Assembly: GCA_017992055.1 (NCBI GenBank)
Contig: JAGOPK010000001.1
Coordinates: forward strand, 930,001 to 994,000
Length of the DNA: 64,000 nt
Source: Burkholderiaceae bacterium
GTDB lineage: Bacteria; Pseudomonadota; Gammaproteobacteria; Burkholderiales; Burkholderiaceae_C
Direction: 5' to 3'
Shown here: positions 1 through 64,000 of the stretch, piece after piece
Numbering within the stretch: position 1 is the stretch's first letter
Layout: each line of letters starts with the position of its first letter
Notes under the pieces: model-generated
Told to the model about the DNA's origin: nothing
The model's database searches: none
Seen by the model: only the letters and a program-made list of their open reading frames with translations
Position numbers and translations under genes: made by a program

Positions 1-1850
1 CGCGACGCCTGCCAGCAGGCGATTGCGACGATGCTCGACGACCGTGGCGACGCCGTGCCGGCGCAGGCCTTCGAGCACTGCCTGCCGGCGCGCGACGGCC
101 GGCCCGAGCGCCATGTGCAGGTGCTGCTGAGCCCCGACCGCAACGAGGACGGCCAGGTCGCCGGCTTCTACCTGACGCTGGCCGACGTCAGCGCCATCAA
201 GCTGGCCCAGCGCGGCGCCCACGAGGCCCTGGTGCAGGCCCGCGACGTGGCCGAGAGCGCGGCGCGCGCCAAGAGCGCCTTCCTGGCCAACATCAGCCAC
301 GAGATCCGCACGCCGATGAATGCCATCGTCGGCCTGTCGCGCCTGGCGCTGGACGATGCGCTGCCGCCGCGGGCCCACGACTTCATCGGCAAGCTGCACG
401 GCTCGGCGGTGGCGCTGATGGGCCTGCTCGACGACGTGCTGGACTATTCCAAGATCGATGCCGGCCACCTGCGGCTGGAGCGCATCGCCTTCGATCTCGA
501 AGAGCTGCTGCAGCGCGTGCTGGACCTGTTCCAGGCCCGCGCGGCGCAAAAGGGCCTGGCTCTGGCCGTGCTGCTGGCCCCGGGCCTGCAGCGCCAGCGC
601 CTGGGCGATCCGCTGCGCCTGTCGCAGCTGCTCAACAACCTGGTCGGCAATGCGCTGAAGTTCACCGCCGTCGGCAGCGTGCAGCTGGCGGTCAGCGACG
701 ACGGCGACGGGCGGCTGCGCTTCGTCGTCAGCGACACCGGCATCGGCATCGCGCCCGAGCGCCAGCCGCATTTGTTCGAGGCCTTTGTGCAGGCCGACGA
801 CAGCGTCACGCGGCGCTACGGCGGCAGCGGCCTGGGCCTGGCCATCTGCAAGCGCCTGGTGCAGCTGATGGATGGCGAGATCGGCCTGGCCAGCCAGCCG
901 GGGCAGGGCACCCAGGTCTGGTTCAGCGTGCCGCTGGGGCCGGTGCTGCAGGCGCCGCCACCGGCGCTGGAGCCGCCGCCGCTGCCGTCCCTGCCCTGGC
1001 CGGCCACGCCGGTGGCCGAGACTCCGTCCCGGCCCTGGCTGGGGGCGGGCTGGCGCGTGCTGGTGGTCGAGGACAACCCGCTCAACCAGCTGGTGTGCAC
1101 CGAGATGCTGCGCGGCCTGGGTGTGGCCAGCCAGGTGGCGGCCGATGGCCAGGCCGCCGTGGCCGCGGTGGCCGCGGCGCCGGCCGGGTACTTCCAGCTG
1201 GTGCTGATGGACCTGCACATGCCGACCATGGGCGGTCTGGAGGCGACGCAGCGCATCCATGCCCTGCCGGTGGCGCAAGGCCTGCCCATCGTCGGCCTGA
1301 CCGCGGCCGCCCTGCCCGACGACCGCCAGCACTGCCTGGATGCCGGCATGCTGGGACATCTGGCCAAGCCGGTGCTGCCCGAGCAGTTGCAGGCCCTGCT
1401 GCTGCAGCTGGCGCCGCAGGTGCCCCGGCCGGCCGTGACGCCGACGCCGGTACCCACCCCCACGCCGGTGCCGCCCCCGGTGCTGGACCTGGCCGGCGCC
1501 GCCAGCCGGCTGCGCCTGGCCGAGGCGGTGATGCTGCGCATGCTGGGCCTGTTTGCCGAGCGCGAGGCCGGCACGGCCGCGGCGCTGCGGCAGCAGCGCG
1601 ACGGCGGCGACTGGGCCGCGGTGTTCCGCAAGGCCCATGACCTGAAGGGCAGCGCGGCCACGCTGGGTGCGGCACCGCTGGCCGCCACCGCCGCCCAGCT
1701 GCAGGACCGGCTGGAGCGCTGCTTCGGCGCCGGCGGGCCGGCCGAGGGCCAGGCGGCCCCGTCCGGCGCCGAACTGCAGGCGATGGAGGCCGGCGTCGCC
1801 GCGCTGTGCCAGGCCCTGGACCTGGCCCTGGCCGCGGCGGCGCTGCAGCT

Positions 1851-2777
<927 letters not shown>

Positions 2778-2816
2778 GGGACGGTCTCCGGAAAACGCGG
2801 GGTGCGTGACAGCCCC

Positions 2817-2822
2817 GATAAT
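2817..2822 (+). promoter_or_regulatory. Candidate -10 element for rnpB
   Basis: GATAAT lies 8 bases before the inferred 5' end of the RNase P RNA and matches the sigma70 -10 consensus at 5 of 6 positions. No convincing -35 was seen at the right spacing, so this is a tentative call. Confidence 0.4.
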
Positions 2823-2830
2823 GGCACGGT

Positions 2831-3158
2831 GAAGCACGCCAGACCGCCGCTGGGGCAAGCACCGAAAGGTGGCCCTGGAGGAAGGTCCGGACTGCACAGG
2901 GCAGCGCAGGAGCTAACGGCTCTCCACCGCGAGGTGAGGATCAGAGCAACAGAGACGAGCCGATTCAGTTCGGGTGAAACGGGCAATCTCTGCGCGCAGC
3001 AACACCAAATAGGCCGGCGTTGATGTGGCCCGCGGAGCCGGCGGGTAGGTGGCATTGAGCCGGGTGGGCGACCCCCGGCCCAGAGGAATGGCGGTCACGC
3101 CGGGCCGGTCGCAAGACCGGCCTGGTGCACAGAATCCGGCCTATCGGCGCGCTTCACA
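2831..3158 (+). ncRNA. rnpB: RNase P RNA (bacterial type A)
   Basis: Catalytic RNA of ribonuclease P, which removes the 5' leader from pre-tRNA. The conserved blocks are visible: GAGGAAGGTCCGGACT with ACAGGGCAG (CR I, from about 2878), GCAACAGAGA (P9/P10 region), AACACCAAATAGGC (CR IV), and GAGGAATGGCGGTCACG plus ACAGAATCCGGCCTATCGG near the 3' end (CR V). The ends GAAGC and GCTTC pair as helix P1, which sets the approximate boundaries. At about 328 nt it is shorter than the E. coli RNA (377 nt). The interval between GGGTGAAAC and the CR IV block is only about 30 nt, so the usual P11/P12 arm looks strongly reduced. Confidence 0.93.
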
Positions 3159-3237
3159 CTTATTCCCCCCGACCGGCGTGGCCCATGGTGGCCGCGCCGG
3201 CGCAATCGGTTCAGTGCTCACTACACTGGACGTGACA

Positions 3238-4467
3238 ATGAATCCTGAAGCCTCCCACCTGTGGCGCCACCCGCGCTGGGCGCTGGCCGCGCTGCTGGCC
3301 TGTCTGGGCACGCTGGGCCCGTTTTCCATCGACACCTATCTGCCGGCGTTCTCGGGCATCGCCGCGTCGCTGAGCGCCACGCCGGCGCAGATGCAGCAGA
3401 CGCTGTCGGGCTATCTGTTCGGCTTTGCGGTGATGAACCTGTTCCACGGCGCGTTGTCCGACAGCCTGGGCCGCCGTCCGGTGGTGCTGGGTGGGCTGGT
3501 GGTGTTCACGCTGGCCTCGGTGGGCTGCGCGATGAGCCAGTCGATTGCCGCGCTGGTGGCCTGGCGCACGCTGCAGGGCATGTCGGCCGGCGCCGGCGTG
3601 GTGGTGTCGCGGGCCATCATCCGCGACATGTGCCCGCCGGCCGAGGCGCAGCGGGTGATGTCGCAGGTGACCATCTTCTTCGGCGTGGCGCCGGCCATCG
3701 CCCCGGTGATCGGCGGCTGGCTGTTCGTGCATGCCGACTGGCATGCGATCTTCTGGGCCCTGGCCGCCATCGGCGCGCTGCTGATCGTGCTGAACGTGAC
3801 CATGCTGCCCGAGTCGCTGCATCCCAGCCAGCGCCAGCCGTTTGCGGTCGGGCCGCTGCTGCGTGCCTACCGCGAGCTGCTGCGCAATCCGCGCTTCATG
3901 CTGCTGGTGTTTGCCAGCGGCGTGCCGTTCAACGGCATGTTCCTGTACGTGCTGTCGGCGCCCGAGTGGCTGGGCACGCTGCTGGGCCTGGGCCCGACGC
4001 AGTTCTTCTGGTTCTTCTGCCTGTCCATCGGCGGCATCATGGGCGGCGCTGCGCTCAGCGGCCGGCTGGCCGGCAAGGTGCAGCCCAAGCAGCAGATCCG
4101 CTGGGGCTTTGCCATCATGCTCGGCACCTCGCTGGTCAACGTGGTCGCCAATGCGCTGCTGCCGCCGCACCCGGCCTGGGCGCTGTGGCCGGTGGCGGTG
4201 TATTCGTTCGGCTGGTCGCTGATGGTGCCGGTGGTCACGCTGATGGTGCTGGACCTGGCGCCCGAGCGGCGCGGCATGGCCTCGTCGCTGCAGGCCTGCG
4301 TGGGCAGCATCGCCAACGGCCTGGTGGCCGGCCTGGTGGCGCCGCTGGTCATGCATTCGGCGCTGGGCCTGGCGCTGGCCTCGCTGGGCCTGATGTCGGT
4401 GGGCCTGCTGGCCTGGGTGCTGCTGCGACAGCGCGACAGGCTGCACGCGGCGCGGGCTCAAGCCTGA
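3238..4467 (+). CDS. Bcr/CflA-family multidrug efflux MFS transporter
   Basis: 409-residue inner-membrane protein with about 12 hydrophobic segments. It carries the major facilitator loop motif after helix 2 (ALSDSLGRRPVVLGG) and the Bcr/CflA N-terminus (LGPFSIDTYLPAF). Proteins of this family export drugs such as bicyclomycin or chloramphenicol by proton antiport; the real substrate cannot be read from the sequence. I used the ATG at 3238 because it gives the family N-terminus; upstream codons in the same frame run into rnpB. The gene follows rnpB and is followed by a hairpin before the carbonic anhydrase gene. Confidence 0.9.
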   Translation: MNPEASHLWRHPRWALAALLACLGTLGPFSIDTYLPAFSGIAASLSATPAQMQQTLSGYLFGFAVMNLFHGALSDSLGRRPVVLGGLVVFTLASVGCAMSQSIAALVAWRTLQGMSAGAGVVVSRAIIRDMCPPAEAQRVMSQVTIFFGVAPAIAPVIGGWLFVHADWHAIFWALAAIGALLIVLNVTMLPESLHPSQRQPFAVGPLLRAYRELLRNPRFMLLVFASGVPFNGMFLYVLSAPEWLGTLLGLGPTQFFWFFCLSIGGIMGGAALSGRLAGKVQPKQQIRWGFAIMLGTSLVNVVANALLPPHPAWALWPVAVYSFGWSLMVPVVTLMVLDLAPERRGMASSLQACVGSIANGLVAGLVAPLVMHSALGLALASLGLMSVGLLAWVLLRQRDRLHAARAQA

Positions 4468-4495
4468 GGGGCTGGCGGCCGATAGCCAGGGAACA

Positions 4496-4520
4496 GTCCC
4501 CCTGGCCGGTGCCAGGGGAC
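4496..4520 (+). repeat. Intergenic inverted repeat
   Basis: GTCCCCCTGGC, loop CGGT, GCCAGGGGAC forms a stem of about 10 bp with one bulged C between the exporter and carbonic anhydrase genes. There is no T-run after it, so it is not a clear intrinsic terminator. It could be a dispersed palindromic element or an mRNA-processing hairpin; no second copy was seen in the window. Confidence 0.35.
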
Positions 4521-4569
4521 AGCGTTTGCTGCGCGATGTCCGCGCGAACCCTGTGCCACAAGGCCCGCC

Positions 4570-5697
4570 ATGACGCCCAGTTCCTCCTTCCGCATTCCCC
4601 CAGGCCTGCTGCCCCGGTGGGTGGCCCTGGCCGTGCTGGCCCTGCTGGCGCCGGCGGCGATGGCCTCCGATGCCCATGGCGACGGGCATGCGGCAGCGGC
4701 CAAGCCCGCGGCCAAGGCGGCCAGATCCGAGCACAGGGCCGAACCCAAGGCCGAGCCCAAGCCCGCCGCCAAGGGCGAGCACAAGGCCGACGCCAAGGCC
4801 GATCCGATGGACCAGCTGCGCGAGAAGCTGGCCGCCAAGCTGGGCGCGACCAAGGCGCCCGAGGCGCCCAGCCCCTACGTGGTGCGCGTGGTGTCCAAGA
4901 CCGGCGAGGCCGCCCATGGCGGTGGCGCGGCGGCCAAGGCCGCCGAGCACGGCGAGGCCGCGGCCACGGTGAAGAAGCTGCGCGCGGCCAAGGCCGCCGA
5001 CAAGGGCGACAAGGGCGGCCATGCGGCGCACTGGGCCTACAAGGGCGACTACGGCCCCGAGCAATGGGGCGCGATGAAGCCCGAGTTCGGCCTGTGCGCC
5101 AAGGGCAGCCGGCAGAGCCCGATCGACATCCGCGACGGCATCAAGGTCGACCTGGAGCCGATCCAGTTCGACTACCGCAGCACCGGCTTTGCCGTCATCG
5201 ACAACGGCCATACGGTGCAGGTCAACCTGCAGGGCGGCAATGCCATCGAGGTCAGCGGCCGGCGTTTCGACCTGGTGCAGTTCCACTTCCACCGCCCGTC
5301 GGAGGAGCGCATCAACGGCCGCCAGTTCGACATGGTGGCGCACCTGGTGCACCGCGATCCCGAGGGCAAGCTGGCGGTGGTGGCGGTGCTGCTGGACCGC
5401 GGCAGCGCCCACCCCATCGTGCAGACGGTGTGGAACAACCTGCCGCTGGAAAAAGGCCTGGAGCAGGGCGCCCAGGTGGCGCTGGACCTGAACAGCCTGC
5501 TGCCGGCCGACCGCCGTTACTACACCTACATGGGTTCGCTGACCACGCCGCCCTGCAGCGAGGGCGTGCTGTGGCTGGTGATGCAACAGCCGGTGCCCAT
5601 CTCCAACGAGCAGATCGCGGTGTTCAGCAAGCTCTATCCGATGAACGCGCGGCCGGTGCAGCAGGCCTCGGGCCGGCTGATCAAACAGAGCAACTGA
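4570..5697 (+). CDS. Periplasmic alpha-carbonic anhydrase with charged N-terminal extension
   Basis: 375 residues. A signal peptide (about 1-32, ending APAAMA) is followed by a Lys/Ala/Glu-rich low-complexity stretch (about 40-150) and then a complete alpha-type carbonic anhydrase domain (about 153-375) starting at [14 protein letters not shown]. Zinc ligands are H239 and H241 in FHFHRPSEE and H258 in AHLVH; SPIDI and the late [11 protein letters not shown] motif are also present. The enzyme interconverts CO2 and bicarbonate in the periplasm. Bacterial alpha-CAs are usually near 250 residues, so the roughly 110-residue extension is unusual and may tether the enzyme or bind metal. A two-component system starts 40 bases downstream on the same strand; whether they are linked is unknown. 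Confidence 0.92.
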
Positions 5698-5737
5698 TCA
5701 GGCCACTCGGGGCGCGGGACTATCATCCCGCCCCGCC

Positions 5738-6409
5738 ATGCGCATCCTGATCGTCGAGGACGAAGCCAAGACCGCCGCCTACATCCGCAAGGGTCTGGGC
5801 GAGCATGGCTTCATCGTCGATGCCGCCGACAACGGCCTGGACGGCCTGCACCTGGCGCTGAACGGCAGCTACGACCTGGTGATCCTGGACGTGATGCTGC
5901 CCGGCCTGGACGGTCTGGAGCTGCTGCGCCGGCTGCGCAGCCAGCGCGACACGCCGGTGTTCGTGGTCAGCGCCCGCGACACCGTGCCCGACCGCGTGCG
6001 CGGCCTGCAGCTGGGCGCCGACGACTACCTGATCAAGCCCTTCGCCTTCTCCGAGCTGCTGGCGCGCATCCACACCCTGCTGCGCCGCGGCGCGGCCAAG
6101 ACCGAGGGCGTGCTGCGCGTGGCCGACCTCGAGGTCGACCTGCTGCGCCGCCGCGTGGCCCGCGCCGGCCAGCGCATCGAGCTCACGGCCAAGGAATTTG
6201 CGCTGCTCGACTACTTCGTGCGCCAGCCCGGCGTGGCGTTGTCGCGCACGCTGATCGCCGAGCATGTGTGGGACATGAACTTCGACAGCGACACCAATGT
6301 CGTCGATGTCGCGGTGCGCCGGCTGCGCATGAAGATCGACGAGGGCTTCGAGCCGCGGCTGATCCACACGCTGCGCGGCGTGGGCTATGTGTTCGAGGCC
6401 CGCGAGTGA
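5738..6409 (+). CDS. OmpR/CusR-type response regulator
   Basis: 223 residues: a receiver domain (about 1-115) with acidic pocket E7/D8, phosphoacceptor D51 (VILDVMLPG) and conserved K in YLIKPF, then a winged-helix DNA-binding domain (about 125-220) with [13 protein letters not shown] and TLRGVGYVF. It most resembles the heavy-metal or copper response-regulator branch (CusR/CopR/QseB-like). The downstream kinase starts in its stop codon (GTGA overlap), so the pair is translationally coupled and almost certainly cognate. Target genes are not identified; the neighbouring carbonic anhydrase and porin genes are candidates by position only. Confidence 0.92.
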
Positions 6410-7971
6410 GCTGGTGGCGCCGCCTGTGCCGCACGCCGGCACGCTGCCGCGGCATGCTGCGCGGCTCGATGACGGCGCAGATCGGCCTGGCCGTGATGGT
6501 CATCGCCATGCTGCTGGTGGGCGGCTCCAGCCTGCTGCTGATGCGGCTGTTCAAGCAGGACCTGTCGGACATCGGCGATGCGCTGATGCTGGGCAATCTT
6601 TCGCTGATCCAGTCCGAGCTGTCGGGCTCCTACGGCGATGCGCCGCTGGTGGCGCGGGCCCTGGTCGACCGCATCGGCGCGCAGATCGGCGGCCTGCATG
6701 TGGCGGTGGTCGACGAGCAGCGCGTGACCCTGGCCGCCACGCCCGACTTTCCGCTGCCGCCGGCCTGGCTGCCCGGGCCCACCGTGCCCGACCAGGTGCT
6801 GCCCACGCGGCTGACCACCGATGCCGTGCGGGCGCTGCGCGAGCGCTGGGGCCGGCTGGCGGTGGAGACCAAGGCGCCCGATGGCGCGCGCTACCTGGTG
6901 ACCATGGGCCGGGTCTGGGAGCGCCGGCATGGCGACGATGCGCCACGCCCGCTGGGCTGGGCCGTGCTGGTGCTGGACACCGGCATCGCCCGCGAGCTGG
7001 TCATCGACGGCGTGCAGATCGTTGCCGGCCTGCTGGCGCTGAGCGCCCTGGTGGCGGCGCTGGCCGGCTGGTGGCTGGCGCGGCGCATCGTCGATGCCGC
7101 GCGCCAGCTGGGTGACACGGCCTCGCGCATCGGCGCGCGCGACCTCAGCGAGCGGCTGGAGATCCGCCGCCTGCCCACCGAGCTGCGCGCCGCCGGCGAG
7201 GCGCTGAACCACATGCTGGACCGGCTGCAGGCGGCGTTCACGCGGCTGCAGCAGTTCTCGTCGGACCTGGCGCACGATCTGCGCACGCCGCTGCACAACC
7301 TGCTGGGCGGGGCCCAGGTGGCGCTGTCGCGGCCGCGCAGCGCCGAGGAGTACCGCGCGGTCATCGAATCGGCGGTGGAGGACTGCGAGCGCCTGATGCG
7401 CCTGACCGAGAGCCTGCTGTTCCTGGCCCGCGCCGACGAGCGCCAGGCCGTGCTGCAGTGCGAATGGGTGGAGGTGCAGGACCTGGCCGCACGCCTGGCC
7501 GATTATTTCGAGCCGCTGGCCGAGGACCGCGGCCTGGGCCTGGCCATCGAGGTGGCGCCGGCCAGCGCCGCCGCGCTGTGCGTGGACCGCATGATGCTGA
7601 TACGTGCGCTGGGCAATCTGATGCACAACGCGCTGCGCCATGCGCGCCAGGGCTCGACGCTGCGCGTGCTGATCGCCGCCGGCACCGGCGGCTCGGGCCG
7701 CGTGGCCGTGGCCAACGACGGCGAGCCCATCCCGGCCGAGCTGCAGTCGCGCGTGTTCGAGCGCATGTTCCGTGTGGACGCGGCGCGCTGCGACTCGGCC
7801 AGTGGCGCCGGCCTGGGCCTGGCCATCGTCAAGTCGGTGATGGAGCTGCATGGCGGCAGCGTGCAGCTGTCCAGCGCGCCGGGCCAGCCCACGGTGTTCA
7901 CGCTGCACTTTCCGCCGCGCACGCCGGCCTCGGTGTCGGCCGCGGCCGCGATGCCGTCCGGCACCGCCTGA
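6406..7971 (+). CDS. Sensor histidine kinase (heavy-metal sensor type)
   Basis: 521 residues from a GTG that overlaps the regulator's stop; an ATG at 6454 is a possible later start. Order: TM helix 1 (around [16 protein letters not shown]), periplasmic sensor of roughly 145 residues, TM helix 2 ([20 protein letters not shown]), HAMP linker, HisKA with H290 in [14 protein letters not shown], and HATPase with the N box ([10 protein letters not shown]) and [11 protein letters not shown]. It phosphorylates the regulator encoded just upstream. The signal is unknown; family members respond to copper, silver or other envelope cues. Confidence 0.92.
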
Positions 7972-8166
7972 GCCATTTAGCCAACGGCCTGTGCGCTGTT
8001 TCCACCCCCCGGTGCTCGCACCGGTGCCGGCCTTCGGTCATGGCGCATGCCGTGGACCGGCGGTCTTCCTAAGCTGTGCTCCGTCCCGCCATTTCACCGC
8101 TGCCCAGCCGGGCCGGTTGGCCCGGTCGAGGCCGCGGGCCTGTGTGCAACCCTGCTAAGGAAGATC

Positions 8167-9201
8167 ATGAAGAAACTTGCTGCTTTCGCTCTGCTGGCCA
8201 CCGCCGCCGCCGCGGCCAGCGCCCAGTCCAGCGTCACCCTGTTCGGTGTTTTCGACGCCTCGCTGCGCAGCGTGAAGAACGGCGACGCCTCGCTGAAGTC
8301 GGTCAGCAGCGGCGGCATCAACTCCAGCCGCCTGGGCGTGCGTGGCGTCGAGGACCTGGGTGGCGGCCTGAAGGCCAGCTTCTGGCTGGAGCACGGCTTC
8401 AACGCCGACACCGGCGCGCAGACCGACGGTTCGCGCTTCTGGGGCCGCCGCAGCACCGTGTCGCTGCTGGGTGGCTTCGGTGAGGTGCGCATCGGCCGCG
8501 ACTTCACCCCCAGCTACACCGGCTATGCCGACTTCGACGTGTTCGGTGACAACGGCGTCGCCGCCGCTGGCAAGTTCACGCCGACGCTGGGCACCGATGT
8601 CGACACCCGCACCCGCTCGGACAACGAGGTCAGCTACTTCCTGCCCTCGGGCCTGGGTGGCTTCTACGGCCAGTTCTCGGTCGCCGCGGGCGAAGGCAAT
8701 GGCGGCAAGAAGTACGCCGGCGGCCGCCTGGGCTACGGCGCCGGCCCGCTGAACGTGTCGGTGGCCTTCGGCAACACCAAGGTCACGCCGCTGGTCGCCG
8801 GCCAGGACGACCACAAGCTGTACGACCTGGGCGCTTCGTATGACTTCGGCTTCGCCAAGCTGAGCGGCTACTACACCCAGACCAAGTACGCGGCCCAGAA
8901 GTCCACCGTGTACAGCCTGGGCGCCAGCGTGCCGGTCACCTCGCTGGCCTCGGTGCGCGTCGCCTACACCAAGGCCGACCTGTCGGGCCGCAATGCCGCC
9001 GGCACCAGCATCGAAGCCAACGATGCCAACCAGTTCGCCGTCGGTGGCGTGTACCTGCTGTCCAAGCGCACCGCGCTGTACGGCACCTACGCCCGTGTCG
9101 ACAACAAGGGCAGCTCGGCCATCGCCGTGTCCACCCCGCCGGCCGCCGTGGCTGGCAAGAAGTCGACCGGCTACGAAGTGGGCGTGCGCCACTCGTTCTG
9201 A
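8167..9201 (+). CDS. Trimeric general porin (gram-negative porin family)
   Basis: 344 residues: signal peptide (about 1-20, MKKLAAFALLATAAAAASAQ), then a beta-barrel that starts SSVTLFGVFDASL, contains SRLGVRGVEDLGGGLKASFWLEHGF, and ends in GYEVGVRHSF with the terminal Phe used by the Bam machinery. These are hallmarks of the betaproteobacterial OmpC/Omp32-like porin family, which passes small hydrophilic and often anionic solutes. The start is supported by an AAGGAAG ribosome site 4-10 bases upstream. Codon use is strongly biased, consistent with high expression. It is flanked downstream by three hairpins. Confidence 0.94.
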   Translation: MKKLAAFALLATAAAAASAQSSVTLFGVFDASLRSVKNGDASLKSVSSGGINSSRLGVRGVEDLGGGLKASFWLEHGFNADTGAQTDGSRFWGRRSTVSLLGGFGEVRIGRDFTPSYTGYADFDVFGDNGVAAAGKFTPTLGTDVDTRTRSDNEVSYFLPSGLGGFYGQFSVAAGEGNGGKKYAGGRLGYGAGPLNVSVAFGNTKVTPLVAGQDDHKLYDLGASYDFGFAKLSGYYTQTKYAAQKSTVYSLGASVPVTSLASVRVAYTKADLSGRNAAGTSIEANDANQFAVGGVYLLSKRTALYGTYARVDNKGSSAIAVSTPPAAVAGKKSTGYEVGVRHSF

Positions 9202-9250
9202 TCGTCACACCGCAGCGCGTCCGCCCACAAGGCGGGCGGGCCGCCGTGCC

Positions 9251-9285
9251 AGGGCCGCACCCGCACCGGGTGGCGGCCCTTTTTC
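9251..9285 (+). terminator. Rho-independent terminator after porin gene
   Basis: AGGGCCGC-ACCCG pairs with CGGGT-G-GCGGCCCT around a CAC loop (13 bp, one bulged G) and runs straight into TTTTT. It lies 50 bases past the porin stop codon. Confidence 0.78.
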
Positions 9286-9334
9286 ATGGGCCGGGCCAGG
9301 CCCGGCGCAGCGCCCGTGCATAACCGCTGCCTGA

Positions 9335-9364
9335 CCGGCAGATGACGGCTTCGTCATCTGCCGG
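9335..9364 (+). repeat. Perfect 13-bp inverted repeat
   Basis: CCGGCAGATGACG, loop GCTT, then its exact complement. It sits between two terminator-like hairpins and has no T-run of its own; it could be a protein-binding palindrome or part of a compound terminator. Confidence 0.5.
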
Positions 9365-9365
9365 T

Positions 9366-9389
9366 GGGCCTGCCGACAGGCCCGGTTTT
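9366..9389 (+). terminator. Second rho-independent terminator
   Basis: GGGCCTG, loop CCGA, CAGGCCC, then GG and TTTT. It starts two bases after the preceding perfect hairpin and isolates the Sel1-repeat gene from the porin transcript. Confidence 0.6.
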
Positions 9390-9487
9390 CCATCATCGCG
9401 GTGTCAGTTTTTCACCGGGGTCGTGCCCATGGACCTGGCGGTTGTTGCCGCCGGCCGTCGCGGCCCCGCCACGACAGGACACCGACG

Positions 9488-11050
9488 ATGCGACGACAGG
9501 ACATCCAATTGCTGGCCCAGGCCCGCCAGGGCGACGTGCGTGCACGCTGCGAGGTCGGCCGGCGCTACCTGCTGGGCGTGGACGGCTTTAGCCGCCATGT
9601 GGCCTCGGGCATCGAGCACCTGCGCCAGGCGGCCCTGAGCGATGCGCCGGCCGCGGCCCGCGTGCTGGCCGAATGCCTGCCGCTGCACGAGCTGCTGCAA
9701 CAGGGCCTGGACGAATCGCTGCAGCTGGCGGCCCAGACCGGCAGCGCCATCGCCCAGCTGCGCGCCGCCGCCTGGTTGAGCACGCAGCGCGAGCGCCAGC
9801 CGCAGGCGCGCGAGCATCTGGCCCAGCTGGTGGCCGCGCCCCATCCCGCCACCGCGGCCGCCGCCAGCGCCGCGGCCCGCGCGCTGCAGGTGCTGGACAT
9901 CACGCCGGCGCCGCAGCGCCTGCGCGCACTGCTGCAGGCCCTGCACCAGGCCGGCGAGCTGGACGGCGAGGCGCTGTCGCGGCTGGCCGTCGCCCGCGCC
10001 CGCGGGCGTGCCGACCTGACGGCGCTGCGCGATGCGCTGGACGCGGCCCTGGCCTTCGTGCCCGCCGCCGATGCGGCGCTGGCGCGCGACATCGCTGCCG
10101 CGGTGCAGCTGGCCGAGTCGCAAGGCCTGCAGCTCGACGGCCTGGACGACGCCGCGCTGCGCGAGGCGCTGGAGACCAGCGCGCTGGGCGACCGCGACGC
10201 CGCCTATGCGCTGGGCCGAGGCCTGTGCGGCCTGCCGCTGCCGGCCCTGCCGGACAGCGTGTTCAATGACCAGCAGAACATGCGCAAGGGCGCGGCCTTT
10301 CTGCTGCGCGCCGCCGATGCCGGCTGCGACGAGGCCTGGCTGCACCTGTACCGCCTGCATTCGGACCACCGGCTGTCGGTGGCCAATCCGCAGATGGCGC
10401 GCTTCTTCCTGGAAAAGGCCGCCGCGCGTGGCCAGGCCGAGGCCCAGCGCAAGCTCGGCGCCCTGCTGCTGCGCGAGGCCGGGGCCCTGGCCGACAGCGA
10501 GCAGGCCATTGCCTGGCTGTACCAGGCCGCGGCCCAGGGCGACGGCCATGCGCCGGGCCTGCTGCGCTCGCTGGTGCTGCCGGTGGCCGGCAGCCAGGCC
10601 GAGGCCGACTGGGGCATTGCCCAGGTGCGCCAGAGCGACCCCTGGCTGGCCGCGCGCCTGGCCCTGGCCCGCGCCTTCGGCCTGACCAAGCTCGAAGGCC
10701 TGTGCGTCGATCCGGTCGACGGCCAGCGCGACTGGGGCCTGGTGGTCGGCCGCAACCCCTTCATCCAGCAGGTGCGGCTGTCGGCGCCGCGGGCCATTCC
10801 GGCGGTGGACGCGGCCGCGGCCCAGGCCCTGCAGCAGGCGGTGCAGCTGTATGCGCAGACCCGCGGCGCCGCCGGCGAAGGCGATCTGCGCACGCGCTCG
10901 CTGCGCCAGCGCCGGCTGTTCGAGCGCCTGGGCCTGGACGAATCGCTGTACTTCGCCGATGCCAGCGCCAATGCGCTGGAGGCGCTGCGCCTGGGGCCCA
11001 AGTGGGCCTGGCGCGAGCGCGCGCCGCTGGCGGCGGCGCTGGCCGGCTGA
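9488..11050 (+). CDS. Sel1-repeat (TPR-like) protein of unknown function
   Basis: 520 residues, almost entirely alpha-helical and Ala/Leu-rich. Sel1-like repeats are clearest in the middle (about 260-370): MRKGAAFLLRAADAGCDEAWLHLYRL, MARFFLEKAAARGQAEAQRKLG and AIAWLYQAAAQGDGHAPGLL types of units. No signal peptide is evident, so it is probably cytoplasmic. Such repeats usually scaffold protein contacts; no enzyme motif was seen and I do not assign a role. The ATG at 9488 was chosen because an AGGAC stretch lies about 9 bases upstream and the sequence before it overlaps hairpins. It stands alone between the porin terminators and the convergent iron-uptake cluster. Confidence 0.8.
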   Translation: MRRQDIQLLAQARQGDVRARCEVGRRYLLGVDGFSRHVASGIEHLRQAALSDAPAAARVLAECLPLHELLQQGLDESLQLAAQTGSAIAQLRAAAWLSTQRERQPQAREHLAQLVAAPHPATAAAASAAARALQVLDITPAPQRLRALLQALHQAGELDGEALSRLAVARARGRADLTALRDALDAALAFVPAADAALARDIAAAVQLAESQGLQLDGLDDAALREALETSALGDRDAAYALGRGLCGLPLPALPDSVFNDQQNMRKGAAFLLRAADAGCDEAWLHLYRLHSDHRLSVANPQMARFFLEKAAARGQAEAQRKLGALLLREAGALADSEQAIAWLYQAAAQGDGHAPGLLRSLVLPVAGSQAEADWGIAQVRQSDPWLAARLALARAFGLTKLEGLCVDPVDGQRDWGLVVGRNPFIQQVRLSAPRAIPAVDAAAAQALQQAVQLYAQTRGAAGEGDLRTRSLRQRRLFERLGLDESLYFADASANALEALRLGPKWAWRERAPLAAALAG

Positions 11051-11078
11051 GGCACGGCGCAGGGCCGGCCGGCGCGGT

Positions 11079-11453
11079 TCAGCCCGGCGGCCGGGGGCCG
11101 GCGGATGGCGGGTCTGTGCCGCCGTGCGCGGCCCAGGCGCCGGCCGGCAGCGCGAACAGCGCCAGCAGCCGGGGCCGGTAGGCCAGCAGCGCCGCCACCA
11201 GCACGGCACTGCCCACCAGCAGCATCACCCACACCAGCACGGCCATCGAGGGCCGGTCGGCCCTCAGGCAGGCCAGCATGGACAGGCCCAGGGCGGCCGC
11301 GCCCAGCCCGCGCAGCCTGCGGCGTGGGCCCGGGGCCGCATCGGCGGGCCGGTGCATCACCTGGCCCCAGTGCACGTCCATGGCCAGCGCCAGCCAGGCC
11401 ATGCCGGCCAGGCCCAGGGCGGCGGCGGTCAGCAGCCACAGTGGCTCAGACAT
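11079..11453 (-). CDS. DUF3325-type iron-uptake-associated membrane protein
   Basis: 124 residues with about three hydrophobic helices (starting MSEPLWLLTAAALGLAGMAW) and the HWGQV and RRRLRGLGAAALGLS segments typical of small proteins that follow PepSY iron-regulated membrane proteins. Its start overlaps the end of the PepSY gene by 8 bases, so it is the last gene of the TonB receptor-DUF3649-PepSY-DUF3325 unit. The biochemical role is unknown; context points to handling of iron after siderophore uptake. Confidence 0.75.
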   Translation of the reverse strand: MSEPLWLLTAAALGLAGMAWLALAMDVHWGQVMHRPADAAPGPRRRLRGLGAAALGLSMLACLRADRPSMAVLVWVMLLVGSAVLVAALLAYRPRLLALFALPAGAWAAHGGTDPPSAGPRPPG

Positions 11454-13164
11454 GGGCCGCTCCGCTGGTCTCGCCAGCACCGCCGGCCTCGGGCGCTGCC
11501 AGCGCTTTGGCGGGTGCCCGCTCGCGCAGCGCCAGCCGGCCCGCTGCCCAGCCGGCCAGGCCGGCGCTGGCCAGCAGGGCCAGGTCCACGCCCGCCACCG
11601 GCCAGTAGGGCTGGGTGAAGACTGTCTTCAGCAGGTGGTCGCCGGTGCTCAGGGCATTCAGCAGCACCGCCGCCACCGCCAGCGCGGCAATGGCCCAGCA
11701 CTGCTCGCGCCAGGCCGGGTTGAGGCGCGCCTGCGCCACCGGACTGCTGCGCAGCCAGGCATGCAGCAGCGCCAGCAGCCAGGCGCCCCAGAAGGCCAGC
11801 TTCTCCCACTGGCCCTTGCCGGCCAGGTCGGCGGGCAGCAGCCGGTTGAGCAGCAGCATGCCGACGGTGGCGATGACCATGCCGCTGACCGCGGTCACCG
11901 CCAGCGCGTCCACCACGCGGCTGCCCTGGCTGTGGTCGCGGACATGCTGGGCCTTGCGCTTCTCCACGAAGAACACGAAGCCGGTGGCGATGCACACGCA
12001 GCCCAGCAGCCCGCCCAGCACATACAGCCAGCGCAGCAGCCAGTGCTCGAAGTGCTGCAGGTGCAGGCCGGTCAGGAACTCGTTGACTTCGGAGACCACG
12101 CTGCGCGGCGGGTCCTCGCGCAGCACCTCGCCGGTGCTGGCCTTGAAGTGGATGCCTTCGCCGACCAGGGCCACGCGGTCGCTGCCGGCGCGGAAGATCG
12201 ACACATGGCCGTTGGCATCGCCCACATGGTGCACCTGCAGAAAGCCGACCTCGCCGGCCATGTCGCGCGCGGCCCAGCGGCGCTTGGCCTCGGCCACCAT
12301 CGCGTCGACCGAGGCCAGCGGCGCGGCCACCCCCAGCGGCCGGTGCGGCAGGCCGGTGGCCTGGGCTTCGATGGCCTCGTGGCGGTCGTGCAGCGGCTTC
12401 AGCAGCGTGTGGCTGACCGGGAAGTAGTAGAAGCTGGCAAAGATCAGCAGCCCTGTGAAGGCAAAGAAGAAGTGGAAGGGCAGGGCCACCACGCCGCTGA
12501 GGTTGTGCAGGTCGAGCGCACTGCGCTGCAGGTGCTTGTTCGGCCGGAAGGTGAAGAACTCGCGGAAGATGCGGCGGTGCATCACCACCCCGGTGACCAG
12601 GGCCACCAGCATGGTGAAGCCGGCCAGGCCGACGATCCACAAGCCGATGTCCTTCCAGGCCCAGTTCAGGCTGTAGTGCATCGGGTAGAACCAGTCGCTG
12701 CCGATCTTCAGGGCGTCGTTGGGCACGCGGGCGCCCGAGCGCGGGTCCAGGGTCAGCTCGCCATGGATGTGGTTGTGTGCGCTGGGGTCCTTGGCCAGCG
12801 GCACGCCGAAGCTGGCGCCCATGCGCAGCACCGGGTCGCGGTGGGTGGTGTAGGCCCAGTACTCCTCGGCCGGCAGTTGCGGGCGCGGCGTCATCGGGCC
12901 CTTGGCCGCGTCGTGCAGCGTGGGCATGTTGGCCGCGTATTCCACCGGGTCGGGCTCCAGCCGCTGCAGCATGGGCAGCAGCATCTGGTCGAAGCTGGGC
13001 ATGGGCTGCGGCTCGAAGCGCGTCTGCGGAATCGCCCAGCGGTCGATCTCGCGGTCGAATACCGACAGCGAGCCGAAGAAGAAGCAGGCCATCAGCACAT
13101 AGCCCAGCACCAGGCCCATCCAGGTGTGCAGCCAGGCCATGGCCTGGCGGAAGTTGGCGAACAT
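11446..13164 (-). CDS. PepSY-associated iron-regulated membrane protein (PiuB-like)
   Basis: 572 residues. An N-terminal helix (WLHTWMGLVLGYVLMACFFF), a long periplasmic PepSY region (about 40-185), a helix near 195-220 followed by HRRIFREFFTFRP, HNLSGVVALPFHFFFAFTG, and several further C-terminal helices are visible. Conserved His residues in the helices could carry heme b, as proposed for ferric-siderophore reductases of this family. Located 20 bases after the DUF3649 gene and overlapping DUF3325, it is part of the iron operon. Predicted role: inner-membrane reduction or release of iron delivered by the TonB receptor (inference). Confidence 0.85.
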   Translation of the reverse strand: MFANFRQAMAWLHTWMGLVLGYVLMACFFFGSLSVFDREIDRWAIPQTRFEPQPMPSFDQMLLPMLQRLEPDPVEYAANMPTLHDAAKGPMTPRPQLPAEEYWAYTTHRDPVLRMGASFGVPLAKDPSAHNHIHGELTLDPRSGARVPNDALKIGSDWFYPMHYSLNWAWKDIGLWIVGLAGFTMLVALVTGVVMHRRIFREFFTFRPNKHLQRSALDLHNLSGVVALPFHFFFAFTGLLIFASFYYFPVSHTLLKPLHDRHEAIEAQATGLPHRPLGVAAPLASVDAMVAEAKRRWAARDMAGEVGFLQVHHVGDANGHVSIFRAGSDRVALVGEGIHFKASTGEVLREDPPRSVVSEVNEFLTGLHLQHFEHWLLRWLYVLGGLLGCVCIATGFVFFVEKRKAQHVRDHSQGSRVVDALAVTAVSGMVIATVGMLLLNRLLPADLAGKGQWEKLAFWGAWLLALLHAWLRSSPVAQARLNPAWREQCWAIAALAVAAVLLNALSTGDHLLKTVFTQPYWPVAGVDLALLASAGLAGWAAGRLALRERAPAKALAAPEAGGAGETSGAAHV

Positions 13165-13184
13165 CGAGAAGCCTCCCAGTCGGT

Positions 13185-13499
13185 TCAGGCCAGCAGGGCG
13201 CGTTGCAGCAGCCAGGCGGCGGCGGCCATCAGCGCCGCGCCGCCGGTCAGCAGTGCCATCACCCGCCCCTGGCGGGGCGAGGCAAAGCCGCACAGAAACA
13301 GCGGCAGCAAGACCGCAACGGCCAGCAGCATCATGGCCACCTCGGCCTCGTGATAGTCCACGCCCAGCGCGGTGAGCCCGGCCACGCCCAGGGCCACCAG
13401 GCCCCAGACGAAGCCGAAGCTGGCGAGCAGCACGCCGGCCAGGCGGGCCGCCGCCCGTGCGGGCCGGGAGGATCGGGAGGTCAGGGGTGTGGTGGCCAT
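13185..13499 (-). CDS. DUF3649 family membrane protein
   Basis: 104 residues with three predicted membrane helices (about 20-46, 54-72, 80-100) and the family-like sequence FGFVWGLVALGVAGLTALGVDYHEAEVA written across helices 1-2. It lies 11 bases after the TonB receptor stop and 20 bases before the PepSY gene, the conserved position for DUF3649 proteins in siderophore receptor operons. Function unknown beyond this association. Confidence 0.78.
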   Translation of the reverse strand: MATTPLTSRSSRPARAAARLAGVLLASFGFVWGLVALGVAGLTALGVDYHEAEVAMMLLAVAVLLPLFLCGFASPRQGRVMALLTGGAALMAAAAWLLQRALLA

Positions 13500-13510
13500 G
13501 GTCCGGGTCT

Positions 13511-15901
13511 TCAGAAGCGCAGCGTGGCGCCGAGGTGCAGGCTGCGCGGATCGCCGGCCTTGATGTAGTTGCTGTACTGGTACATCCAGTAGCGGTGGTT
13601 GAACAGGTTGTGCAGGGTGGCCCTGAGCGTCAGCTCCTGGCCCGACAGCTGGGTGTCGTAGGTGGCGCCCAGCATGGCCAGGGTGTAGCCGTCCACGTCC
13701 ACGCTGTTGTCGGCGCGCAGGGGGGTCCTGCCCGTGTGCTTGACATCCAGGCGCAGCTGCAGCCCGCTGAGCTGCGGCACGCGATAGGCCAGCTGCGCGG
13801 TGGCCACCCGGTCGGGCGCGCCCACCACGCGGCGGCCGGTGATGGCGGCATCGCCCGCGCCGTACTCGGCATCGAGCAGCATCAGGCTCGCGCCCAGGCG
13901 CCAGGCCTTGTCGGGCTCGACCGTCGCGCCCAGCTCCAGGCCCTGGAACACCGACTCGCCGCTTTGCACCTTGGTCAAGCAGTTGCTGCCGCAGCTGCGA
14001 TCGAACTCGCTGGGCCGGGTGACGCGGAACAGGGCCGCGGTGGCCGACCAGCGGCGGCCGTCGCGCTTGAGGCCCAGCTCCCACTGCTTGCTCACCAGCG
14101 GGTCGAGCATGGCCCGGGCATTGCTGTAGATCGGGTCGCTGGGCACCGTGGCCCCCTGCTGCAGCGACTCCACATAGCTGGCATAGGCCTGGGTGTCGGC
14201 GGCGGGCTTGTACATCAGCGCCAGCGTCGGCGTGACGATGCCGCTCTTGCGGTAGTCGGAGCTCAGGGCGCCGGCGCTGTTCCAGTTCGGCTTCTGGTAG
14301 TGCATCCAGCGCAGGCCGGCAATGGCCGACCAGCGTGCATCCAGCTCGATGCGGTCGCTGGCAAAGGCCGACTTGTGCGTGACCTCGGTCAGGCGGTACA
14401 GCCCCAGGCTGTCGAAGGGGCCGATGCTGTCGTAGCGGTTGGTGTTCTGCTGGCCCAGGCGGCCGCTGCCGTGGTTGGAGATCCACACCGCATTGCGCGA
14501 GTCGTCGTTGCTCTGCTGCTGCCACGACAGGCCGGCGACCAGGTGGTGGCTGATGCCGGCCGCGCGCACACGGCCCTGCAGCATGGCGTCCCAGTGCTGG
14601 TACTTGTAGCGCTCGCCGTAGTCGGCGCGCGCATCGATGTAGTCGCCGGCCGCGTTCTGCAGGTAGAGGATGGACTCGTTGCGCCGCGTCTTGGAATGGC
14701 TGCTGCTCAGGCTGGTGCTGGCCTGCCAGTCTTCGCTGAGCCGGTACTTCAGCCCGGTGGTGACGAAGCCGAAGCGGTTGTCCACGTAGTTGCCCGGCCC
14801 CACCAGCTTCTCGTCGTTGAGCACCGCGGCGGGCAGCACATTGCCCATTGCGCGGGTGGCGATGCCGGGCTCGGTGTCCTCGGACAGCCGGTCCTGGTAG
14901 ATGGCCTGGAAGTCCCAGCTCAGGCGGTCGCTCAGCCGGGCATCCAGCGCCAGCAGCATCGAGCTGCGCTCGAGGGAGCCCTCGTTGGCGGTGCGGCCCC
15001 GCTCGTGCGTGGCATCGAGCCGGTAGCCCAGGGCGCCATCGGCGCCGAGGCGCCCGCCCAGGTCGCCGTTGACGCGCACGATGCCGCTGCCGACCAGGGA
15101 CAGGCTGAGGTTGCGCAGCGGCGTGCGCGGCGGCTTCTTGGTCACGTAGTTGAGCATGCCGCCGGGCGCGCCAAAGCCGTACATGAAGCCGGTGGCGCCC
15201 TTCAGCAGCTCCACCTGTTCCATGTGCTCATAGGGCAGGTTGACCGTGTAGCCCAGGTAGGGCTTGCCGTCGATGCGGTAGGAGTTCTGCCAGTCCAGGT
15301 CCATGCCGCGCACCGTCAGGTAGGTGCTCCAGGCGGTGTAGGCGCCGCTGTTGTCCGACACCGAGGCGTCCTGCACGAACAGGTCGCCCAGCTTCTGCAC
15401 GGCCTGTTCCTGGATCTGCTCGCTGGAGATCACGGCGCTGGAGAACGGCGTCTCGCGCTGCGACAGCCCGCCCAGCGCGCCGCCGGTCAGCGTCAGCGCC
15501 AGGTTCTGGCTCACGCCCGACCAGGCCGGCGCGCTGGCGCGCACCGTGGGCAGGGTGGCCAGGTTGGGCGGCGCCGACGCCGCCTGGACGATCACCGACG
15601 CACCGTCGATCACGGCTTCCAGGCCGCTGCCGGCCAGCAGGCGGTCCAGGGCCTGGCGCGCCGTCAGCTGTCCCGACAGCGCCGGCGCCTGCTTGCCGGC
15701 CACCAGCTCGCGGCGCACCAGCAGCTGCAGGCCGGCCTGGCGCGCCAGCTCGTTGAGCGCATCGCCCAGCGGCTGCGCCGCCAGCCGGATGCTGTGGCCG
15801 GGCTGGGCCAGCGCGGTGGCCGGGATCTGGGCGCCGAGGATCACGGCGGCAGCCAGCGCCAGCGGCGCGAGGTGGAGGCGGGGCGGACGGTGCGGGAACA
15901 T
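13511..15901 (-). CDS. TonB-dependent siderophore receptor with STN signalling domain
   Basis: 796 residues, outer membrane. Signal peptide (about 1-34, ending PATALA), an STN domain (about 36-105: HSIRLAAQPLGDALNELARQ and following), a plug domain (about 150-270, with YRIDGKPY, EQVELLKGATGFMYG and PGGMLNYVTKKP) and a 22-strand barrel that ends in Phe (LHLGATLRF). The STN domain marks a receptor that signals through an anti-sigma factor, matching the FecR- and FecI-like genes directly upstream. It imports a ferric chelate, probably a hydroxamate-type siderophore as in FpvA/FoxA/FhuE relatives; the exact ligand is unknown. Start ATG at 15901 has a GAGGAG ribosome site 9-14 bases upstream. Confidence 0.92.
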   Translation of the reverse strand: MFPHRPPRLHLAPLALAAAVILGAQIPATALAQPGHSIRLAAQPLGDALNELARQAGLQLLVRRELVAGKQAPALSGQLTARQALDRLLAGSGLEAVIDGASVIVQAASAPPNLATLPTVRASAPAWSGVSQNLALTLTGGALGGLSQRETPFSSAVISSEQIQEQAVQKLGDLFVQDASVSDNSGAYTAWSTYLTVRGMDLDWQNSYRIDGKPYLGYTVNLPYEHMEQVELLKGATGFMYGFGAPGGMLNYVTKKPPRTPLRNLSLSLVGSGIVRVNGDLGGRLGADGALGYRLDATHERGRTANEGSLERSSMLLALDARLSDRLSWDFQAIYQDRLSEDTEPGIATRAMGNVLPAAVLNDEKLVGPGNYVDNRFGFVTTGLKYRLSEDWQASTSLSSSHSKTRRNESILYLQNAAGDYIDARADYGERYKYQHWDAMLQGRVRAAGISHHLVAGLSWQQQSNDDSRNAVWISNHGSGRLGQQNTNRYDSIGPFDSLGLYRLTEVTHKSAFASDRIELDARWSAIAGLRWMHYQKPNWNSAGALSSDYRKSGIVTPTLALMYKPAADTQAYASYVESLQQGATVPSDPIYSNARAMLDPLVSKQWELGLKRDGRRWSATAALFRVTRPSEFDRSCGSNCLTKVQSGESVFQGLELGATVEPDKAWRLGASLMLLDAEYGAGDAAITGRRVVGAPDRVATAQLAYRVPQLSGLQLRLDVKHTGRTPLRADNSVDVDGYTLAMLGATYDTQLSGQELTLRATLHNLFNHRYWMYQYSNYIKAGDPRSLHLGATLRF

Positions 15902-15918
15902 GAAAAAGGGCTCCTCAG

Positions 15919-15941
15919 GGTAATGAATGCGAATCACTACC
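15919..15941. promoter_or_regulatory. Candidate Fur-like operator upstream of TonB receptor
   Basis: GGTAATGAATGCGAATCACTACC is an imperfect palindrome (outer arms GGTA-TGA-T and A-TCA-TACC) just upstream of the receptor's ribosome site. Its spacing differs from the classical Fur 7-1-7 repeat, so Fur binding is only a possibility; it could instead be part of the FecI-type promoter region. Confidence 0.35.
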
Positions 15942-15987
15942 AACGAAGACGCACGTGTTCCAGGACAGTTGAGGTGGGGCCAGGCGA

Positions 15988-17037
15988 TCAGCTGCCGTTC
16001 GCCGGCAGCACCTCGGTCCGGCCGTCGGGTCGGGCCTGCAGACGCACCGGCAGCACCTGCGGCAGGGCGCGCTTGAAGGCCTCGGTCTGGCGCAGGTCGA
16101 AGCTGCCGTTCAACCGCAGCGCGGCCACGGCCGGATCGCGGATCAGCAGGCCGGTGTCCACATAGCGCTCGAACTCGCGCACCGCCTCGCCCAGCGGCAG
16201 GTCGCTCAGCACCACGCGGCCGCTGCGCCAGGCCAGGGCCGCCCCCAGCGGCACCGTGGTCACGGCGGACAGCCGGCCCTGGGCGTCGGCCTGCACGGCC
16301 TGGCCGGCGCTCAGCTCCACCGCCTCGGCCGCGGTGTCGGCCGGGGCCACACGCACCCGGCCTTCTTCCACGACCACCTGGACCTGGCCGGCGCCGTCCG
16401 GCGCATGGCCGACCGAGAAGCGTGTGCCCAGCACGCTGATGCGCAGCGGCCCGGCCAGCACATGGAAGGGGCGCGACGGGTCCGGCTGCACCTCGAACAT
16501 CGCCCGGCCCCGGGTCAGGCGCAGCTCGCGCTGGTGGCGGTACAAGGCCACGTCCAACTGGGTGGCGGTGTCCAGCCGCAGCCGGCTGTGCTCCGGCAGC
16601 TCGGCCGACAGCTGCTGGCCGCGCGCCGTGGCCAGGCTCTGGCTGAACGTCGGCTGCTGCTGCCGCTGGTTCCAGCCCAGCCAGCCGCCGCCCACCAGCA
16701 CCGCGGCCAGGCCGGCCAGGGCCAGCTGCAGCGCCAGGCCCCGGCGTGCGCGGCCCTGGCCCCGGTCGGCCGGCGCGGCGGTCTTCAGCCTGGCCAGGCC
16801 GTCCGCTGGCAGGTCGTCCAGCCGCCCCCAGGCCGCTTCGAGCTGGCGCAGGCGGGCGCCGCGTGCCGCATCGCCGGCCAGCCAGGCTTCCAGCTCGGCC
16901 TGTTCGTCGGCATCCAGGCCGTCCTGCCGGCGTGCCGCCCACAGCGCGGCCTCGGCATCCAGCGCAGGCTGGCCGGCCAGGAAGTCGGCCAGTTCACGCT
17001 GGTCCGGATCGTCGGCGGCGGGGCTGGGTTGGGTCAT
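15988..17037 (-). CDS. FecR-like anti-sigma factor / signal transducer
   Basis: 349 residues: an N-terminal cytoplasmic DUF4880 region (about 12-60, RELADFLAGQPALDAEAALWAARRQDG written across it), one TM helix (about 98-118), and a periplasmic FecR domain (about 130-230) with GRAMFEVQPDPSRPFHVLAG and TRFSVG; the rest resembles an STN-like C-terminus. It relays ligand binding from the TonB receptor to the sigma factor encoded just upstream. The ATG at 17037 gives the family N-terminus. An alternative ATG at 17103 overlaps the sigma stop (TGATG type) and would add 22 residues. Confidence 0.88.
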   Translation of the reverse strand: MTQPSPAADDPDQRELADFLAGQPALDAEAALWAARRQDGLDADEQAELEAWLAGDAARGARLRQLEAAWGRLDDLPADGLARLKTAAPADRGQGRARRGLALQLALAGLAAVLVGGGWLGWNQRQQQPTFSQSLATARGQQLSAELPEHSRLRLDTATQLDVALYRHQRELRLTRGRAMFEVQPDPSRPFHVLAGPLRISVLGTRFSVGHAPDGAGQVQVVVEEGRVRVAPADTAAEAVELSAGQAVQADAQGRLSAVTTVPLGAALAWRSGRVVLSDLPLGEAVREFERYVDTGLLIRDPAVAALRLNGSFDLRQTEAFKRALPQVLPVRLQARPDGRTEVLPANGS

Positions 17038-17102
17038 GGCGGGCCTGTTCTTGTGGAGGAAGACGCACGGCCGGCCGGGAAGTGGAGGCCGGGCACCCGG
17101 CA

Positions 17103-17612
17103 TCAGCCGGGCGGTGCCACCGGCGCGGCCAGCCGGTCCAGGCAGGCCTGGCAGCTCAGGATGGCGCGCGCCACATGCTGGGCCACCATGTTCTTGCTGA
17201 TGCCCATGCGCTCGGCCACCTGCTGGTGCGACAGCTCCTCGAAGCGGTTGAGCACAAAGGCCTCGCGGCAGCGCGGCGGCAGCGTGGCGATGGTCTGCAC
17301 CAGGGCGCGCGCCTGCTGCTCGTAGGCCAGCACCTCGTCGGGCTGCAGATGCCGCGGCGCCAGCGGCTGCTCGTGCTCGTCCAGTGCATGCAGGTCCAGG
17401 TGCTGCCGGTGCACGGCGCGGCGGTGCAGGTCGATCACCAGGTTGCGCGCCGTGCGGTAGAGCAGGGCGCGCAGGTCCAGCACCGCCCGGCCGGAGGATT
17501 GGGCCGACAGCACGCGCACAAAGCTCTCCTGGGCCAGGTCGGCCGCCGTGTCGCGGTCGTTCACCTGGCGGCTCAGGAAGTTCAGCAGTTCGCGGTGGTA
17601 GCGCTCCAGCAC
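17103..17612 (-). CDS. FecI-like ECF sigma factor
   Basis: 169 residues with region 2 (about 1-65, DTAADLAQESFVRVL and YRTARNLVIDLHRR) and region 4 (about 105-160, LPPRCREAFVLNRFEELSHQQVAERMGISKNMVAQHV). It matches FecI-type sigma factors that transcribe TonB receptor genes. The start is a GTG without a good ribosome site; the frame stays open for about 25 codons upstream, so the true N-terminus may be slightly longer. A strong Fur-box-like palindrome begins 43 bases upstream, implying iron repression of the sigma gene and, through it, the receptor. Confidence 0.88.
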   Translation of the reverse strand: MLERYHRELLNFLSRQVNDRDTAADLAQESFVRVLSAQSSGRAVLDLRALLYRTARNLVIDLHRRAVHRQHLDLHALDEHEQPLAPRHLQPDEVLAYEQQARALVQTIATLPPRCREAFVLNRFEELSHQQVAERMGISKNMVAQHVARAILSCQACLDRLAAPVAPPG

Positions 17613-17654
17613 GGTCGAGGCCAGATGTGTTTGACGGATCGCTGCACGCGAGCG

Positions 17655-17673
17655 AATAAGAATCGTTCTTATT
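17655..17673. promoter_or_regulatory. Fur box upstream of FecI-like sigma gene
   Basis: AATAAGAA-TCG-TTCTTATT is a perfect 8-bp inverted repeat of 19 bases, the same length as the classical Fur box, and agrees with GATAATGATAATCATTATC at 11 of 19 positions. It lies 43 bases before the sigma start codon, where a promoter would be expected. Confidence 0.7.
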
Positions 17674-17925
17674 ATTGACCAGAACCCGACCAGCGGCTCA
17701 CCGCGGAGCGGCGGTGCATGGCAGACGTCCGGGCCGGTGGGGCCGGAGCGCCGGCGGGTTTGTCCCGCAACTGCTCAGAAGCAGCTTTCACAAGCGTTTG
17801 CAAGTCCCTGTTTTGGGCTGATTTTTTGGACCCTGGATCCACTTCCGGAAAGGCCTGTAACTCCTTGATTTGACTGATTTTTTTGTGTCCCGGAGGCTGC
17901 TTTCGACAAGGTTTATGCGGTAAAG

Positions 17926-17950
17926 TGTCGATCAGTGGGTTTTGGTGGGG
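17926..17950 (+). promoter_or_regulatory. MraZ operator repeats
   Basis: TGGGT (17936-17940) and TGGGG (17946-17950) are spaced exactly 10 bases apart, with a degenerate unit TGTCG at 17926-17930 in phase. MraZ is known in E. coli to bind TGGGN repeats separated by 5 bases in front of its own operon, so this is the expected autoregulatory site for the dcw cluster. Confidence 0.6.
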
Positions 17951-17954
17951 CAAA

Positions 17955-18395
17955 GTGTCTGATCTGGTGTTTCAAGGAACGTCGGCGTTGTCGCTGGACG
18001 CAAAAGGGCGGGTCACCGTCCCGGCGCGCCATCGCGAAACGCTGAACGCCTTGTGCGGCAACCAGCTGACGATCTGCCGCCACCCGGTCGGCTGCCTGAT
18101 GGTGTTTCCGCGGCCGGCCTGGCTGGCCTTCCGCGACAAGCTGCTGGCCATGCCGATGAGCGCCGATGGCTGGCGCCGGCTGTTCATGGGCTCGGCGGTC
18201 GATGTGGAGATCGACTCGGCCGCGCGCGTGCTGGTCTCGCCCGAGCTGCGCGCCGCCGCCGGCCTGGACAAGGAGGTGCTGCTGCTCGGCAACGGCGCCC
18301 GTCTCGAGTTGTGGGACCCCGTGCGCCATGCGGCGCGCGAGGCGGAGACCCTGGCCGGCCCGATGCCGACCGCGATCCAGGACTTCGTGCTGTGA
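17955..18395 (+). CDS. mraZ: Transcriptional regulator MraZ
   Basis: 146 residues from a GTG preceded by GGTGGGG. It contains the two SpoVT/AbrB-like repeats of Mra[26 protein letters not shown] near residues 6-30 and [23 protein letters not shown] in the second half. It is a DNA-binding regulator of the cell division and cell wall cluster and can oppose RsmH function. The length fits the family (about 150). It is the first gene of the dcw cluster and its stop overlaps the GTG of rsmH (GTGA). Confidence 0.93.
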
Positions 18396-19351
18396 GCGTC
18401 GCCCCCGTCCCGTCGACCGCGGCGGGTCCGCTGCAGCACACCACGGTGCTGCTGCAGGAAACCGTCGACGCCGTGTTCACTCGCAGCGACGGCCTGTATG
18501 TGGACGGCACCTTCGGCCGCGGCGGCCACAGCCGCGCGCTGCTGGCGCGGCTGTCGCCGGCCGGCCGGCTGATCGCCTTCGACAAGGACCCCGAGGCCGT
18601 GGCCGTGGGCCAGGCCCTGGCGGCCGAGGACAGCCGCTTCGCCATCGTGCACGACGGCTTCGCCACCCTGGCCCAGGCGCTGGCCGAGCGCGGCATCGCC
18701 CGCATCGATGGCCTGCTGCTGGACCTGGGCGTCAGCTCGCCGCAGATCGACGATCCGGCGCGTGGCTTCAGCTTCCGCTTCGATGCGGCGCTGGACATGC
18801 GCATGGACACCACCCGCGGCGAGACCGCCGCGGACTTCCTGGCCAGCGCTCCCGAGCGCCGCATCGCAGAGGTGATTCGTGACTACGGCGAAGAACGGTT
18901 TGCTGTTCAGATTGCAAAGGCGCTTGTTGCTCGCCGGGAGGGCGGGGGCGCTGTTCGAACCACCGCCGAGCTTTCCCAGCTCGTGGCTCGTGCGGTCAAG
19001 ACCCGCGAGCCGGGCCAGGACCCTGCAACGCGCACGTTTCAAGCTCTTCGGATTTTCGTCAACCGTGAGCTCGAGGAGCTTGAGCAAGGGCTGAATGCGG
19101 CGCTGCCGCTGCTGGCGCCCGGTGGCCGGCTGGCGGTGATCAGCTTCCACTCGCTGGAAGACCGCATCGTCAAGACCTTCATCGCCCGCGAGAGCAAGGA
19201 CGAGATCGACCGCCGCGCGCCGATGGCGCCGCCCAAGGCCATGCGGCTTGTGGCGCTGGGCCGCATCCGGCCCTCGGCGGCCGAGGTGGCGGCCAATCCG
19301 CGCGCCCGCTCGGCCATGCTGCGCGTGGCCCAGCGCACGGAGGCCACATGA
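18392..19351 (+). CDS. rsmH: 16S rRNA (cytosine1402-N4)-methyltransferase RsmH
   Basis: 319 residues from a GTG overlapping mraZ. It shows the SAM-binding [13 protein letters not shown] loop, [13 protein letters not shown], the [15 protein letters not shown] segment and [13 protein letters not shown] near the C-terminus, all characteristic of RsmH (MraW). It methylates C1402 in the ribosomal decoding centre. The segment from about 18862 to 19095 uses codons unlike the rest of the gene: CTT, GCT, GTT, CGT, ATT and TTT appear repeatedly, while flanking sequence uses CTG, GCC and CGC almost exclusively. Confidence 0.94.
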
Positions 19352-19692
19352 TGGGCCGGCTGAACCTGCTGCTGCTGGCCGCGCTGATCGCCAGCGCGCT
19401 GTGGGCGGTGACCGTGGCCTATGACGCGCGCCGCGTGGTCAGCGACATCCACCGCGCCGACCAGGAGGCGCTGCGCCTGGACGGCGAGCGCACGCGGCTG
19501 GAGGCCGAGCGCCAGGCCCAGGCGACCACGCTGCGCGTGGAGCGCACCGCGCGCGAGAAGCTGGCCATGCGCACCGTGACGCCGGCCGTGACCATGTACG
19601 AAGGCGCGGCCACCGTGCCGCTGGTGGTGGCCAGCGCGCCGCGCGGTGCGCGGGCTGGGGCGGGGGCTGCGGGCCCGGGAGCGTCGAGATGA
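19348..19692 (+). CDS. ftsL: Cell division protein FtsL
   Basis: 114 residues: short cytoplasmic tail, one TM helix (about 5-24, [19 protein letters not shown]), then a coiled-coil periplasmic region (about 28-72). Size, topology and position between rsmH and ftsI identify FtsL, the bitopic divisome protein that works with FtsB and FtsQ to activate FtsWI. It overlaps rsmH by 4 bases (ATGA) and ftsI by 4 bases. The Gly/Ala-rich tail beyond residue 95 is probably disordered. Confidence 0.88.
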
Positions 19693-21458
19693 GCAAGCTG
19701 CGTGGACAACAGGCCAGCGTGCGTGGCGTCGACTACGCCACCAGCCCGCTGCTGGCCAGCCGCACGCCCAACTGGCGCAGCCGCTTCATCGTTGCCGCCG
19801 TCGGCCTGGGCTTTGCCGGCCTGCTGGGCCGCGCCGCCTACATCCAGCTGATCAACAGCGAGTTCTACCTGAAGCAGGGCGAGATGCGCTATGCGCACCG
19901 CCTGGAGGTGCCGGCCACGCGCGGCCGCATCCTCGACCGCAGCGGCCAGCTGCTGGCCGCCAGCGTGCCGGTGCCCAGCCTGTGGGCCATTCCCAAGGAG
20001 TTCCAGGCCACGCCGGCACAGCGCAGCCAGCTGGTGCGGCTGCTGAACACCGACGAGAAGGAGCTGGACCAGCGCCTGGCCAGCGGCAGCCAGAACTTCG
20101 CCTGGATCCGCCGCCAGATCGAGCCCGAGACCTGGGACAAGATCAAGGCCCTGGGCATCAAGGGCCTGTACCAGGACCGCGAGTACCGGCGCCGTTATCC
20201 CGAGGGCGAATCCGCCGCCCATGTGGTGGGCTTCACCAACCTCGACGACCAGGGCCAGGAAGGCGTGGAGCTGGCCTTCCAGCAGGACCTGCAGGGCAAG
20301 AAGGGCGCGCGTGGCGTGGTGAAGGACCGGCTGGGCCGGGTCATCGAGGACCTGGGCCTGGATGCCGAGCCGGCCGACGGCCGCGACATCCGCCTGGCCA
20401 TCGATGCCAAGGTGCAGTTCTTCGCCTACCAGCGCGTGCGCGACGCGGTGGCCGAGCACAAGGCCAAGGCCGGCAGCGTGGTGGTGCTGGACACCCAGAC
20501 CGGCGAGATCCTGGCGCTGGCCAACTGGCCCAGCTACGACCCCGGCGCCCGCGCCCGGCTGTCGGGCGAGCAGCTGCGCAACCGCGCGCTGACCGACATC
20601 TTCGAGCCCGGCTCGACGATGAAGCCCTTTGTCGTGGCCCAGGCGCTGGAAAGCGGCCGCGTGCGGCCCGACTCGCCCATCGTGTCCAACCCCGGCAGCA
20701 TGGTCGTCACCGGCGTGGCCATCCGCGATGCCCATCCCTACGGCACGCTGAGCGTGGCCCAGGTGATCCAGAAGAGCAGCAACATCGGCACCGTGCGCAT
20801 GGCCATGCAGATGCAGCCGGCCGAGCTGTGGGACGTGTATTCCAAGGTCGGCTACGGCCAGAAGCCGCAGATCCACTTTCCCGGCGCCGTCACCGGCCGG
20901 CTGCGCCCGGCCAAGACCTGGCGGCCCATCGAGCAGGCGACCATGGCCTATGGCTACGGCCTGTCGGCCTCGCTGCTGCAGATTGCCCGCGCCTACACGG
21001 TGTTCGCCCGCGACGGCGAGGTCATCCCGGTGACCATGCTCAAGCAGGATGCGCCGGTGTCGGGCCTGCGCGTGTTCTCGCCCGAGACCGCGCGCGAGGT
21101 GCGCAAGATGCTGCAGCTGGCCGCCGGCCCGGGCGGCACCGGTCCGCTGGCCCAGACCATCGGCTACTCGGTGGGCGGCAAGAGCGGCACCGCGCACAAG
21201 CAGGAAGGCAAGGGCTACGCCAGCAACAAGTACCGCAGCTGGTTCGTCGGCCTGGCGCCCATCGCCAATCCGCGCATCGTCGTCGGCGTGATGCTCGACG
21301 AGCCCAGCAACGGCGTGTACTACGGCGGCGCCGTGGCCGCGCCGGTGTTCAGCCAGGTGGTGCAGCAGACGCTGCGCATGATGAATGTGGCGCCGGATCT
21401 GGACGTCACGCCCCAGGTGCTGGCCAAGGCCCTGCCGGCCGCCCCCGAGAGTTTCTGA
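19689..21458 (+). CDS. ftsI: Peptidoglycan D,D-transpeptidase FtsI (PBP3)
   Basis: 589 residues. One N-terminal TM helix (about 33-52), a PBP dimerisation domain (about 65-230, RLEVPATRGRILDRSGQLLA) and the penicillin-binding domain. The catalytic serine is S309 in GSTMKPF (SxxK), with the SSN triad at QKSSNIG and the KSGT motif in VGGKSGTAHK. It cross-links septal peptidoglycan with FtsW. The gene is coupled to ftsL by ATGA and is followed 12 bases later by murE. Confidence 0.95.
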   Translation: MSKLRGQQASVRGVDYATSPLLASRTPNWRSRFIVAAVGLGFAGLLGRAAYIQLINSEFYLKQGEMRYAHRLEVPATRGRILDRSGQLLAASVPVPSLWAIPKEFQATPAQRSQLVRLLNTDEKELDQRLASGSQNFAWIRRQIEPETWDKIKALGIKGLYQDREYRRRYPEGESAAHVVGFTNLDDQGQEGVELAFQQDLQGKKGARGVVKDRLGRVIEDLGLDAEPADGRDIRLAIDAKVQFFAYQRVRDAVAEHKAKAGSVVVLDTQTGEILALANWPSYDPGARARLSGEQLRNRALTDIFEPGSTMKPFVVAQALESGRVRPDSPIVSNPGSMVVTGVAIRDAHPYGTLSVAQVIQKSSNIGTVRMAMQMQPAELWDVYSKVGYGQKPQIHFPGAVTGRLRPAKTWRPIEQATMAYGYGLSASLLQIARAYTVFARDGEVIPVTMLKQDAPVSGLRVFSPETAREVRKMLQLAAGPGGTGPLAQTIGYSVGGKSGTAHKQEGKGYASNKYRSWFVGLAPIANPRIVVGVMLDEPSNGVYYGGAVAAPVFSQVVQQTLRMMNVAPDLDVTPQVLAKALPAAPESF

Positions 21459-21470
21459 GAGCCTGCGACC

Positions 21471-22985
21471 GTGAACGCCCCGCACCTCCTCGCCGACACC
21501 GCCGCCGCGCTGGCCTGGCTGCGCACGGCCGGCGTCAGCGGCACGCTGCGCACCGACAGCCGCGCGGTGCGGCCGGGCGATGTCTTCATCGCCTGGCCCG
21601 GCTATGCCACCGACGGCCGGCGTTATGTGGCCCAGGCCCTGGCGGCCGGCGCGGTGGCCTGCCTGGTCGAGGCCGAAGGCCTGGACACCGTGGCCCTGCC
21701 GGCCGATGGTCGCATCGCCGCGCTGGCCGGGCTGAAGGCCGCCACCGGCCCGCTGGCCTCGGCCTGGTTCGGCGAGCCCTCGCAGGCGCTGCAGGTCATC
21801 GCCGTCACCGGCACCAATGGCAAGAGCAGCACCGCCTGGTGGACGGCCCAGGCGCTGACGGCGCTGGGCCGGCCCTGCGGTGTGGTCGGCACGCTGGGCG
21901 TGGGCCGGCCGCCGCTGGCGGGCGACCCCGGTGCCATCCGCCACACCGGCCTGACCACGCCCGACCCGGTGACGCTGCAGGCCACGCTGGCCGAGCTGCG
22001 GGCCCAGGGCTGCACGGCCTGCGCCATCGAGGCCTCGTCGATCGGCATCGTCGAGCAGCGCCTGGCCGGCACGCGCATCGTGGTGGCCCAGTTCACCAAC
22101 CTGACCCAGGACCATCTGGACTACCACGGCGACATGGCGGCCTATGGCCAGGCCAAGCGCCGGCTGTTCGCCTGGCCGGGCCTGCAGGCCGCCGCGGTGG
22201 ACATCGACGATGGCTGGGGTGCCGAGCTGGCGCGCCAGCTGGCCGGCAGTGGCCTGCAGCTGTGGACCGGCGCGGTGAAGACCGCCGGCGCCCGCCTGCG
22301 TGCCGAGGCCGTGGCCTATGACGCCACCGGCCTGGGCTTCACGCTGGTGGAGCAGGGCGGTGGCCGGGCCGAGGTGCGCACCGGCCTGATCGGCGACTAC
22401 AACCTGCACAACCTGCTGGCCGTGGCCGGCGCGCTGCGCGCGCTGGGCCTGCCGCTGGACGGCATGGCCCAGGCCTTTGCGCGGCTGACCCCGGTGCCCG
22501 GCCGCATGGACCGAGTGCCGGGCCAGCCCGGCCAGCCCGAGGTGGTGGTCGACTATGCCCACACGCCCGATGCGCTGGACAAGGCCCTGGCCGCGCTGCG
22601 CCCGCTGGCCGCGGCGCGTGGCGGCGCGCTGTGGTGCGTGTTCGGCTGCGGTGGCAACCGCGACCCCGGCAAGCGGCCGCTGATGGGCGCCATCGCCCGC
22701 CGGCGTGCCGACCAGCTGGTGCTGACCAGCGACAACCCGCGCGACGAGAAGCCCGGCGCCATCCTGTGCCAGATCCTGGCCGGCATCGCCGACTCGGCCG
22801 AGGTGGCGGTGATCGAGGACCGGGCCCAGGCCATCGCCGATGCCATCGGCCGCGCCGCCCCGGCCGACGTGGTGCTGATCGCCGGCAAGGGTCATGAGGA
22901 CTACCAGGAGGTGGCCGGCGTCAAGCGGCCCTTCCTCGATGCCAGCGTGGCCGCCCAGGCCCTGGCCCAGCGGGGCGCTGCATGA
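21471..22985 (+). CDS. murE: UDP-MurNAc-tripeptide synthetase MurE
   Basis: 504 residues from a GTG. ATP-binding loop GTNGKSST, substrate-binding middle domain with TNLTQDHLDYHGDM, and the C-terminal ligase domain with DNPRDEKPG. The DNPR motif is the one associated with enzymes that add meso-diaminopimelate rather than lysine, so the wall should be the usual gram-negative A1gamma type. It acts in the cytoplasm after MurD. Its stop overlaps the ATG of murF. Confidence 0.94.
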   Translation: MNAPHLLADTAAALAWLRTAGVSGTLRTDSRAVRPGDVFIAWPGYATDGRRYVAQALAAGAVACLVEAEGLDTVALPADGRIAALAGLKAATGPLASAWFGEPSQALQVIAVTGTNGKSSTAWWTAQALTALGRPCGVVGTLGVGRPPLAGDPGAIRHTGLTTPDPVTLQATLAELRAQGCTACAIEASSIGIVEQRLAGTRIVVAQFTNLTQDHLDYHGDMAAYGQAKRRLFAWPGLQAAAVDIDDGWGAELARQLAGSGLQLWTGAVKTAGARLRAEAVAYDATGLGFTLVEQGGGRAEVRTGLIGDYNLHNLLAVAGALRALGLPLDGMAQAFARLTPVPGRMDRVPGQPGQPEVVVDYAHTPDALDKALAALRPLAAARGGALWCVFGCGGNRDPGKRPLMGAIARRRADQLVLTSDNPRDEKPGAILCQILAGIADSAEVAVIEDRAQAIADAIGRAAPADVVLIAGKGHEDYQEVAGVKRPFLDASVAAQALAQRGAA

Positions 22986-24427
22986 GCGCCGATCTGCTGA
23001 TGACCCTGGCCCAGGCGCAGGCCCTGCTGCCCGGCAGCCGCCTGGTCGGCGACGGCGCCACGCCCATCCTGCGTGTGCACAGCGACACCCGCACGCTGCA
23101 GCCCGGCGACCTGTTCGTGGCGCTGAAGGGCGAGCGCTTCGATGCCCATGACTTTCTGCCGCAGGCGCGTGCCGCCGGCGCGGTGGCGGCCATCGCCCAA
23201 CACGGTCTGGACGCGGCAGGTCTGCCCGGCCTGGAGGTGGCCGACACCCTGGTCGCGCTGCAGCAGCTGGCGCGTGGCTGGCGCCAGGCCCATCCGCTGC
23301 CGCTGATCGCGGTGACCGGCAGCAATGGCAAGACCACGGTCACGCAGATGCTGGCGTCCATCCTGCGCGCCTGGGTCGGAGCCGGGCACACGCTGGCCAC
23401 CGCCGGCAACCTCAACAACCACATCGGCCTGCCGCTGAGCGCGCTGCGCCAGCGCCCCGTGCACCGCGCCGGCGTGCTGGAGCTGGGCATGAACCACCCG
23501 GGCGAGATCGCGCTGCTGGCGCAGATCGCCCAGCCCACGGTGGTGCTGGTCAACAACGCCCAGCGCGAGCACCAGGAGTTCATGGCCACGGTGGAAGCCG
23601 TGGCGCGCGAGAACGGCAGCGCCATCGCCGCGCTGCCGCCGCAGGGCGTGGCGGTGTTCCCGGCCGACGATGCCCAGGCACCGGTGTGGCAGGCGCTGGC
23701 CGCCGGCCGGCCGCAGCTGACGTTTGCGCTGGATGGCCTGGCCGATGTGCATGGCGGCGGCCAGTGGGTCACCGACGAGCGCGATGCCGAATGGGGCGGC
23801 GCCTGGCGGCTGACGATGCACACGCCGGCCGGCCCGGCCACCGCCACCCTGCATGCCGCCGGCCGCCACAACCTGAAAAACGCGCTGGCCGCCAGCGCCG
23901 CGGCCCTGGCCGCCGGGGCGCCGCTGCAGGCGGTGGTCGACGGCCTGCAGGCCTTCCGCCCGGTGGCCGGCCGCTCGCAGGCGCGGCGCCTGAAGCTGGG
24001 CGCGGCCACCGTCACCCTGGTCGACGACAGCTACAACGCCAACCCCGATTCGGTGCAGGCCGCCATCCAGCTGCTGGCCACGCTGCCCGGCCCGCACTGG
24101 CTGCTGCTGGGCGACATGGGTGAGGTCGGCGACCAGGGCCCGGCCTTCCATGCCGAGGTCGGTGCCGCGGCACGCGCCGCCGGCATCGCCCACTTCTGGG
24201 CCGTGGGCACGGCCTGTGGCCATGCGGCCGCGGCCTATGGCCCGGGCGCCCGACGCTTTGACGATGCGCAGTCGGTGGTGGCTGCGCTGGACGACAAGAA
24301 CCCAGGCCTGCCCGACTGCGGCGCGGTGCTGGTGAAAGGATCGCGCTTCATGCGCATGGAACAGGTGGTGAAGGCGCTGCAGGCGCGTGCGGACAAGAAC
24401 AGCCCCGGGGGTGCCGCATGCTGCTGA
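22982..24427 (+). CDS. murF: UDP-MurNAc-tripeptide:D-Ala-D-Ala ligase MurF
   Basis: 481 residues. N-terminal Mur domain with [22 protein letters not shown] split over residues 37-60, ATP loop [11 protein letters not shown], middle domain with [13 protein letters not shown] and [10 protein letters not shown], and C-terminal domain with [11 protein letters not shown]. It adds D-Ala-D-Ala to complete the pentapeptide. It overlaps murE by 4 bases and mraY by 10 bases. Confidence 0.94.
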
Positions 24428-25596
24428 GCCTGTCGCAATGGCTGCTGGCGCAGAACCCCGACTGGGGCTTTCTGCGCATCTTCCAGTACCTGACCTTCCG
24501 CGCCGTGATGTCGGCGATGACGGCGCTGCTGATCGGCCTGGCCTTCGGTCCCTGGGTCATCCGCCGCCTCACCGAGCTGAAGATCGGCCAGCCCATCCGC
24601 GAATACGGCGTGCAGGCCCATCTGCAAAAGCGCGGCACGCCCACCATGGGCGGCGTGCTGGTGCTGATCGGCATCGGTGTCTCCACCATCCTGTGGTTCG
24701 ACTGGACCAACCGCTTCGTCTGGGTGGTGATGGTGGTGACCTTCGGCTTCGGCGCCGTGGGCTGGGCCGACGACTGGCGCAAGGTGGTCAAGAAAGACCC
24801 CGAGGGCATGCGCTCGCGCGAGAAGTTCATCTGGCAGAGCCTGATCGGCCTGGCCGCGGCCATGTACCTGGCCTTTGCGGTGTCGGAGTCGACCAACCAG
24901 CGGGTGCTGGAGCTGTTCTTCCAGTGGATCGCCTCGGGATTCAGCACCGAGCTGCCGCCCAAGGCCGGCCTGATGGTGCCGTTCTTCAAGACCGTCAACT
25001 ACCCGCTGGGCGTGGCCGGCTTCATCGCGGTGACCTACTTCGTCATCGTCGGCGCCAGCAATGCGGTGAACTTCACCGACGGCCTGGACGGCCTGGCCAT
25101 CATGCCGGTGGTGCTGGTGGGCTCGGCGCTGGGCATCTTTGCCTACATCGTCGGCAATGCGGTCTACAGCAAGTACCTGTTCTTCCCGCACATCCCGGGC
25201 GCCGGCGAGCTGCTGATCTTCTGCGGCGCGATGGCCGGTGCCGGCCTGGCCTTCCTGTGGTTCAACGCCCATCCGGCCCAGGTGTTCATGGGCGACGTGG
25301 GCGCGCTGGCACTCGGCGGCGCCCTCGGCACCATCGCCGTCATCACGCGCCAGGAGATCGTGCTCGGCATCATGGGCGCGGTGTTCGTCGCCGAGGTGCT
25401 GTCGGTGATGATCCAGGTCAGCTGGTTCAAGTACACCAAGAAGAAGTACGGCGAGGGCCGGCGCATCTTCCTGATGGCGCCGTTGCACCACCACTTCGAG
25501 AAGAAGGGCTGGAACGAGACCCAGGTGGTGGTGCGCTTCTGGATCATCACCATGCTGCTGTGCCTGGTGGGTCTGGCCTCCCTCAAGCTGCGTTGA
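24418..25596 (+). CDS. mraY: Phospho-MurNAc-pentapeptide transferase MraY
   Basis: 392 residues, about 10 TM helices. Signature motifs are GTPTMGGVL, the catalytic aspartates in WADDWRK and [10 protein letters not shown], and the late loop [13 protein letters not shown] with FWIIT. It transfers phospho-MurNAc-pentapeptide to undecaprenyl phosphate to form lipid I at the inner membrane. It starts inside the end of murF, and murD follows after 7 bases. Confidence 0.95.
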
Positions 25597-25603
25597 GCCG
25601 GCG

Positions 25604-27370
25604 ATGAACCACCTGCAAGACCTCGACGTGCTGGTGCTGGGCCTGGGTGACTCCGGCCTGGCGATGGCGCGCTGGTGCGCGCGCTCCGGCGCGCGCGTGC
25701 AGGTCTGGGATTCGCGTGAGCAGCCGCCGCAGGCCGCGGCCCTGGCCGCCGCGGTGCCCGGCGCCACGCTGCGCAGCGGCGCGCTGGGCGCCGACGATCT
25801 GGGCGCGGTGCAACTGGTGCTGAAGAGCCCGGGCCTGGCGCCGCACGACGGCCGCATCGCGCCGCTGCTGCAGGCCGCCCAGGCGCGGGGCATTGCCACC
25901 GCCGGCGAACTGGACCTGTTCGCCCGCGCGCTGGCCGATCTGAAGACCGCGCGTGGCTACGATCCCAGGGTGCTGGCCATCACCGGCACCAATGGCAAGA
26001 CCACCACCACGGCGATGACGGCGCTGCTGGTCGAGCGCTGCGGCCTGCGCGTGGCCATGGCCGGCAACATCGGCCCGACCCTGCTGGACACGCTGGCCGA
26101 TGCGCTGGACCGCGAGCCCGAGCCCGCATCCGAACCCGAAGCGGTGGCCGACGCGGCTGTCGTCAGCGAGCCGCTGAATGCCGACCCCGAAGTGACGGCC
26201 GAGGCCGACGCGGACGAAGCGCTGCCGCCGGCCGAAGACGACGACGACGCGGCGCCGCTGCAGCTGGCGCCGCCGCCGCCGGCCGCGCCGGTGTTCGAGG
26301 TGCTGCCCGAGGTCTGGGTGCTGGAGCTGTCCAGCTTCCAGCTCGACGGCGGCGGCCAGGGTGTGCGCGGCTTCAACCCCAGTGCCGCGGCGGTGCTGAA
26401 CATCACGCAGGACCACCTGGACTGGCATGGCGACCTGGCCGCCTATGCCGCGGCCAAGGGCCGCATCTACGGCGAGGGTGGTGCCGAGGGCAGCACGGTC
26501 TGCGTGGTCAACCGCGACGATGCCGTCACCCTGGCCCTGCTGCCGGCGCCGGTGACGGTCAAGGGCGGACGCGGCGTCAAGCCGCGGCTGCTGCAGCGCC
26601 GGGTGGTGCGCTTCGGCCTGGACGCGCCGCAGCGGCCCGGCGACTTCGGCCTGGTGGTCGAAAACGGCATGGCCTGGCTGGTGCGCGCCCGCGAGGTCGA
26701 CGAGACCCTGCGCCGCGGCAGCCGCAAGGCCGCGGCCGAGGACGAGGAGATCCTGCTGCAGCGCCTGATGCCGGCCGATGCGCTGCGTGTGCGCGGCCGC
26801 CACAACGCCGCCAATGCGCTGGCCGCACTGGCCCTGGCCACGGCCATCGGCTGCCCGCTGGCGCCGATGCTGCACGGCCTGCGCGACTACCGCGGCGAGC
26901 CGCACCGCGTCGAGTACATCGGCCACGTCGGCGAGGTCGAGGCCTTCGACGACAGCAAGGGCACCAATGTCGGCGCCACCGTGGCCGCGCTCGAGGGCCT
27001 GGGTGCCGACAGGGACCCGGCCAGGCTGGTGGTGATCCTGGGCGGCGACGGCAAGGGCCAGGACTTTGCGCCGCTGGCCGCGCCGCTGGCCCGCCATGCG
27101 CGGGCCGTGGCCCTGATCGGCCGCGACGGCCCGGCCATCGCCGCCGCGGTGGCCGCGGCCTGCGAGCCGGCCGGCATCGCCGTGCAGGCCCATGACAGCC
27201 TGCAAGCCGCCGTGGCCTGGGGCCTGCAGCAGGCGCAGGCCGGTGATGCGCTGCTGCTCAGCCCGGCCTGCGCCAGCCTGGACATGTTCCGCAACTATGC
27301 GCACCGCGCCGAGGTGTTTGTGGCCGCGGTGCAGGCTGAAGCCCAGGCCCGCGGGGAGCTGCTGCAATGA
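25604..27370 (+). CDS. murD: UDP-MurNAc-L-Ala:D-Glu ligase MurD with acidic insertion
   Basis: 588 residues against about 440 in E. coli. Rossmann-type start ([17 protein letters not shown]), ATP loop [11 protein letters not shown] (G131/K132), [12 protein letters not shown], and the C-terminal [15 protein letters not shown] and [21 protein letters not shown]. Two features explain the extra length: an acidic, Pro/Ala-rich stretch at about residues 170-230 (bases 26111-26293), placed between [12 protein letters not shown] and [10 protein letters not shown], and a second charged stretch around [19 protein letters not shown]. The first sits on a surface loop of the central domain and should be disordered. 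The catalytic core looks intact. It overlaps ftsW by 4 bases. Confidence 0.93.
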
Positions 27371-28629
27371 CCGCCATCGCACACAAGCTGGGCCTGGCCA
27401 CGCTGATCGAGCGGCTGAAGTCGCTGCGCGCCGGCAGCGGCGAGCCGGTGCCGATCCGCGACTGGCAGGGCGCCGGGGCCGGTCAGGCCACGCGCATCGC
27501 CGGCTTCGACCAGGGCCTGGTGTGGTGCGTGCTGGGCCTGATGATGCTGGGCCTGGTGATGGTCTATTCGGCCAGCGTGGCCCTGCCCGACAGCCCCAAG
27601 TACGCGCGCTACACGCCCACCTTCTTCCTGTCGCGCCATGCCTTCTCGCTGGGCCTGGCCTTCGTCGCCGCGCTGGTGGCGGTGCAGGTGCCGGTCAAGC
27701 TGTGGGAGCGCGCCGCGCCCTGGCTGTTCGTCGGCGCGCTGCTGCTGCTGGTGGCGGTGCTGATCCCCGGCGTGGGCAAGGGCGTCAACGGCGCGCGCCG
27801 CTGGCTGCCGCTGGGGGTGATGAACTTCCAGCCCAGCGAGCTGGCCAAGCTGGCCATGGCCATGTACGCGGCCAGCTACATGGTGCGCAAGATGGAGGTC
27901 AAGGAGCGCTTCCTGAAGGCCGTGTGGCCGATGGCGGTGTCGCTGGGCGTGATCGGCGTGCTGCTGCTGGCCGAGCCCGACATGGGCGCCTTCGTGGTCA
28001 TCGCGGCGATCTCGCTGGGCATCCTGTTCCTGGGCGGCGTCAACGGCCGCATGTTCGCGGTCAGCGTGGCCATGCTGCTGGGCGCGATGGTGGTGATGAT
28101 CATCACCAGCCCCTGGCGGCTGGAGCGTGCGCTGGCCTTCACCGATCCCTTCGACCCGCTGTATGCCAAGGGCAAGGGCTACCAGCTCAGCCATTCGCTG
28201 ATCGCCATCGGCCGCGGCGAGTTCTCGGGCCAGGGTCTGGGCTCCAGCGTCGAGAAGCTGCACTACCTGCCCGAAGCCCACACCGACTTCATCCTGGCCG
28301 TGATCGGCGAGGAGCTGGGCTTCGTCGGCGTGGCCTGCGTCATCGTGGCCTTCTTCTGGCTCACGCGGCGCATCTTCGTCATCGGCCGCCAGGCCGTGGT
28401 GCTGGACCGCGTGTTCGCCGGCCTGATGGTGCAGGGCATCGGCATCTGGATCGGCGGCCAGACCCTGATCAACATGGGCGTCAACCTGGGCGCGCTGCCG
28501 ACCAAGGGCCTGACCCTGCCGCTGCTGAGCTATGGCGGCTCGGCCATCCTGATGAACCTGGTGGCCCTGGCCATCGTGCTGCGGGTGGACATCGAGAACC
28601 GGCAACTCATGCGCGGAGGCCGCGCATGA
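27367..28629 (+). CDS. ftsW: Lipid II polymerase / divisome protein FtsW
   Basis: 420 residues, about 10 TM helices of the SEDS family. Motifs: [10 protein letters not shown] with [21 protein letters not shown], the large loop with [19 protein letters not shown] and [19 protein letters not shown], and [10 protein letters not shown]. With FtsI it polymerises septal glycan strands. Overlaps murD (ATGA) and murG (ATGA). The N-terminal 40 residues form a cytoplasmic tail. Confidence 0.94.
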
Positions 28630-29705
28630 CCCATCTGGTGATCATGGCCGCGGGCACCGGTGGCCACATCATGCCCGGCCTGGCGGTGGCGCAGGAGGTG
28701 CAGAAGCGCGGCTGGACCGTCAGCTGGCTGGGCACCGAGGCCGGCATGGAAAACACCCTGGTGCCGCCCACGGGCATCGCGCTGGATCGCCTGGCCTTTT
28801 CCGGCCTGCGCGGCAAGGGCCTGCTGCACACGCTGACCGGCGGCCTGCGCCTGCTCAAGGCGATGTGGGACAGCGCCCGTTTGCTGCGCCAGCGTGGCGC
28901 CAGCGTGGTGCTGGGCATGGGCGGCTATGTCTGCTTTCCCGGCGGCTGGGCCGCGGCGGCGCTCGGCAAGCCTTTGATGCTGGTGAATGCCGATGCCGGC
29001 CTGCTGCTGAGCAACCGCGGCCTGCTGCCGGTGGCCGACCGCGTGGCCTTCGGCTTCGATGGCGCGGCCTCCAGGCTGAAAAACGGCGTGGTCACCGGCA
29101 ACCCGGTGCGCGCCGAGATCGAGGCCATCGCCGCGCCGGCGCAGCGCTTTGCCGGCCGCCAGGGGCCGCTGCGGCTGCTGGTGGTGGGCGGCAGCCTGGG
29201 CGCCCAGGTGCTCAATGCCACGCTGCCGGCCGCCCTGGCCGCGCTGCCGCCGCAGCAGCGCCCCCAGGTGGTGCACCAGACCGGCGCCAGGCAGGCCGAC
29301 GAGGTGCGTGCGGCCTATGCCGCGGCCGGCGTGCAGGACGTGGAGGTGCTGCCCTTCATCGGCGACATGGCCCGGCGCCTGGCCGACTGCGACCTGATCG
29401 TCTGCCGGGCCGGCGCCATCACCGTCAGCGAGCTGTGCGCGGCCGGCGTGCCGGCCATCCTGGTGCCGCTGGTGGTCAGCACCACCGCCCACCAGCGCGA
29501 CAACGCGGCCTGGATGGCGGCCCAGGGCGCGGCCCTGCACCAGCCGCAGGCCGGGCTGACGGCCGCCGGCCTGGCCGCCACGCTGCAGGGCCTGGACCGC
29601 CCGGCCCTGCTGGCCATGGCCGAACGCGCCCGCGCGCTGGCCCGGCCCCAGGCCGCGGCCCGCGTGGCCGATGAACTTGAACACCTCGTGGCAGGCCAGG
29701 CATGA
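28626..29705 (+). CDS. murG: UDP-GlcNAc:lipid I N-acetylglucosaminyltransferase MurG
   Basis: 359-residue GT-B glycosyltransferase. N-terminal glycine loop [27 protein letters not shown], then the C-terminal donor site [12 protein letters not shown] and [22 protein letters not shown]. It converts lipid I to lipid II on the inner face of the membrane. In the acceptor-binding loop the sequence reads [12 protein letters not shown] where many MurG proteins have HEQNAVAGLTNK-like residues, as seen in some betaproteobacteria. Overlaps ftsW and murC by 4 bases each. Confidence 0.93.
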
Positions 29706-31111
29706 AGCACGCCGTCAAGCGCATCCACTTCGTCGGCGTCGGCGGCGCCGGCATGAGCGGCATTGCCGAGATCCTGCACAACCTGGGCTACCAGGTGTCG
29801 GGCTCCGACCAGGCCGACAGCCCCACCACCCAGCGCCTGGCCGCGCTGGGCCTGCGCATCGCCATCGGCCACGACGCGGCCCACATCGGCGAGGCCCAGG
29901 CGGTGGTCACCTCCACCGCGGTCAAGGCCGACAACCCCGAGGTCATCGCCGCGCGGCTGCGCCGCATCCCGGTGGTGGCGCGCGCGGCCATGCTGGCCGA
30001 GCTGATGCGGCTGAAGGCCGGCATCGCGATTGCCGGCACGCATGGCAAGACCACCACCACCTCTCTGGTGGCCAGCGTGCTGGCCGAGGCCGGCGTGGAC
30101 CCCACCTTCGTCATCGGCGGCAAGCTCAATGCCGCCGGCGCCAATGCCCGCCTGGGCTCGGGCGACTACATCGTGGTCGAGGCCGACGAGAGCGATGCGT
30201 CCTTCCTGAACCTCACGCCGGTGCTCAGCGTCGTCACCAACATCGACGCCGACCACATGGACACCTATGCGCACGACTTCGCGCGGCTGAAGGCGGCCTT
30301 CGTCGACTTTCTGCACCGCATGCCGTTCTACGGCGCGGCCATCGTCTGCACCGACGATGCCGGCGTGCGCTCCATCCTGCCGATGGTCTCGCGCCCGGTG
30401 GTCAGCTACGGCTTCAACGAGGACGCCCAGGTGCGCGCGGTGGACGTGCAGGCCCTGCCTGGCGGCCAGATGCGCTTCACCTGCCGCCGCCCCGATGCGC
30501 CGGACCTGGCGGTGACGCTGAACCTGCCCGGCGAGCACAACGTGCGCAATGCCCTGGCCACCATCGCCGTGGCCAGCGAGCTGGAGCTGGACGATGCGGC
30601 GGTGCTGCGGGCGCTCGAGGCCTTCCAGGGCGTGGGCCGGCGCTTCCAGCGTTACGGCGATCTGCCGGTCGCCGGCGGGGGCCGCTTCACGCTGATCGAC
30701 GACTACGGCCACCACCCGGTGGAGATGGCCGCGGTGATCGCCGCGGCGCGTGGCGCCTTCCCGGGCCGGCGCCTGGTGCTGGCCTTCCAGCCCCATCGCT
30801 ACACCCGCACGCGCGACTGCTTCGAGGACTTCGTGCAGGTCATGGGTGCGGCCGATGCGGTGCTGCTGAGCGAGGTCTATGCCGCCGGCGAGGCGCCCAT
30901 CGTCGCCGCCGACGGCCGCGCGCTGGCGCGGGCCTTGCGAGTGGCGGGCAAGGTGGACCCGCTGTTCGTGGCCGACATCGCCGCGCTGCCCGAGGCCATC
31001 GCCGCCCAGGCGCGTGACGGCGACGTGGTCATCACCATGGGCGCGGGCTCCATAGGCGGCGTGCCCGGCCGCCTGGTTGAACAACTTCAGCATCAGGAGA
31101 CGCGTGCATGA
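29702..31111 (+). CDS. murC: UDP-MurNAc:L-alanine ligase MurC
   Basis: 469 residues. N-terminal [20 protein letters not shown] loop [20 protein letters not shown] with [11 protein letters not shown], and C-terminal [14 protein letters not shown] and [11 protein letters not shown]. These are standard MurC signatures. It catalyses the first amino-acid addition in peptidoglycan precursor synthesis. The last codons overlap ddl (ATGA). Confidence 0.95.
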
Positions 31112-32097
31112 AAGCGCTGACCGTGGCCGATCTGCCCGCGGTGGACCCGCAGGCCATGGGCAAGGTGGCCGTGCTCACCGGCGGCGACAGCGCCGAGCGC
31201 GAGGTGTCGCTGATGTCCGGCGCCGGCGTGCTGGCGGCGCTGCAAAGCCTGGGCGTCGATGCCCAGGCCTTCGACCCCGCGCAGCAGCCGCTGCAGGCGC
31301 TGCGCGAGCAGGGCTTTGCGCGCGTCTTCATCGCGCTGCACGGCCGCCACGGCGAAGACGGCACGGTGCAGGGCGCACTGGAGCTGCTGGGCCTGCCCTA
31401 CACCGGCTCGGGCGTGATGGCCTCGGCCGTGGCCATGGACAAGACCATGACCAAGCGCGTGTGGAAGGCCGAAGGCCTGCCCACGCCGGCCTGGGTGTGG
31501 CTGGCACCGGGCGAGCAAAGCCGCGAGCGCATCATCACCATCCCCGACAGCCTGGGCCTGCCGCTGATCGTCAAGCCGCCGCGCGAGGGCTCGACCATCG
31601 GCATCAGCAAGGTGCAGGGCTACAGCGACATGGCCGAGGCCGTGGCCCTGGCCACGCGCTACGACCCCGACCTGCTGTGCGAGCAGTTCATCGAAGGCGA
31701 CGAGGTCACCTGCCCGGTGATCGGCGAAGGCGACCAGGCCCGGGCCTTGCCGGTGGTCAAGATCGTGGCGCCCGCGGGCAACTACGACTACCAGGCCAAG
31801 TACTTCAGCGACGATACTCGCTACCTGTGTCCCAGCGACCTGCCCCCCGACGAAGAGCGTGAGATCCAGCGCCTTGCCGTCGCCGCCTTCCGGGCACTGG
31901 GCTGCCGCGGCTGGGGACGCGCCGACTTCATGATCCGCGCGTCCGACCGCCAGCCCTTCCTGCTGGAAATGAACACCTCGCCCGGCATGACCGGGCATTC
32001 GCTGGTGCCGATGTCGGCGCGTGCCGCCGGCATCTCGTATGAACGCCTGTGCCTGCACCTGCTGGGTCAGGCCCGACTCGACGGCCAGGCCCGCTGA
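31108..32097 (+). CDS. ddl: D-alanine:D-alanine ligase
   Basis: 329-residue ATP-grasp enzyme. [14 protein letters not shown] near the N-terminus, [23 protein letters not shown] in the ATP site, [12 protein letters not shown], and [17 protein letters not shown] with the metal-binding Glu/Asn. It makes the D-Ala-D-Ala used by MurF. Being in the dcw cluster it is the DdlB type. ftsQ follows after 6 bases. Confidence 0.94.
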
Positions 32098-32103
32098 GAC
32101 ACC

Positions 32104-32919
32104 ATGGCCGCCTACGCCAGCCCCAGCCCCGCCATCGGCGCCACCGGCCTGCCGGTCGATGTGCGCCTGATGCAGGCCACCGCGAACACGCTGTTCGCCG
32201 TGGCCGGGCTGGCGCTGTGCGCGGCCCTGCTGGCCTGGGGTGCGCGGCTGCCGCTGTTCGGCCTGCGTGCGATCAAGGTCGACGGCGAGGTCGCCCGCAA
32301 CAGCGAATCGACCATCCGCGCCAATGCCGCACCCAAGCTGGCCGGCAACTTTCTGACCATGGACCTGGGCCAGGCGCGCAGTGCCTTCGAGTCCGTGCCC
32401 TGGGTGCGCCGGGCCGTGGTGCGCCGCACCTGGCCGATGGGCCTGGCGGTGGCGCTGGAAGAGCACAAGCCGGCTGCGCTGTGGGCCGAGGCGGACGGCA
32501 ACGACCGCCTGGTCAACAGTCATGGCGAGGTGTTCGAGGCCAACATCGGCGACGTCGAGGACGAGCGCCTGCCGCGCCTGTCCGGCCCCGAGGGCAGTGC
32601 CGCGGCCATGCTGGCCATGCTGCAGCGGCTGGCGCCCCTGGTCGAGCCGCTGCAGGCCGGCGAGATCAGCGCGCTGGCCCTCACGGCGCGCGGCAGCTGG
32701 CGCATCACGCTGGACAAGGGCGCCGAGGTCGACCTGGGCCGTGGCAGCGACGACGAGGTGCTGGCCCGCACCCGCCGTTTCATCGCCACCATGCCCCAGG
32801 TGCTGGCCGCCTACCGCCGTCCGCTGGAGGCCGCCGACCTGCGCCATGCCGACGGCTTCGCGGTCAGGCTGCGCGGCGTGATCACCAGCGCGCCGGTGGT
32901 CCCGGGCAGGCGAAAATAA
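32104..32919 (+). CDS. ftsQ: Cell division protein FtsQ
   Basis: 271 residues: cytoplasmic tail, one TM helix (about 27-45, FAVAGLALCAALLAWGA), a POTRA domain (about 50-120, FGLRAIKVDGEVARNSEST split over 52-70, and VPWVRRAVVRRTWP), then the beta domain that binds FtsB. Position between ddl and ftsA, size and topology define FtsQ. It links early and late divisome proteins. Confidence 0.92.
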   Translation: MAAYASPSPAIGATGLPVDVRLMQATANTLFAVAGLALCAALLAWGARLPLFGLRAIKVDGEVARNSESTIRANAAPKLAGNFLTMDLGQARSAFESVPWVRRAVVRRTWPMGLAVALEEHKPAALWAEADGNDRLVNSHGEVFEANIGDVEDERLPRLSGPEGSAAAMLAMLQRLAPLVEPLQAGEISALALTARGSWRITLDKGAEVDLGRGSDDEVLARTRRFIATMPQVLAAYRRPLEAADLRHADGFAVRLRGVITSAPVVPGRRK

Positions 32920-32974
32920 GCGGCTGAGATCCAGCCACGGATTGATTACAGAACACGAGCATCGCAGCGCGAAC

Positions 32975-34207
32975 ATGGCCAAGGAATACAAGGATCTCAT
33001 CGTCGGCCTCGACATCGGCACCGCCAAGGTGATGGCGGTGGCCGCCGAGGTGCTGCCGGGCGGCGAGCTGCGCCTGGCCGGCCTGGGCATTGCGCCCTCG
33101 CACGGCCTGAAGCGCGGCGTGGTGGTGAACATCGACGCCACGGTGCAAAGCATCCAGCAGGCGCTGAAAGAGGCCGAGATGATGGCCGCCTGCAAGATCG
33201 AGCGCGTCTACACCGGCATCACCGGCAGCCACATCCGCGGCCAGAACTCGACCGGCATGGTCATCGTGCGCGACAACCGCGAGGTCACGCCCACCGACGT
33301 GTCGCGTGTGGTCGAGACGGCCAAGGCCATCAACATCCCGAACGACCAGCGCCTGCTGCTGGTCGAGCCGCAAGAGTTCGTCATCGACGGCCACGAGGTC
33401 AAGGAGCCGATCGGCATGAGCGGCAGCCGGCTCGAGGTCAAGGTGCACATCGTCACCGGCGCGCAGAGCGCGGCCGAGAACATCCTGAAGTGCGTGCGCC
33501 GCTGCGGCCTGGAGGTGGAGCGCCTGGTGCTCAACCCCAGCGCCAGCGCCGCCGCCGTGCTCACCGACGATGAGAAGAGCCTGGGCGTGGCCGTGGTCGA
33601 CATCGGCGCCGGCACCACCGACGTGAGCATCTACACCGAGGGCTCGATCCGCCACACGGCGGTGATCCCGATCGCCGGCGACCTGATCACCAGCGACATC
33701 GCGATGGCGCTGCGCACGCCGACCAAGGACGCGGAAGAGATCAAGGTCGAGTACGGCGTGGCCAAGCAGCTGCTGGCCGACCCCGGCGAGACGCTGGAAG
33801 TGCCCGGCCTGGGCGACCGCGCTCCGCGCATGTTGAGCCGCCAGGCGCTGGCCGGCGTGATCGAGCCGCGCGTCGAGGAGATTTATTCGCTGGTGCACCA
33901 GGTCATCCGCGAATCCGGTTACGAGGAGCTGCTGTCCTCGGGCATCGTCATCACCGGCGGCTCGTCGGTGATGCCGGGCATGGTCGAGCTGGGCGAGGAC
34001 ATCTTCCTCAAGCCCGTGCGCAAGGGCCTGCCCACCTACAGCGGCGCCTTGTTCGACATGGTGGCCAATCCCCGCTCGGCCTGCGTGATGGGCCTGCTGG
34101 AAGAGGCCCGCATCGCCCGCGCCCGCGGGCACAAGGTGGCGCAGCAGGCCGGGTCGGTGAAGACCCTGGTCGGCCGCGCCAAGGACTGGTTTCTCGGCAA
34201 TTTCTGA
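32975..34207 (+). CDS. ftsA: Cell division protein FtsA
   Basis: 410-residue actin-like ATPase: LIVGLDIGTAKVMAV, the 1C domain (about 85-165, VYTGITGSHIRGQNS), VVDIGAGTTDVSIY (phosphate 2), ITGGSSVMPGM (adenosine site), and a C-terminal amphipathic helix (VGRAKDWFLGNF) that binds the membrane. It tethers FtsZ and recruits later divisome proteins. I chose ATG 32975 (MAKEYKDLIV); a TTG 11 codons upstream is possible but gives a non-typical N-terminus. Confidence 0.95.
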   Translation: MAKEYKDLIVGLDIGTAKVMAVAAEVLPGGELRLAGLGIAPSHGLKRGVVVNIDATVQSIQQALKEAEMMAACKIERVYTGITGSHIRGQNSTGMVIVRDNREVTPTDVSRVVETAKAINIPNDQRLLLVEPQEFVIDGHEVKEPIGMSGSRLEVKVHIVTGAQSAAENILKCVRRCGLEVERLVLNPSASAAAVLTDDEKSLGVAVVDIGAGTTDVSIYTEGSIRHTAVIPIAGDLITSDIAMALRTPTKDAEEIKVEYGVAKQLLADPGETLEVPGLGDRAPRMLSRQALAGVIEPRVEEIYSLVHQVIRESGYEELLSSGIVITGGSSVMPGMVELGEDIFLKPVRKGLPTYSGALFDMVANPRSACVMGLLEEARIARARGHKVAQQAGSVKTLVGRAKDWFLGNF

Positions 34208-34308
34208 TCACACCCAACAGGGGCGGCCAACGCCCCGCGCTCTTTGCGCTCCGGCAACGGGGCAAACCCAATCAACGGCAACTGCTTGACGACAAACAGG
34301 AGGTCTCC

Positions 34309-35526
34309 ATGCCCATCGAGATGATCGACGAATTCGACCAAGGTACCCGCATCAAGGTGGTGGGGGTTGGCGGCGGCGGCGGCAACGCCGTCGAGCACAT
34401 GATCACGCAGGGCGTGCAGAACGTGGAGTTCGTCTGCGCCAACACCGATGCGCAGGCCCTCAACCGCAGCAGCGCGCACACGCTGATCCAGCTGGGCGAA
34501 AACGGCCTGGGCGCCGGCGGCAAGCCCGACAAGGGCAAGGCCGCGGCCGAGGAGGCCGAGGCCCGCGTGCGCGCGGCGCTGGAAGGCGCGAACATGGTCT
34601 TCATCACCGCCGGCATGGGCGGTGGCACCGGCACCGGCGCGGCGCCCATCGTGGCCCGCGTGGCCAAGGACATGGGCATCCTGACCGTGGGCGTGGTCAC
34701 CAAGCCCTTCGACTTCGAAGGCCCGCGCCGCATGAAGCAGGCCGATGCCGGCACCTCCGAGCTGGAGGCCAATGTCGACAGCCTGATCGTGGTGCTCAAC
34801 GAGAAGCTGCTCGAAGTGCTGGGCGACGACTGCACCCAGGACCAGGCCTTCGCCCATGCCAACGACGTGCTGAAGAACGCGGTCGGCGGCATCAGCGACA
34901 TCATCCACATGCACGGCCTGGTCAACGTCGACTTCGAGGACGTGAAGACGGTGATGAGCGAGCCCGGCAAGGCCATGATGGGCACGGCCACCGCCAGCGG
35001 CCCGGACCGCGCCACCAAGGCCGCCGAATCGGCCGTGGCCTGTCCGCTGCTGGAAGGCATTGATCTCTCGGGCGCCAAGGGCGTGCTGGTGCTGATCGCG
35101 GCCAACAAGAGCAACTTCCGCCTCAACGAAAGCAAGGCGGCGATGAACACCATCCGCCGCTATGCCGCTGAAGACGCGCACATCATCTACGGCGCGGCCT
35201 ACGACGACAGCCTGGGCGACCAGATGCGCGTCACCGTCATCGCCACCGGCCTGAGCCAGCGCAAGCCGCAGGCCGCGCCGCTGACCGTGGTGCAGCCGGT
35301 GGCCATGCCGCGCACCGGCACCGACAACCTGCCCATCCTGCACAACGTGGCCCAGGTCGGCCAGCAGGCCGGCCAGCAGCCCCAGGCCCACGACTACAGC
35401 AACCTCAGCACGCCCAGCGTCTGGCGCAGCGCCCGCACCCAGGCCGCGGCCAAGGTCGAGGCCCTGTCGTCCAACGGCATGGACGAGATCGAGATCCCGG
35501 CTTTTCTGCGCAAGCAGGCAGACTGA
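34309..35526 (+). CDS. ftsZ: Cell division protein FtsZ
   Basis: 405-residue tubulin homologue. GTP-binding GVGGGGGNAVEHM, the tubulin signature GMGGGTGTGAAP, T7-loop residues NVDFEDVKTVM, and a C-terminal linker ending in DEIEIPAFLRKQAD, the conserved peptide that binds FtsA and ZipA. A strong AGGAGG ribosome site precedes the ATG. The 101-base ftsA-ftsZ gap holds two small hairpins (34220-34236 and 34237-34249) that may influence ftsZ mRNA, but neither has a T-run. Confidence 0.96.
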   Translation: MPIEMIDEFDQGTRIKVVGVGGGGGNAVEHMITQGVQNVEFVCANTDAQALNRSSAHTLIQLGENGLGAGGKPDKGKAAAEEAEARVRAALEGANMVFITAGMGGGTGTGAAPIVARVAKDMGILTVGVVTKPFDFEGPRRMKQADAGTSELEANVDSLIVVLNEKLLEVLGDDCTQDQAFAHANDVLKNAVGGISDIIHMHGLVNVDFEDVKTVMSEPGKAMMGTATASGPDRATKAAESAVACPLLEGIDLSGAKGVLVLIAANKSNFRLNESKAAMNTIRRYAAEDAHIIYGAAYDDSLGDQMRVTVIATGLSQRKPQAAPLTVVQPVAMPRTGTDNLPILHNVAQVGQQAGQQPQAHDYSNLSTPSVWRSARTQAAAKVEALSSNGMDEIEIPAFLRKQAD

Positions 35527-35582
35527 AGCGCCGCAGCGACCGTCCTGAGTCGTTGTTGATGGCCCGTGCGGCCGCTGCTCCC

Positions 35583-35623
35583 AGGCCGGGCATGGCGTGG
35601 GGCCGGCGGTGCCGGGCCTTTTT
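35583..35623 (+). terminator. Rho-independent terminator after ftsZ
   Basis: AGGCCGGGCA (35583-35592) pairs with TGCCGGGCCT (35610-35619) with one G-G mismatch, followed by TTTTT. It ends 64 bases before the lpxC start, so lpxC probably has its own promoter or depends on readthrough. Confidence 0.62.
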
Positions 35624-35686
35624 GCCATGGGTGCATTGCCGCTGGCCGCTGCGGCGCAAGGCCGATTCACCGACAATCCGCCGACC

Positions 35687-36622
35687 ATGCTGCAGCAACG
35701 CACCCTCAAGTCCATCACCCGCGCCGTGGGCGTGGGCATGCACAGCGGCCAGAAGGTCGAGCTGACGCTGAAGCCGGCCGCGCCCGACACCGGCATCGTG
35801 TTCCGCCGTGTCGACCTGGCCCAGCCGGTGGAGATCCCGGTGCGCGCCGAGTCGGTCAGCGACACCCGCATGGCCTCCACCATCAGCCCGGTGGGCGACC
35901 CCGGCGGGCCCAAGGTGCAGACCATCGAGCACTTCATGAGCGCCTGCTGCGGCCTGGGCCTGGACAACCTGGTGGTCGACATCACCGCCGACGAGGTGCC
36001 CATCCTCGACGGCTCGGCAGCCAGCTTCGTCTACCTGCTGCAAAGCGCCGGCATCGCGCTGCAGGACGCGCCCAAGCGCTTCATCCGCATCAAGCAGACC
36101 GTGGAAGTGCGCCAGGGCGAGGGCAAGCGCCTGATGTGGGCGCGGCTGGAGCCGTATCACGGCTTCAAGCTCAGCTTCGAGATCGACTTCGACCATCCGG
36201 CCGTGGATGCCACCGGCCAGCGCGTCAGCTTCGACATGGGCTCGGGCCGCTACAAGCGCGACATCGCGCGCGCCCGCACCTTCGGCTTCACCAAGGACGT
36301 GGAGCTGATGCGCAGCCGCGGCCTGACGCTGGGCGGCAGCATGGACAACGCCATCGTCGTCGACGACAGCCGCGTGCTGAATGCCGACGGCCTGCGCTAC
36401 GACGACGAGTTCGCCAAGCACAAGATCCTCGATGCCATCGGCGACCTGTACAACGCCGGCCATCCGATGCTGGCCCACTATGTGGCCTACAAGAGCGGCC
36501 ATGCGCTGAACAACCTGCTGCTGCGCGAGCTGTTCCGCCGGCCCGAGGCCTGGGAGCTGGTCAGCTTCGACGACGAGCGCGAGGCGCCGGCCGGCTTTGC
36601 CGAGCTGGCGCCGGCCTGGTGA
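35687..36622 (+). CDS. lpxC: UDP-3-O-acyl-N-acetylglucosamine deacetylase LpxC
   Basis: 311 residues. Zinc ligands H82 in TIEHFMSA and H245/D249 in [12 protein letters not shown]; the general base is E81; [11 protein letters not shown] and [11 protein letters not shown] are also typical. It carries out the committed step of lipid A synthesis in the cytoplasm. The ATG at 35687 gives the standard [11 protein letters not shown]-terminus; the 30 codons before it lie over the terminator. Its position right after ftsZ is conserved in proteobacteria. Confidence 0.95.
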
Positions 36623-36644
36623 GGCCGCTCACGGCGGGCCTGCG

Positions 36645-36830
36645 ATGCTGATCTTTCGCCTGGTGTTCGGCCTGCTGCTGCTGGCCAGCCTGCTGTGCTT
36701 CGGCATGTACGTGGGCACGCGCGACGTGCGCTGGCGCGCCCGGGGCATCATCGTGCTGAAGTGGGCACTGCTGGCGGCGGTCGGCTTCTTCGGCGTGCTG
36801 TTGTTGGAACGCCTGGCGCTGATGCTGTAG
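36645..36830 (+). CDS. Small membrane protein, hypothetical
   Basis: 61 residues with two predicted TM helices (about 2-20, FRLVFGLLLLASLLCFG, and 36-55, ALLAAVGFFGVLLLE) joined by a basic loop with GTRDVRWRARG. It lies 22 bases after lpxC and 14 bases before a second small membrane protein gene, so the two may be co-transcribed with lpxC. I do not recognise a family with a known function. Confidence 0.6.
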   Translation: MLIFRLVFGLLLLASLLCFGMYVGTRDVRWRARGIIVLKWALLAAVGFFGVLLLERLALML

Positions 36831-36844
36831 TAGGCTCGCCGCCC

Positions 36845-37057
36845 ATGATGTTGTTCTGGATTTCCGGCGTGCTGCTGGTGATCACGGCGTCGGCCTCGGC
36901 GCTGTTCTTCGTGCTGCACCTGTCCACCAACGAGTTGGTGCCGCTGCAGCGTGCACGCAACTTCTGGCGCTGGTCGGTGGTGGTCGTGCTGGGCACTTTC
37001 GACTGGTGGATCTTCAGCCGCGTCTTCAAGGCGATCTGGGAGATCTGGTTCTCCTGA
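36845..37057 (+). CDS. Small membrane protein, hypothetical
   Basis: 70 residues with an N-terminal TM helix (MMLFWISGVLLVITASASALF region) and a second hydrophobic, Trp-rich segment (WRWSVVVVLGTFDWWIF) near the C-terminus. It overlaps nothing and converges with ruvC 16 bases later. Conserved-looking composition and tight spacing with the upstream 61-residue protein argue that it is real; the function is unknown. Confidence 0.6.
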   Translation: MMLFWISGVLLVITASASALFFVLHLSTNELVPLQRARNFWRWSVVVVLGTFDWWIFSRVFKAIWEIWFS

Positions 37058-37073
37058 CGCCTGGCGCGCTCGG

Positions 37074-37622
37074 TCAGCGGGCGCGTGCCGAGCGGTAGCG
37101 GCCGTGCACCCGGGGTTGCAGCGTGGTCGCCAGCCCCAGCGCCTCCAGGTGCCGTCCCACATGGGCATGGGTGATGGCCAGGCCCAGCGCGTCGGCGGCG
37201 TCCTTGCCCGGCAGGCCGGGCAGGTTCAGCAGCCGTCGCACCATTTCCTGGATGTCGGCCTTGGTGGCGCCGCCATGGCCGACCACGGCCTTCTTCAGCT
37301 GGGCCGGGCTGTATTCGGCCACCGGCAGATCGGCCATCACCAGGGCCGCCAGCGCCGCGCCACGCGCCTGGCCCAGCAGCAGCGTGCTCTGCGGGTTGAC
37401 GTTGACGAACACGATCTCCAGCGCCGCGGCCTCGCAGCGGTAGCGCTGCTGCACCTCGGCGATGCCCTCGACGATCAGCTTCAGCCGCGCCGGCAGGTCG
37501 TGGCGCGGTGCTTCCAGCGTGCCGATGGTGCCGCTGGCCACATAGGCCAGGCGCGGGCCGTCGACGTCGATGACGCCGAAGCCGGTGCGCTGCAGGCCGG
37601 GGTCGATGCCGAGCACGCGCAT
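37074..37622 (-). CDS. ruvC: Holliday junction endodeoxyribonuclease RuvC
   Basis: 182 residues of the RNase H-like fold. Catalytic acids: D7 in [10 protein letters not shown], the Glu in [13 protein letters not shown], and the two Asp in [25 protein letters not shown] and [22 protein letters not shown] are also typical. It resolves Holliday junctions with RuvAB, which are not in the window. It follows the CdsA-like gene on the minus strand, separated by 8 bases. Confidence 0.94.
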
Positions 37623-37630
37623 GCGGGGCC

Positions 37631-38620
37631 TCAGCCGCGCAGCTGGAAATACCAGCGCAGCGAGTGAAAGAACACCGGCGCGGCAAAACACAGCGGCGCC
37701 ACACGGTCGAGCAGGCCCACGGCGCCGGTGACCGAGCTCTGGTTGCCCCACCACTGCACGCCGGCGTCCTTCTTCAGCGCGCGCATCACCAGCTCGCCCA
37801 GCGTGCCGGTGCCGGCGGCGATCAGCGCCGCCACCAGGGCCTGGCCGGGCTTGAACGGCGTGATCCAGTACAGCGCCGCGCCGACCAGGCCACCGCCGGC
37901 CATGCCCAGGGCCCAGGCGCGGGCCGAGAAGCTGCGCGAGATCTGCCGCGCCAGCGGCCGGCTGCGCAGGCGGCGGCTGGCGGCCTCCTGCGTGAGCTGG
38001 CCGGTGGCCGTGACCACCACCAGGAAGAACAGCAGAAAGGCGCCGCGGCCGCTGCCGTTGGCAATGCCTGGAAAGTCCAGCAGCAGCAGGGCCGGCGCAT
38101 GCGACAGGCCGTAGATGCAGACCATGATGCTCCACTGGATCTTGGCATTGCGTTCCAGAAAGCGCTGCGGATCACCGGCCAGCGCGCTGACCACCGGGAT
38201 GGCCAGGAACACATAGACCGGGATGAACACGGTGAACAGGTCGAAGCTGCGGCTGCCGACCAGCAGGTACTGCAGCGGCAGCACCACGAAGAAGGCGGCG
38301 ATCAGGCTGCGGTGGTCGCTGCGGCGCGTGGCCACCAGGGTGATGACCTCGCGCAGCGCCAGAAACGAGATCAGGCCGAACAGCAGCGTGGCGCCCACGG
38401 CGCCGGAGATCCAGGCGCTCCAGAACACCAGCGCGCCGACCCACACCGCGCGCAGGTCGCGCTTGAAGCGCTGGTGGCGGTCGTCGGCCCGCAGGTCGGG
38501 CTCGCGCTCGCGCATGGACCACAGGGCCGCCACCGCCGTGCCCAGGGCCAGCAGGCCGAACAGCACGACGAACAGCAGGGCCACCTGTGCGTCGGCGCTC
38601 CAGTGGCGCAGGCTGCCCAT
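37631..38620 (-). CDS. Phosphatidate cytidylyltransferase (CdsA-like)
   Basis: 329 residues with about 8 TM helices. The C-terminal half carries the CDP-alcohol-forming signature region, here [36 protein letters not shown] spread over residues 255-290, with the conserved KKDAG segment. It should make CDP-diacylglycerol from phosphatidic acid and CTP. It starts 13 bases after the plsC-like gene, so acylation of lysophosphatidate and CDP activation are encoded together. A second, housekeeping cdsA probably exists elsewhere near bam/dxr genes (inference). Confidence 0.82.
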
Positions 38621-38633
38621 CAGCGGCGCTCCA

Positions 38634-39284
38634 TCATGCCGAGGCCTCGGCCACGCTGCCCTCGGGCTGCAGCGCGATCACCGCCTCGCGGGCGCGGGCC
38701 AGGAAGCCGGCCTTGTCCTCGGGCTGGCCATCCACGGTGCGCAGCAGCAGCGGCTCGCCAAAGGTCACGGTGCACAGGATGGGCACCGGCACCACCTCGC
38801 CCTTGGGCATCACGCGCTGCACATTGGCGATCCAGGCCGGCACCAGCGGCACCTGCGGATACTGCCGCGCCAGGTGGTAGAGCCCGCTCTTGAAGGGCTG
38901 CGGCAGGCCCTTGGCGCTGCGCGTGCCCTCGGGAAAGATGACCAGCGAGTCGCCGTTGGCCAGGGCGTCGAGCAGGGGCTCCAGCGGGTCCTGGTCGTCG
39001 GTGCGCTGCCGGTTCACATAGACGGCGTTGAACACCTCGCGCGTCAGCCAGTGCTTGAACGGGCTGGAGGTCCAGTAGTCGCGGGCGGCGATGGGCCGGG
39101 TGGTGGCGCGCAGCTCACGCGGCAGGGCGGCCCAGATCAGCACCCAGTCCAGGTGGCTCTGGTGGTTGGCGAAGTAGATGCGCTGCTCGGCCTTGGGCGG
39201 GCAGCCGCGCCAATGGCCCTGGGCGCCGGTGATCAGGCGGGCGACGAAGGACAGCAGCCGCCCCATGGCGTCGGCACGGGTCAT
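38634..39284 (-). CDS. 1-acylglycerol-3-phosphate acyltransferase-like protein
   Basis: 216 residues of the PlsC fold. HX4D motif in YFANHQSHLDW (catalytic His/Asp), substrate loop VYVNRQRTDD, and FPEGTRS for phosphate binding. It should acylate lysophosphatidic acid or a related lysolipid at the inner membrane. Paired with the CdsA-like gene downstream and divergent from an acyl-CoA synthetase gene, it fits a lipid-synthesis patch. Confidence 0.87.
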   Translation of the reverse strand: MTRADAMGRLLSFVARLITGAQGHWRGCPPKAEQRIYFANHQSHLDWVLIWAALPRELRATTRPIAARDYWTSSPFKHWLTREVFNAVYVNRQRTDDQDPLEPLLDALANGDSLVIFPEGTRSAKGLPQPFKSGLYHLARQYPQVPLVPAWIANVQRVMPKGEVVPVPILCTVTFGEPLLLRTVDGQPEDKAGFLARAREAVIALQPEGSVAEASA

Positions 39285-39436
39285 GGGCGCATCTTATGCC
39301 CCGGCAGGGCCGCCTCCGCCGCCTGACCCGCGGGTTGTTCCCAGGCGCCACTGTCGTGCAGGCGATAGGGCGCCGCAAGGCCCCGGCCTAGAGTGTCCGC
39401 GCGGTGGTCGCGGAGTCGGCCACGAGGAGACCGCCC

Positions 39437-40984
39437 GTGCTGCACCCCTGTCACCATGCCCAGCTCACGCCCGACAAGCCGGCGCTGATCGTGGCCGCCA
39501 CCGGCCAGAGCATCAGCTACCGCGAGCTCGACCAGGCCTCCAACCGGGTGGCCCAGCTGTTCCGCTCGCTGGGCCTGGAAAGTGGCGACCACATCGCGCT
39601 GATGCTGGAGAACCATCCGCGCTATTTCGAGATCTGCTGGGGCGCGCAGCGCGCCGGCATCATCTACACCGCGATGAGCACGCGGCTGGCGGCGGCCGAG
39701 TCGGCCTACATCGTCAACGACTGCGGCGCCAAGGCGGTGATCGCCTCGCATGCGCTGGCCGAGGCCGTGGCCCACCTGCCCGCCGCCTGCCCGGCCGTGC
39801 GCCACTGGGCCATGGCCGACGGCGCGGTGGCCGGCTGGGACGCCTGGGAGGCCGCGCTGGCCGGCCAGCCGGACACGCCGATTGCCGACCAGACCGCCGG
39901 TGGCGACATGCTTTATTCCAGCGGCACCACCGGCCGGCCCAAGGGCGTGTTCTCGCCGCCCGATGCGCCGGAGATCGACGCGCCCAATCCGCTGACCAAG
40001 ATCCTGGGCGGCGTGTTCGGCTTCGGCGCCGACACCATCTATCTGTCGCCGGCGCCGCTGTACCACGCCGCGCCGCTGCGCTACACCATGACCGTGCAGC
40101 GCCTGGGCGGCACCGTGGTGATGATGGAGCACTTCGACCCCGAGGACTATCTGCGCCTGGTCGAGACCTACCGCATCACCCACAGCCAGCTGGTGCCGAC
40201 CATGTTCGTGCGCATGCTCAAGCTGCCCGAGGAGGTGCGCCGCCGCTACGACCTGTCGTCGCTGCGCTTTGCCATCCATGCCGCGGCGCCCTGCCCGGTG
40301 CCGGTCAAGCGCCAGATGATCGAATGGTGGGGCCCGGTGATCTGGGAGTACTACGCCGGCACCGAGGGCAACGGCATGACCCTGGTCGGCGCCAAGGACT
40401 GGCTGGCCCATCCGGGCACGGTGGGCAAGGCGGTGATCGGCGAGCTGCGCATCGTCGACGACGACACCGGCCAGCAGCAGCCGCCGGGCCAGCCCGGCAC
40501 GGTGTACTTTGCCAATGGCCGGCCGTTCGAGTACCACAACGACCCGGCCAAGACCGCCGGCGCGGCCAATGCGCAGGGCTGGACCACGCTGGGCGACGTG
40601 GGCTATGCCGACGACCAGGGCTTCTTGTACCTGACCGATCGCAAGGCCTACATGATCATCTCCGGCGGCGTGAACATCTATCCGCAGGAGGCCGAGAACG
40701 TGCTGATCACCCACCCCAAGGTGGCCGACTGCGCGGTGCTGGGCGTGCCCAACGAGGAGTTCGGCGAGGAGGTCAAGGCCGTGGTGCAGCCGCGCGACAT
40801 GGCCGATGCCGGGCCCGAGCTGGAGGCCGAGCTGATTGCCTTCTGCCGCGAGCAGCTGTCGCACATCAAGTGCCCGAAGTCGGTGGACTTCGAGTCCGAG
40901 CTGCCGCGCCATCCCACCGGCAAGCTCTACAAGCGCCTGCTGAAGGACCGCTACTGGGCCGGCCACGCCTCGCGCATCGTCTGA
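39437..40984 (+). CDS. Acyl-CoA synthetase (AMP-forming)
   Basis: 515 residues of the adenylate-forming family. A3 loop DMLYSSGTTGRPKG, A5 region EYYAGTEGNGMT, A7/A8 TLGDVGYADDQGFLYLTDRK followed by MIISGGVNIYPQEAENVL, and the catalytic Lys in HPTGKLYKRLLK. It activates a carboxylic acid as acyl-AMP and then acyl-CoA; the chain length cannot be read. I chose the GTG at 39437 because GAGGAGA lies 6 bases upstream; a GTG 11 codons earlier is also open. It ends 6 bases before the convergent nirN stop. Confidence 0.88.
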   Translation: MLHPCHHAQLTPDKPALIVAATGQSISYRELDQASNRVAQLFRSLGLESGDHIALMLENHPRYFEICWGAQRAGIIYTAMSTRLAAAESAYIVNDCGAKAVIASHALAEAVAHLPAACPAVRHWAMADGAVAGWDAWEAALAGQPDTPIADQTAGGDMLYSSGTTGRPKGVFSPPDAPEIDAPNPLTKILGGVFGFGADTIYLSPAPLYHAAPLRYTMTVQRLGGTVVMMEHFDPEDYLRLVETYRITHSQLVPTMFVRMLKLPEEVRRRYDLSSLRFAIHAAAPCPVPVKRQMIEWWGPVIWEYYAGTEGNGMTLVGAKDWLAHPGTVGKAVIGELRIVDDDTGQQQPPGQPGTVYFANGRPFEYHNDPAKTAGAANAQGWTTLGDVGYADDQGFLYLTDRKAYMIISGGVNIYPQEAENVLITHPKVADCAVLGVPNEEFGEEVKAVVQPRDMADAGPELEAELIAFCREQLSHIKCPKSVDFESELPRHPTGKLYKRLLKDRYWAGHASRIV

Positions 40985-40990
40985 CGCGCC

Positions 40991-42517
40991 TCAGTGCGAG
41001 GTGCCCTCGCTGCGCGTGATCTTGTTGTGCACGTTGTACTTGCCGATGGGCTTGCTCATCGGTAGGCGCGCCACCTCGCGGAAGCTGGCGGCGTCGTAGA
41101 CGATCAGCGCGCCGTCCATCTCGCTCAGGCTGGCCAGCGCATGACGGCCGTCGCGGGTGAACTCGATGTGGGCCAGGGTGCGGCCGGGCTCGCGCACCTG
41201 GGCCACCAGCTGCAGCGTGCGCTTGTCGATGATGGACAGCGTATCGCGGGCGCTGGCGCTCATCATCGAGTCGGTCCAGGCATAGGGCGTGGCCTCGTGG
41301 CTGCGCAGGAAGAAGCCCGGCCCCGGCGTGGCGATGCTGCGCAGCCGCTGCCAGCGGTCCAGGTCGATGATGTCGATGCTGCCGTCCTTCAGGTTGGGGC
41401 TGGCCATCACGCGCTGGCCCTGCCAGTCGAAGCTGATGCCCGAGCCCAGGTGCGGCATGCCGGCGATCGGCAGCTCGGCGATGCGCCGGCGGGCGTCCAG
41501 GTTGACCACCTGGGCGCTGGCCTGGCCATCGCCACGCGGCCGCGTCGCGCCCAGCACATGGCGGTAGCCGGGGTCGAAGAAGAAATCGTCCAGCGGCTCG
41601 TCCAGCGGCGTGCGCCGCGGGCCTGCAAAGCCCGGCGCGCCACCCGCCGCGCCGCCGGCCGCGTCATAGGAGATCTCCCAGAGCTCGGGCAGGTCCTTCA
41701 GCGCCACCACGAAGCTGCGCCGCGGCGCCGCGTCGTAGACCGCCGAGACGCGTGAGCTGGACTGGCCGTCCGCCGTGGCCGCGGCAAAGGTCTTGACCAG
41801 GTTCAGCTCGGCGTCGAACAGCGCCAGCGTGTGCGGCAGGTAGTTGGCCGCCAGCACCCAGCGGCCGTCGCCGGACACGGCCACGTTGCGCATGTTCAGG
41901 CCGGCGCGCACCTCGGCCACCACCTGCAGGCTGTAGAGGTCGTACTTGCTGATCCAGCCGTCGCGCGAGCCGAAGTACACGAAGCGGCCATCCGGCGAGA
42001 ACTTGGGCCCGCCGTGCAGCGCATAGCGGCTGGCAAAGCGGTGGATGCGCGTGAAGCGGTCGCCGTCGACCAGGCTCACATGGTGGTCGCCACCCTCGAC
42101 CACGACAAACAGGTTCAGCGGATCGGCCGACCACTGCGGCCGGGCCGGCAGCGTGGCCGCATCCACCGGTGCCAGGCGGCTGGCGCGGATCTGTGCCTCG
42201 GTCCAGGTGGGCGCCGGCAGCACCGGCGTGCGGATGTAGCGCGCCAGGGCCTCGATCTGCGCCGCGTCCAGCGTGGCCGCAAAGCCCGGCATCTGCGTGG
42301 CCGCGCGGCCCTGGGCGATGACCTTCAGCGCCTCGGCCGGGCGCAGCCGCTCCAGGCTCTCGGGCAGCAGGGCCGGGCCCATGGCGCCGGTGCGCGATGG
42401 CGCATGGCAGGCCGCGCAGTGCTGCTGATAAAGCGCCGCGGCATCGGGCGCGGCGCGGGCGGGCAGGGCGCCGGCCAGCAGCAGGCCGGCCAGGGCCAGC
42501 AGGGGCAGGGTGCGCAT
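40991..42517 (-). CDS. nirN: NirN, c-type cytochrome with heme d1-type propeller
   Basis: 508 residues: signal peptide (about 1-22, ending PARA), a cytochrome c domain with C34-x-x-C37-H38 (HCAACH), and an eight-bladed d1-type propeller (about 125-508) with RYALHGGPKF (putative proximal His) and KDLPELWEISYD. It resembles NirS, but NirN proteins are dihydro-heme d1 dehydrogenases that finish d1 synthesis and hand the cofactor to NirS in the periplasm. It is the last gene of the nir run, 3 bases after nirJ. NirN rather than a second NirS is favoured by length, by sequence divergence from the nirS product here and by position. Confidence 0.88.
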   Translation of the reverse strand: MRTLPLLALAGLLLAGALPARAAPDAAALYQQHCAACHAPSRTGAMGPALLPESLERLRPAEALKVIAQGRAATQMPGFAATLDAAQIEALARYIRTPVLPAPTWTEAQIRASRLAPVDAATLPARPQWSADPLNLFVVVEGGDHHVSLVDGDRFTRIHRFASRYALHGGPKFSPDGRFVYFGSRDGWISKYDLYSLQVVAEVRAGLNMRNVAVSGDGRWVLAANYLPHTLALFDAELNLVKTFAAATADGQSSSRVSAVYDAAPRRSFVVALKDLPELWEISYDAAGGAAGGAPGFAGPRRTPLDEPLDDFFFDPGYRHVLGATRPRGDGQASAQVVNLDARRRIAELPIAGMPHLGSGISFDWQGQRVMASPNLKDGSIDIIDLDRWQRLRSIATPGPGFFLRSHEATPYAWTDSMMSASARDTLSIIDKRTLQLVAQVREPGRTLAHIEFTRDGRHALASLSEMDGALIVYDAASFREVARLPMSKPIGKYNVHNKITRSEGTSH

Positions 42518-42520
42518 GGT

Positions 42521-43786
42521 TCAGGCCTCCACGATGGGGATGGCGCGGGCCGCGCGCTGCGACGCGGCCGAGCGGAAGGGCGTGGTCTGCAGCCGTGCCG
42601 GCAGCGCCTGGTCATCGACGCCGATCTCGGCATCGTCCAGGTAGCAGCCGGGGTCCTCGGCCCAGGCGTCGCCGCTGACCTGCTGGGCGCGCACGCGGGT
42701 GTTGCCGTTGCAGATGTCCAGGTGCCGGCACACGCCGCAGCGGCCCTGCACCGGGCGCGGCCGCTGCTTGAGCCCGGCCATCAGCGCATCGCCGGTGTCG
42801 GGCCAGATGGCCGAGAACGGCCGCTCGCGCACATTGCCCAGGCTGTGGTGCCACCACATGGTGTCGGCATGCACATTGCCCAGGTTGTCGATGTTGGCGA
42901 CGTTGACGCCCGAGGCATTGCCGCCCCAGGCCACCAGGGCCTGGCGCAGCGGCTCGGCCCATTGCGGCCAGCGCGCGGCTACCCACTGCAGCAGGTAGGG
43001 GCCGTCGGCATCGTTGTTGCCGGTGACGTAGTCTTCGTCGCGGCCCTCGCTGGCGGCCTGCCAGGCGCGCTCGAACAGCAGGTCCAGCGCGGCGCGCGTG
43101 GCCTGGTGCTGGGCATCCTTGCTGCGGTGGATGTTGCCGCGGCCGGCGTAGTTGAGGTGCGAGAAATAGAACTTGTCCACGCCCTCGGCGCGCATCAGCT
43201 CCAGCAGCGCCGGCAGGTCGTGGGCGTTCTGCGCCGTCATCGTGAAGCGCAGCCCGATCTTCACGCCGCGGGCATGCAGCAGGCGCACGGCGGCCAGGCT
43301 GCGGTCGAAGGCGCCGTCCAGGCGGCGGAAGCGGTCGTGCGTGGCGCGCAGCCCGTCCAGGCTGATGCCCACATAGTCCAGGCCCAGCGCGGCCAGGCGG
43401 TCGGCCTCGAAGCGGTCGATCAGCGTGCCATTGGTCGACAGGCCGACATAGAAGCCCTGGGCCTTGGCGCGCGAGGCGATGCTGTGCAGGTCGGGCCGCA
43501 GCAGCGGCTCGCCGCCCGACAGGATCAGCACCGGCACGCCGAAGCCGCGCAGGTCGTCCATCACGTCGAAGACCTCGGCCGTGCTCAGCTCGCCGGCATA
43601 GTCGTGGTCGGCCGACAGCGCATAGCAGTGGGTGCAGCTGAGGTTGCAGCGGCGGATCAGGTTCCAGATCACCACCGGGCCGGGGGAGGGGGAGGAGGCG
43701 CCGCCGCGCTGCCGCGTGGCCACGGGCCACTGGCCGCTGCGCTCGGCCTGGGCCAGGCTGCGCAGGTACTGGGAGATGCGGAACAT
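42521..43786 (-). CDS. nirJ: Heme d1 biosynthesis radical SAM protein NirJ
   Basis: 421 residues. Radical SAM cluster motif C47-x3-C51-x2-C54 (RRCNLSCTHCYAL), GGEPLLR, and a SPASM-like C-terminal cysteine set (GRCGVCRHLDICNGNTRVRA, then PGCYL). NirJ removes two propionate side chains and installs the oxo groups during heme d1 synthesis in the cytoplasm. It lies between nirH and nirN in the order seen in other heme d1 operons. Confidence 0.92.
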   Translation of the reverse strand: MFRISQYLRSLAQAERSGQWPVATRQRGGASSPSPGPVVIWNLIRRCNLSCTHCYALSADHDYAGELSTAEVFDVMDDLRGFGVPVLILSGGEPLLRPDLHSIASRAKAQGFYVGLSTNGTLIDRFEADRLAALGLDYVGISLDGLRATHDRFRRLDGAFDRSLAAVRLLHARGVKIGLRFTMTAQNAHDLPALLELMRAEGVDKFYFSHLNYAGRGNIHRSKDAQHQATRAALDLLFERAWQAASEGRDEDYVTGNNDADGPYLLQWVAARWPQWAEPLRQALVAWGGNASGVNVANIDNLGNVHADTMWWHHSLGNVRERPFSAIWPDTGDALMAGLKQRPRPVQGRCGVCRHLDICNGNTRVRAQQVSGDAWAEDPGCYLDDAEIGVDDQALPARLQTTPFRSAASQRAARAIPIVEA

Positions 43787-43811
43787 GTCGGTCCTTCGGT
43801 CGCTCAGTCGT

Positions 43812-44318
43812 TCAATCCATGCGGCCCGGATGACGGCCGGCCGGTGCCAGGCGCAGGCCGGTCTTCTTGAGGATGGCGCTGGAGTACAGGATGTCGTGGC
43901 CGCGGCAGGCCGGTCCCAGCAGCGCCAGGATCTGCTGCGCCTGCTGCTCCACCTGCTCGCGGTTGCGGCCGTGCAGCATGGCGAACAGGTTGTAGGGCCA
44001 GTCCGGCAGATGGCGTGGCCGGCGGTAGCAGTGGCTGACGCCCTGCAGCGCGCCGATGCGCTGGCCCAGCTCGTCCACCTGGGCGTCGTCCACGTCCCAG
44101 ACGCTCATGCCGTTGGCCACGAAGCCCAGCCGGTAGTGGTTGGGCACGGCGCCGATGCGGCGCACCAGGCCCTGCTCCAGCATCTGCGCCAGGCGCTCGC
44201 GCACCAGCTCGCCGCTGACGCCCAGCACAGCGCCGACGGCCTCGTAGGGCCGCGGCACCAGGGGCAGGCCCGACTGGGTGGCGGCGATCAGCGCCCGGTC
44301 GAAGTCGGTCAGTTGCAT
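43812..44318 (-). CDS. nirH: Siroheme decarboxylase subunit NirH
   Basis: 168-residue Lrp/AsnC-like protein with an HTH-like N-terminus (LTDFDRALIAATQSGLPLVP region) and an AsnC-type ligand domain. RRIGAVPNHYRLGFVANGMSVWDV carries the His expected in the decarboxylase active site. Together with NirDL and NirG it turns siroheme into didecarboxysiroheme. The start ATG at 44318 lies 4 bases after nirG. The assignment as NirH rather than NirL rests on order and similarity to the NirL-like half of the fusion. Confidence 0.82.
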   Translation of the reverse strand: MQLTDFDRALIAATQSGLPLVPRPYEAVGAVLGVSGELVRERLAQMLEQGLVRRIGAVPNHYRLGFVANGMSVWDVDDAQVDELGQRIGALQGVSHCYRRPRHLPDWPYNLFAMLHGRNREQVEQQAQQILALLGPACRGHDILYSSAILKKTGLRLAPAGRHPGRMD

Positions 44319-44322
44319 GGGC

Positions 44323-44826
44323 TCACTCCGCATCCAGCAGCGGCAGGCGCAGCTCGACGAAGTACTCGCGCTGCTTGGGAAAGGCCAGCACGCGCAGGCC
44401 GGTGGCGGCCTCGATGTCGGCCAGCACCGCATCGGCCTGCGCGGGGGTCTCGGTGGCGACCACGAACCACAGGTTCAGCGCATGCTCGCGGCGGTAGTTG
44501 TGGGCCACCTCGGCATGGGCATTGACCTGCTCGGCCACCTCGGCAAAGCGCGCCTCGGGCACGGCCATGGCCGCCAGCACGAAGCGGCCACCGGCCTGCT
44601 CGATCTGGAACAGCGGGCCGAAGCGTGTCAGCACGCCCTGGGCCAGCAGCTCGTGCAGGCGCTCGATCAGCGCCTCCTCGCCCATGCCCAGCTGCGCGCC
44701 CAGCTCGGCAAACGGCCGGTCGCTGAGCGGCACGCCGCCATGCAGGCGGGCGATCAGCTGGCGGTCGGCGGCCGACACCGCGGGCGACACGGCGGCAAAG
44801 GCGGTGGCGGATTCAGGCCGTGGCAT
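44323..44826 (-). CDS. nirG: Siroheme decarboxylase subunit NirG
   Basis: 167 residues, Lrp/AsnC-like. HTH-like section (about 20-65) and LTRFGPLFQIEQAGGRFVLA in the position where NirH and NirL have a His pair; here there is no such His, as in NirD/NirG-type subunits. It overlaps the end of nirDL by 14 bases and precedes nirH, so all decarboxylase subunits are translated together. Confidence 0.82.
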   Translation of the reverse strand: MPRPESATAFAAVSPAVSAADRQLIARLHGGVPLSDRPFAELGAQLGMGEEALIERLHELLAQGVLTRFGPLFQIEQAGGRFVLAAMAVPEARFAEVAEQVNAHAEVAHNYRREHALNLWFVVATETPAQADAVLADIEAATGLRVLAFPKQREYFVELRLPLLDAE

Positions 44827-45916
44827 GGTGGGTCTCCCCGCTGGGGTGGAGGGCGCTGGGCCCGGCGTCGTCGGCCGCAACGGACTCGCCCGACTCACGG
44901 AAGCGCCGCGCGCCGGTCTGCTTGAAGCGCCGGCACGAGAACAGCAGCTGGTGCTCGAAGCCGTCCAGGCCGGCGGCGCGGCGCGCCGCAGCCAGCGTGG
45001 TGCGCACGCTGTCGCGGTCGCGGCCATGCACCATGCAGTACAGGTTGAAGGGCCAGCCGGCCGCGCGCTCGCGGCGATAGGCCAGGGTCACGCCGGGCTG
45101 CTCGCCCAGGGCCTGGCCGAGGCGGTCGATGGCGTCCTCGCCCAGCGCATCGGGCAGGTTGAACACGCCCATGGCATTGGCGGCAATGCCCCAGTCGTGG
45201 TGGCGCAGCACGGCGCCAAAGCGGCGCAGCGTGCCCTGGTCCTGCCAGCGCTGCAGGGTCTGCAGCAGCTCGTGCACCGGCCGGCCCAGGCGGTCGGCCC
45301 AGGCGTCGTAGGGCAGGGGCTGCAGCGGCAGGCCGGCCTCGGCCAGCGCGGCCAGCGGGTGGTCGCCCACGGCGACCGCGGGCACGGCGCCGGCGTCGAT
45401 CGGCTGCTGGCGTGGTGCCCGCGGCCGCGGCCGCGGCGTGGCGCCGGGCTGGCGCAGGTCGAAGCCCAGGTCGATGTGGTACGCCCGCAGCATGCGCAAA
45501 CGCAGCGCCTGCAGGCCGGTGGCGGCATCCAGCGCATCCATCGCCGCAGCCACCGCGGCGGCGTCGCGGCCGGTCATCACGAACCACAGGTTCAGGCGGT
45601 GCTCGCGCTGGTAGTTGTGGTTGACGCCGGGATGGGCGCTGATGCAGGCGGCCACCGCCTCCAGCCGCCCCGGCACCTCGGTGGGCACGGCCAGCGCGGC
45701 CAGCAGCGCGGCGCCGCCGGCCTGGCCGTGGAACACGCCGCCGATGCGCGACAGCCGGCCGTCGGCCTGCAGCCCGCGGCACAGCGCCAGCACCCGGTCC
45801 TCGCTCAGCCCGCTGGCCGCGGCCAGGGCCTGGAACGGCCTGCGCTGCAGCGGAAAGCCGTGCTGCCAGGGGTTGATCAGGTCCAGGGCCGGATCGGCGA
45901 CTGCCGCGCTGCCCAT
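44813..45916 (-). CDS. nirDL: Fused siroheme decarboxylase NirDL
   Basis: 367 residues containing two Lrp/AsnC-like modules: residues about 10-150 (NirD-like, LSRIGGVFHGQAGGAALLA) and about 180-345 (NirL-like, LRRFGAVLRHHDWGIAANAMGVFNL with the HH pair). A Pro/Arg-rich linker (about 153-172) joins them. NirDL fusions are known in several denitrifiers and form the siroheme decarboxylase of heme d1 synthesis. The N-terminal module is catalytically incomplete by the missing His pair; the second carries the likely active site. It starts 3 bases after nirF. Confidence 0.88.
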   Translation of the reverse strand: MGSAAVADPALDLINPWQHGFPLQRRPFQALAAASGLSEDRVLALCRGLQADGRLSRIGGVFHGQAGGAALLAALAVPTEVPGRLEAVAACISAHPGVNHNYQREHRLNLWFVMTGRDAAAVAAAMDALDAATGLQALRLRMLRAYHIDLGFDLRQPGATPRPRPRAPRQQPIDAGAVPAVAVGDHPLAALAEAGLPLQPLPYDAWADRLGRPVHELLQTLQRWQDQGTLRRFGAVLRHHDWGIAANAMGVFNLPDALGEDAIDRLGQALGEQPGVTLAYRRERAAGWPFNLYCMVHGRDRDSVRTTLAAARRAAGLDGFEHQLLFSCRRFKQTGARRFRESGESVAADDAGPSALHPSGETHHATA

Positions 45917-45919
45917 GGC

Positions 45920-47161
45920 CTAGAACCCCAGCCGCGCGGCACGCGAGGTGAAGAAGATGCCACTGGGCGCCGGCACGGCCAGCGAGGCCAGCGGCTCCAG
46001 GCGGCGGGTGTCGTAGACCTCGACGCTGTTGTCGTCGCGGCAGCTCAGCCAGACGGCCTCGCCGCGCGGCGTGAACTCCATGTGCAGCACCGCATGGCCG
46101 GGCTGCAGCGTGGCCACGACGCGGCGCGTCGGCACGTCGATGACCTGCACGCGGTGGTAGTCGGGCATGGCGAAGCTGACCCAGACCTGTCGGCCATCGG
46201 GCCGCGCCATCACGAACACCGGCTGGCCGGCCACGGCGATGCGGCCCACCTCCTGCCAGGTGGCGGTGTCGACCACCAGCACCTCGCGGCGGCCGATGGC
46301 CGGCAGATAGGCATGTCGGCCGGCCACGGCCCAGCCGCGCAGATGTGGCATCTTGTACACCGGCAGCGGCGCCTGGCCGCGGCCGTAACCGGGCAGGATG
46401 CGGCGCGCGCGCGGCTCGTCGTCCCACAGGTCGACCATGGCCAGGCCGTCCTCGCCGAACAGACCGGCGATGTAATAACGCCCATCGGGCGTGACCAGGG
46501 CATCGTAGGGCTGGCGGCCGATGCCGGGCAGCCGGGTGATGCGCGGGTGGCGCGGGTCCAGCGACAGGTCGGCGATCCAGATTGCGTCGGCATCGAACAG
46601 GCTGAAGGCGAAGCGGTCGCCGGGCAGGTCGACCAGGCCGACCACGCGCGAGCGCGCCGCCGACGGGTCGCCGTCGGCGCTGGTGGGGATGTCGGCCAGC
46701 AGCTCCAGCGTGCGCGAGTCGAACACCTTGACGCCGCCGGGCGTGTAGTTCTGCGCCGCCAGCAGGCGGCCGTCGGCATTGATGGCGCCGCCGATGGAGT
46801 TGCCGGCCTGCATCACCCGGCCCTCGATGCGCGCGGCCAGCAGGTTGACGCGGCTCAGCGCGCCGTCGCGGCCGAACACATTGGCATGCAGGCCGTCGCG
46901 CGAGAACACCACCGAGGCATGCGACAGATCGCCCAGGCCGCCGACCTCGCCGCGCAGCTGGCGCCGGCTGGTGTCGACGATGGACAGCGCGCCGCGGGAG
47001 CGCTGCACCACCACGCCGAGGTCGCCGGTGCCGGTGTAGAACGGGCCGTCGCCGGGCGTGGCATTCGGTGCAGGGTTGGGCGCGGCATTGGCGCGGGCCT
47101 GCACAGCGGTGCCGGCCGTGGCGGCCAGCGCCGCCAGGCCCATCCAGTCACGGCGTTTCAT
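45920..47161 (-). CDS. nirF: Heme d1 biosynthesis protein NirF
   Basis: 413 residues: a twin-arginine-like signal (MKRRDWMGLAALAATAGTA) and an all-beta propeller (about 60-413) related to the d1 domain but without a cytochrome c part. NirF is a periplasmic protein of the late heme d1 pathway that binds the cofactor. It overlaps nirC by 4 bases and precedes nirDL by 3 bases. Motifs such as GRQPYDALVTPDGRYYIAGL fit the family. Confidence 0.9.
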   Translation of the reverse strand: MKRRDWMGLAALAATAGTAVQARANAAPNPAPNATPGDGPFYTGTGDLGVVVQRSRGALSIVDTSRRQLRGEVGGLGDLSHASVVFSRDGLHANVFGRDGALSRVNLLAARIEGRVMQAGNSIGGAINADGRLLAAQNYTPGGVKVFDSRTLELLADIPTSADGDPSAARSRVVGLVDLPGDRFAFSLFDADAIWIADLSLDPRHPRITRLPGIGRQPYDALVTPDGRYYIAGLFGEDGLAMVDLWDDEPRARRILPGYGRGQAPLPVYKMPHLRGWAVAGRHAYLPAIGRREVLVVDTATWQEVGRIAVAGQPVFVMARPDGRQVWVSFAMPDYHRVQVIDVPTRRVVATLQPGHAVLHMEFTPRGEAVWLSCRDDNSVEVYDTRRLEPLASLAVPAPSGIFFTSRAARLGF

Positions 47162-47520
47162 CGTGGGTCCTCCTCTGGAAATCCGCCGGCCAGGCGCTCG
47201 GCGATCCACTGCGCCTCGGCATCGCTCAGCAGCTGGCGCCAGGGTGGCATCGGCGTGCCGGGCCGGCCGTGCTGGATGGTGGCAACCATCGAGCCCAGCG
47301 GCTTGCCGGCCAGCGCGGCCGGCGTGATGGCCGGGCCCAGGCCGCCGGTCAGGCGCATGCCGTGGCAGGCGCCGCAGTCCTGGCGCACCAGGCGCACCAG
47401 GGCCTGCTGGCGCGCGGGCTGCGGCGCCGGATCGGCGGCCCCGGCGGCAACCGGGGCGATGGCCGTCAGCAGCAGGATCGGCAACAGCGTTGGCAGCAGG
47501 GCGGGGACGGTGCGGCGCAT
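47158..47520 (-). CDS. nirC: Small c-type cytochrome NirC (c55X)
   Basis: 120 residues: signal peptide (about 1-28) and one heme site C49-x-x-C52-H53 in RQDCGACHGMRL; a Met in PGTPMPPW is the likely second ligand. NirC is a monoheme periplasmic cytochrome that donates electrons to NirS and/or takes part in NirF/NirN-dependent d1 maturation. There is no ribosome site before the ATG. A palindrome with FNR geometry is centred 44 bases upstream, which would place the transcript start within about 3 bases of the ATG (see findings). Confidence 0.85.
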   Translation of the reverse strand: MRRTVPALLPTLLPILLLTAIAPVAAGAADPAPQPARQQALVRLVRQDCGACHGMRLTGGLGPAITPAALAGKPLGSMVATIQHGRPGTPMPPWRQLLSDAEAQWIAERLAGGFPEEDPR

Positions 47521-47529
47521 GGTGAAGCT

Positions 47530-47535
47530 ATGGTC
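47530..47535 (-). promoter_or_regulatory. Candidate -10 element for nirC
   Basis: GACCAT on the minus strand, centred exactly 32 bases from the centre of the palindrome at 47558-47571, the spacing of FNR-type class II promoters. It matches TATAAT at only 3 of 6 positions. Confidence 0.35.
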
Positions 47536-47557
47536 GCCGTGCGCCCGCCGGGCGTCC

Positions 47558-47571
47558 TTGAACTGGTTCAA
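47558..47571. promoter_or_regulatory. FNR/Dnr-geometry palindrome upstream of nirC
   Basis: TTGAACTGGTTCAA, with TTGAA half-sites 4 bases apart, extended to CTTGAAC/GTTCAAG. It has the 14-bp layout of FNR/Dnr boxes (TTGAT-N4-ATCAA) with T changed to A. It covers the stop codon of the upstream d1-like gene, so the regulator would bind inside that gene's end. Confidence 0.65.
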
Positions 47572-48344
47572 GAGGACTCGTGCTGCGCTGCCACCGTGCC
47601 GTGCTCGAGGTCGATCTGCAGCAGCGCCCCGGCCGTGGCCGCCAGCAGCCGACCATCCGGCCGGGCGCGCACCCAGCGCAGCGGCGCCGGCACGGCCAGC
47701 GACTGCAGGGCCTGGCCGTCGGCATCCAGCCAGTGCAGCAGCGGCCGCGCCGCATCGGGCACGGCCAGGCCTGCGCGGCCGTGGCGCTGGCACCAGGTGC
47801 CGGCCCGCGGCCGCGGGTCGCCGCCCACCGCCCAGGCGGCGGCGCGGCGCCGTGCGTCCAGGTTGTAGCCCAGCACCGGCTGGCCGGGCGCCGCACCCAC
47901 CAGCAGCAGGCCGGCCGCGTCGAGCGTGATGTGGGCCAGCGGATGGGGCAGGCGGGTGCGTCGCAGATGCAGAAAGCCCGGCACCGGCAGGCCCTCGCCC
48001 ATGCGGAAGTCGTGCACCAGGCCCTCGTACTGCGGCTCGGCATGGGGGTCCAGCGAGATCTCCCACAGCTCGGGCAGGGCGGCTGGCGCGACGACCACGC
48101 TGCGCCGCGTGGCCGAGGCCAGCAGCTCGCCACCGCCGGGCAGCGGCCAGCGCTTCAGCACCTGGCCACGGTCGGTGGCCAGCAGCTGCAGCTCGTCGGC
48201 GCCGGCTGGGGCCTGCAGGCGCCAGCGGCCGCCGTCGGCCAGCACGCTGTCGACCGCATCCTGCTCGTGCAGATCGTGCAGAGCGCGCGGTGCCGCCGGG
48301 GCCTGACGCGGCATTGCAGCGGCCAGCGACAGCAGCGCCGGCAC
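47568..48344 (-). CDS. Shortened heme d1-type propeller protein (NirS/NirN-related), unknown function
   Basis: 258 residues from a GTG. The region ASATRRSVVVAPAALPELWEISLD aligns by eye with the NirN segment VYDAAPRRSFVVALKDLPELWEISYD, and YNLDARRR with VNLDARRR, so this is a d1-propeller relative. It lacks the cytochrome c domain and the first blades, including the proximal heme-d1 His. The frame is open upstream to a CTG at 48362 that overlaps the cupredoxin stop. From there it would begin LRRRRVVPALLSLAAA, a good export signal, so the real start may be non-ATG. It sits between cupredoxin and nirC genes inside the nir run. It may be a heme d1 chaperone, an electron-transfer adaptor or a decaying paralogue. 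I see no frameshift. Confidence 0.7.
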   Translation of the reverse strand: MPALLSLAAAMPRQAPAAPRALHDLHEQDAVDSVLADGGRWRLQAPAGADELQLLATDRGQVLKRWPLPGGGELLASATRRSVVVAPAALPELWEISLDPHAEPQYEGLVHDFRMGEGLPVPGFLHLRRTRLPHPLAHITLDAAGLLLVGAAPGQPVLGYNLDARRRAAAWAVGGDPRPRAGTWCQRHGRAGLAVPDAARPLLHWLDADGQALQSLAVPAPLRWVRARPDGRLLAATAGALLQIDLEHGTVAAQHESS

Positions 48345-48358
48345 AACGCGGCGGCGCC

Positions 48359-48709
48359 TCAGGGCAGCACCTCGATCAGGCCGCGCATCTCGGGATGCGG
48401 GCCGCAGTCGTAGGCATAGCGGCCCGGCTGGTCGAAGCGGCGCTCCCAGTGCTCGCCGGGCAGCAGGCGCTCGCTTTCCAGGCCGCCCTCGGCGGCAAAG
48501 CGCACCGAGTGCGAGCTGCGCTTCTCGTCGTTGATCCAGCGCACCGTGCTGCCGGCGGCGATGCTCAGCGTCGCCGGCTCGAAGCGGTGGCCGTGGATGC
48601 GCACGATGGCCGGCAGGCCGGGCCCGGCCGCTTCAGCCCCGGGCAGCGCGCACAGGCCCAGCAGGCCGACCTGCAGCGCGTGGCGGCGGGACCGGTGGTG
48701 CGCGCGCAT
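48359..48709 (-). CDS. Periplasmic cupredoxin (plastocyanin-like)
   Basis: 116 residues: N-terminal basic signal (about 1-27, ending AEA) and a cupredoxin domain. Type 1 copper ligands are visible: H67 (KRSSHSVRF), C102, H105 and M108 in YDCGPHPEM. Such proteins carry single electrons in the periplasm. In nirSTB-type operons of Pseudomonas stutzeri the corresponding place holds nirM (cytochrome c551), so this protein could be the copper-based electron donor to NirS (inference). It starts 7 bases after nirB. Confidence 0.85.
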   Translation of the reverse strand: MRAHHRSRRHALQVGLLGLCALPGAEAAGPGLPAIVRIHGHRFEPATLSIAAGSTVRWINDEKRSSHSVRFAAEGGLESERLLPGEHWERRFDQPGRYAYDCGPHPEMRGLIEVLP

Positions 48710-48716
48710 CACGGAC

Positions 48717-49601
48717 TCACTGCTTGGCGGCGGTGATGTCGGCCTTGGCGTCCAGGCCCAGCGTATAGCCCAGCGAGACATGGTGGAAGCGCCCGGCGCT
48801 GTGGTCGTCGTGGATGGCGAAGCCGAAGTTGACGGTCTTGCCCGGGGCCAGGGTCACATCGCCCTCGCCACCGGCGAGCTTGCGGGTGAACACCACCACC
48901 CACTCGTCGCCCTTCTTCTCGCCCTTGGCCTCCAGCAGGGCCTTGCCGCCGTCCATCACCCGCTTGTCGGCGACGTAGCCGTCGGACTTGCCGCCCTTGC
49001 TGGTCCATTGCAGCAGGTCGTAGAACTTGCCGCTGGCCAGCGAGCCGCCGACGACGTACTTGGTCTTCTTGTCGTCCTTGCCATCGGGCATGGTGCGTGC
49101 GTCGGTGTGGCAGGTCTCCCAGCAGCCCGACAGGTTGGCGCGCTCGACCTTGTTGTCCTCGAGCATGAAGGCCAGCTTGACGGCATTGTCCTTGTCCATC
49201 TTGTCGGCGCCGCCGGCGGGCTGCTTCCAGGCGAAGCGCAGGTACAGGTTGGCGCCGTCGTGGGCCGCCTGCAGCTTGACCGGGATGCTGCCGGCCTTGC
49301 CCTTGATGGGCGCGGGCTCGTTCTTCTGGCCGCTGGCCAGCTTCTTGCCCATGTCGGCGGCTTCTTCCTGGTGGCAGCTGGCGCAGCTTTCGCCCTTCTT
49401 CAGCGCGCGGGCGCCGCCGTGCTCGCTGCCCTTGGTGATCCACTCGATCGGCGAGGCGCCCGGGTAGAACAGGGTGATGGACTTGGCGGGCACCTTGGAC
49501 CAGTCGGGCGCCGCGGCCAGCGCACTGCTGCCGGCGAAGAGGCCGCCGGCGGCGCCCAGAGCGCACGCGGCGAGGAGGGGAAGTCGGTTCAGGGGCTTCA
49601 T
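48717..49601 (-). CDS. nirB: Diheme cytochrome c-552 (NirB of the nirSTB type)
   Basis: 294 residues: signal peptide (about 1-30, ending ALAA) and a cytochrome c-552/ethylbenzene dehydrogenase-type heme-binding domain (about 100-290). One standard heme site, C73-x-x-C76-H77 (CASCH), and a second with three spacer residues, C160-x3-C164-H165 (CWETCH). It resembles the diheme NirB of Pseudomonas stutzeri, not the siroheme NADH-nitrite reductase also called NirB. Predicted role: electron carrier between NirT and NirS in the periplasm. It is 66 bases after nirT on the same strand. Confidence 0.82.
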   Translation of the reverse strand: MKPLNRLPLLAACALGAAGGLFAGSSALAAAPDWSKVPAKSITLFYPGASPIEWITKGSEHGGARALKKGESCASCHQEEAADMGKKLASGQKNEPAPIKGKAGSIPVKLQAAHDGANLYLRFAWKQPAGGADKMDKDNAVKLAFMLEDNKVERANLSGCWETCHTDARTMPDGKDDKKTKYVVGGSLASGKFYDLLQWTSKGGKSDGYVADKRVMDGGKALLEAKGEKKGDEWVVVFTRKLAGGEGDVTLAPGKTVNFGFAIHDDHSAGRFHHVSLGYTLGLDAKADITAAKQ

Positions 49602-49667
49602 GGTGTGGCCTGTGTTGGGGTGGCAGGGGAGCGAGGGGGGGGACGCTTGCGCGGCGCGACGGCCGGC

Positions 49668-50270
49668 TCAGTCCTGTTCCTCGGGCATGTTCTGCGGCTT
49701 GTGGTGGGCAATGCCCTTGTGGCAGTCGATGCAGGTCTCGTTGTTCTTCACCGCCAGCTGGTGCGACTTCTGCGCGCGCGGCTTCTGCGCCTGCGAGTTC
49801 ATCGACTTGAAGTCGTGGCAGTTGCGGCATTCCAGCGAGTCGTTGGCCTTCATGCGCGCCCACTCGCTCTGCGCCAGCTGCAGCCGCTTGGCCTCGAACT
49901 TCTCGCGCGTATCGATGGAGCCGGTGAGCTTGCCCCAGACCTCGCGCGAGGCCTGGATCTTGCGGATCATCTTCGGGCCCCATTCCTTGGGCACGTGGCA
50001 GTCGGGGCAGGTGGCGCGCACGCCGGTGCGGTTGGTGTAGTGGATGGTGTTTTCCGAATACTCCTTGTAGACGTTGTCGCGCATCTCGTGGCAGCTGATG
50101 CAGAAGGCCTCCTTGTTGGTGGCCTCCAGCACGGTGTTGAAGCCGCCCCAGAGCACCACGCCGGCGACGATGCCGATGCCCAGCAGGGCCAGCAGCGAGC
50201 GTGGGCTCGGGCGCAGCAGGGCTTGCCAGGTCCGCCTCAGCAGGCCCGGGCGGGAGGGGGTGTCGGCCAT
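49668..50270 (-). CDS. nirT: Tetraheme quinol dehydrogenase NirT (NapC/NirT family)
   Basis: 200 residues: N-terminal TM anchor (about 25-47, SLLALLGIGIVAGVVLWGG) and four CXXCH sites: C57/C60/H61, C88/C91/H92, C138/C141/H142 and C170/C173/H174. NapC/NirT proteins oxidise membrane quinol and pass electrons to periplasmic reductases. Directly following nirS, it is the likely entry point of electrons for nitrite reduction. A GGAGG ribosome site precedes the ATG. Position makes NirT more likely than NapC. Confidence 0.92.
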   Translation of the reverse strand: MADTPSRPGLLRRTWQALLRPSPRSLLALLGIGIVAGVVLWGGFNTVLEATNKEAFCISCHEMRDNVYKEYSENTIHYTNRTGVRATCPDCHVPKEWGPKMIRKIQASREVWGKLTGSIDTREKFEAKRLQLAQSEWARMKANDSLECRNCHDFKSMNSQAQKPRAQKSHQLAVKNNETCIDCHKGIAHHKPQNMPEEQD

Positions 50271-50343
50271 GCGGGCCTCCTCACTGGATCGGGAAATCGG
50301 GCGCCCGGGCGCCGCCTGGGGCGGCCACCCGGGCGGGCACACA

Positions 50344-52029
50344 TCAGTAGATGTCGTGCTGGGTGTTGTAGACGTTGAACTTGCCGGTCGGGGTGACGAT
50401 GGCCGGATCGGTGATCACCTTCTTCAGCTTCAGGGTCTTGTCGTCGTAGATCACGATCGCCGACTGGTCGGTCTTGCCGCCCCACAGCGAGATCCACACC
50501 TCGTCACCCGCCTGGTTGTATTCGGGGTGGGTGGCGCGGCGCAGCGCCTTGGTCTCGGGCAGGCCGGAGTCCTTGGCCACGTCCAGCTTCACCGGGGCCT
50601 TGTTCAGGTCCTTGAGGTTGTAGACATAGACCGACTCGGCGTTTTCACGCTCGGGGTTCATCGGCAGGTCGGCCCACAGGTTGCCCGACTTGGGATGGGT
50701 CTTGACGAACAGGTTGCCGGCGCCCGGGGTCTTCAGCTCCTGCACCACCTTCCAGTTGTGCTGCTTGAACTTGGCATGCTTGGGATCGTCCGAGGGCGTG
50801 GAGATCAGCGTGATGGCCGCGTCGCCCAGGTGGCCGGTGGCCCACACCGGACCGTACTGCGGGTGCATGAAGTTGGCGCCGCGGCCCGGGTGCGGGATCT
50901 TCTTGGTGTCCACCAGCGCGGCCAGCTTGCCGGTCTTGGTGTCCACCGCGGCGATCTTGTGCGAGGCATTGGCGGCCACCAGGAAGTAGCGCTTGGACTG
51001 GTCCCAGCCGCCGTCGTGCAGGAACTTGGCCGACTCGATGGTGGTGGTCTTCAGGTTCTTGATGTCGCTGTAGTCGACCAGCATGATCTGGCCGGTCTCC
51101 TTGATGTTGACCACCCATTCCGGCTTGGTCATCGACGAGACGATCGAGGCCACGCGCGGCTCGGGGTGGTACTCGCCGTCCACCGTGTTGCCCCGCGTCG
51201 AGACGATCTTCATCGGCTTGAGCGTCTCGCCGTCCATGATCGAGAACTGGGGCGGCCAGTAGGTGCCGCCGATCAGGTACTTGTCCTCGTAGCCCTTGAA
51301 CTTGGAGGTGTCGACCGAGCGCGCGTCGGCGCCCAGCTTGACCGTGGCCACCGTCTGCGGCGTCTCGTACCAGAGGTCGATTAGCGTCACCAGGCCGTCG
51401 CGGCCGACGGTGTAGACATAGCGGCCCGAGGCCGACAGGCGTGAGATGTGCACCGCATAGCCGGTGTCCAGCACCTTCCAGATCTGCTTGGTGTCACCGT
51501 CCACCAGGGCCAGCTTGCCGGCGTCGCGCAGCGTGATCGCGAACACGTTCTGCAGGTTGATCTTGTTGCGCTGCGCCTTGGGCCGCTGGTCCACCGGCAC
51601 CAGCAGCTTCCAGCTGGCCTCCATGTCCTTCAGGCTGAACTCGGGCGGCACATCCGGCACGTTCTGGATGTAGCGCGCCATGATGTTGATCTCGTCCTTG
51701 GACAGGATGTCGTCGTAATTGACCATGCCGCCCTCGGTGCCCAGGGCGATGATCTTTTCCAGGCGCGCGGTGCCCAGCTTGAGCGTGCCGCCTTCCTGCA
51801 CGCTGCCGTCGGCACCCTTCTTCGACCACATCGGCTCCAGGTTCTTGCCGGTGGCGCCCTTGCGCAGCACGCCGTGGCAGCCCGCGCAGCGTTCGAAATA
51901 GATCTTCTTGCCGATCTCCTTCTCCTGCGGGCTCAGTGGCGGTGCCGCGGTCTGCGCCAGGACGCCCTGGGCCAGGCCGGCCAGCAGCAAAGCGAAGGTC
52001 AGACGGGGCAGGGAGCTGTGCTTTCTCAT
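50344..52029 (-). CDS. nirS: Cytochrome cd1 nitrite reductase NirS
   Basis: 561 residues: signal peptide (about 1-25, ending VLA), cytochrome c domain with C48-x-x-C51-H52 (CAGCH), then an eight-bladed d1 propeller. H194 in GYAVHISRLS is the expected proximal d1 ligand. H338 (KFLHDGG) and H380 (KIPHPGRG) are 42 residues apart, the same as the catalytic His pair H327/H369 of the Pseudomonas enzyme. It reduces nitrite to nitric oxide in the periplasm during denitrification. It leads the nir run; upstream lies a palindrome shared with divergent nirE. No nitric oxide reductase gene is in the window. Confidence 0.96.
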   Translation of the reverse strand: MRKHSSLPRLTFALLLAGLAQGVLAQTAAPPLSPQEKEIGKKIYFERCAGCHGVLRKGATGKNLEPMWSKKGADGSVQEGGTLKLGTARLEKIIALGTEGGMVNYDDILSKDEINIMARYIQNVPDVPPEFSLKDMEASWKLLVPVDQRPKAQRNKINLQNVFAITLRDAGKLALVDGDTKQIWKVLDTGYAVHISRLSASGRYVYTVGRDGLVTLIDLWYETPQTVATVKLGADARSVDTSKFKGYEDKYLIGGTYWPPQFSIMDGETLKPMKIVSTRGNTVDGEYHPEPRVASIVSSMTKPEWVVNIKETGQIMLVDYSDIKNLKTTTIESAKFLHDGGWDQSKRYFLVAANASHKIAAVDTKTGKLAALVDTKKIPHPGRGANFMHPQYGPVWATGHLGDAAITLISTPSDDPKHAKFKQHNWKVVQELKTPGAGNLFVKTHPKSGNLWADLPMNPERENAESVYVYNLKDLNKAPVKLDVAKDSGLPETKALRRATHPEYNQAGDEVWISLWGGKTDQSAIVIYDDKTLKLKKVITDPAIVTPTGKFNVYNTQHDIY

Positions 52030-52138
52030 GATGGGTTCAGTCCTTCGTTGGCCGCGGCGGTTGCCGGCTGCCACCCTTCTTTAGGTGCCATGCGCGGGCT
52101 CGCATTCACAGGCGGCGCTGGATTCGGCGAGCGGCGCA

Positions 52139-52144
52139 ATGGTC
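52139..52144 (-). promoter_or_regulatory. Candidate -10 element for nirS
   Basis: GACCAT on the minus strand, centred 33 bases from the nirS/nirE palindrome. It is identical to the hexamer found at the same relative place before nirC. Weak match to TATAAT, so activator-dependent if real. Confidence 0.35.
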
Positions 52145-52158
52145 CCCCCGACGGTGAT

Positions 52159-52190
52159 CCAGCGTCCTTGAACCAGTTCAAGGACGCTGG
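52159..52190. promoter_or_regulatory. Large palindrome between nirS and nirE with FNR/Dnr-like core
   Basis: Arms CCAGCGTCCTTGAAC and its exact complement, 15 bp each, around CA. The inner 14 bases (52168-52181, TTGAACCAGTTCAA) have the FNR/Dnr layout with TTGAA half-sites. The site lies 130 bases before nirS and 47 bases before nirE, so it could control both divergent genes. Confidence 0.72.
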
Positions 52191-52203
52191 GCCGGGGCGC
52201 ATC

Positions 52204-52209
52204 GAACAT
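52204..52209 (+). promoter_or_regulatory. Candidate -10 element for nirE
   Basis: GAACAT, centred 32 bases from the palindrome centre on the nirE side. A start near 52216 would leave a leader of about 21 bases that includes the GGAG ribosome site at 52225-52228. Confidence 0.35.
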
Positions 52210-52236
52210 GGCCGGGATCAATTTGGAGTCCATCCC

Positions 52237-53124
52237 ATGGCCGTCGTCGACCTGCTGCCGCCCCGGCGCGGCGAAACCGAACCCGCACCCGGGCCTGCGC
52301 ACACGCCGGGCCAGCCCGGCCGCGTCACCCTGGTGGGCGCCGGTCCCGGCGACCCCGACCTGCTGACGCTGCGTGCGCTGCGCGCGCTGCAGTCGGCCAC
52401 CCTGGTGCTGCACGACCACCTGGTGGCGCCCGAGGTGCTGGCCCTGGTGCCGGCCACGGCCGAGCGCATCTACGTGGGCAAGGAGAGCGGCGCGCACACG
52501 CTGCAGCAGACGGCCATCACCGAGCTGATGCTGGGCCTGGCGCGCAGCGGCCGGGCGGTGCTGCGGCTCAAGGGCGGCGACCCCTACATCTTCGGCCGCG
52601 GCGGCGAGGAGGCGCAGGCCCTGGCCGCGGCCGGCGTGCCCTTCGAGGTCGTGCCCGGCATCAGCTCGGCCCAGGCCGCCGCGGCCCTGGCCGGCATGCC
52701 GCTGACCCACCGCGACCATGCCGACGCGGTGGTGCTGGCCACCGGCCACCTGCGTGCCGAGCGCCAGCCCGGGGGGCCGGGCCCGGAGCTGGACCTGGAT
52801 CTGGACTGGGCCCGGCTGGCACGGCCGCACCAGACGGTGGTGATCTACATGGGCGTGGGCGCGCTGCCGCTGATCTGCAGCGGCCTGGTGGCCCATGGCC
52901 TGCCGGCCGAGACACCGGCAGCCACCGTCGAGCGCGCTTCGCGCAGCGACCAGCGCATCACCGTCGGCACCCTGGCCAGCCTGCCGCGGCTGGCCCAGGC
53001 CCAGGGCGTGCGCGCGCCAGCGCTGATCTTCGTCGGCGGCGTGGTCGGCCTGCATGCCGAGCTGGCGGCCGGTGGCCGCAGCCTGCCGGTCGCGGCGGCG
53101 ACAGCATCACGGGCTGCGGCTTGA
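52237..53124 (+). CDS. nirE: Uroporphyrinogen-III C-methyltransferase NirE
   Basis: 295 residues of the SUMT/CobA family: VTLVGAGPGDPDLLTLRALR, LKGGDPYIFGRGGEEAQAL, VVPGISSAQAA and VIYMGVG. It methylates uroporphyrinogen III with SAM to precorrin-2, the first step to siroheme and heme d1. No CysG dehydrogenase/ferrochelatase domain is fused, so NirE fits better than CysG. It is divergent from nirS and shares its palindrome. Its stop codon lies inside the palindrome in front of ccmA. The ATG has GGAG 8 bases upstream. Confidence 0.9.
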   Translation: MAVVDLLPPRRGETEPAPGPAHTPGQPGRVTLVGAGPGDPDLLTLRALRALQSATLVLHDHLVAPEVLALVPATAERIYVGKESGAHTLQQTAITELMLGLARSGRAVLRLKGGDPYIFGRGGEEAQALAAAGVPFEVVPGISSAQAAAALAGMPLTHRDHADAVVLATGHLRAERQPGGPGPELDLDLDWARLARPHQTVVIYMGVGALPLICSGLVAHGLPAETPAATVERASRSDQRITVGTLASLPRLAQAQGVRAPALIFVGGVVGLHAELAAGGRSLPVAAATASRAAA

Positions 53125-53134
53125 CTTGAGTCAA
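53121..53134. promoter_or_regulatory. FNR/Dnr-geometry palindrome upstream of ccmA
   Basis: TTGACTTGAGTCAA (arms CTTGACT/AGTCAAG around TG) overlaps the nirE stop codon. Half-sites are TTGAC with 4-base spacing, the layout of FNR/Dnr boxes with T replaced by C. Confidence 0.65.
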
Positions 53135-53142
53135 GACGAAGC

Positions 53143-53913
53143 ATGTCCGGGGTTCGCAGAATGCGCCTGTCCGATCCCTGGCGGATCGGGCCATGCGCCT
53201 TGAACCCCACTACCCCTTCCTCCTTCTCCGTTGATCACGCCGACGCCTGGCTGCAGACGCGGCAGCTGGTCGGCGCGCGCAACGGCCAGCGCCTGTGGGG
53301 CCCGCTGTCGCTGCGGCTGGCGCCGGGCGAGGCCCTGCATGTGCAAGGCCCCAATGGCAGCGGCAAGACCACGCTGCTGCGCACCCTGGCCGGGCTGCGG
53401 CCGCCGGCGCTGGGCCAGGTGCAGTCCTCGCCGGCGCTGCAGGCCGGTGGCCTGTGGTGGCTGGGCCATGCACTGCCGCTGGCCGACGCCCTGGACGCGC
53501 AGCACAACCTGCTGCACTGGCTGGCGCTGGCCGGCGCCCCGGTCGACGCCCAGGCCGTGGCCCGGCAGCTGCAGCGCCTGCAGGTGCCGGCCGGGCGGCC
53601 GCTGCGCCAGCTGTCGGCCGGCCAGCGGCGCAAGACCGGCCTGGCCGTGCTGGCGCTGGCGCCGCGCCCGCTGTGGCTGCTGGACGAACCCTTCGATGCA
53701 CTCGACCAGGCCGGCTGCGACTGGCTGGCCGAGCTGGCCGCGGCGCATTGCGCGGCCGGCGGCGCCCTGGTCTTCAGCGCCCACCAGGTGCCGCCGGGCG
53801 CCCTGGCCCGGGCCCGGGTGCTGAACCTGCAGCCGGCGGCCGCGCCCGCCAGTGCCGAAACGGCCAGCCAATCGGCCCGCCAAGCGGCCACGCCGGTCTG
53901 GGCCGGGGCATGA
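53143..53913 (+). CDS. ccmA: Heme exporter ATP-binding protein CcmA
   Basis: Up to 256 residues. ABC ATPase with Walker A GPNGSGKTT, signature LSAGQRRKT and Walker B LWLLDEPFDALD. With CcmB it powers release of holo-CcmE from CcmCD. The coordinates give the outermost ATG. Other in-frame starts are ATG 53161 and TTG 53200; the candidate promoter (CAGAAT at 53157-53162, transcript start near 53169) would favour 53200, giving 237 residues, closer to the family norm of about 205. The C-terminal 25 residues are an Ala/Ser-rich tail. Overlaps ccmB by 4 bases. Confidence 0.88.
   Translation: MSGVRRMRLSDPWRIGPCALNPTTPSSFSVDHADAWLQTRQLVGARNGQRLWGPLSLRLAPGEALHVQGPNGSGKTTLLRTLAGLRPPALGQVQSSPALQAGGLWWLGHALPLADALDAQHNLLHWLALAGAPVDAQAVARQLQRLQVPAGRPLRQLSAGQRRKTGLAVLALAPRPLWLLDEPFDALDQAGCDWLAELAAAHCAAGGALVFSAHQVPPGALARARVLNLQPAAAPASAETASQSARQAATPVWAGA
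53157..53162 (+). promoter_or_regulatory. Candidate -10 element for ccm operon
   Basis: CAGAAT, matching TATAAT at 4 of 6 positions, is centred exactly 32 bases from the centre of the upstream palindrome, the spacing of FNR-type class II promoters. Confidence 0.42.
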
Positions 53914-54605
53914 GCATGCTGGCCAACCGTCCCTGGCTGCCGGCGCTGCAGGCCGTGCTGGCGCGCGAATGGCGCCTGGCCTGGCAGCGCCCGGCCGATC
54001 TGGGCCTGCAGGCGGTGTTCTTCATCGTCGTCACCAGCCTGTTTCCGCTGGCCCTGCAGCCCGAGGCCAGGCTGCTGCAGACACTGGCGCCGGGCGTGCT
54101 GTGGGTGGCGGCCTTCCTGGCCGTGCTGCTGGCCAGCGTGCGGCTGTTCGACGAAGACCTGCGCAGCGGCTGGCTGGACCAGTGGCGCTTGTCCGGCGTG
54201 CCGCTGGCCCTGCTGATGGCCGCGCGCATGGCCGTGCAATGGGCGCTGGCGGCGCTGCCGGTGCTGATCGTCGCGCCGCTGGTGGCGCTGCAGTTTGCGC
54301 TGGCGCGCGAGGCCCTGGCCACGCTGCTGCTGGCCCTGGCCCTGGGCACCGGCGTGCTGGCCATGCTGGCGGCGGTGGCCGCGGCGCTGTCGGCCGGCCT
54401 GCGTGGCCAGGCCTCGCTGGCCGTGCTGCTGGTGCTGCCGCTGGCCACGCCGGCCCTGGTGTTCGGCACGCTGGCCGTGGCCCGCGCCCAGCAGGGCCTG
54501 CCGGCGGCGGCCGAGCTGTCGCTGCTGGGGGCCATGGCCGCCTTCAGCGCCGCGCTGGGGCCGTGGATCGGTGGCGCAGCCCTGCTCGCTGCGGTGGAAA
54601 GTTAG
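53910..54605 (+). CDS. ccmB: Heme exporter membrane protein CcmB
   Basis: 231 residues with six predicted TM helices. The early segment FFIVVTSLFPLAL and the loop LFDEDLRSGWLDQ match CcmB. It is the membrane partner of CcmA. The start overlaps ccmA (ATGA). ccmC begins 3 bases after its stop. Confidence 0.92.
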   Translation: MSMLANRPWLPALQAVLAREWRLAWQRPADLGLQAVFFIVVTSLFPLALQPEARLLQTLAPGVLWVAAFLAVLLASVRLFDEDLRSGWLDQWRLSGVPLALLMAARMAVQWALAALPVLIVAPLVALQFALAREALATLLLALALGTGVLAMLAAVAAALSAGLRGQASLAVLLVLPLATPALVFGTLAVARAQQGLPAAAELSLLGAMAAFSAALGPWIGGAALLAAVES

Positions 54606-54608
54606 CCC

Positions 54609-55412
54609 ATGAGACTCAATCAACTGCTGTTTCACTTTGCCAGCCCGCCGCGGGCCGATGCACTGGCCGCGCGCCTGCAGCGTCCGCTGCTGTGGCTGGC
54701 CCTGGCCCTGGGCCTGCCCGGCCTGTGGCTGGGCTTTGTCGCCACGCCGGCCGATGCGGTGCAGGGCGAGGGCTACCGGCTGATCTACCTGCATGTGCCG
54801 GCGTCCTGGCTGGCCATGTTCTGCTATGCCATGCTGGCGCTGTGGAGCGCCGTCGGCCTGGTCTGGCGCACCAAGCTGTCGTTCCTGATGGCGCGGGCCC
54901 TGCTGCCCAGCGGCCTGGTCTGGGCCGTGCTGAGCCTGGCCACCGGCGCGCTGTGGGGCCGGCCGATGTGGGGCACCTGGTGGGTCTGGGATGCGCGGCT
55001 GACCTCGTCGCTGCTGCTGCTGCTGCTGTACCTGGGCCTGGCCGCGCTGCAGCATGCCCATGAGGACGGCGAGCGCGGCGAACGCGCGGTGGCCCTGCTG
55101 GCCGTGCTGGGCGCGCTGAACCTGCCGGTGATCTATTTTTCGGTGCGCTGGTGGAACACCTTGCACCAGGGCGCCAGCATCGGCGCCGGCCACAGCAGCA
55201 TGGACCCGGCGATGCTGGCCGCCCTGCTGCTGTGCTGTTTTGCCGCCTGGGCCTGGACCGCGGCCACGGTGCTGGCGCGCTTTCGCCTGCTGCTGGCCCA
55301 GCGCCTGGCCAGCCAGCGCTGGATGGATGCGCTGCAGGCCGCCCCCGACCTCACCCCGCACGCCGCCGCCGAGGCGCCATCGCGCGCCGCACAGGAGACC
55401 TGCCATGCCTGA
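54609..55412 (+). CDS. ccmC: Heme handling protein CcmC
   Basis: 267 residues, six TM helices. Tryptophan-rich WWD-type motif WGTWWVWDARLTS (111-123) flanked by conserved His in YLHVPASW (H62) and NTLHQGAS. CcmC places heme on CcmE at the periplasmic side. The tail beyond about residue 240 is extended relative to many homologues. Overlaps ccmD by 8 bases. Confidence 0.93.
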   Translation: MRLNQLLFHFASPPRADALAARLQRPLLWLALALGLPGLWLGFVATPADAVQGEGYRLIYLHVPASWLAMFCYAMLALWSAVGLVWRTKLSFLMARALLPSGLVWAVLSLATGALWGRPMWGTWWVWDARLTSSLLLLLLYLGLAALQHAHEDGERGERAVALLAVLGALNLPVIYFSVRWWNTLHQGASIGAGHSSMDPAMLAALLLCCFAAWAWTAATVLARFRLLLAQRLASQRWMDALQAAPDLTPHAAAEAPSRAAQETCHA

Positions 55413-55593
55413 CTGGCTTGCGCCGCTGTTCAACATCCACTGGGCCGACTGGCCGGCGTTCTGGGCCATGGGCCGCCATGGCGCCTATGTCTGGCCGGCC
55501 GTGGCCCTGAGTGCCGTGCTGCTGCTGGCCGAGCGCTGGCAGCTGTCGCGCCAGATCCGCGCCCAGGGCCAGGCCGGGGAGGAGCGGTCATGA
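55405..55593 (+). CDS. ccmD: Heme exporter protein CcmD
   Basis: 62 residues: an N-terminal amphipathic part with [14 protein letters not shown] (the family's conserved GxHGxYVW-like segment), one TM helix (about 28-43) and a basic C-terminal tail. This small protein stabilises CcmC-CcmE and assists release of holo-CcmE. It overlaps ccmC and ccmE. Confidence 0.88.
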
Positions 55594-56051
55594 AGCCCCG
55601 CCACCGCCGCCTGGGCCTGCTGCTGGCCGTGCTGCTGCTGCTGGGCCTGGCCGGCACGCTGGCCGCGCGCGCGCTGCGCAGCAACCTGGTGTTTTTCGTC
55701 ACGCCGGCGCAGATCGCCGCCGGCGAGGCCGCCGGTCGCGAGCTGCTGCGCGTGGGCGGCATGGTGCGCGCCGGCTCGGTGCGGCGCATCGGTGACGGCA
55801 CCGAGCTGCACTTCGTCATCGCCGACTCGCGCCATGCGGTGCCGGTGGTCTACCGCGGCGTGCTGCCCGACCTGTTTGCCGAAGGCCAGGGCGCGGTGGC
55901 CCAGGGCCGGCTGCAGGCCGATGGCACGCTGCAGGCCAGCGAGGTGCTGGCCAAGCACGACGAGAACTACCGGCCGCCGGGCATGGATGCCGCGCCCTCG
56001 GGCGCGGCCGGCCATCCCGGCGCCCAGGCCGCCACCGGAGCCCGGCCATGA
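55590..56051 (+). CDS. ccmE: Periplasmic heme chaperone CcmE
   Basis: 153 residues: N-terminal TM anchor (about 8-27), OB-fold domain, and the HDENY motif with heme-attaching H123 and Y127. The C-terminal tail after Y127 is Ala/Gly-rich and flexible. It carries heme covalently from CcmC to CcmF. Starts in ccmD's stop and overlaps ccmF. Confidence 0.94.
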
Positions 56052-58069
56052 CCGGCGAGCTGGGCCACCTGGCCCTGATGCTGGCCCTGGTGGCGGCGGC
56101 GGTGCAGGCCGCCGCCGGCCTGCTGCCCGGCGCACCGCCACGCCTGGCGGTGGCGGCGATGCGCCTGCAGGCCCTGGCCCTGGCCGGCGCCTTCACCGCA
56201 CTGTCGCTGGCCTTTGCGCAGCAGGACTTCACGCTGGTCTACGTGGTCCAGCACAGCAATGCCCAGCTGCCCATGCTTTACCGGCTGGCCGCGGTGTGGG
56301 GCGGCCACGAAGGCTCGATGCTGCTGTGGACCCTGGTGCTGGCCGGCTGGAGCCTGGTCGCCGCGCCGGCGCTGCAGCGCGGCGATGCGGGGCTGGCGCG
56401 CAGCACGCTGGGCGTGCTGGGCCTGGTGTCGCTGGCCATGCTGAGCTTTGTGCTGTTCACCTCCAACCCCTTCATCCGCCTGCTGCCGGCGGCCCAGGAC
56501 GGCCAGGACCTGAACCCGATGCTGCAGGACCCCGGCCTGGTGTTCCACCCGCCGCTGCTCTACCTGGGCTATGTGGGCACGGCCGTGCCGTTTGCGCTGG
56601 TCATCGCGCGGCTGCTGGCGCCGCCGCGGCCGGCCGGCGATGACTGGGTGCAGCTGCTGCGGCCGTTTGCGCTGTGGGCCTTTGCCTTTCTGACGCTGGG
56701 CATCGCACTCGGCAGCTGGTGGGCCTATTACGAGCTGGGCTGGGGCGGCTGGTGGTTCTGGGACCCGGTCGAAAACGCCTCGCTGATGCCCTGGCTGGCG
56801 CTGGCGGCCCTGCTGCATGCGCTGCCGGCGCGGCGCCAGCGTGGCGCCTTCGGCCTGTGGACCGGCGTGCTGGCGATTGCCGCCTTCGCGCTGAGCCTGA
56901 TCGGCACCTTCCTCGTGCGCTCGGGCGTGCTGACCTCGGTGCATGCCTTTGCCAGCGATCCGCGGCGCGGCGTGTGGATGCTGGCCCTGGTGGCGGTGAC
57001 GCTGCTGGCCTCGACCGCGCTGCTGGGCACGCGCGCCGCCCACCTGGCGCCGGCCCGGCCGCCACGGCCCTGGACCACGCTGTCGCGCGAGACCGGCCTG
57101 GCCCTGGCCGGTGCGCTGCTGGCCGCGGCCTGCGGCTCGGTGCTGCTGGGCACGCTGTATCCGCTGGCCATGGATGCCTTCGGCGGCGGCAAGATCTCGG
57201 TCGGCCCGCCGTACTTCGACGCGGTGATGGCGCCGCTGACCCTGCCCCTGGTGGCGCTGGCCGCGCTGGCGCCCTGGCTGGGCTGGGGCGAGTGCGAGCC
57301 GCGCCAGCTGCTGCGGCGCATGGCCGGCGCCCTGCTGGCCGCGCTGCTGCTGATCGTGGTCCTGCCCTGGGCCCTGCTGGAGGCCTATGGCCAGCTGCGC
57401 ATCGGCGTCTGGCTGGCCCTGGCCGTGGCCGGGCTGCTGGCCGCCAGCACCCTGGCCCATCTGCTGCCGCGCTGGCGGCGCAGCGGCGCCGGCGCCTGGG
57501 GCATGGCCCTGGCCCACCTGGGCGTGGCGGTGTTTGCCGTCGGCGTGGCCCTGGTCAACGGCCATGGCAGCGAGCGCGACCTGCGCCTGGCCCCCGGCGA
57601 GCGCGCCACGCTGGGCGGCTGCGCGCTGAGCTTCGACGCGGTGCGGCCGGTGCAGGGCCCCAACTACAGCGCGCTGCAGGGCCAGTTCACGCTGGACTGC
57701 CCGGGCGAGGCGCCCCGCCGCCTGCAGCCCGAGAAGCGCGCCTATCCCGGCGCGGCCATGCCGATGAGCGAGTCGGCCATCGTGCCCGGCCTGACCCGCG
57801 ACCTGTACCTGGCGATGGGCGACCATCTGGCCGACAAGCAGGCGCTGACCGGCGGTGGCACCGAGGCCCAGGCCCTGCAGGCGCCCTGGACGCTGCGCCT
57901 GCAGGTCAAGCCCTTCATGCGCTGGGTCTGGGCCGGCACCCTGCTGATGGCCCTGGGCGCCACGCTGGCCGCCCTCAGCCGGCAGCCGTGGCGGCGCCGC
58001 AGCGCCAACCCTGCCACCACCCCGCCCGGCCCCGCCGTGGCCACCACGCTGGCCGGAGACGCCGCATGA
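56048..58069 (+). CDS. ccmF: Cytochrome c heme lyase subunit CcmF
   Basis: 673 residues with many TM helices. WWD domain [18 protein letters not shown] (about 233-250), conserved His pairs near HEGSMLLW and [11 protein letters not shown], and a late periplasmic domain. It ligates heme to apocytochromes with CcmH and CcmI. It lies in a chain of 4-base overlaps from ccmE to ccmG. Confidence 0.95.
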
Positions 58070-58650
58070 ACACCACCACCTCGCTGCCCCCGCCCGCCGC
58101 CCGCCCGCGCTGGCCGCTGTGGCTGGGCCTGGCGGCCATGGCCGGCCTGCTGCTGCTGCTGGGCCTGGGCCTGCGCCACGATCCGCGCGAGCTGCCGTCG
58201 GTGCTGGTCGGCAAGCCCTTCCCGGCCTTTGCGCTGCCGCTGCTGGATGGCGGCCGCATGCAGCAGGCCGACCTGGCCGGCCTGCCGCGCATCATCAATG
58301 TCTGGGCCAGCTGGTGCGCCACCTGCCGCGAGGAGCATCCGGCCCTGCTGGCCCTGGCCGCCGAGCTGCGTGCCGCCGGCCGCTCACAACAGCTGCTGGG
58401 CCTGAACTACAAGGACCAGGACGGCGCCGCGCGGCGCTGGCTGGCCGCCGACGGCAATCCGTACTCGGCCAGCATCGTCGATGCCGACGGCCGGCTGGGC
58501 ATCGAGCTGGGCGTCTACGGCGTGCCGGAGACCTTTGTCACCGATGCCCAGGGCCGCATCGTGCACAAGCATGTGGGCGCGCTGACGCCGCAGGTGGTGC
58601 GCGACACCCTGCTGCCGCTGCTGGCCCTGCCGGCCGGGGCACGGCGATGA
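58066..58650 (+). CDS. ccmG: Thiol:disulfide interchange protein CcmG (DsbE)
   Basis: 194 residues: TM anchor (about 18-36) and a thioredoxin fold with the active site WASWCATC (C84, C87) and the cis-Pro loop GVPETFVTD. It keeps apocytochrome cysteines reduced for heme attachment in the periplasm. Overlaps ccmF and ccmH by 4 bases each. Confidence 0.94.
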   Translation: MNTTTSLPPPAARPRWPLWLGLAAMAGLLLLLGLGLRHDPRELPSVLVGKPFPAFALPLLDGGRMQQADLAGLPRIINVWASWCATCREEHPALLALAAELRAAGRSQQLLGLNYKDQDGAARRWLAADGNPYSASIVDADGRLGIELGVYGVPETFVTDAQGRIVHKHVGALTPQVVRDTLLPLLALPAGARR

Positions 58651-59039
58651 AGCGCGCCCTGCTGCCCGCGCTGGCCATCGCCTGCAGCCAGGCCCTGGCC
58701 CAGGCACCGACGCCGCCGCTGGACGAGGTCCAGCTGCGCCAGTTCCTGCGCGAGCTGCGCTGCGTGGTGTGCCAGAACGAGAGCCTGGCCGATTCCACCG
58801 CGCCGCTGGCGCTGGACCTGAAGCGCGAGATCACGCAGCGCCTGGCCGCCGGCCAGAGCCCGCAGCAGGTGCGCGACTGGCTGACCCAGCGCTATGGCGA
58901 TTTCGTCAGCTACACGCCGCCGCTGAACAGCGCCACCGGCCTGCTGTGGGTCGGCCCGGCCCTGCTGGCCCTGCTGGGCGTGGGCGTGGTGCTGCGCCTG
59001 TCGCGCCGGCGCCCGGCGATCCAAGGAGACGAAGCATGA
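58647..59039 (+). CDS. ccmH: Cytochrome c maturation protein CcmH
   Basis: 130 residues: signal peptide (about 1-19), a three-helix domain with the LRCVVCQNESLADS motif (C39, C42), TM helix near the C-terminus (about 96-115) and a short cytoplasmic tail. This is the short CcmH type that lacks the fused TPR part; the TPR protein follows as a separate ccmI gene. Confidence 0.93.
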   Translation: MKRALLPALAIACSQALAQAPTPPLDEVQLRQFLRELRCVVCQNESLADSTAPLALDLKREITQRLAAGQSPQQVRDWLTQRYGDFVSYTPPLNSATGLLWVGPALLALLGVGVVLRLSRRRPAIQGDEA

Positions 59040-59800
59040 ATACGCTGCCCGGCTGGCTGCTGCCTTTTCTGGGCACGGCGGTGGTGGGCCTGGGCGCCGC
59101 CAGCGCCTGGATGACCGCGGCGGCCACACCCGCTGCAACAGCGGCCGCAGGCCCTGCCAGCCCGGGACCGACGCCCCCGGCCGATGGGCGTGGGCGCAGC
59201 GGCCGCGCCTGGCGCTGGGGCCTGACCCTGGGCCTGCCGCTGGCCGTGCTGTCGCTGTACGTGGCCCTGGGCCATCCCCGCGCGCTCGACCCGGCCCAGC
59301 GCGCCCGCCCGGCCGATGCCCAGACCATGGTCGACAAGCTGGCCGCGCGCCTGGCCGCCGGCGAGGGCTCGGCGCAGGATTGGGCCATGCTGGCGCGCTC
59401 GTACCGCGTGCTGGATCGCGAGGCCGATGCCGCCGCCGCCTACGAGCGTGCCGAATCGCTGGCCCTGGCCGATGCCGACCTGCTGGCCGACTGGGTGGAG
59501 GCGCGGCTGCTGTCCGGCGGCCGGCAGTTTGATGCGCGCTCGCTGCAGCTGCTGCAGCAGGGCCTGGCGCTGGCGCCGCAGCATCCGGGCCTGCTGCTGC
59601 TGGACGGCCTGGCCGCCTTGCAGCAGGGCCAGCGGGCGCGGGCGGTGACCCGTTTTGCCACGCTGCGCGAGCTGCAGCCCGAGGGCAGCCCGGACCGCCA
59701 GGCGATGGACAGTGCGCTGGCCGAGCTGGCCGCGGGCCGCGATCCGCGGCGCCTGGGCCAGGCCCAGACCAAGCCTCAGGAGCCCGCAGCCAGGCCCTGA
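59036..59800 (+). CDS. ccmI: Cytochrome c maturation TPR protein CcmI (short form)
   Basis: 254 residues: two TM helices (about 7-26 and 61-79) around a short Ala/Pro-rich linker, then TPR units (about 105-230) with DWAMLARSYRVLDREADAAAAYERA and similar repeats. CcmI chaperones apocytochrome C-termini to CcmF. It is shorter than many CcmI proteins (about 400 residues), lacking the extended C-terminal domain. The end overlaps the convergent pseudopilin-like gene by 25 bases. Confidence 0.87.
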   Translation: MNTLPGWLLPFLGTAVVGLGAASAWMTAAATPAATAAAGPASPGPTPPADGRGRSGRAWRWGLTLGLPLAVLSLYVALGHPRALDPAQRARPADAQTMVDKLAARLAAGEGSAQDWAMLARSYRVLDREADAAAAYERAESLALADADLLADWVEARLLSGGRQFDARSLQLLQQGLALAPQHPGLLLLDGLAALQQGQRARAVTRFATLRELQPEGSPDRQAMDSALAELAAGRDPRRLGQAQTKPQEPAARP

Positions 59801-60168
59801 AATTCGGTCTGCAGGCCCGATTCGGCCTGCATCAGCGTGCAGCTGCGGCCGTCGCGGGCCTCGGCCGCCAGCAAGGGCTGCGGCGCCACGCTGTAGCCGG
59901 CCGGCAGGCCGCCGATCAGCAGGGCCGCCAGGTCCTGGCAGTCGCGCACCGGCTGGCAGGCGAGCCCGCCCTGGCACAGCGCCTGGTTGACGGCCATGGC
60001 CCGCGTGGCGGTGCCGGCCAGCTGCTGCAGCGCCACCTCGCGCGCCTCGTGCTGCAGCTCCACCAGGCGCGGCAGCAGCGTGCTGGCGCCCACGCCCACC
60101 AGCAGGGCGCCGACCACGGGGTCGAGCAGGCTGAAGCCGCGGCGGCGGGGGCGGGGAAGGGACGGCAT
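59776..60168 (-). CDS. Type IV pilin-like prepilin/pseudopilin protein
   Basis: 130 residues with a short basic leader and prepilin-like cleavage site RRRG/FSLLDPVVGALL, then a hydrophobic helix (to about residue 33) and a small domain with several Cys. Residue 5 after the cleavage site is Asp rather than the usual Glu. It could be a minor pilin or type II secretion pseudopilin; no pilus gene is nearby. It converges with ccmI, overlapping its end by 25 bases. Confidence 0.62.
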   Translation of the reverse strand: MPSLPRPRRRGFSLLDPVVGALLVGVGASTLLPRLVELQHEAREVALQQLAGTATRAMAVNQALCQGGLACQPVRDCQDLAALLIGGLPAGYSVAPQPLLAAEARDGRSCTLMQAESGLQTEFQGLAAGS

Positions 60169-60222
60169 GCCGGCATTCTGGGCCGGCGCCGCCCAGCCGC
60201 CCAGCCCCAGATCAGGCGGGCT

Positions 60223-61512
60223 TCAGGCCGATTTCAGGCGCCACAGCGAGGTGACTTCGCGCGCGCGCGCCGCATGCAGCGCATCGCCGGCGTCCTGGGC
60301 CTTGGCATGGCGCGGGCGGATGTCCTGGCGGCCGGCCACCACCAGGCCGGCCTCGGCAATCCAGGCCAGCAGCTGCTCGCGGCTGCGCAGGCCCAGGTGC
60401 TCGGCCAGGTCCGACAGGATCAGCCAGCCCTCGCCGCCGGGCAGCAGATGCGCGGCCAGGCCGGACAGGAAGGCGCGCAGCATGCGGCTGTCGGGGTCGT
60501 ACAGCGCGGCCTCGATGGGCGCATGCGGACGTGCCGGCAGCCAGGGCGGGTTGCACAGGGCCAGGGCGGCGCGGCCCTCGGGCCACAGCTGCTCTGGTCC
60601 GGTGGCCAGCAGTTCCACCGCCTTGCTGCACTTCAGGCGCTGCAGATTGTCCTGGGCGCAGGCCAGCGCACGCGGGTCGCAGTCGGTGGCGACGATGCGC
60701 TTGACGCCGCGCCGCGCCAGCAGCGCCGCCAGCACGCCGGTGCCGGTGCCCAGGTCGAAGGCCAGGCCGCCCTGCTGCAGCGCCGCCGGCAGCGGGGCCT
60801 GGGCCACCAGGTCCAGGTATTCGCCACGCACCGGGCTGAACACGCCGTAGTGCGGATGGATGCGCGCGCCGCCCAGGGCGTCGAGCGGCAGGCCCTTGCG
60901 CCGCCACTCATGCGCGCCGATCAGGCCCAGCAGCTCGCGCAGCGAGGCCACGCTGGCCTGCGAGGCATCGGCACTGCCCGGGCCCCAGGCCTCGCTGCAG
61001 GCCTCGCGCACATCGGGCGCGCGGCGCAGCGGGATGCTGTGGTCGGCATCGAAGGGCAGCAGCAGCATGCCCAGGATGCGCGCCCGCTCGGCCTGGGCCT
61101 TGCGGTGCAGGTGGAAAGCGGCGGCCGCGGCCTCGGCGGCGGCCGGGTCGGCGCCGGTCGCTGCGCTGTCGGCCTCAACCGCCTTGGCCTTGCGCACAAA
61201 GGGTCCGCTGGCGGGTGCGGCTGAGGCCCGGGCCAGCGTGGGCGTGGCGGCCTGTGCCGCCGCCTTGGGCTTGTGCGGCTTGCGCTCGACGCGCCGCGTC
61301 AGCGCCTGCAGCAGCAACTTGGCATTGTGGAAGTCGCCGCACCACAGCAGGCCCGTGCCTTCGCAGGCCAGGCGGTAGGCGGTGTCGGCATTCAGCTGGT
61401 CGTCGACCAGCTGCACGCGCTTGGGCGGGCGGGCGCCCGACTCGCTGCGCCAGCGCACGGTGTGGGAGGCGCCGTCGGCGTCGGTCCAGCTCAGGGTGGG
61501 GTGGTCGGTCAT
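60223..61512 (-). CDS. SAM-dependent methyltransferase (RsmC/PrmC-like)
   Basis: 429 residues. A C-terminal class I methyltransferase domain (about 225-429) with SAM loop FDLGTGTGVLAALLA, ATDCDPRALACAQDN and catalytic NPPWLPA motif of N-methyltransferases acting on planar nitrogen. The N-terminal half holds an unrelated region (ADTAYRLACEGTGLLWCGDFHNAKLLLQAL part at 43-72) followed by an Ala/Lys-rich linker (about 76-135). Probable target is rRNA, tRNA or a protein glutamine; undetermined. Overlaps the flavoprotein gene's end by 4 bases. Confidence 0.82.
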   Translation of the reverse strand: MTDHPTLSWTDADGASHTVRWRSESGARPPKRVQLVDDQLNADTAYRLACEGTGLLWCGDFHNAKLLLQALTRRVERKPHKPKAAAQAATPTLARASAAPASGPFVRKAKAVEADSAATGADPAAAEAAAAAFHLHRKAQAERARILGMLLLPFDADHSIPLRRAPDVREACSEAWGPGSADASQASVASLRELLGLIGAHEWRRKGLPLDALGGARIHPHYGVFSPVRGEYLDLVAQAPLPAALQQGGLAFDLGTGTGVLAALLARRGVKRIVATDCDPRALACAQDNLQRLKCSKAVELLATGPEQLWPEGRAALALCNPPWLPARPHAPIEAALYDPDSRMLRAFLSGLAAHLLPGGEGWLILSDLAEHLGLRSREQLLAWIAEAGLVVAGRQDIRPRHAKAQDAGDALHAARAREVTSLWRLKSA

Positions 61513-62792
61513 CGTGGACGGTTCTGTTCGGCCCGCCATTGCAGCACGCCGGCGCCGGCAGCGCGACCGCTGGCGATGCAGGCGGTGAGCAGATAGCCGC
61601 CGGTGGGCGCTTCCCAGTCCAGCATTTCGCCGGCGGCGAACACGCCGGGACAGGCCTTCAGCATCAGCCGCGGGTCCAGCGCCGACGCGGCAATGCCGCC
61701 GGCGGTGCTGATGGCCTCGGCCAGCGGCCGCGGCGCGGCCAGCGGCAGCGGCAAGGCCTTCAGCGCCGTGGCCAGCGTGGCCGCATCGGCCAGCTGGGCG
61801 GGCGTGAGCCGCTCGTGCAGCAGGGCCAGCTTGAGCCCGGCAATGCCCAGCCGGCTCTTCAGGTGCGTGGCCAGGCTGCGCGGGCCACGCGGCCGCGACA
61901 CCTCGGCCAGCACCTGGGCCGGCCTGTGGTCGGGCAGCAGGTCCAGCCACAGCGTGGCCTGGCCGTCGCGGTGGATGGCCTCGCGCAGCGGCGCCGACAG
62001 CGCATACACCAGGCTGCCTTCGACACCGGTGTCGGTGAGCACAAATTCGCCCTGGCGGCGCGAGCCGGCATCGTCGCCGACCCAGGCCACCACCGGCTTC
62101 ACCGGCTGGCCGGCAAAGCGCTGGCGCAGGTAGTCGCTCCAGCCCGAGCCCGGTGCGCCATCGGCCAGGCGCGGTGCCAGGTCAAAGCCGCAGTTGGCCG
62201 CCTGCAGCGGCGCGATGGCCACGCCGCGCTCGGCCAGCAGCGGCGCCCAGGCACCGTCCGAGCCCAGGCGCGGCCAGCTGGCGCCGCCCAGGGCCAGCAC
62301 GGTGGCCGCGGGCCGCAGTAGCAGCTCGCCCGCGGGCGTGGCCAGGCGCAAGGCGCCGTCGTCGCTCCAGCCCAGCCAGCGGTGGCGGGCATGCAGGCGC
62401 ACGCCGGCCGCGCGCAGCCGGTGCAGCCAGGCGCGCAGCAGCGGCGCGGCCTTCATGTCGGTGGGGAAGACGCGGCCGGAGCTGCCGACGAAGGTGTCGA
62501 TGCCCAGGCCGCCAGCCCAGGCGCGCAGCGCGTCGGCATCGAAGCCACGCAGCAGCGGCTCCAGCCAGGGCCGGGCGGGGCCGTAGCGCTGCAGAAAAGG
62601 CTCCAGCGGCTCGGAATGGGTCAGGTTCAGCCCGCCGCGGCCGGCGAGCAGGAACTTGCGGCCCACCGAGGGCATGGCGTCGTAGAGGTCGACCTGGGCG
62701 CCGCCAGCGGCCAGCACCTCGGCCGCGGCCAGGCCGGCCGGGCCGCCGCCGATCACCGCCACCGAAGTGGCGCCGTTCAGGGCGGTGCTCAA
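61509..62792 (-). CDS. FAD-dependent flavoprotein (HI0933/BaiN-like family)
   Basis: 427 residues from a TTG that overlaps the stop of the upstream efflux gene. Dinucleotide-binding GGGPAGLAAAEVLAAGGAQV, FLLAGRGGLNLTHSEP, LALGGASWP and a C-terminal AGEMLDWEAPTGGYLLTACIASG region are typical of this oxidoreductase family. The substrate is unknown for most members. The TTG start is chosen because it couples with the previous gene and gives a normal N-terminus. Confidence 0.86.
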   Translation of the reverse strand: MSTALNGATSVAVIGGGPAGLAAAEVLAAGGAQVDLYDAMPSVGRKFLLAGRGGLNLTHSEPLEPFLQRYGPARPWLEPLLRGFDADALRAWAGGLGIDTFVGSSGRVFPTDMKAAPLLRAWLHRLRAAGVRLHARHRWLGWSDDGALRLATPAGELLLRPAATVLALGGASWPRLGSDGAWAPLLAERGVAIAPLQAANCGFDLAPRLADGAPGSGWSDYLRQRFAGQPVKPVVAWVGDDAGSRRQGEFVLTDTGVEGSLVYALSAPLREAIHRDGQATLWLDLLPDHRPAQVLAEVSRPRGPRSLATHLKSRLGIAGLKLALLHERLTPAQLADAATLATALKALPLPLAAPRPLAEAISTAGGIAASALDPRLMLKACPGVFAAGEMLDWEAPTGGYLLTACIASGRAAGAGVLQWRAEQNRPR

Positions 62793-64000
62793 TGCGCGCC
62801 CCCGGCATCCACCGCGGTGGCCACGCCGGGCTTGGGCCGCTGCGGCCGGCTCAGCCAGACCAGGCCGATCAGCAGCAGGAACAGCACCGACGACAGGTGG
62901 AACAGGTCGGTGGCGGCCATCGTGAAGGCCTGCTGGTCGATCAATCGGTTGATGCTGGCCGAGGCCTGCTCGGGCGTCAGGCCGCTGGCGGCCAGGCCGG
63001 ACAGCGATTGCATGGCCGTGGCATTGCCGGCGTTGATGGTTTCGGCGAGGTGGGCATGGTGCATGGCCGCCCTATCCTCCCACAGCGTGGTGAAGATCGA
63101 GGTGCCGATGGCACCGGCGGTGATGCGCACGAAGTTCGACAGGCCCGAGGCCGAGGGCAGCTGCTCGGGCGTGAGGCCGCTGAAGGTGATGGACTGCAGC
63201 GGGATGAAGAAGAACGCCATTGCCGCGCCCTGCAGCAGCGTGGGCACCAGGATGGTGGCGAACGGCGCCTGGGTGTTGAACTGCGAGCGCATCCACAGCA
63301 CCGCGGCAAAGCCCAGGAAGGCCACCGTGGCCAGGCGGCGCGGGTCGATGCGGCCGACGTTCTTGCCCACCCAGGGCGAAAACACGATCGCCAGCAGGCC
63401 CACCGGCGCCGTGGCCCAGCCGGCCCAGGTGGCGGTGTAGCCCATCCACTGCTGCAGCCACAGCGGCAGCAGCACCACATTGCCGAAGAACAGGCCATAG
63501 CCCACCGACAGCGCCGCCGTGCCCATGACGAAGTTGCGCCGCGCAAACAGCCGCAGGTTGACGATGGGATGGGGCTCGGTCAGCTCCCAGACCAGGAAGA
63601 AGGCCAGGCCCACCACCGCGGCCAGGGCCAGCAGCACGATCTCGGTGGAGCTGAACCAGTCGTTCTCCTTGCCCAGGTCGACCATCAGCTGCAGCGCGCC
63701 CACCCACAGCACCAGCAGGGCCAGGCCCACGCGGTCCAGCGGCACGCGGCGGGGTCCGGGATCGCGCTTGCGGTAGATGCTCCAGGTCACGGCGGCGGCG
63801 AACAGGCCCACCGGCACATTGATGTAGAAGATCCAGGGCCAGCTGATGTTGTCGGTGATCCAGCCGCCCAGCAGCGGCCCGGTGACCGGCGCCACCAGGG
63901 TGGTCATGGCCCACATGGCCATCGCCGTGCCGGCCTGGGCCGGCGGATAGCTGGCCAGCAGCAGGGTCTGCGACAGCGGGATCAGCGGCCCGGCCACCAG
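62789..64000 (-). CDS. DHA2-family MFS efflux transporter (EmrB/QacA type, 5' partial)
   Basis: The frame runs off the right edge; at least 403 residues of the C-terminal part are present. Motif C-like segment GPLLGGWITDNISWPWIFYINVPVGLF and several TM helices identify the 14-helix DHA2 (EmrB/QacA) drug:proton antiporters. The N-terminal helices, and any EmrA/TolC partners, would lie beyond 64000. It is followed by the flavoprotein and methyltransferase genes with 4-base overlaps, forming a minus-strand unit. Confidence 0.9.
   Translation of the reverse strand: MVAGPLIPLSQTLLLASYPPAQAGTAMAMWAMTTLVAPVTGPLLGGWITDNISWPWIFYINVPVGLFAAAVTWSIYRKRDPGPRRVPLDRVGLALLVLWVGALQLMVDLGKENDWFSSTEIVLLALAAVVGLAFFLVWELTEPHPIVNLRLFARRNFVMGTAALSVGYGLFFGNVVLLPLWLQQWMGYTATWAGWATAPVGLLAIVFSPWVGKNVGRIDPRRLATVAFLGFAAVLWMRSQFNTQAPFATILVPTLLQGAAMAFFFIPLQSITFSGLTPEQLPSASGLSNFVRITAGAIGTSIFTTLWEDRAAMHHAHLAETINAGNATAMQSLSGLAASGLTPEQASASINRLIDQQAFTMAATDLFHLSSVLFLLLIGLVWLSRPQRPKPGVATAVDAGGAH

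Follow-up and report, generated by a model that had tools for sequence, protein, structure and literature searches.

The window (the whole stretch of DNA analyzed, 64,000 nt) contains nir-type genes, including nirS, followed by ccm genes, with three palindromes of the form TTGA-N6-TCAA (sites 1, 2, and 3) next to them. The features are as follows.

47158–47520, minus strand: nirC-type small cytochrome c gene (Pfam Cytochrome_CBB3), the first gene past site 1
47530–47535, minus strand: −10-like hexamer GACCAT toward the nirC-type gene, 23–28 nt past site 1
47558–47571, minus strand: site 1, putative Dnr-type operator, TTGAACCAGTTCAA when read in the direction of the nirC-type gene
50344–52029, minus strand: nirS, cytochrome cd1 nitrite reductase (Pfam Cytochrom_D1 and Cytochrom_C)
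52139–52144, minus strand: −10-like hexamer GACCAT toward nirS, exact class II register plus one base
52159–52190, no strand: 32-bp palindrome with 15-bp arms, holding site 2, between the divergent nirS and nirE
52168–52181: site 2, putative operator TTGAACCAGTTCAA, core of the 32-bp palindrome
52204–52209, plus strand: −10-like hexamer GAACAT toward nirE, exact class II register
52237–53124, plus strand: nirE/cobA-type tetrapyrrole methyltransferase gene (Pfam TP_methylase), named nirE from its position beside nirS
53121–53134, plus strand: site 3, FNR-type palindrome TTGACTTGAGTCAA (TTGAC-N4-GTCAA), before ccmA
53157–53162, plus strand: −10-like hexamer CAGAAT toward ccmA, exact class II register
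53161–53913, plus strand: ccmA, first of the ccm genes, start uncertain (TIGR01189 CcmA)

The gene at 47158–47520 is presumably nirC, a name given from position, and is followed by NirF-, NirD/L-, and NirJ-type genes. CcmB and CcmC come next after ccmA.

The window had no exact TTGA-N6-TCAA match other than sites 1 to 3, in agreement with the first-pass annotation, which had reported these three palindromes. When one mismatch was permitted, the whole window contained 11 matches versus 3.4 expected, a number attained by none of 100 shuffles. Sites 1 and 2 are exact reverse complements of each other, and the 32-bp palindrome holding site 2 is mismatched solely at its center pair. The three palindromes fall into two classes: sites 1 and 2 (TTGAAC-N2-GTTCAA) are one operator copied, and site 3 stands apart as an FNR-type palindrome. 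Site 1 overlaps the gene upstream of it (47568–48314) at the TGA stop, and site 3 overlaps the nirE stop codon.

Promoter geometry

The −10-like hexamers, which had been placed 32–33 bases from the palindrome center in four directions, were found at those distances: 32 bases center to center for the nirC-type gene, nirE, and ccmA (hexamer 23–28 nt beyond the site) and 33 for nirS. The register was also present at nosZ, the cytochrome gene divergent from nosZ, napA, and norC. Overall, 7 of 8 gene directions showed the exact class II register (nirS being one base off) against a background of 2.2%, and the A and T at the −10 register were conserved in the nirS and norC promoters of relatives. Register and conservation support a class II FNR-type promoter geometry at these sites.

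Distribution of the motif in the host genome

TTGA-N6-TCAA occurred 52 times genome-wide, compared with 24 times for the reversed control. TTGAACNNGTTCAA was present in five copies (reversed control, 0), all five at denitrification promoters: nirS/nirE, the nirC-type cytochrome, norC, nosZ, and napD/napA. A motif no more frequent before denitrification genes than elsewhere, the result that the first-pass annotation had named as counting against it, was not what the genome scan returned. When GG flanks were included, the motif had five sites in the host genome at 0–1 mismatch and two at 2 mismatches; at ≤3 mismatches there were 59 sites versus 35 for the control. Because the Dnr-type sites of the host were TTGAACNNGTTCAA in five of five cases, and not the canonical DNR operator CTTGATnnnnATCAAG, the predicted host regulon is a variant and does not belong among DNR regulons with the canonical operator; its sites adjoin the nir, nor, and nos targets that characterize a DNR regulon.

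TTGAC-N4-GTCAA had at least nine copies in the genome among the places listed, site 3 included. In the scans made, none of the genes neighboring the other listed copies was labeled as a denitrification gene, and the class also adjoined a universal stress gene and a cyo-type oxidase gene. Site 3 itself shows the FNR-regulon pattern TTGA[TC]N4[AG]TCAA ahead of a gene. A single regulon of sites 1 to 3 was rejected because site 3 belongs to this TTGAC class. Consequently, the nir-ccm regulon of three sites that had been proposed was not borne out, and the predicted regulon of the variant sites is nir-nor-nos-nap. The accompanying proposal of a CRP/FNR paralogue with altered specificity kept its force for sites 1 and 2, given the five denitrification promoters, and lost it for site 3.

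The napD/napA site, like sites 1 and 3, overlaps the TGA of the preceding gene. Stop-codon overlap as a special design was considered and rejected: among 49 fetched sites the stop frame was represented 11 times versus 5 and 6 times for the other frames, so the overlap is not claimed beyond chance.

A candidate regulator

A DNR orthologue, Dnr, is encoded after norCBQD (L017:16344-17066; C17:1010344-1011063). Compared by phmmer with structure 3dkw, which we take to be P. aeruginosa DNR, it matched over residues 16–235 (E = 4.3e-36), sensor and HTH domains being covered. In the alignment the recognition helix was PEYFSR in the host and PETFSR in P. aeruginosa DNR, and a host His aligned to His139 of DNR, a residue whose importance for heme in the P. 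aeruginosa protein is stated in the available text of PMC8510549. The Dnr N-terminus is without an FNR-type cysteine cluster (a single Cys among the first 45 residues, at position 33). The E-Y-x-S-R helix was found in Dnr alone among the 14 HTH_Crp_2 proteins of the host over the Pfam cut-off; a candidate FNR-type protein, whose gene adjoins a hemN-type gene, has the helix ETVSR. Sites 1 and 2 are probably read by Dnr.

The TTGAAC sites might instead be read by another CRP/FNR paralogue, such as the PETLSR protein (C21, L062) or the ETASR protein (C9, L065), both of which are present in the genome with the E-x-x-S-R helix kept. However, both carry Thr, which elsewhere among Dnr proteins is paired with TTGA[TC] sites, and the gene after norCBQD is Dnr and not one of these paralogues, so that we consider such a reader very improbable.

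Covariation of half-site and recognition helix in relatives

The search for Dnr covered a sample of genomes, 300 from the order and 250 from the family, and promoters were then retrieved for some of the matches. The 70 of 250 family genomes with a Dnr homologue (E ≤ 1e-40, Thr and His types included) contained 92 motif copies versus 2 for the control, compared with 61 versus 37 in the other 180. The covariation set comprised 137 norC and nirS promoters from 101 distinct genomes or records. Matches with <45% identity for nirS, <40% for norC, or <80 bits were dropped before the count, as were those starting beyond query residue 60 and loci with <300 bases upstream. Promoters present in two records were counted once (L077 = G350; L084 = G460), which gave 49 Tyr promoters and not 51.

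Among promoters with an exact TTGA-N6-TCAA site, the TTGAA half-site was found in 49 of 49 with a Tyr Dnr, 0 of 38 with Thr, and 0 of 14 with His (Thr and His together, 0 of 52). The association between helix residue and half-site was strong (Fisher test, P = 5e-30), although this value ignores ancestry and few evolutionary events underlie the covariation. The TTGAC half-site also occurred in relatives with a Thr or His Dnr. The own-type nirS of G083 (His Dnr; 82% identical) was preceded by TTGACGATCGTCAA, whereas the nirS genes of G441 and G539 (Tyr Dnr; 88–89% identical) had TTGAACCACTTCAA and TTGAACCAGTTCAA; G539 also had a site resembling site 1 ahead of its nirC-type gene (L388:7942). Two family genomes with a Thr Dnr, G324 and G445, had TTGAC/GTCAA sites at both nirS copies. 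The predicted operator goes with regulator type, not with gene ancestry.

These counts bear on an alternative reading of the locus, in which FNR, Dnr, or both would recognize sites 1 to 3 as ordinary degenerate FNR/Dnr boxes, with TTGAA as normal variation. The outer TTGA/TCAA core is indeed preserved, site 3 fits, and alpha-proteobacterial FNR, FixK, and DNR have been described with very similar sites (PMC2908626, available text). For sites 1 and 2 this reading was rejected, because the half-site tracked the Dnr helix residue (49/49 vs. 0/52), as normal variation would not do; the restriction of TTGAACNNGTTCAA to denitrification promoters in the host genome also argues against it. Taken for all three sites, we hold it to be improbable.

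Exceptions to the covariation

An exact TTGA-N6-TCAA site was missing from 23 promoters (17 of 66 Tyr and 6 of 20 His). In 16 of the 17 siteless Tyr promoters, the best motif match had 1–3 mismatches and was reached by 0–6% of 300 letter shuffles, and most of these promoters therefore look like decayed versions of the motif. The same-genus G435 (2 mismatches) and G465 (3 mismatches) had no GG flanks. Promoters of genomes without a Dnr sequence were counted apart (10 promoters: 2 TTGAA, 3 other, 5 none). Three promoters of Gln-His genomes, also counted apart, had no exact TTGA-N6-TCAA within 330 bases; one such genome, G126, had TTGATTCACATCAA about 0.7 kb upstream.

When the recognition helix was left out of the tree, the main Tyr clade formed one group (71 leaves, support 0.96). 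The lone Tyr branch G418, whose placement was unsupported, had the canonical-type site ATGATCTAAATCAA before nirS. On a separate Tyr branch, G022 had TTGAT and TTGAA half-sites mixed, and no site of the form searched was found in its sister G152. The G022 and G152 pair (support 1.0) was placed among His sequences (node supports 0.55–0.85), from which it differs in PExFSRILHEL chiefly at the Tyr/His residue. Tyr alone may be insufficient for the TTGAA preference, since G418 is canonical-type, G022 is mixed, and G152 has no site.

The single main clade and the canonical-type site of G418 favor a reading in which Dnr reads TTGAAC and Tyr is a mark of shared ancestry, with other changes in the Dnr clade altering specificity. 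Against it stand the TTGAA half-sites of G022 on the second Tyr branch and the near restriction of that branch's difference to the Tyr residue. We regard this reading as possible, if somewhat doubtful.

Discussion

Very probably, sites 1 and 2 serve as operators of the Dnr activator encoded after norCBQD, the altered half-site going with the helix tyrosine. Acting as a class II activator, Dnr would bind the extended palindrome NTCC-TTGAAC-YR-GTTCAA-GGAN, centered at about −41.5 and 32 bp from a weak −10 hexamer, and its targets would be nirS, nirE, the nirC-type gene, norC, nosZ with the divergent cytochrome gene, and napA. The TTGAA half-site, in place of TTGAT, would pair with the Tyr after the conserved Glu of the recognition helix. 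The Dnr circuit would be separated from FNR, whose own sites would be of the TTGA[TC] kind, as at site 3 ahead of ccmA; in this way the Tyr may keep the denitrification circuit apart from the oxygen-sensing circuit. Binding by Dnr, the response to NO, the causal role of Tyr, and the insulation from FNR are points that we infer from sequence comparison.

We give about even chances to a broader history, in which a single DNR helix change (Thr or His to Tyr after the conserved Glu) converted TTGA[TC] operators to TTGAAC in much of the family and made the NO circuit orthogonal to FNR, with the operators of nir clusters of other ancestry rewritten to match the resident Dnr. A companion change, Gln for Glu one position earlier, with TTAAC half-sites, would suggest a residue-to-base code in natural DNRs.

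Alpha-proteobacterial FNR, FixK, and DNR are said to read nearly the same DNA (PMC2908626, available text), a description that does not explain how the regulons stay separate. Here, evolution has seemingly re-addressed a whole regulon, making natural regulator-operator pairs available for testing how CRP/FNR specificity evolves. The pattern also suggests that, in many Burkholderiales, denitrification promoters would escape regulon predictions made with a TTGAT matrix.

Comparison with known systems

No report of a TTGAAC DNR operator was found in the literature searched, which took in few subscription journals. The host system shares its family, nir/nor/nos targets, 14-bp layout, and His139 with DNR of P. 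aeruginosa, P. stutzeri, and beta-proteobacterial regulons (Rodionov et al. 2005, PMC1274295, available text). It differs in the operator, the consensus published there being CTTGATnnnnATCAAG versus CCTTGAACYRGTTCAAGG in the host, and in the helix (PETFSR in P. aeruginosa vs. PEYFSR). The palindrome layout and class II spacing are held in common with the FNR/ANR regulon (TTGATN4ATCAA), which site 3 fits; sites 1 and 2, in contrast, have TTGAA halves, a preferred YR center, GG flanks, and, in the host genome, denitrification promoters only.

The Bradyrhizobium FixK2 consensus TTGA/C-N6-T/GCAA covers the outer bases of sites 1 to 3, and a FixK2/NnrR list includes TTGAACCACGTCAG, with a TTGAA half, before a caspase-family gene (both in the available text of PMC6710368). 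However, that consensus is broad, comes from another bacterial class, and is not a TTGAA-specific operator at denitrification genes. A further comparison is with HcpR/HcpR2, in which half-site shifts likewise follow recognition-helix changes, at CRP positions 180 and 181 according to the available text of PMC1274295. In the host, the residue that covaries directly follows the conserved Glu and would correspond to CRP 182 or FNR 210 by counting from CRP Glu181 or FNR Glu209 and not by alignment.

Operator classes in the window and the host genome

The three palindromes of the first-pass annotation were confirmed at 47558-47571 (site 1), 52168-52181 (site 2, between nirS and nirE) and 53121-53134 (site 3), and were the sole exact TTGA-N6-TCAA matches across the 64 kb. 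Their assignment to one class held in part: sites 1 and 2 shared one operator, TTGAACNNGTTCAA, site 1 being the reverse complement of site 2, but site 3 belonged to a TTGAC-N4-GTCAA class. Site 2 was also the core of a 32-bp palindrome.

Genes of the nir cluster
Down to 40991: NirF-like, three NirD/L-type, NirJ and NirN-like genes
47158-47520: NirC-type small cytochrome c gene
47568-48314: protein without family match
50344-52029, minus strand: nirS
Further members besides nirS: NapC/NirT-type cytochrome, ethylbenzene-dehydrogenase-like protein, cupredoxin
52237-53124, divergent from the nirS side: nirE-type methyltransferase gene
Behind the nirE-type gene, divergent arm: ccmA, ccmB, ccmC

Across the 40 contigs (5.9 Mb) of the host genome, TTGA-N6-TCAA occurred 52 times vs. 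24 for the reversed pattern (control), and TTGAACNNGTTCAA occurred five times (control 0). When TTGAACNNGTTCAA was scored with GG flanks, five sites lay at 0-1 mismatch and two at 2; at ≤3 mismatches there were 59 matches vs. 35 in the control, so background starts past 2 mismatches.

Host TTGAACNNGTTCAA-type sites (C6 and C17, host contigs)
Two in the window: nirS/nirE; nirC-type gene
C6:57187: nosZ
C17:1003940: napD-napA interval
C17:1004515: norC

NosZ and NapA were identified by NCBIfam matches and NapD by a Pfam match; the name norCBQD follows the Pfam order cytochrome c, COX1, NorQ C-terminus, VWA, with one additional gene separating norQ from norD. The site 3 class had nine copies among the host-genome places listed, and its other copies adjoined, among others, a LuxR-type response regulator pair, a GAF protein, a universal stress protein, a DksA-type protein and a COX2/cyo-type oxidase subunit. 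Beside genes of hemN/fnr, hemA and moaA types lay sites with half-sites of other, mixed kinds. These neighbor surveys covered 49 of the 52 sites and 34 neighboring products. Upstream of the norC operator, at a distance of 70 bp (positions 10445-10458 of L017, the host nap-nor-dnr region), a mixed-type site, TTGACATGCATCAA, is a possible FNR input.

The window nirS shares 82% identity with its counterpart in G083, which belongs to a different family and has a His-type Dnr. Of the 71 family genomes having a match, 65 have a best copy of ≤62% identity, a contrast suggestive of mixed ancestry for the nir cluster.

Promoter geometry

Counting from the site end, with A24 and T28 as the second and last -10 bases, the proposed class II spacing was exact in seven of eight gene directions (nirC-type gene, nirE, ccmA, nosZ, the divergent cytochrome gene beside nosZ, napA and norC), with nirS off by one base; A..T at one register was present at 2.2% of 78,161 upstream positions. 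Neither the nap-facing side of the norC site nor the TTGAG site before dnr had an in-register A24/T28 match. Among unique downstream stretches of relatives, restricted to sites ≤1 mismatch from the motif and non-independent through relatedness, A24 and T28 were each found in 11/13 for nirS, and in 16/19 and 17/19, respectively, for norC.

As a class II site, site 1 would place the nirC-type transcript start approximately 3 nt before the ATG (47518-47523), giving a nearly leaderless message. Site 3, if a class II promoter, has a predicted start at approximately 53169, past the ATGs at 53143 and 53161, so the in-frame TTG at 53200 could be the ccmA start. Site 3 together with read-through from nirE would provide ccm with two inputs. 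Three operators within operons (47558-47571, 53121-53134 and L017:9940-9953) overlapped, all in one register, the TGA that ends the preceding gene; in a frame test, such overlap was not clearly beyond chance.

The Dnr regulator

A CRP/FNR-family protein (Dnr) is encoded behind norCBQD (C17:1010344-1011063). It matched the DNR structure 3dkw, the P. aeruginosa protein, with E 4e-36, and has a His aligned with His139 of the 3dkw chain. The recognition helix reads TPEYFSRVLHELE in Dnr vs. QPETFSRIMHRL in 3dkw. Among the host's 14 HTH_Crp_2 proteins above cut-off, E-Y-x-S-R was found in Dnr alone; the FNR-type protein adjoining hemN has an ETVSR helix. The Tyr was present in 15/15 loci from named genomes (Azohydromonas, Extensimonas, Rubrivivax, Hydrogenophaga, Ottowia, Rhodoferax and two uncultured beta-proteobacteria), preceded in one by Gln rather than Glu. 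A second, approximately 50% identical Dnr copy, also PEYFSR, lay near the first in nine of 40 family regions fetched (L255, L258, L259, L261, L262, L264, L265, L273 and L277).

Covariation of operator and recognition helix

Promoters of norC or nirS (137, from 101 genomes or records, duplicate records merged) were classified by operator and by the residue after the conserved Glu of the Dnr helix.

Promoters with a TTGAA half / other half-sites only / no exact TTGA-N6-TCAA
Tyr (51 genomes): 49 / 0 / 17
Thr (21 genomes): 0 / 38 / 0
His (16 genomes): 0 / 14 / 6
Gln-His (3 genomes): 0 / 0 / 3
No Dnr sequence in hand (10 genomes): 2 / 3 / 5

The naive Fisher test of Tyr vs. Thr plus His, which ignores ancestry, gave P = 5e-30. 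For 16 of the 17 Tyr promoters lacking an exact site, the best match was 1-3 mismatches from TTGAACNNGTTCAA; when each stretch was letter-shuffled 300 times, 0-6% of the shuffles reached this level. G418 had no such near-match, unlike the other 16; this lone Tyr sequence, with ATGATCTAAATCAA and an unsupported tree placement (0.03), counts against the Tyr-TTGAA link. Also against it, G038 offers only a 2-mismatch candidate, and the 2-mismatch candidate in the same-genus genome G435 lacks GG flanks.

The motif was enriched in genomes with a Dnr homologue: the 70 such genomes among 250 of the family held 92 motif copies (control 2), and the 180 without held 61 (control 37); single copies thus occur without Dnr too. 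TTGAC/GTCAA sites lie at nirS in two family members whose Dnr is of the Thr type, G324 and G445. Upstream of window-type nirS, the site is TTGACGATCGTCAA in G083 (His), TTGAACCACTTCAA in G441 (Tyr), TTGAACCAGTTCAA in G539 (Tyr) and TTGAACCACTTCAA in G524 (helix not seen); two copies of greater divergence, in G517 and G325, showed no exact site.

In midpoint-rooted Dnr trees with the recognition helix left out, the main Tyr clade formed a single group, and G022 and G152 formed a second Tyr branch amid His sequences (surrounding node supports 0.55-0.85). G022 has CTTGAWNNNNTTCAAG at four places (control 1): CTTGAACCAGTTCAAG and CTTGATGGAGTTCAAG near nirS, CTTGATCTGGTTCAAG at 15 kb distance and CTTGATGCGCTTCAAG elsewhere. 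A search of G152 for CTTGAWNNNNTTCAAG returned none (control 1).

At nirS, none of the three Gln-His genomes had an exact TTGA site; the sequence there is TTAACGTGCGTTAA in G118, and GTTAA half-sites occupy a similar position in G039 and G126. In these three genomes a PQHFSR helix (DNRs at L309:14260, L308 and L362) accompanies TTAAC or GTTAA half-sites ahead of nirS. By eye, these three promoter sequences fit a Glu-to-Gln helix change accompanied by a G-to-A change in the half-site.

Comparison with known DNR operators

The best reading is that Dnr acts as a class II activator through an operator of its own and is thereby insulated from FNR; Dnr binding, an NO response and a causal role of the Tyr are inferred. 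The literature searched described no TTGAAC operator for DNR; the DNR consensus given in a published account of gamma- and beta-proteobacteria is CTTGATnnnnATCAAG (PMC1274295).
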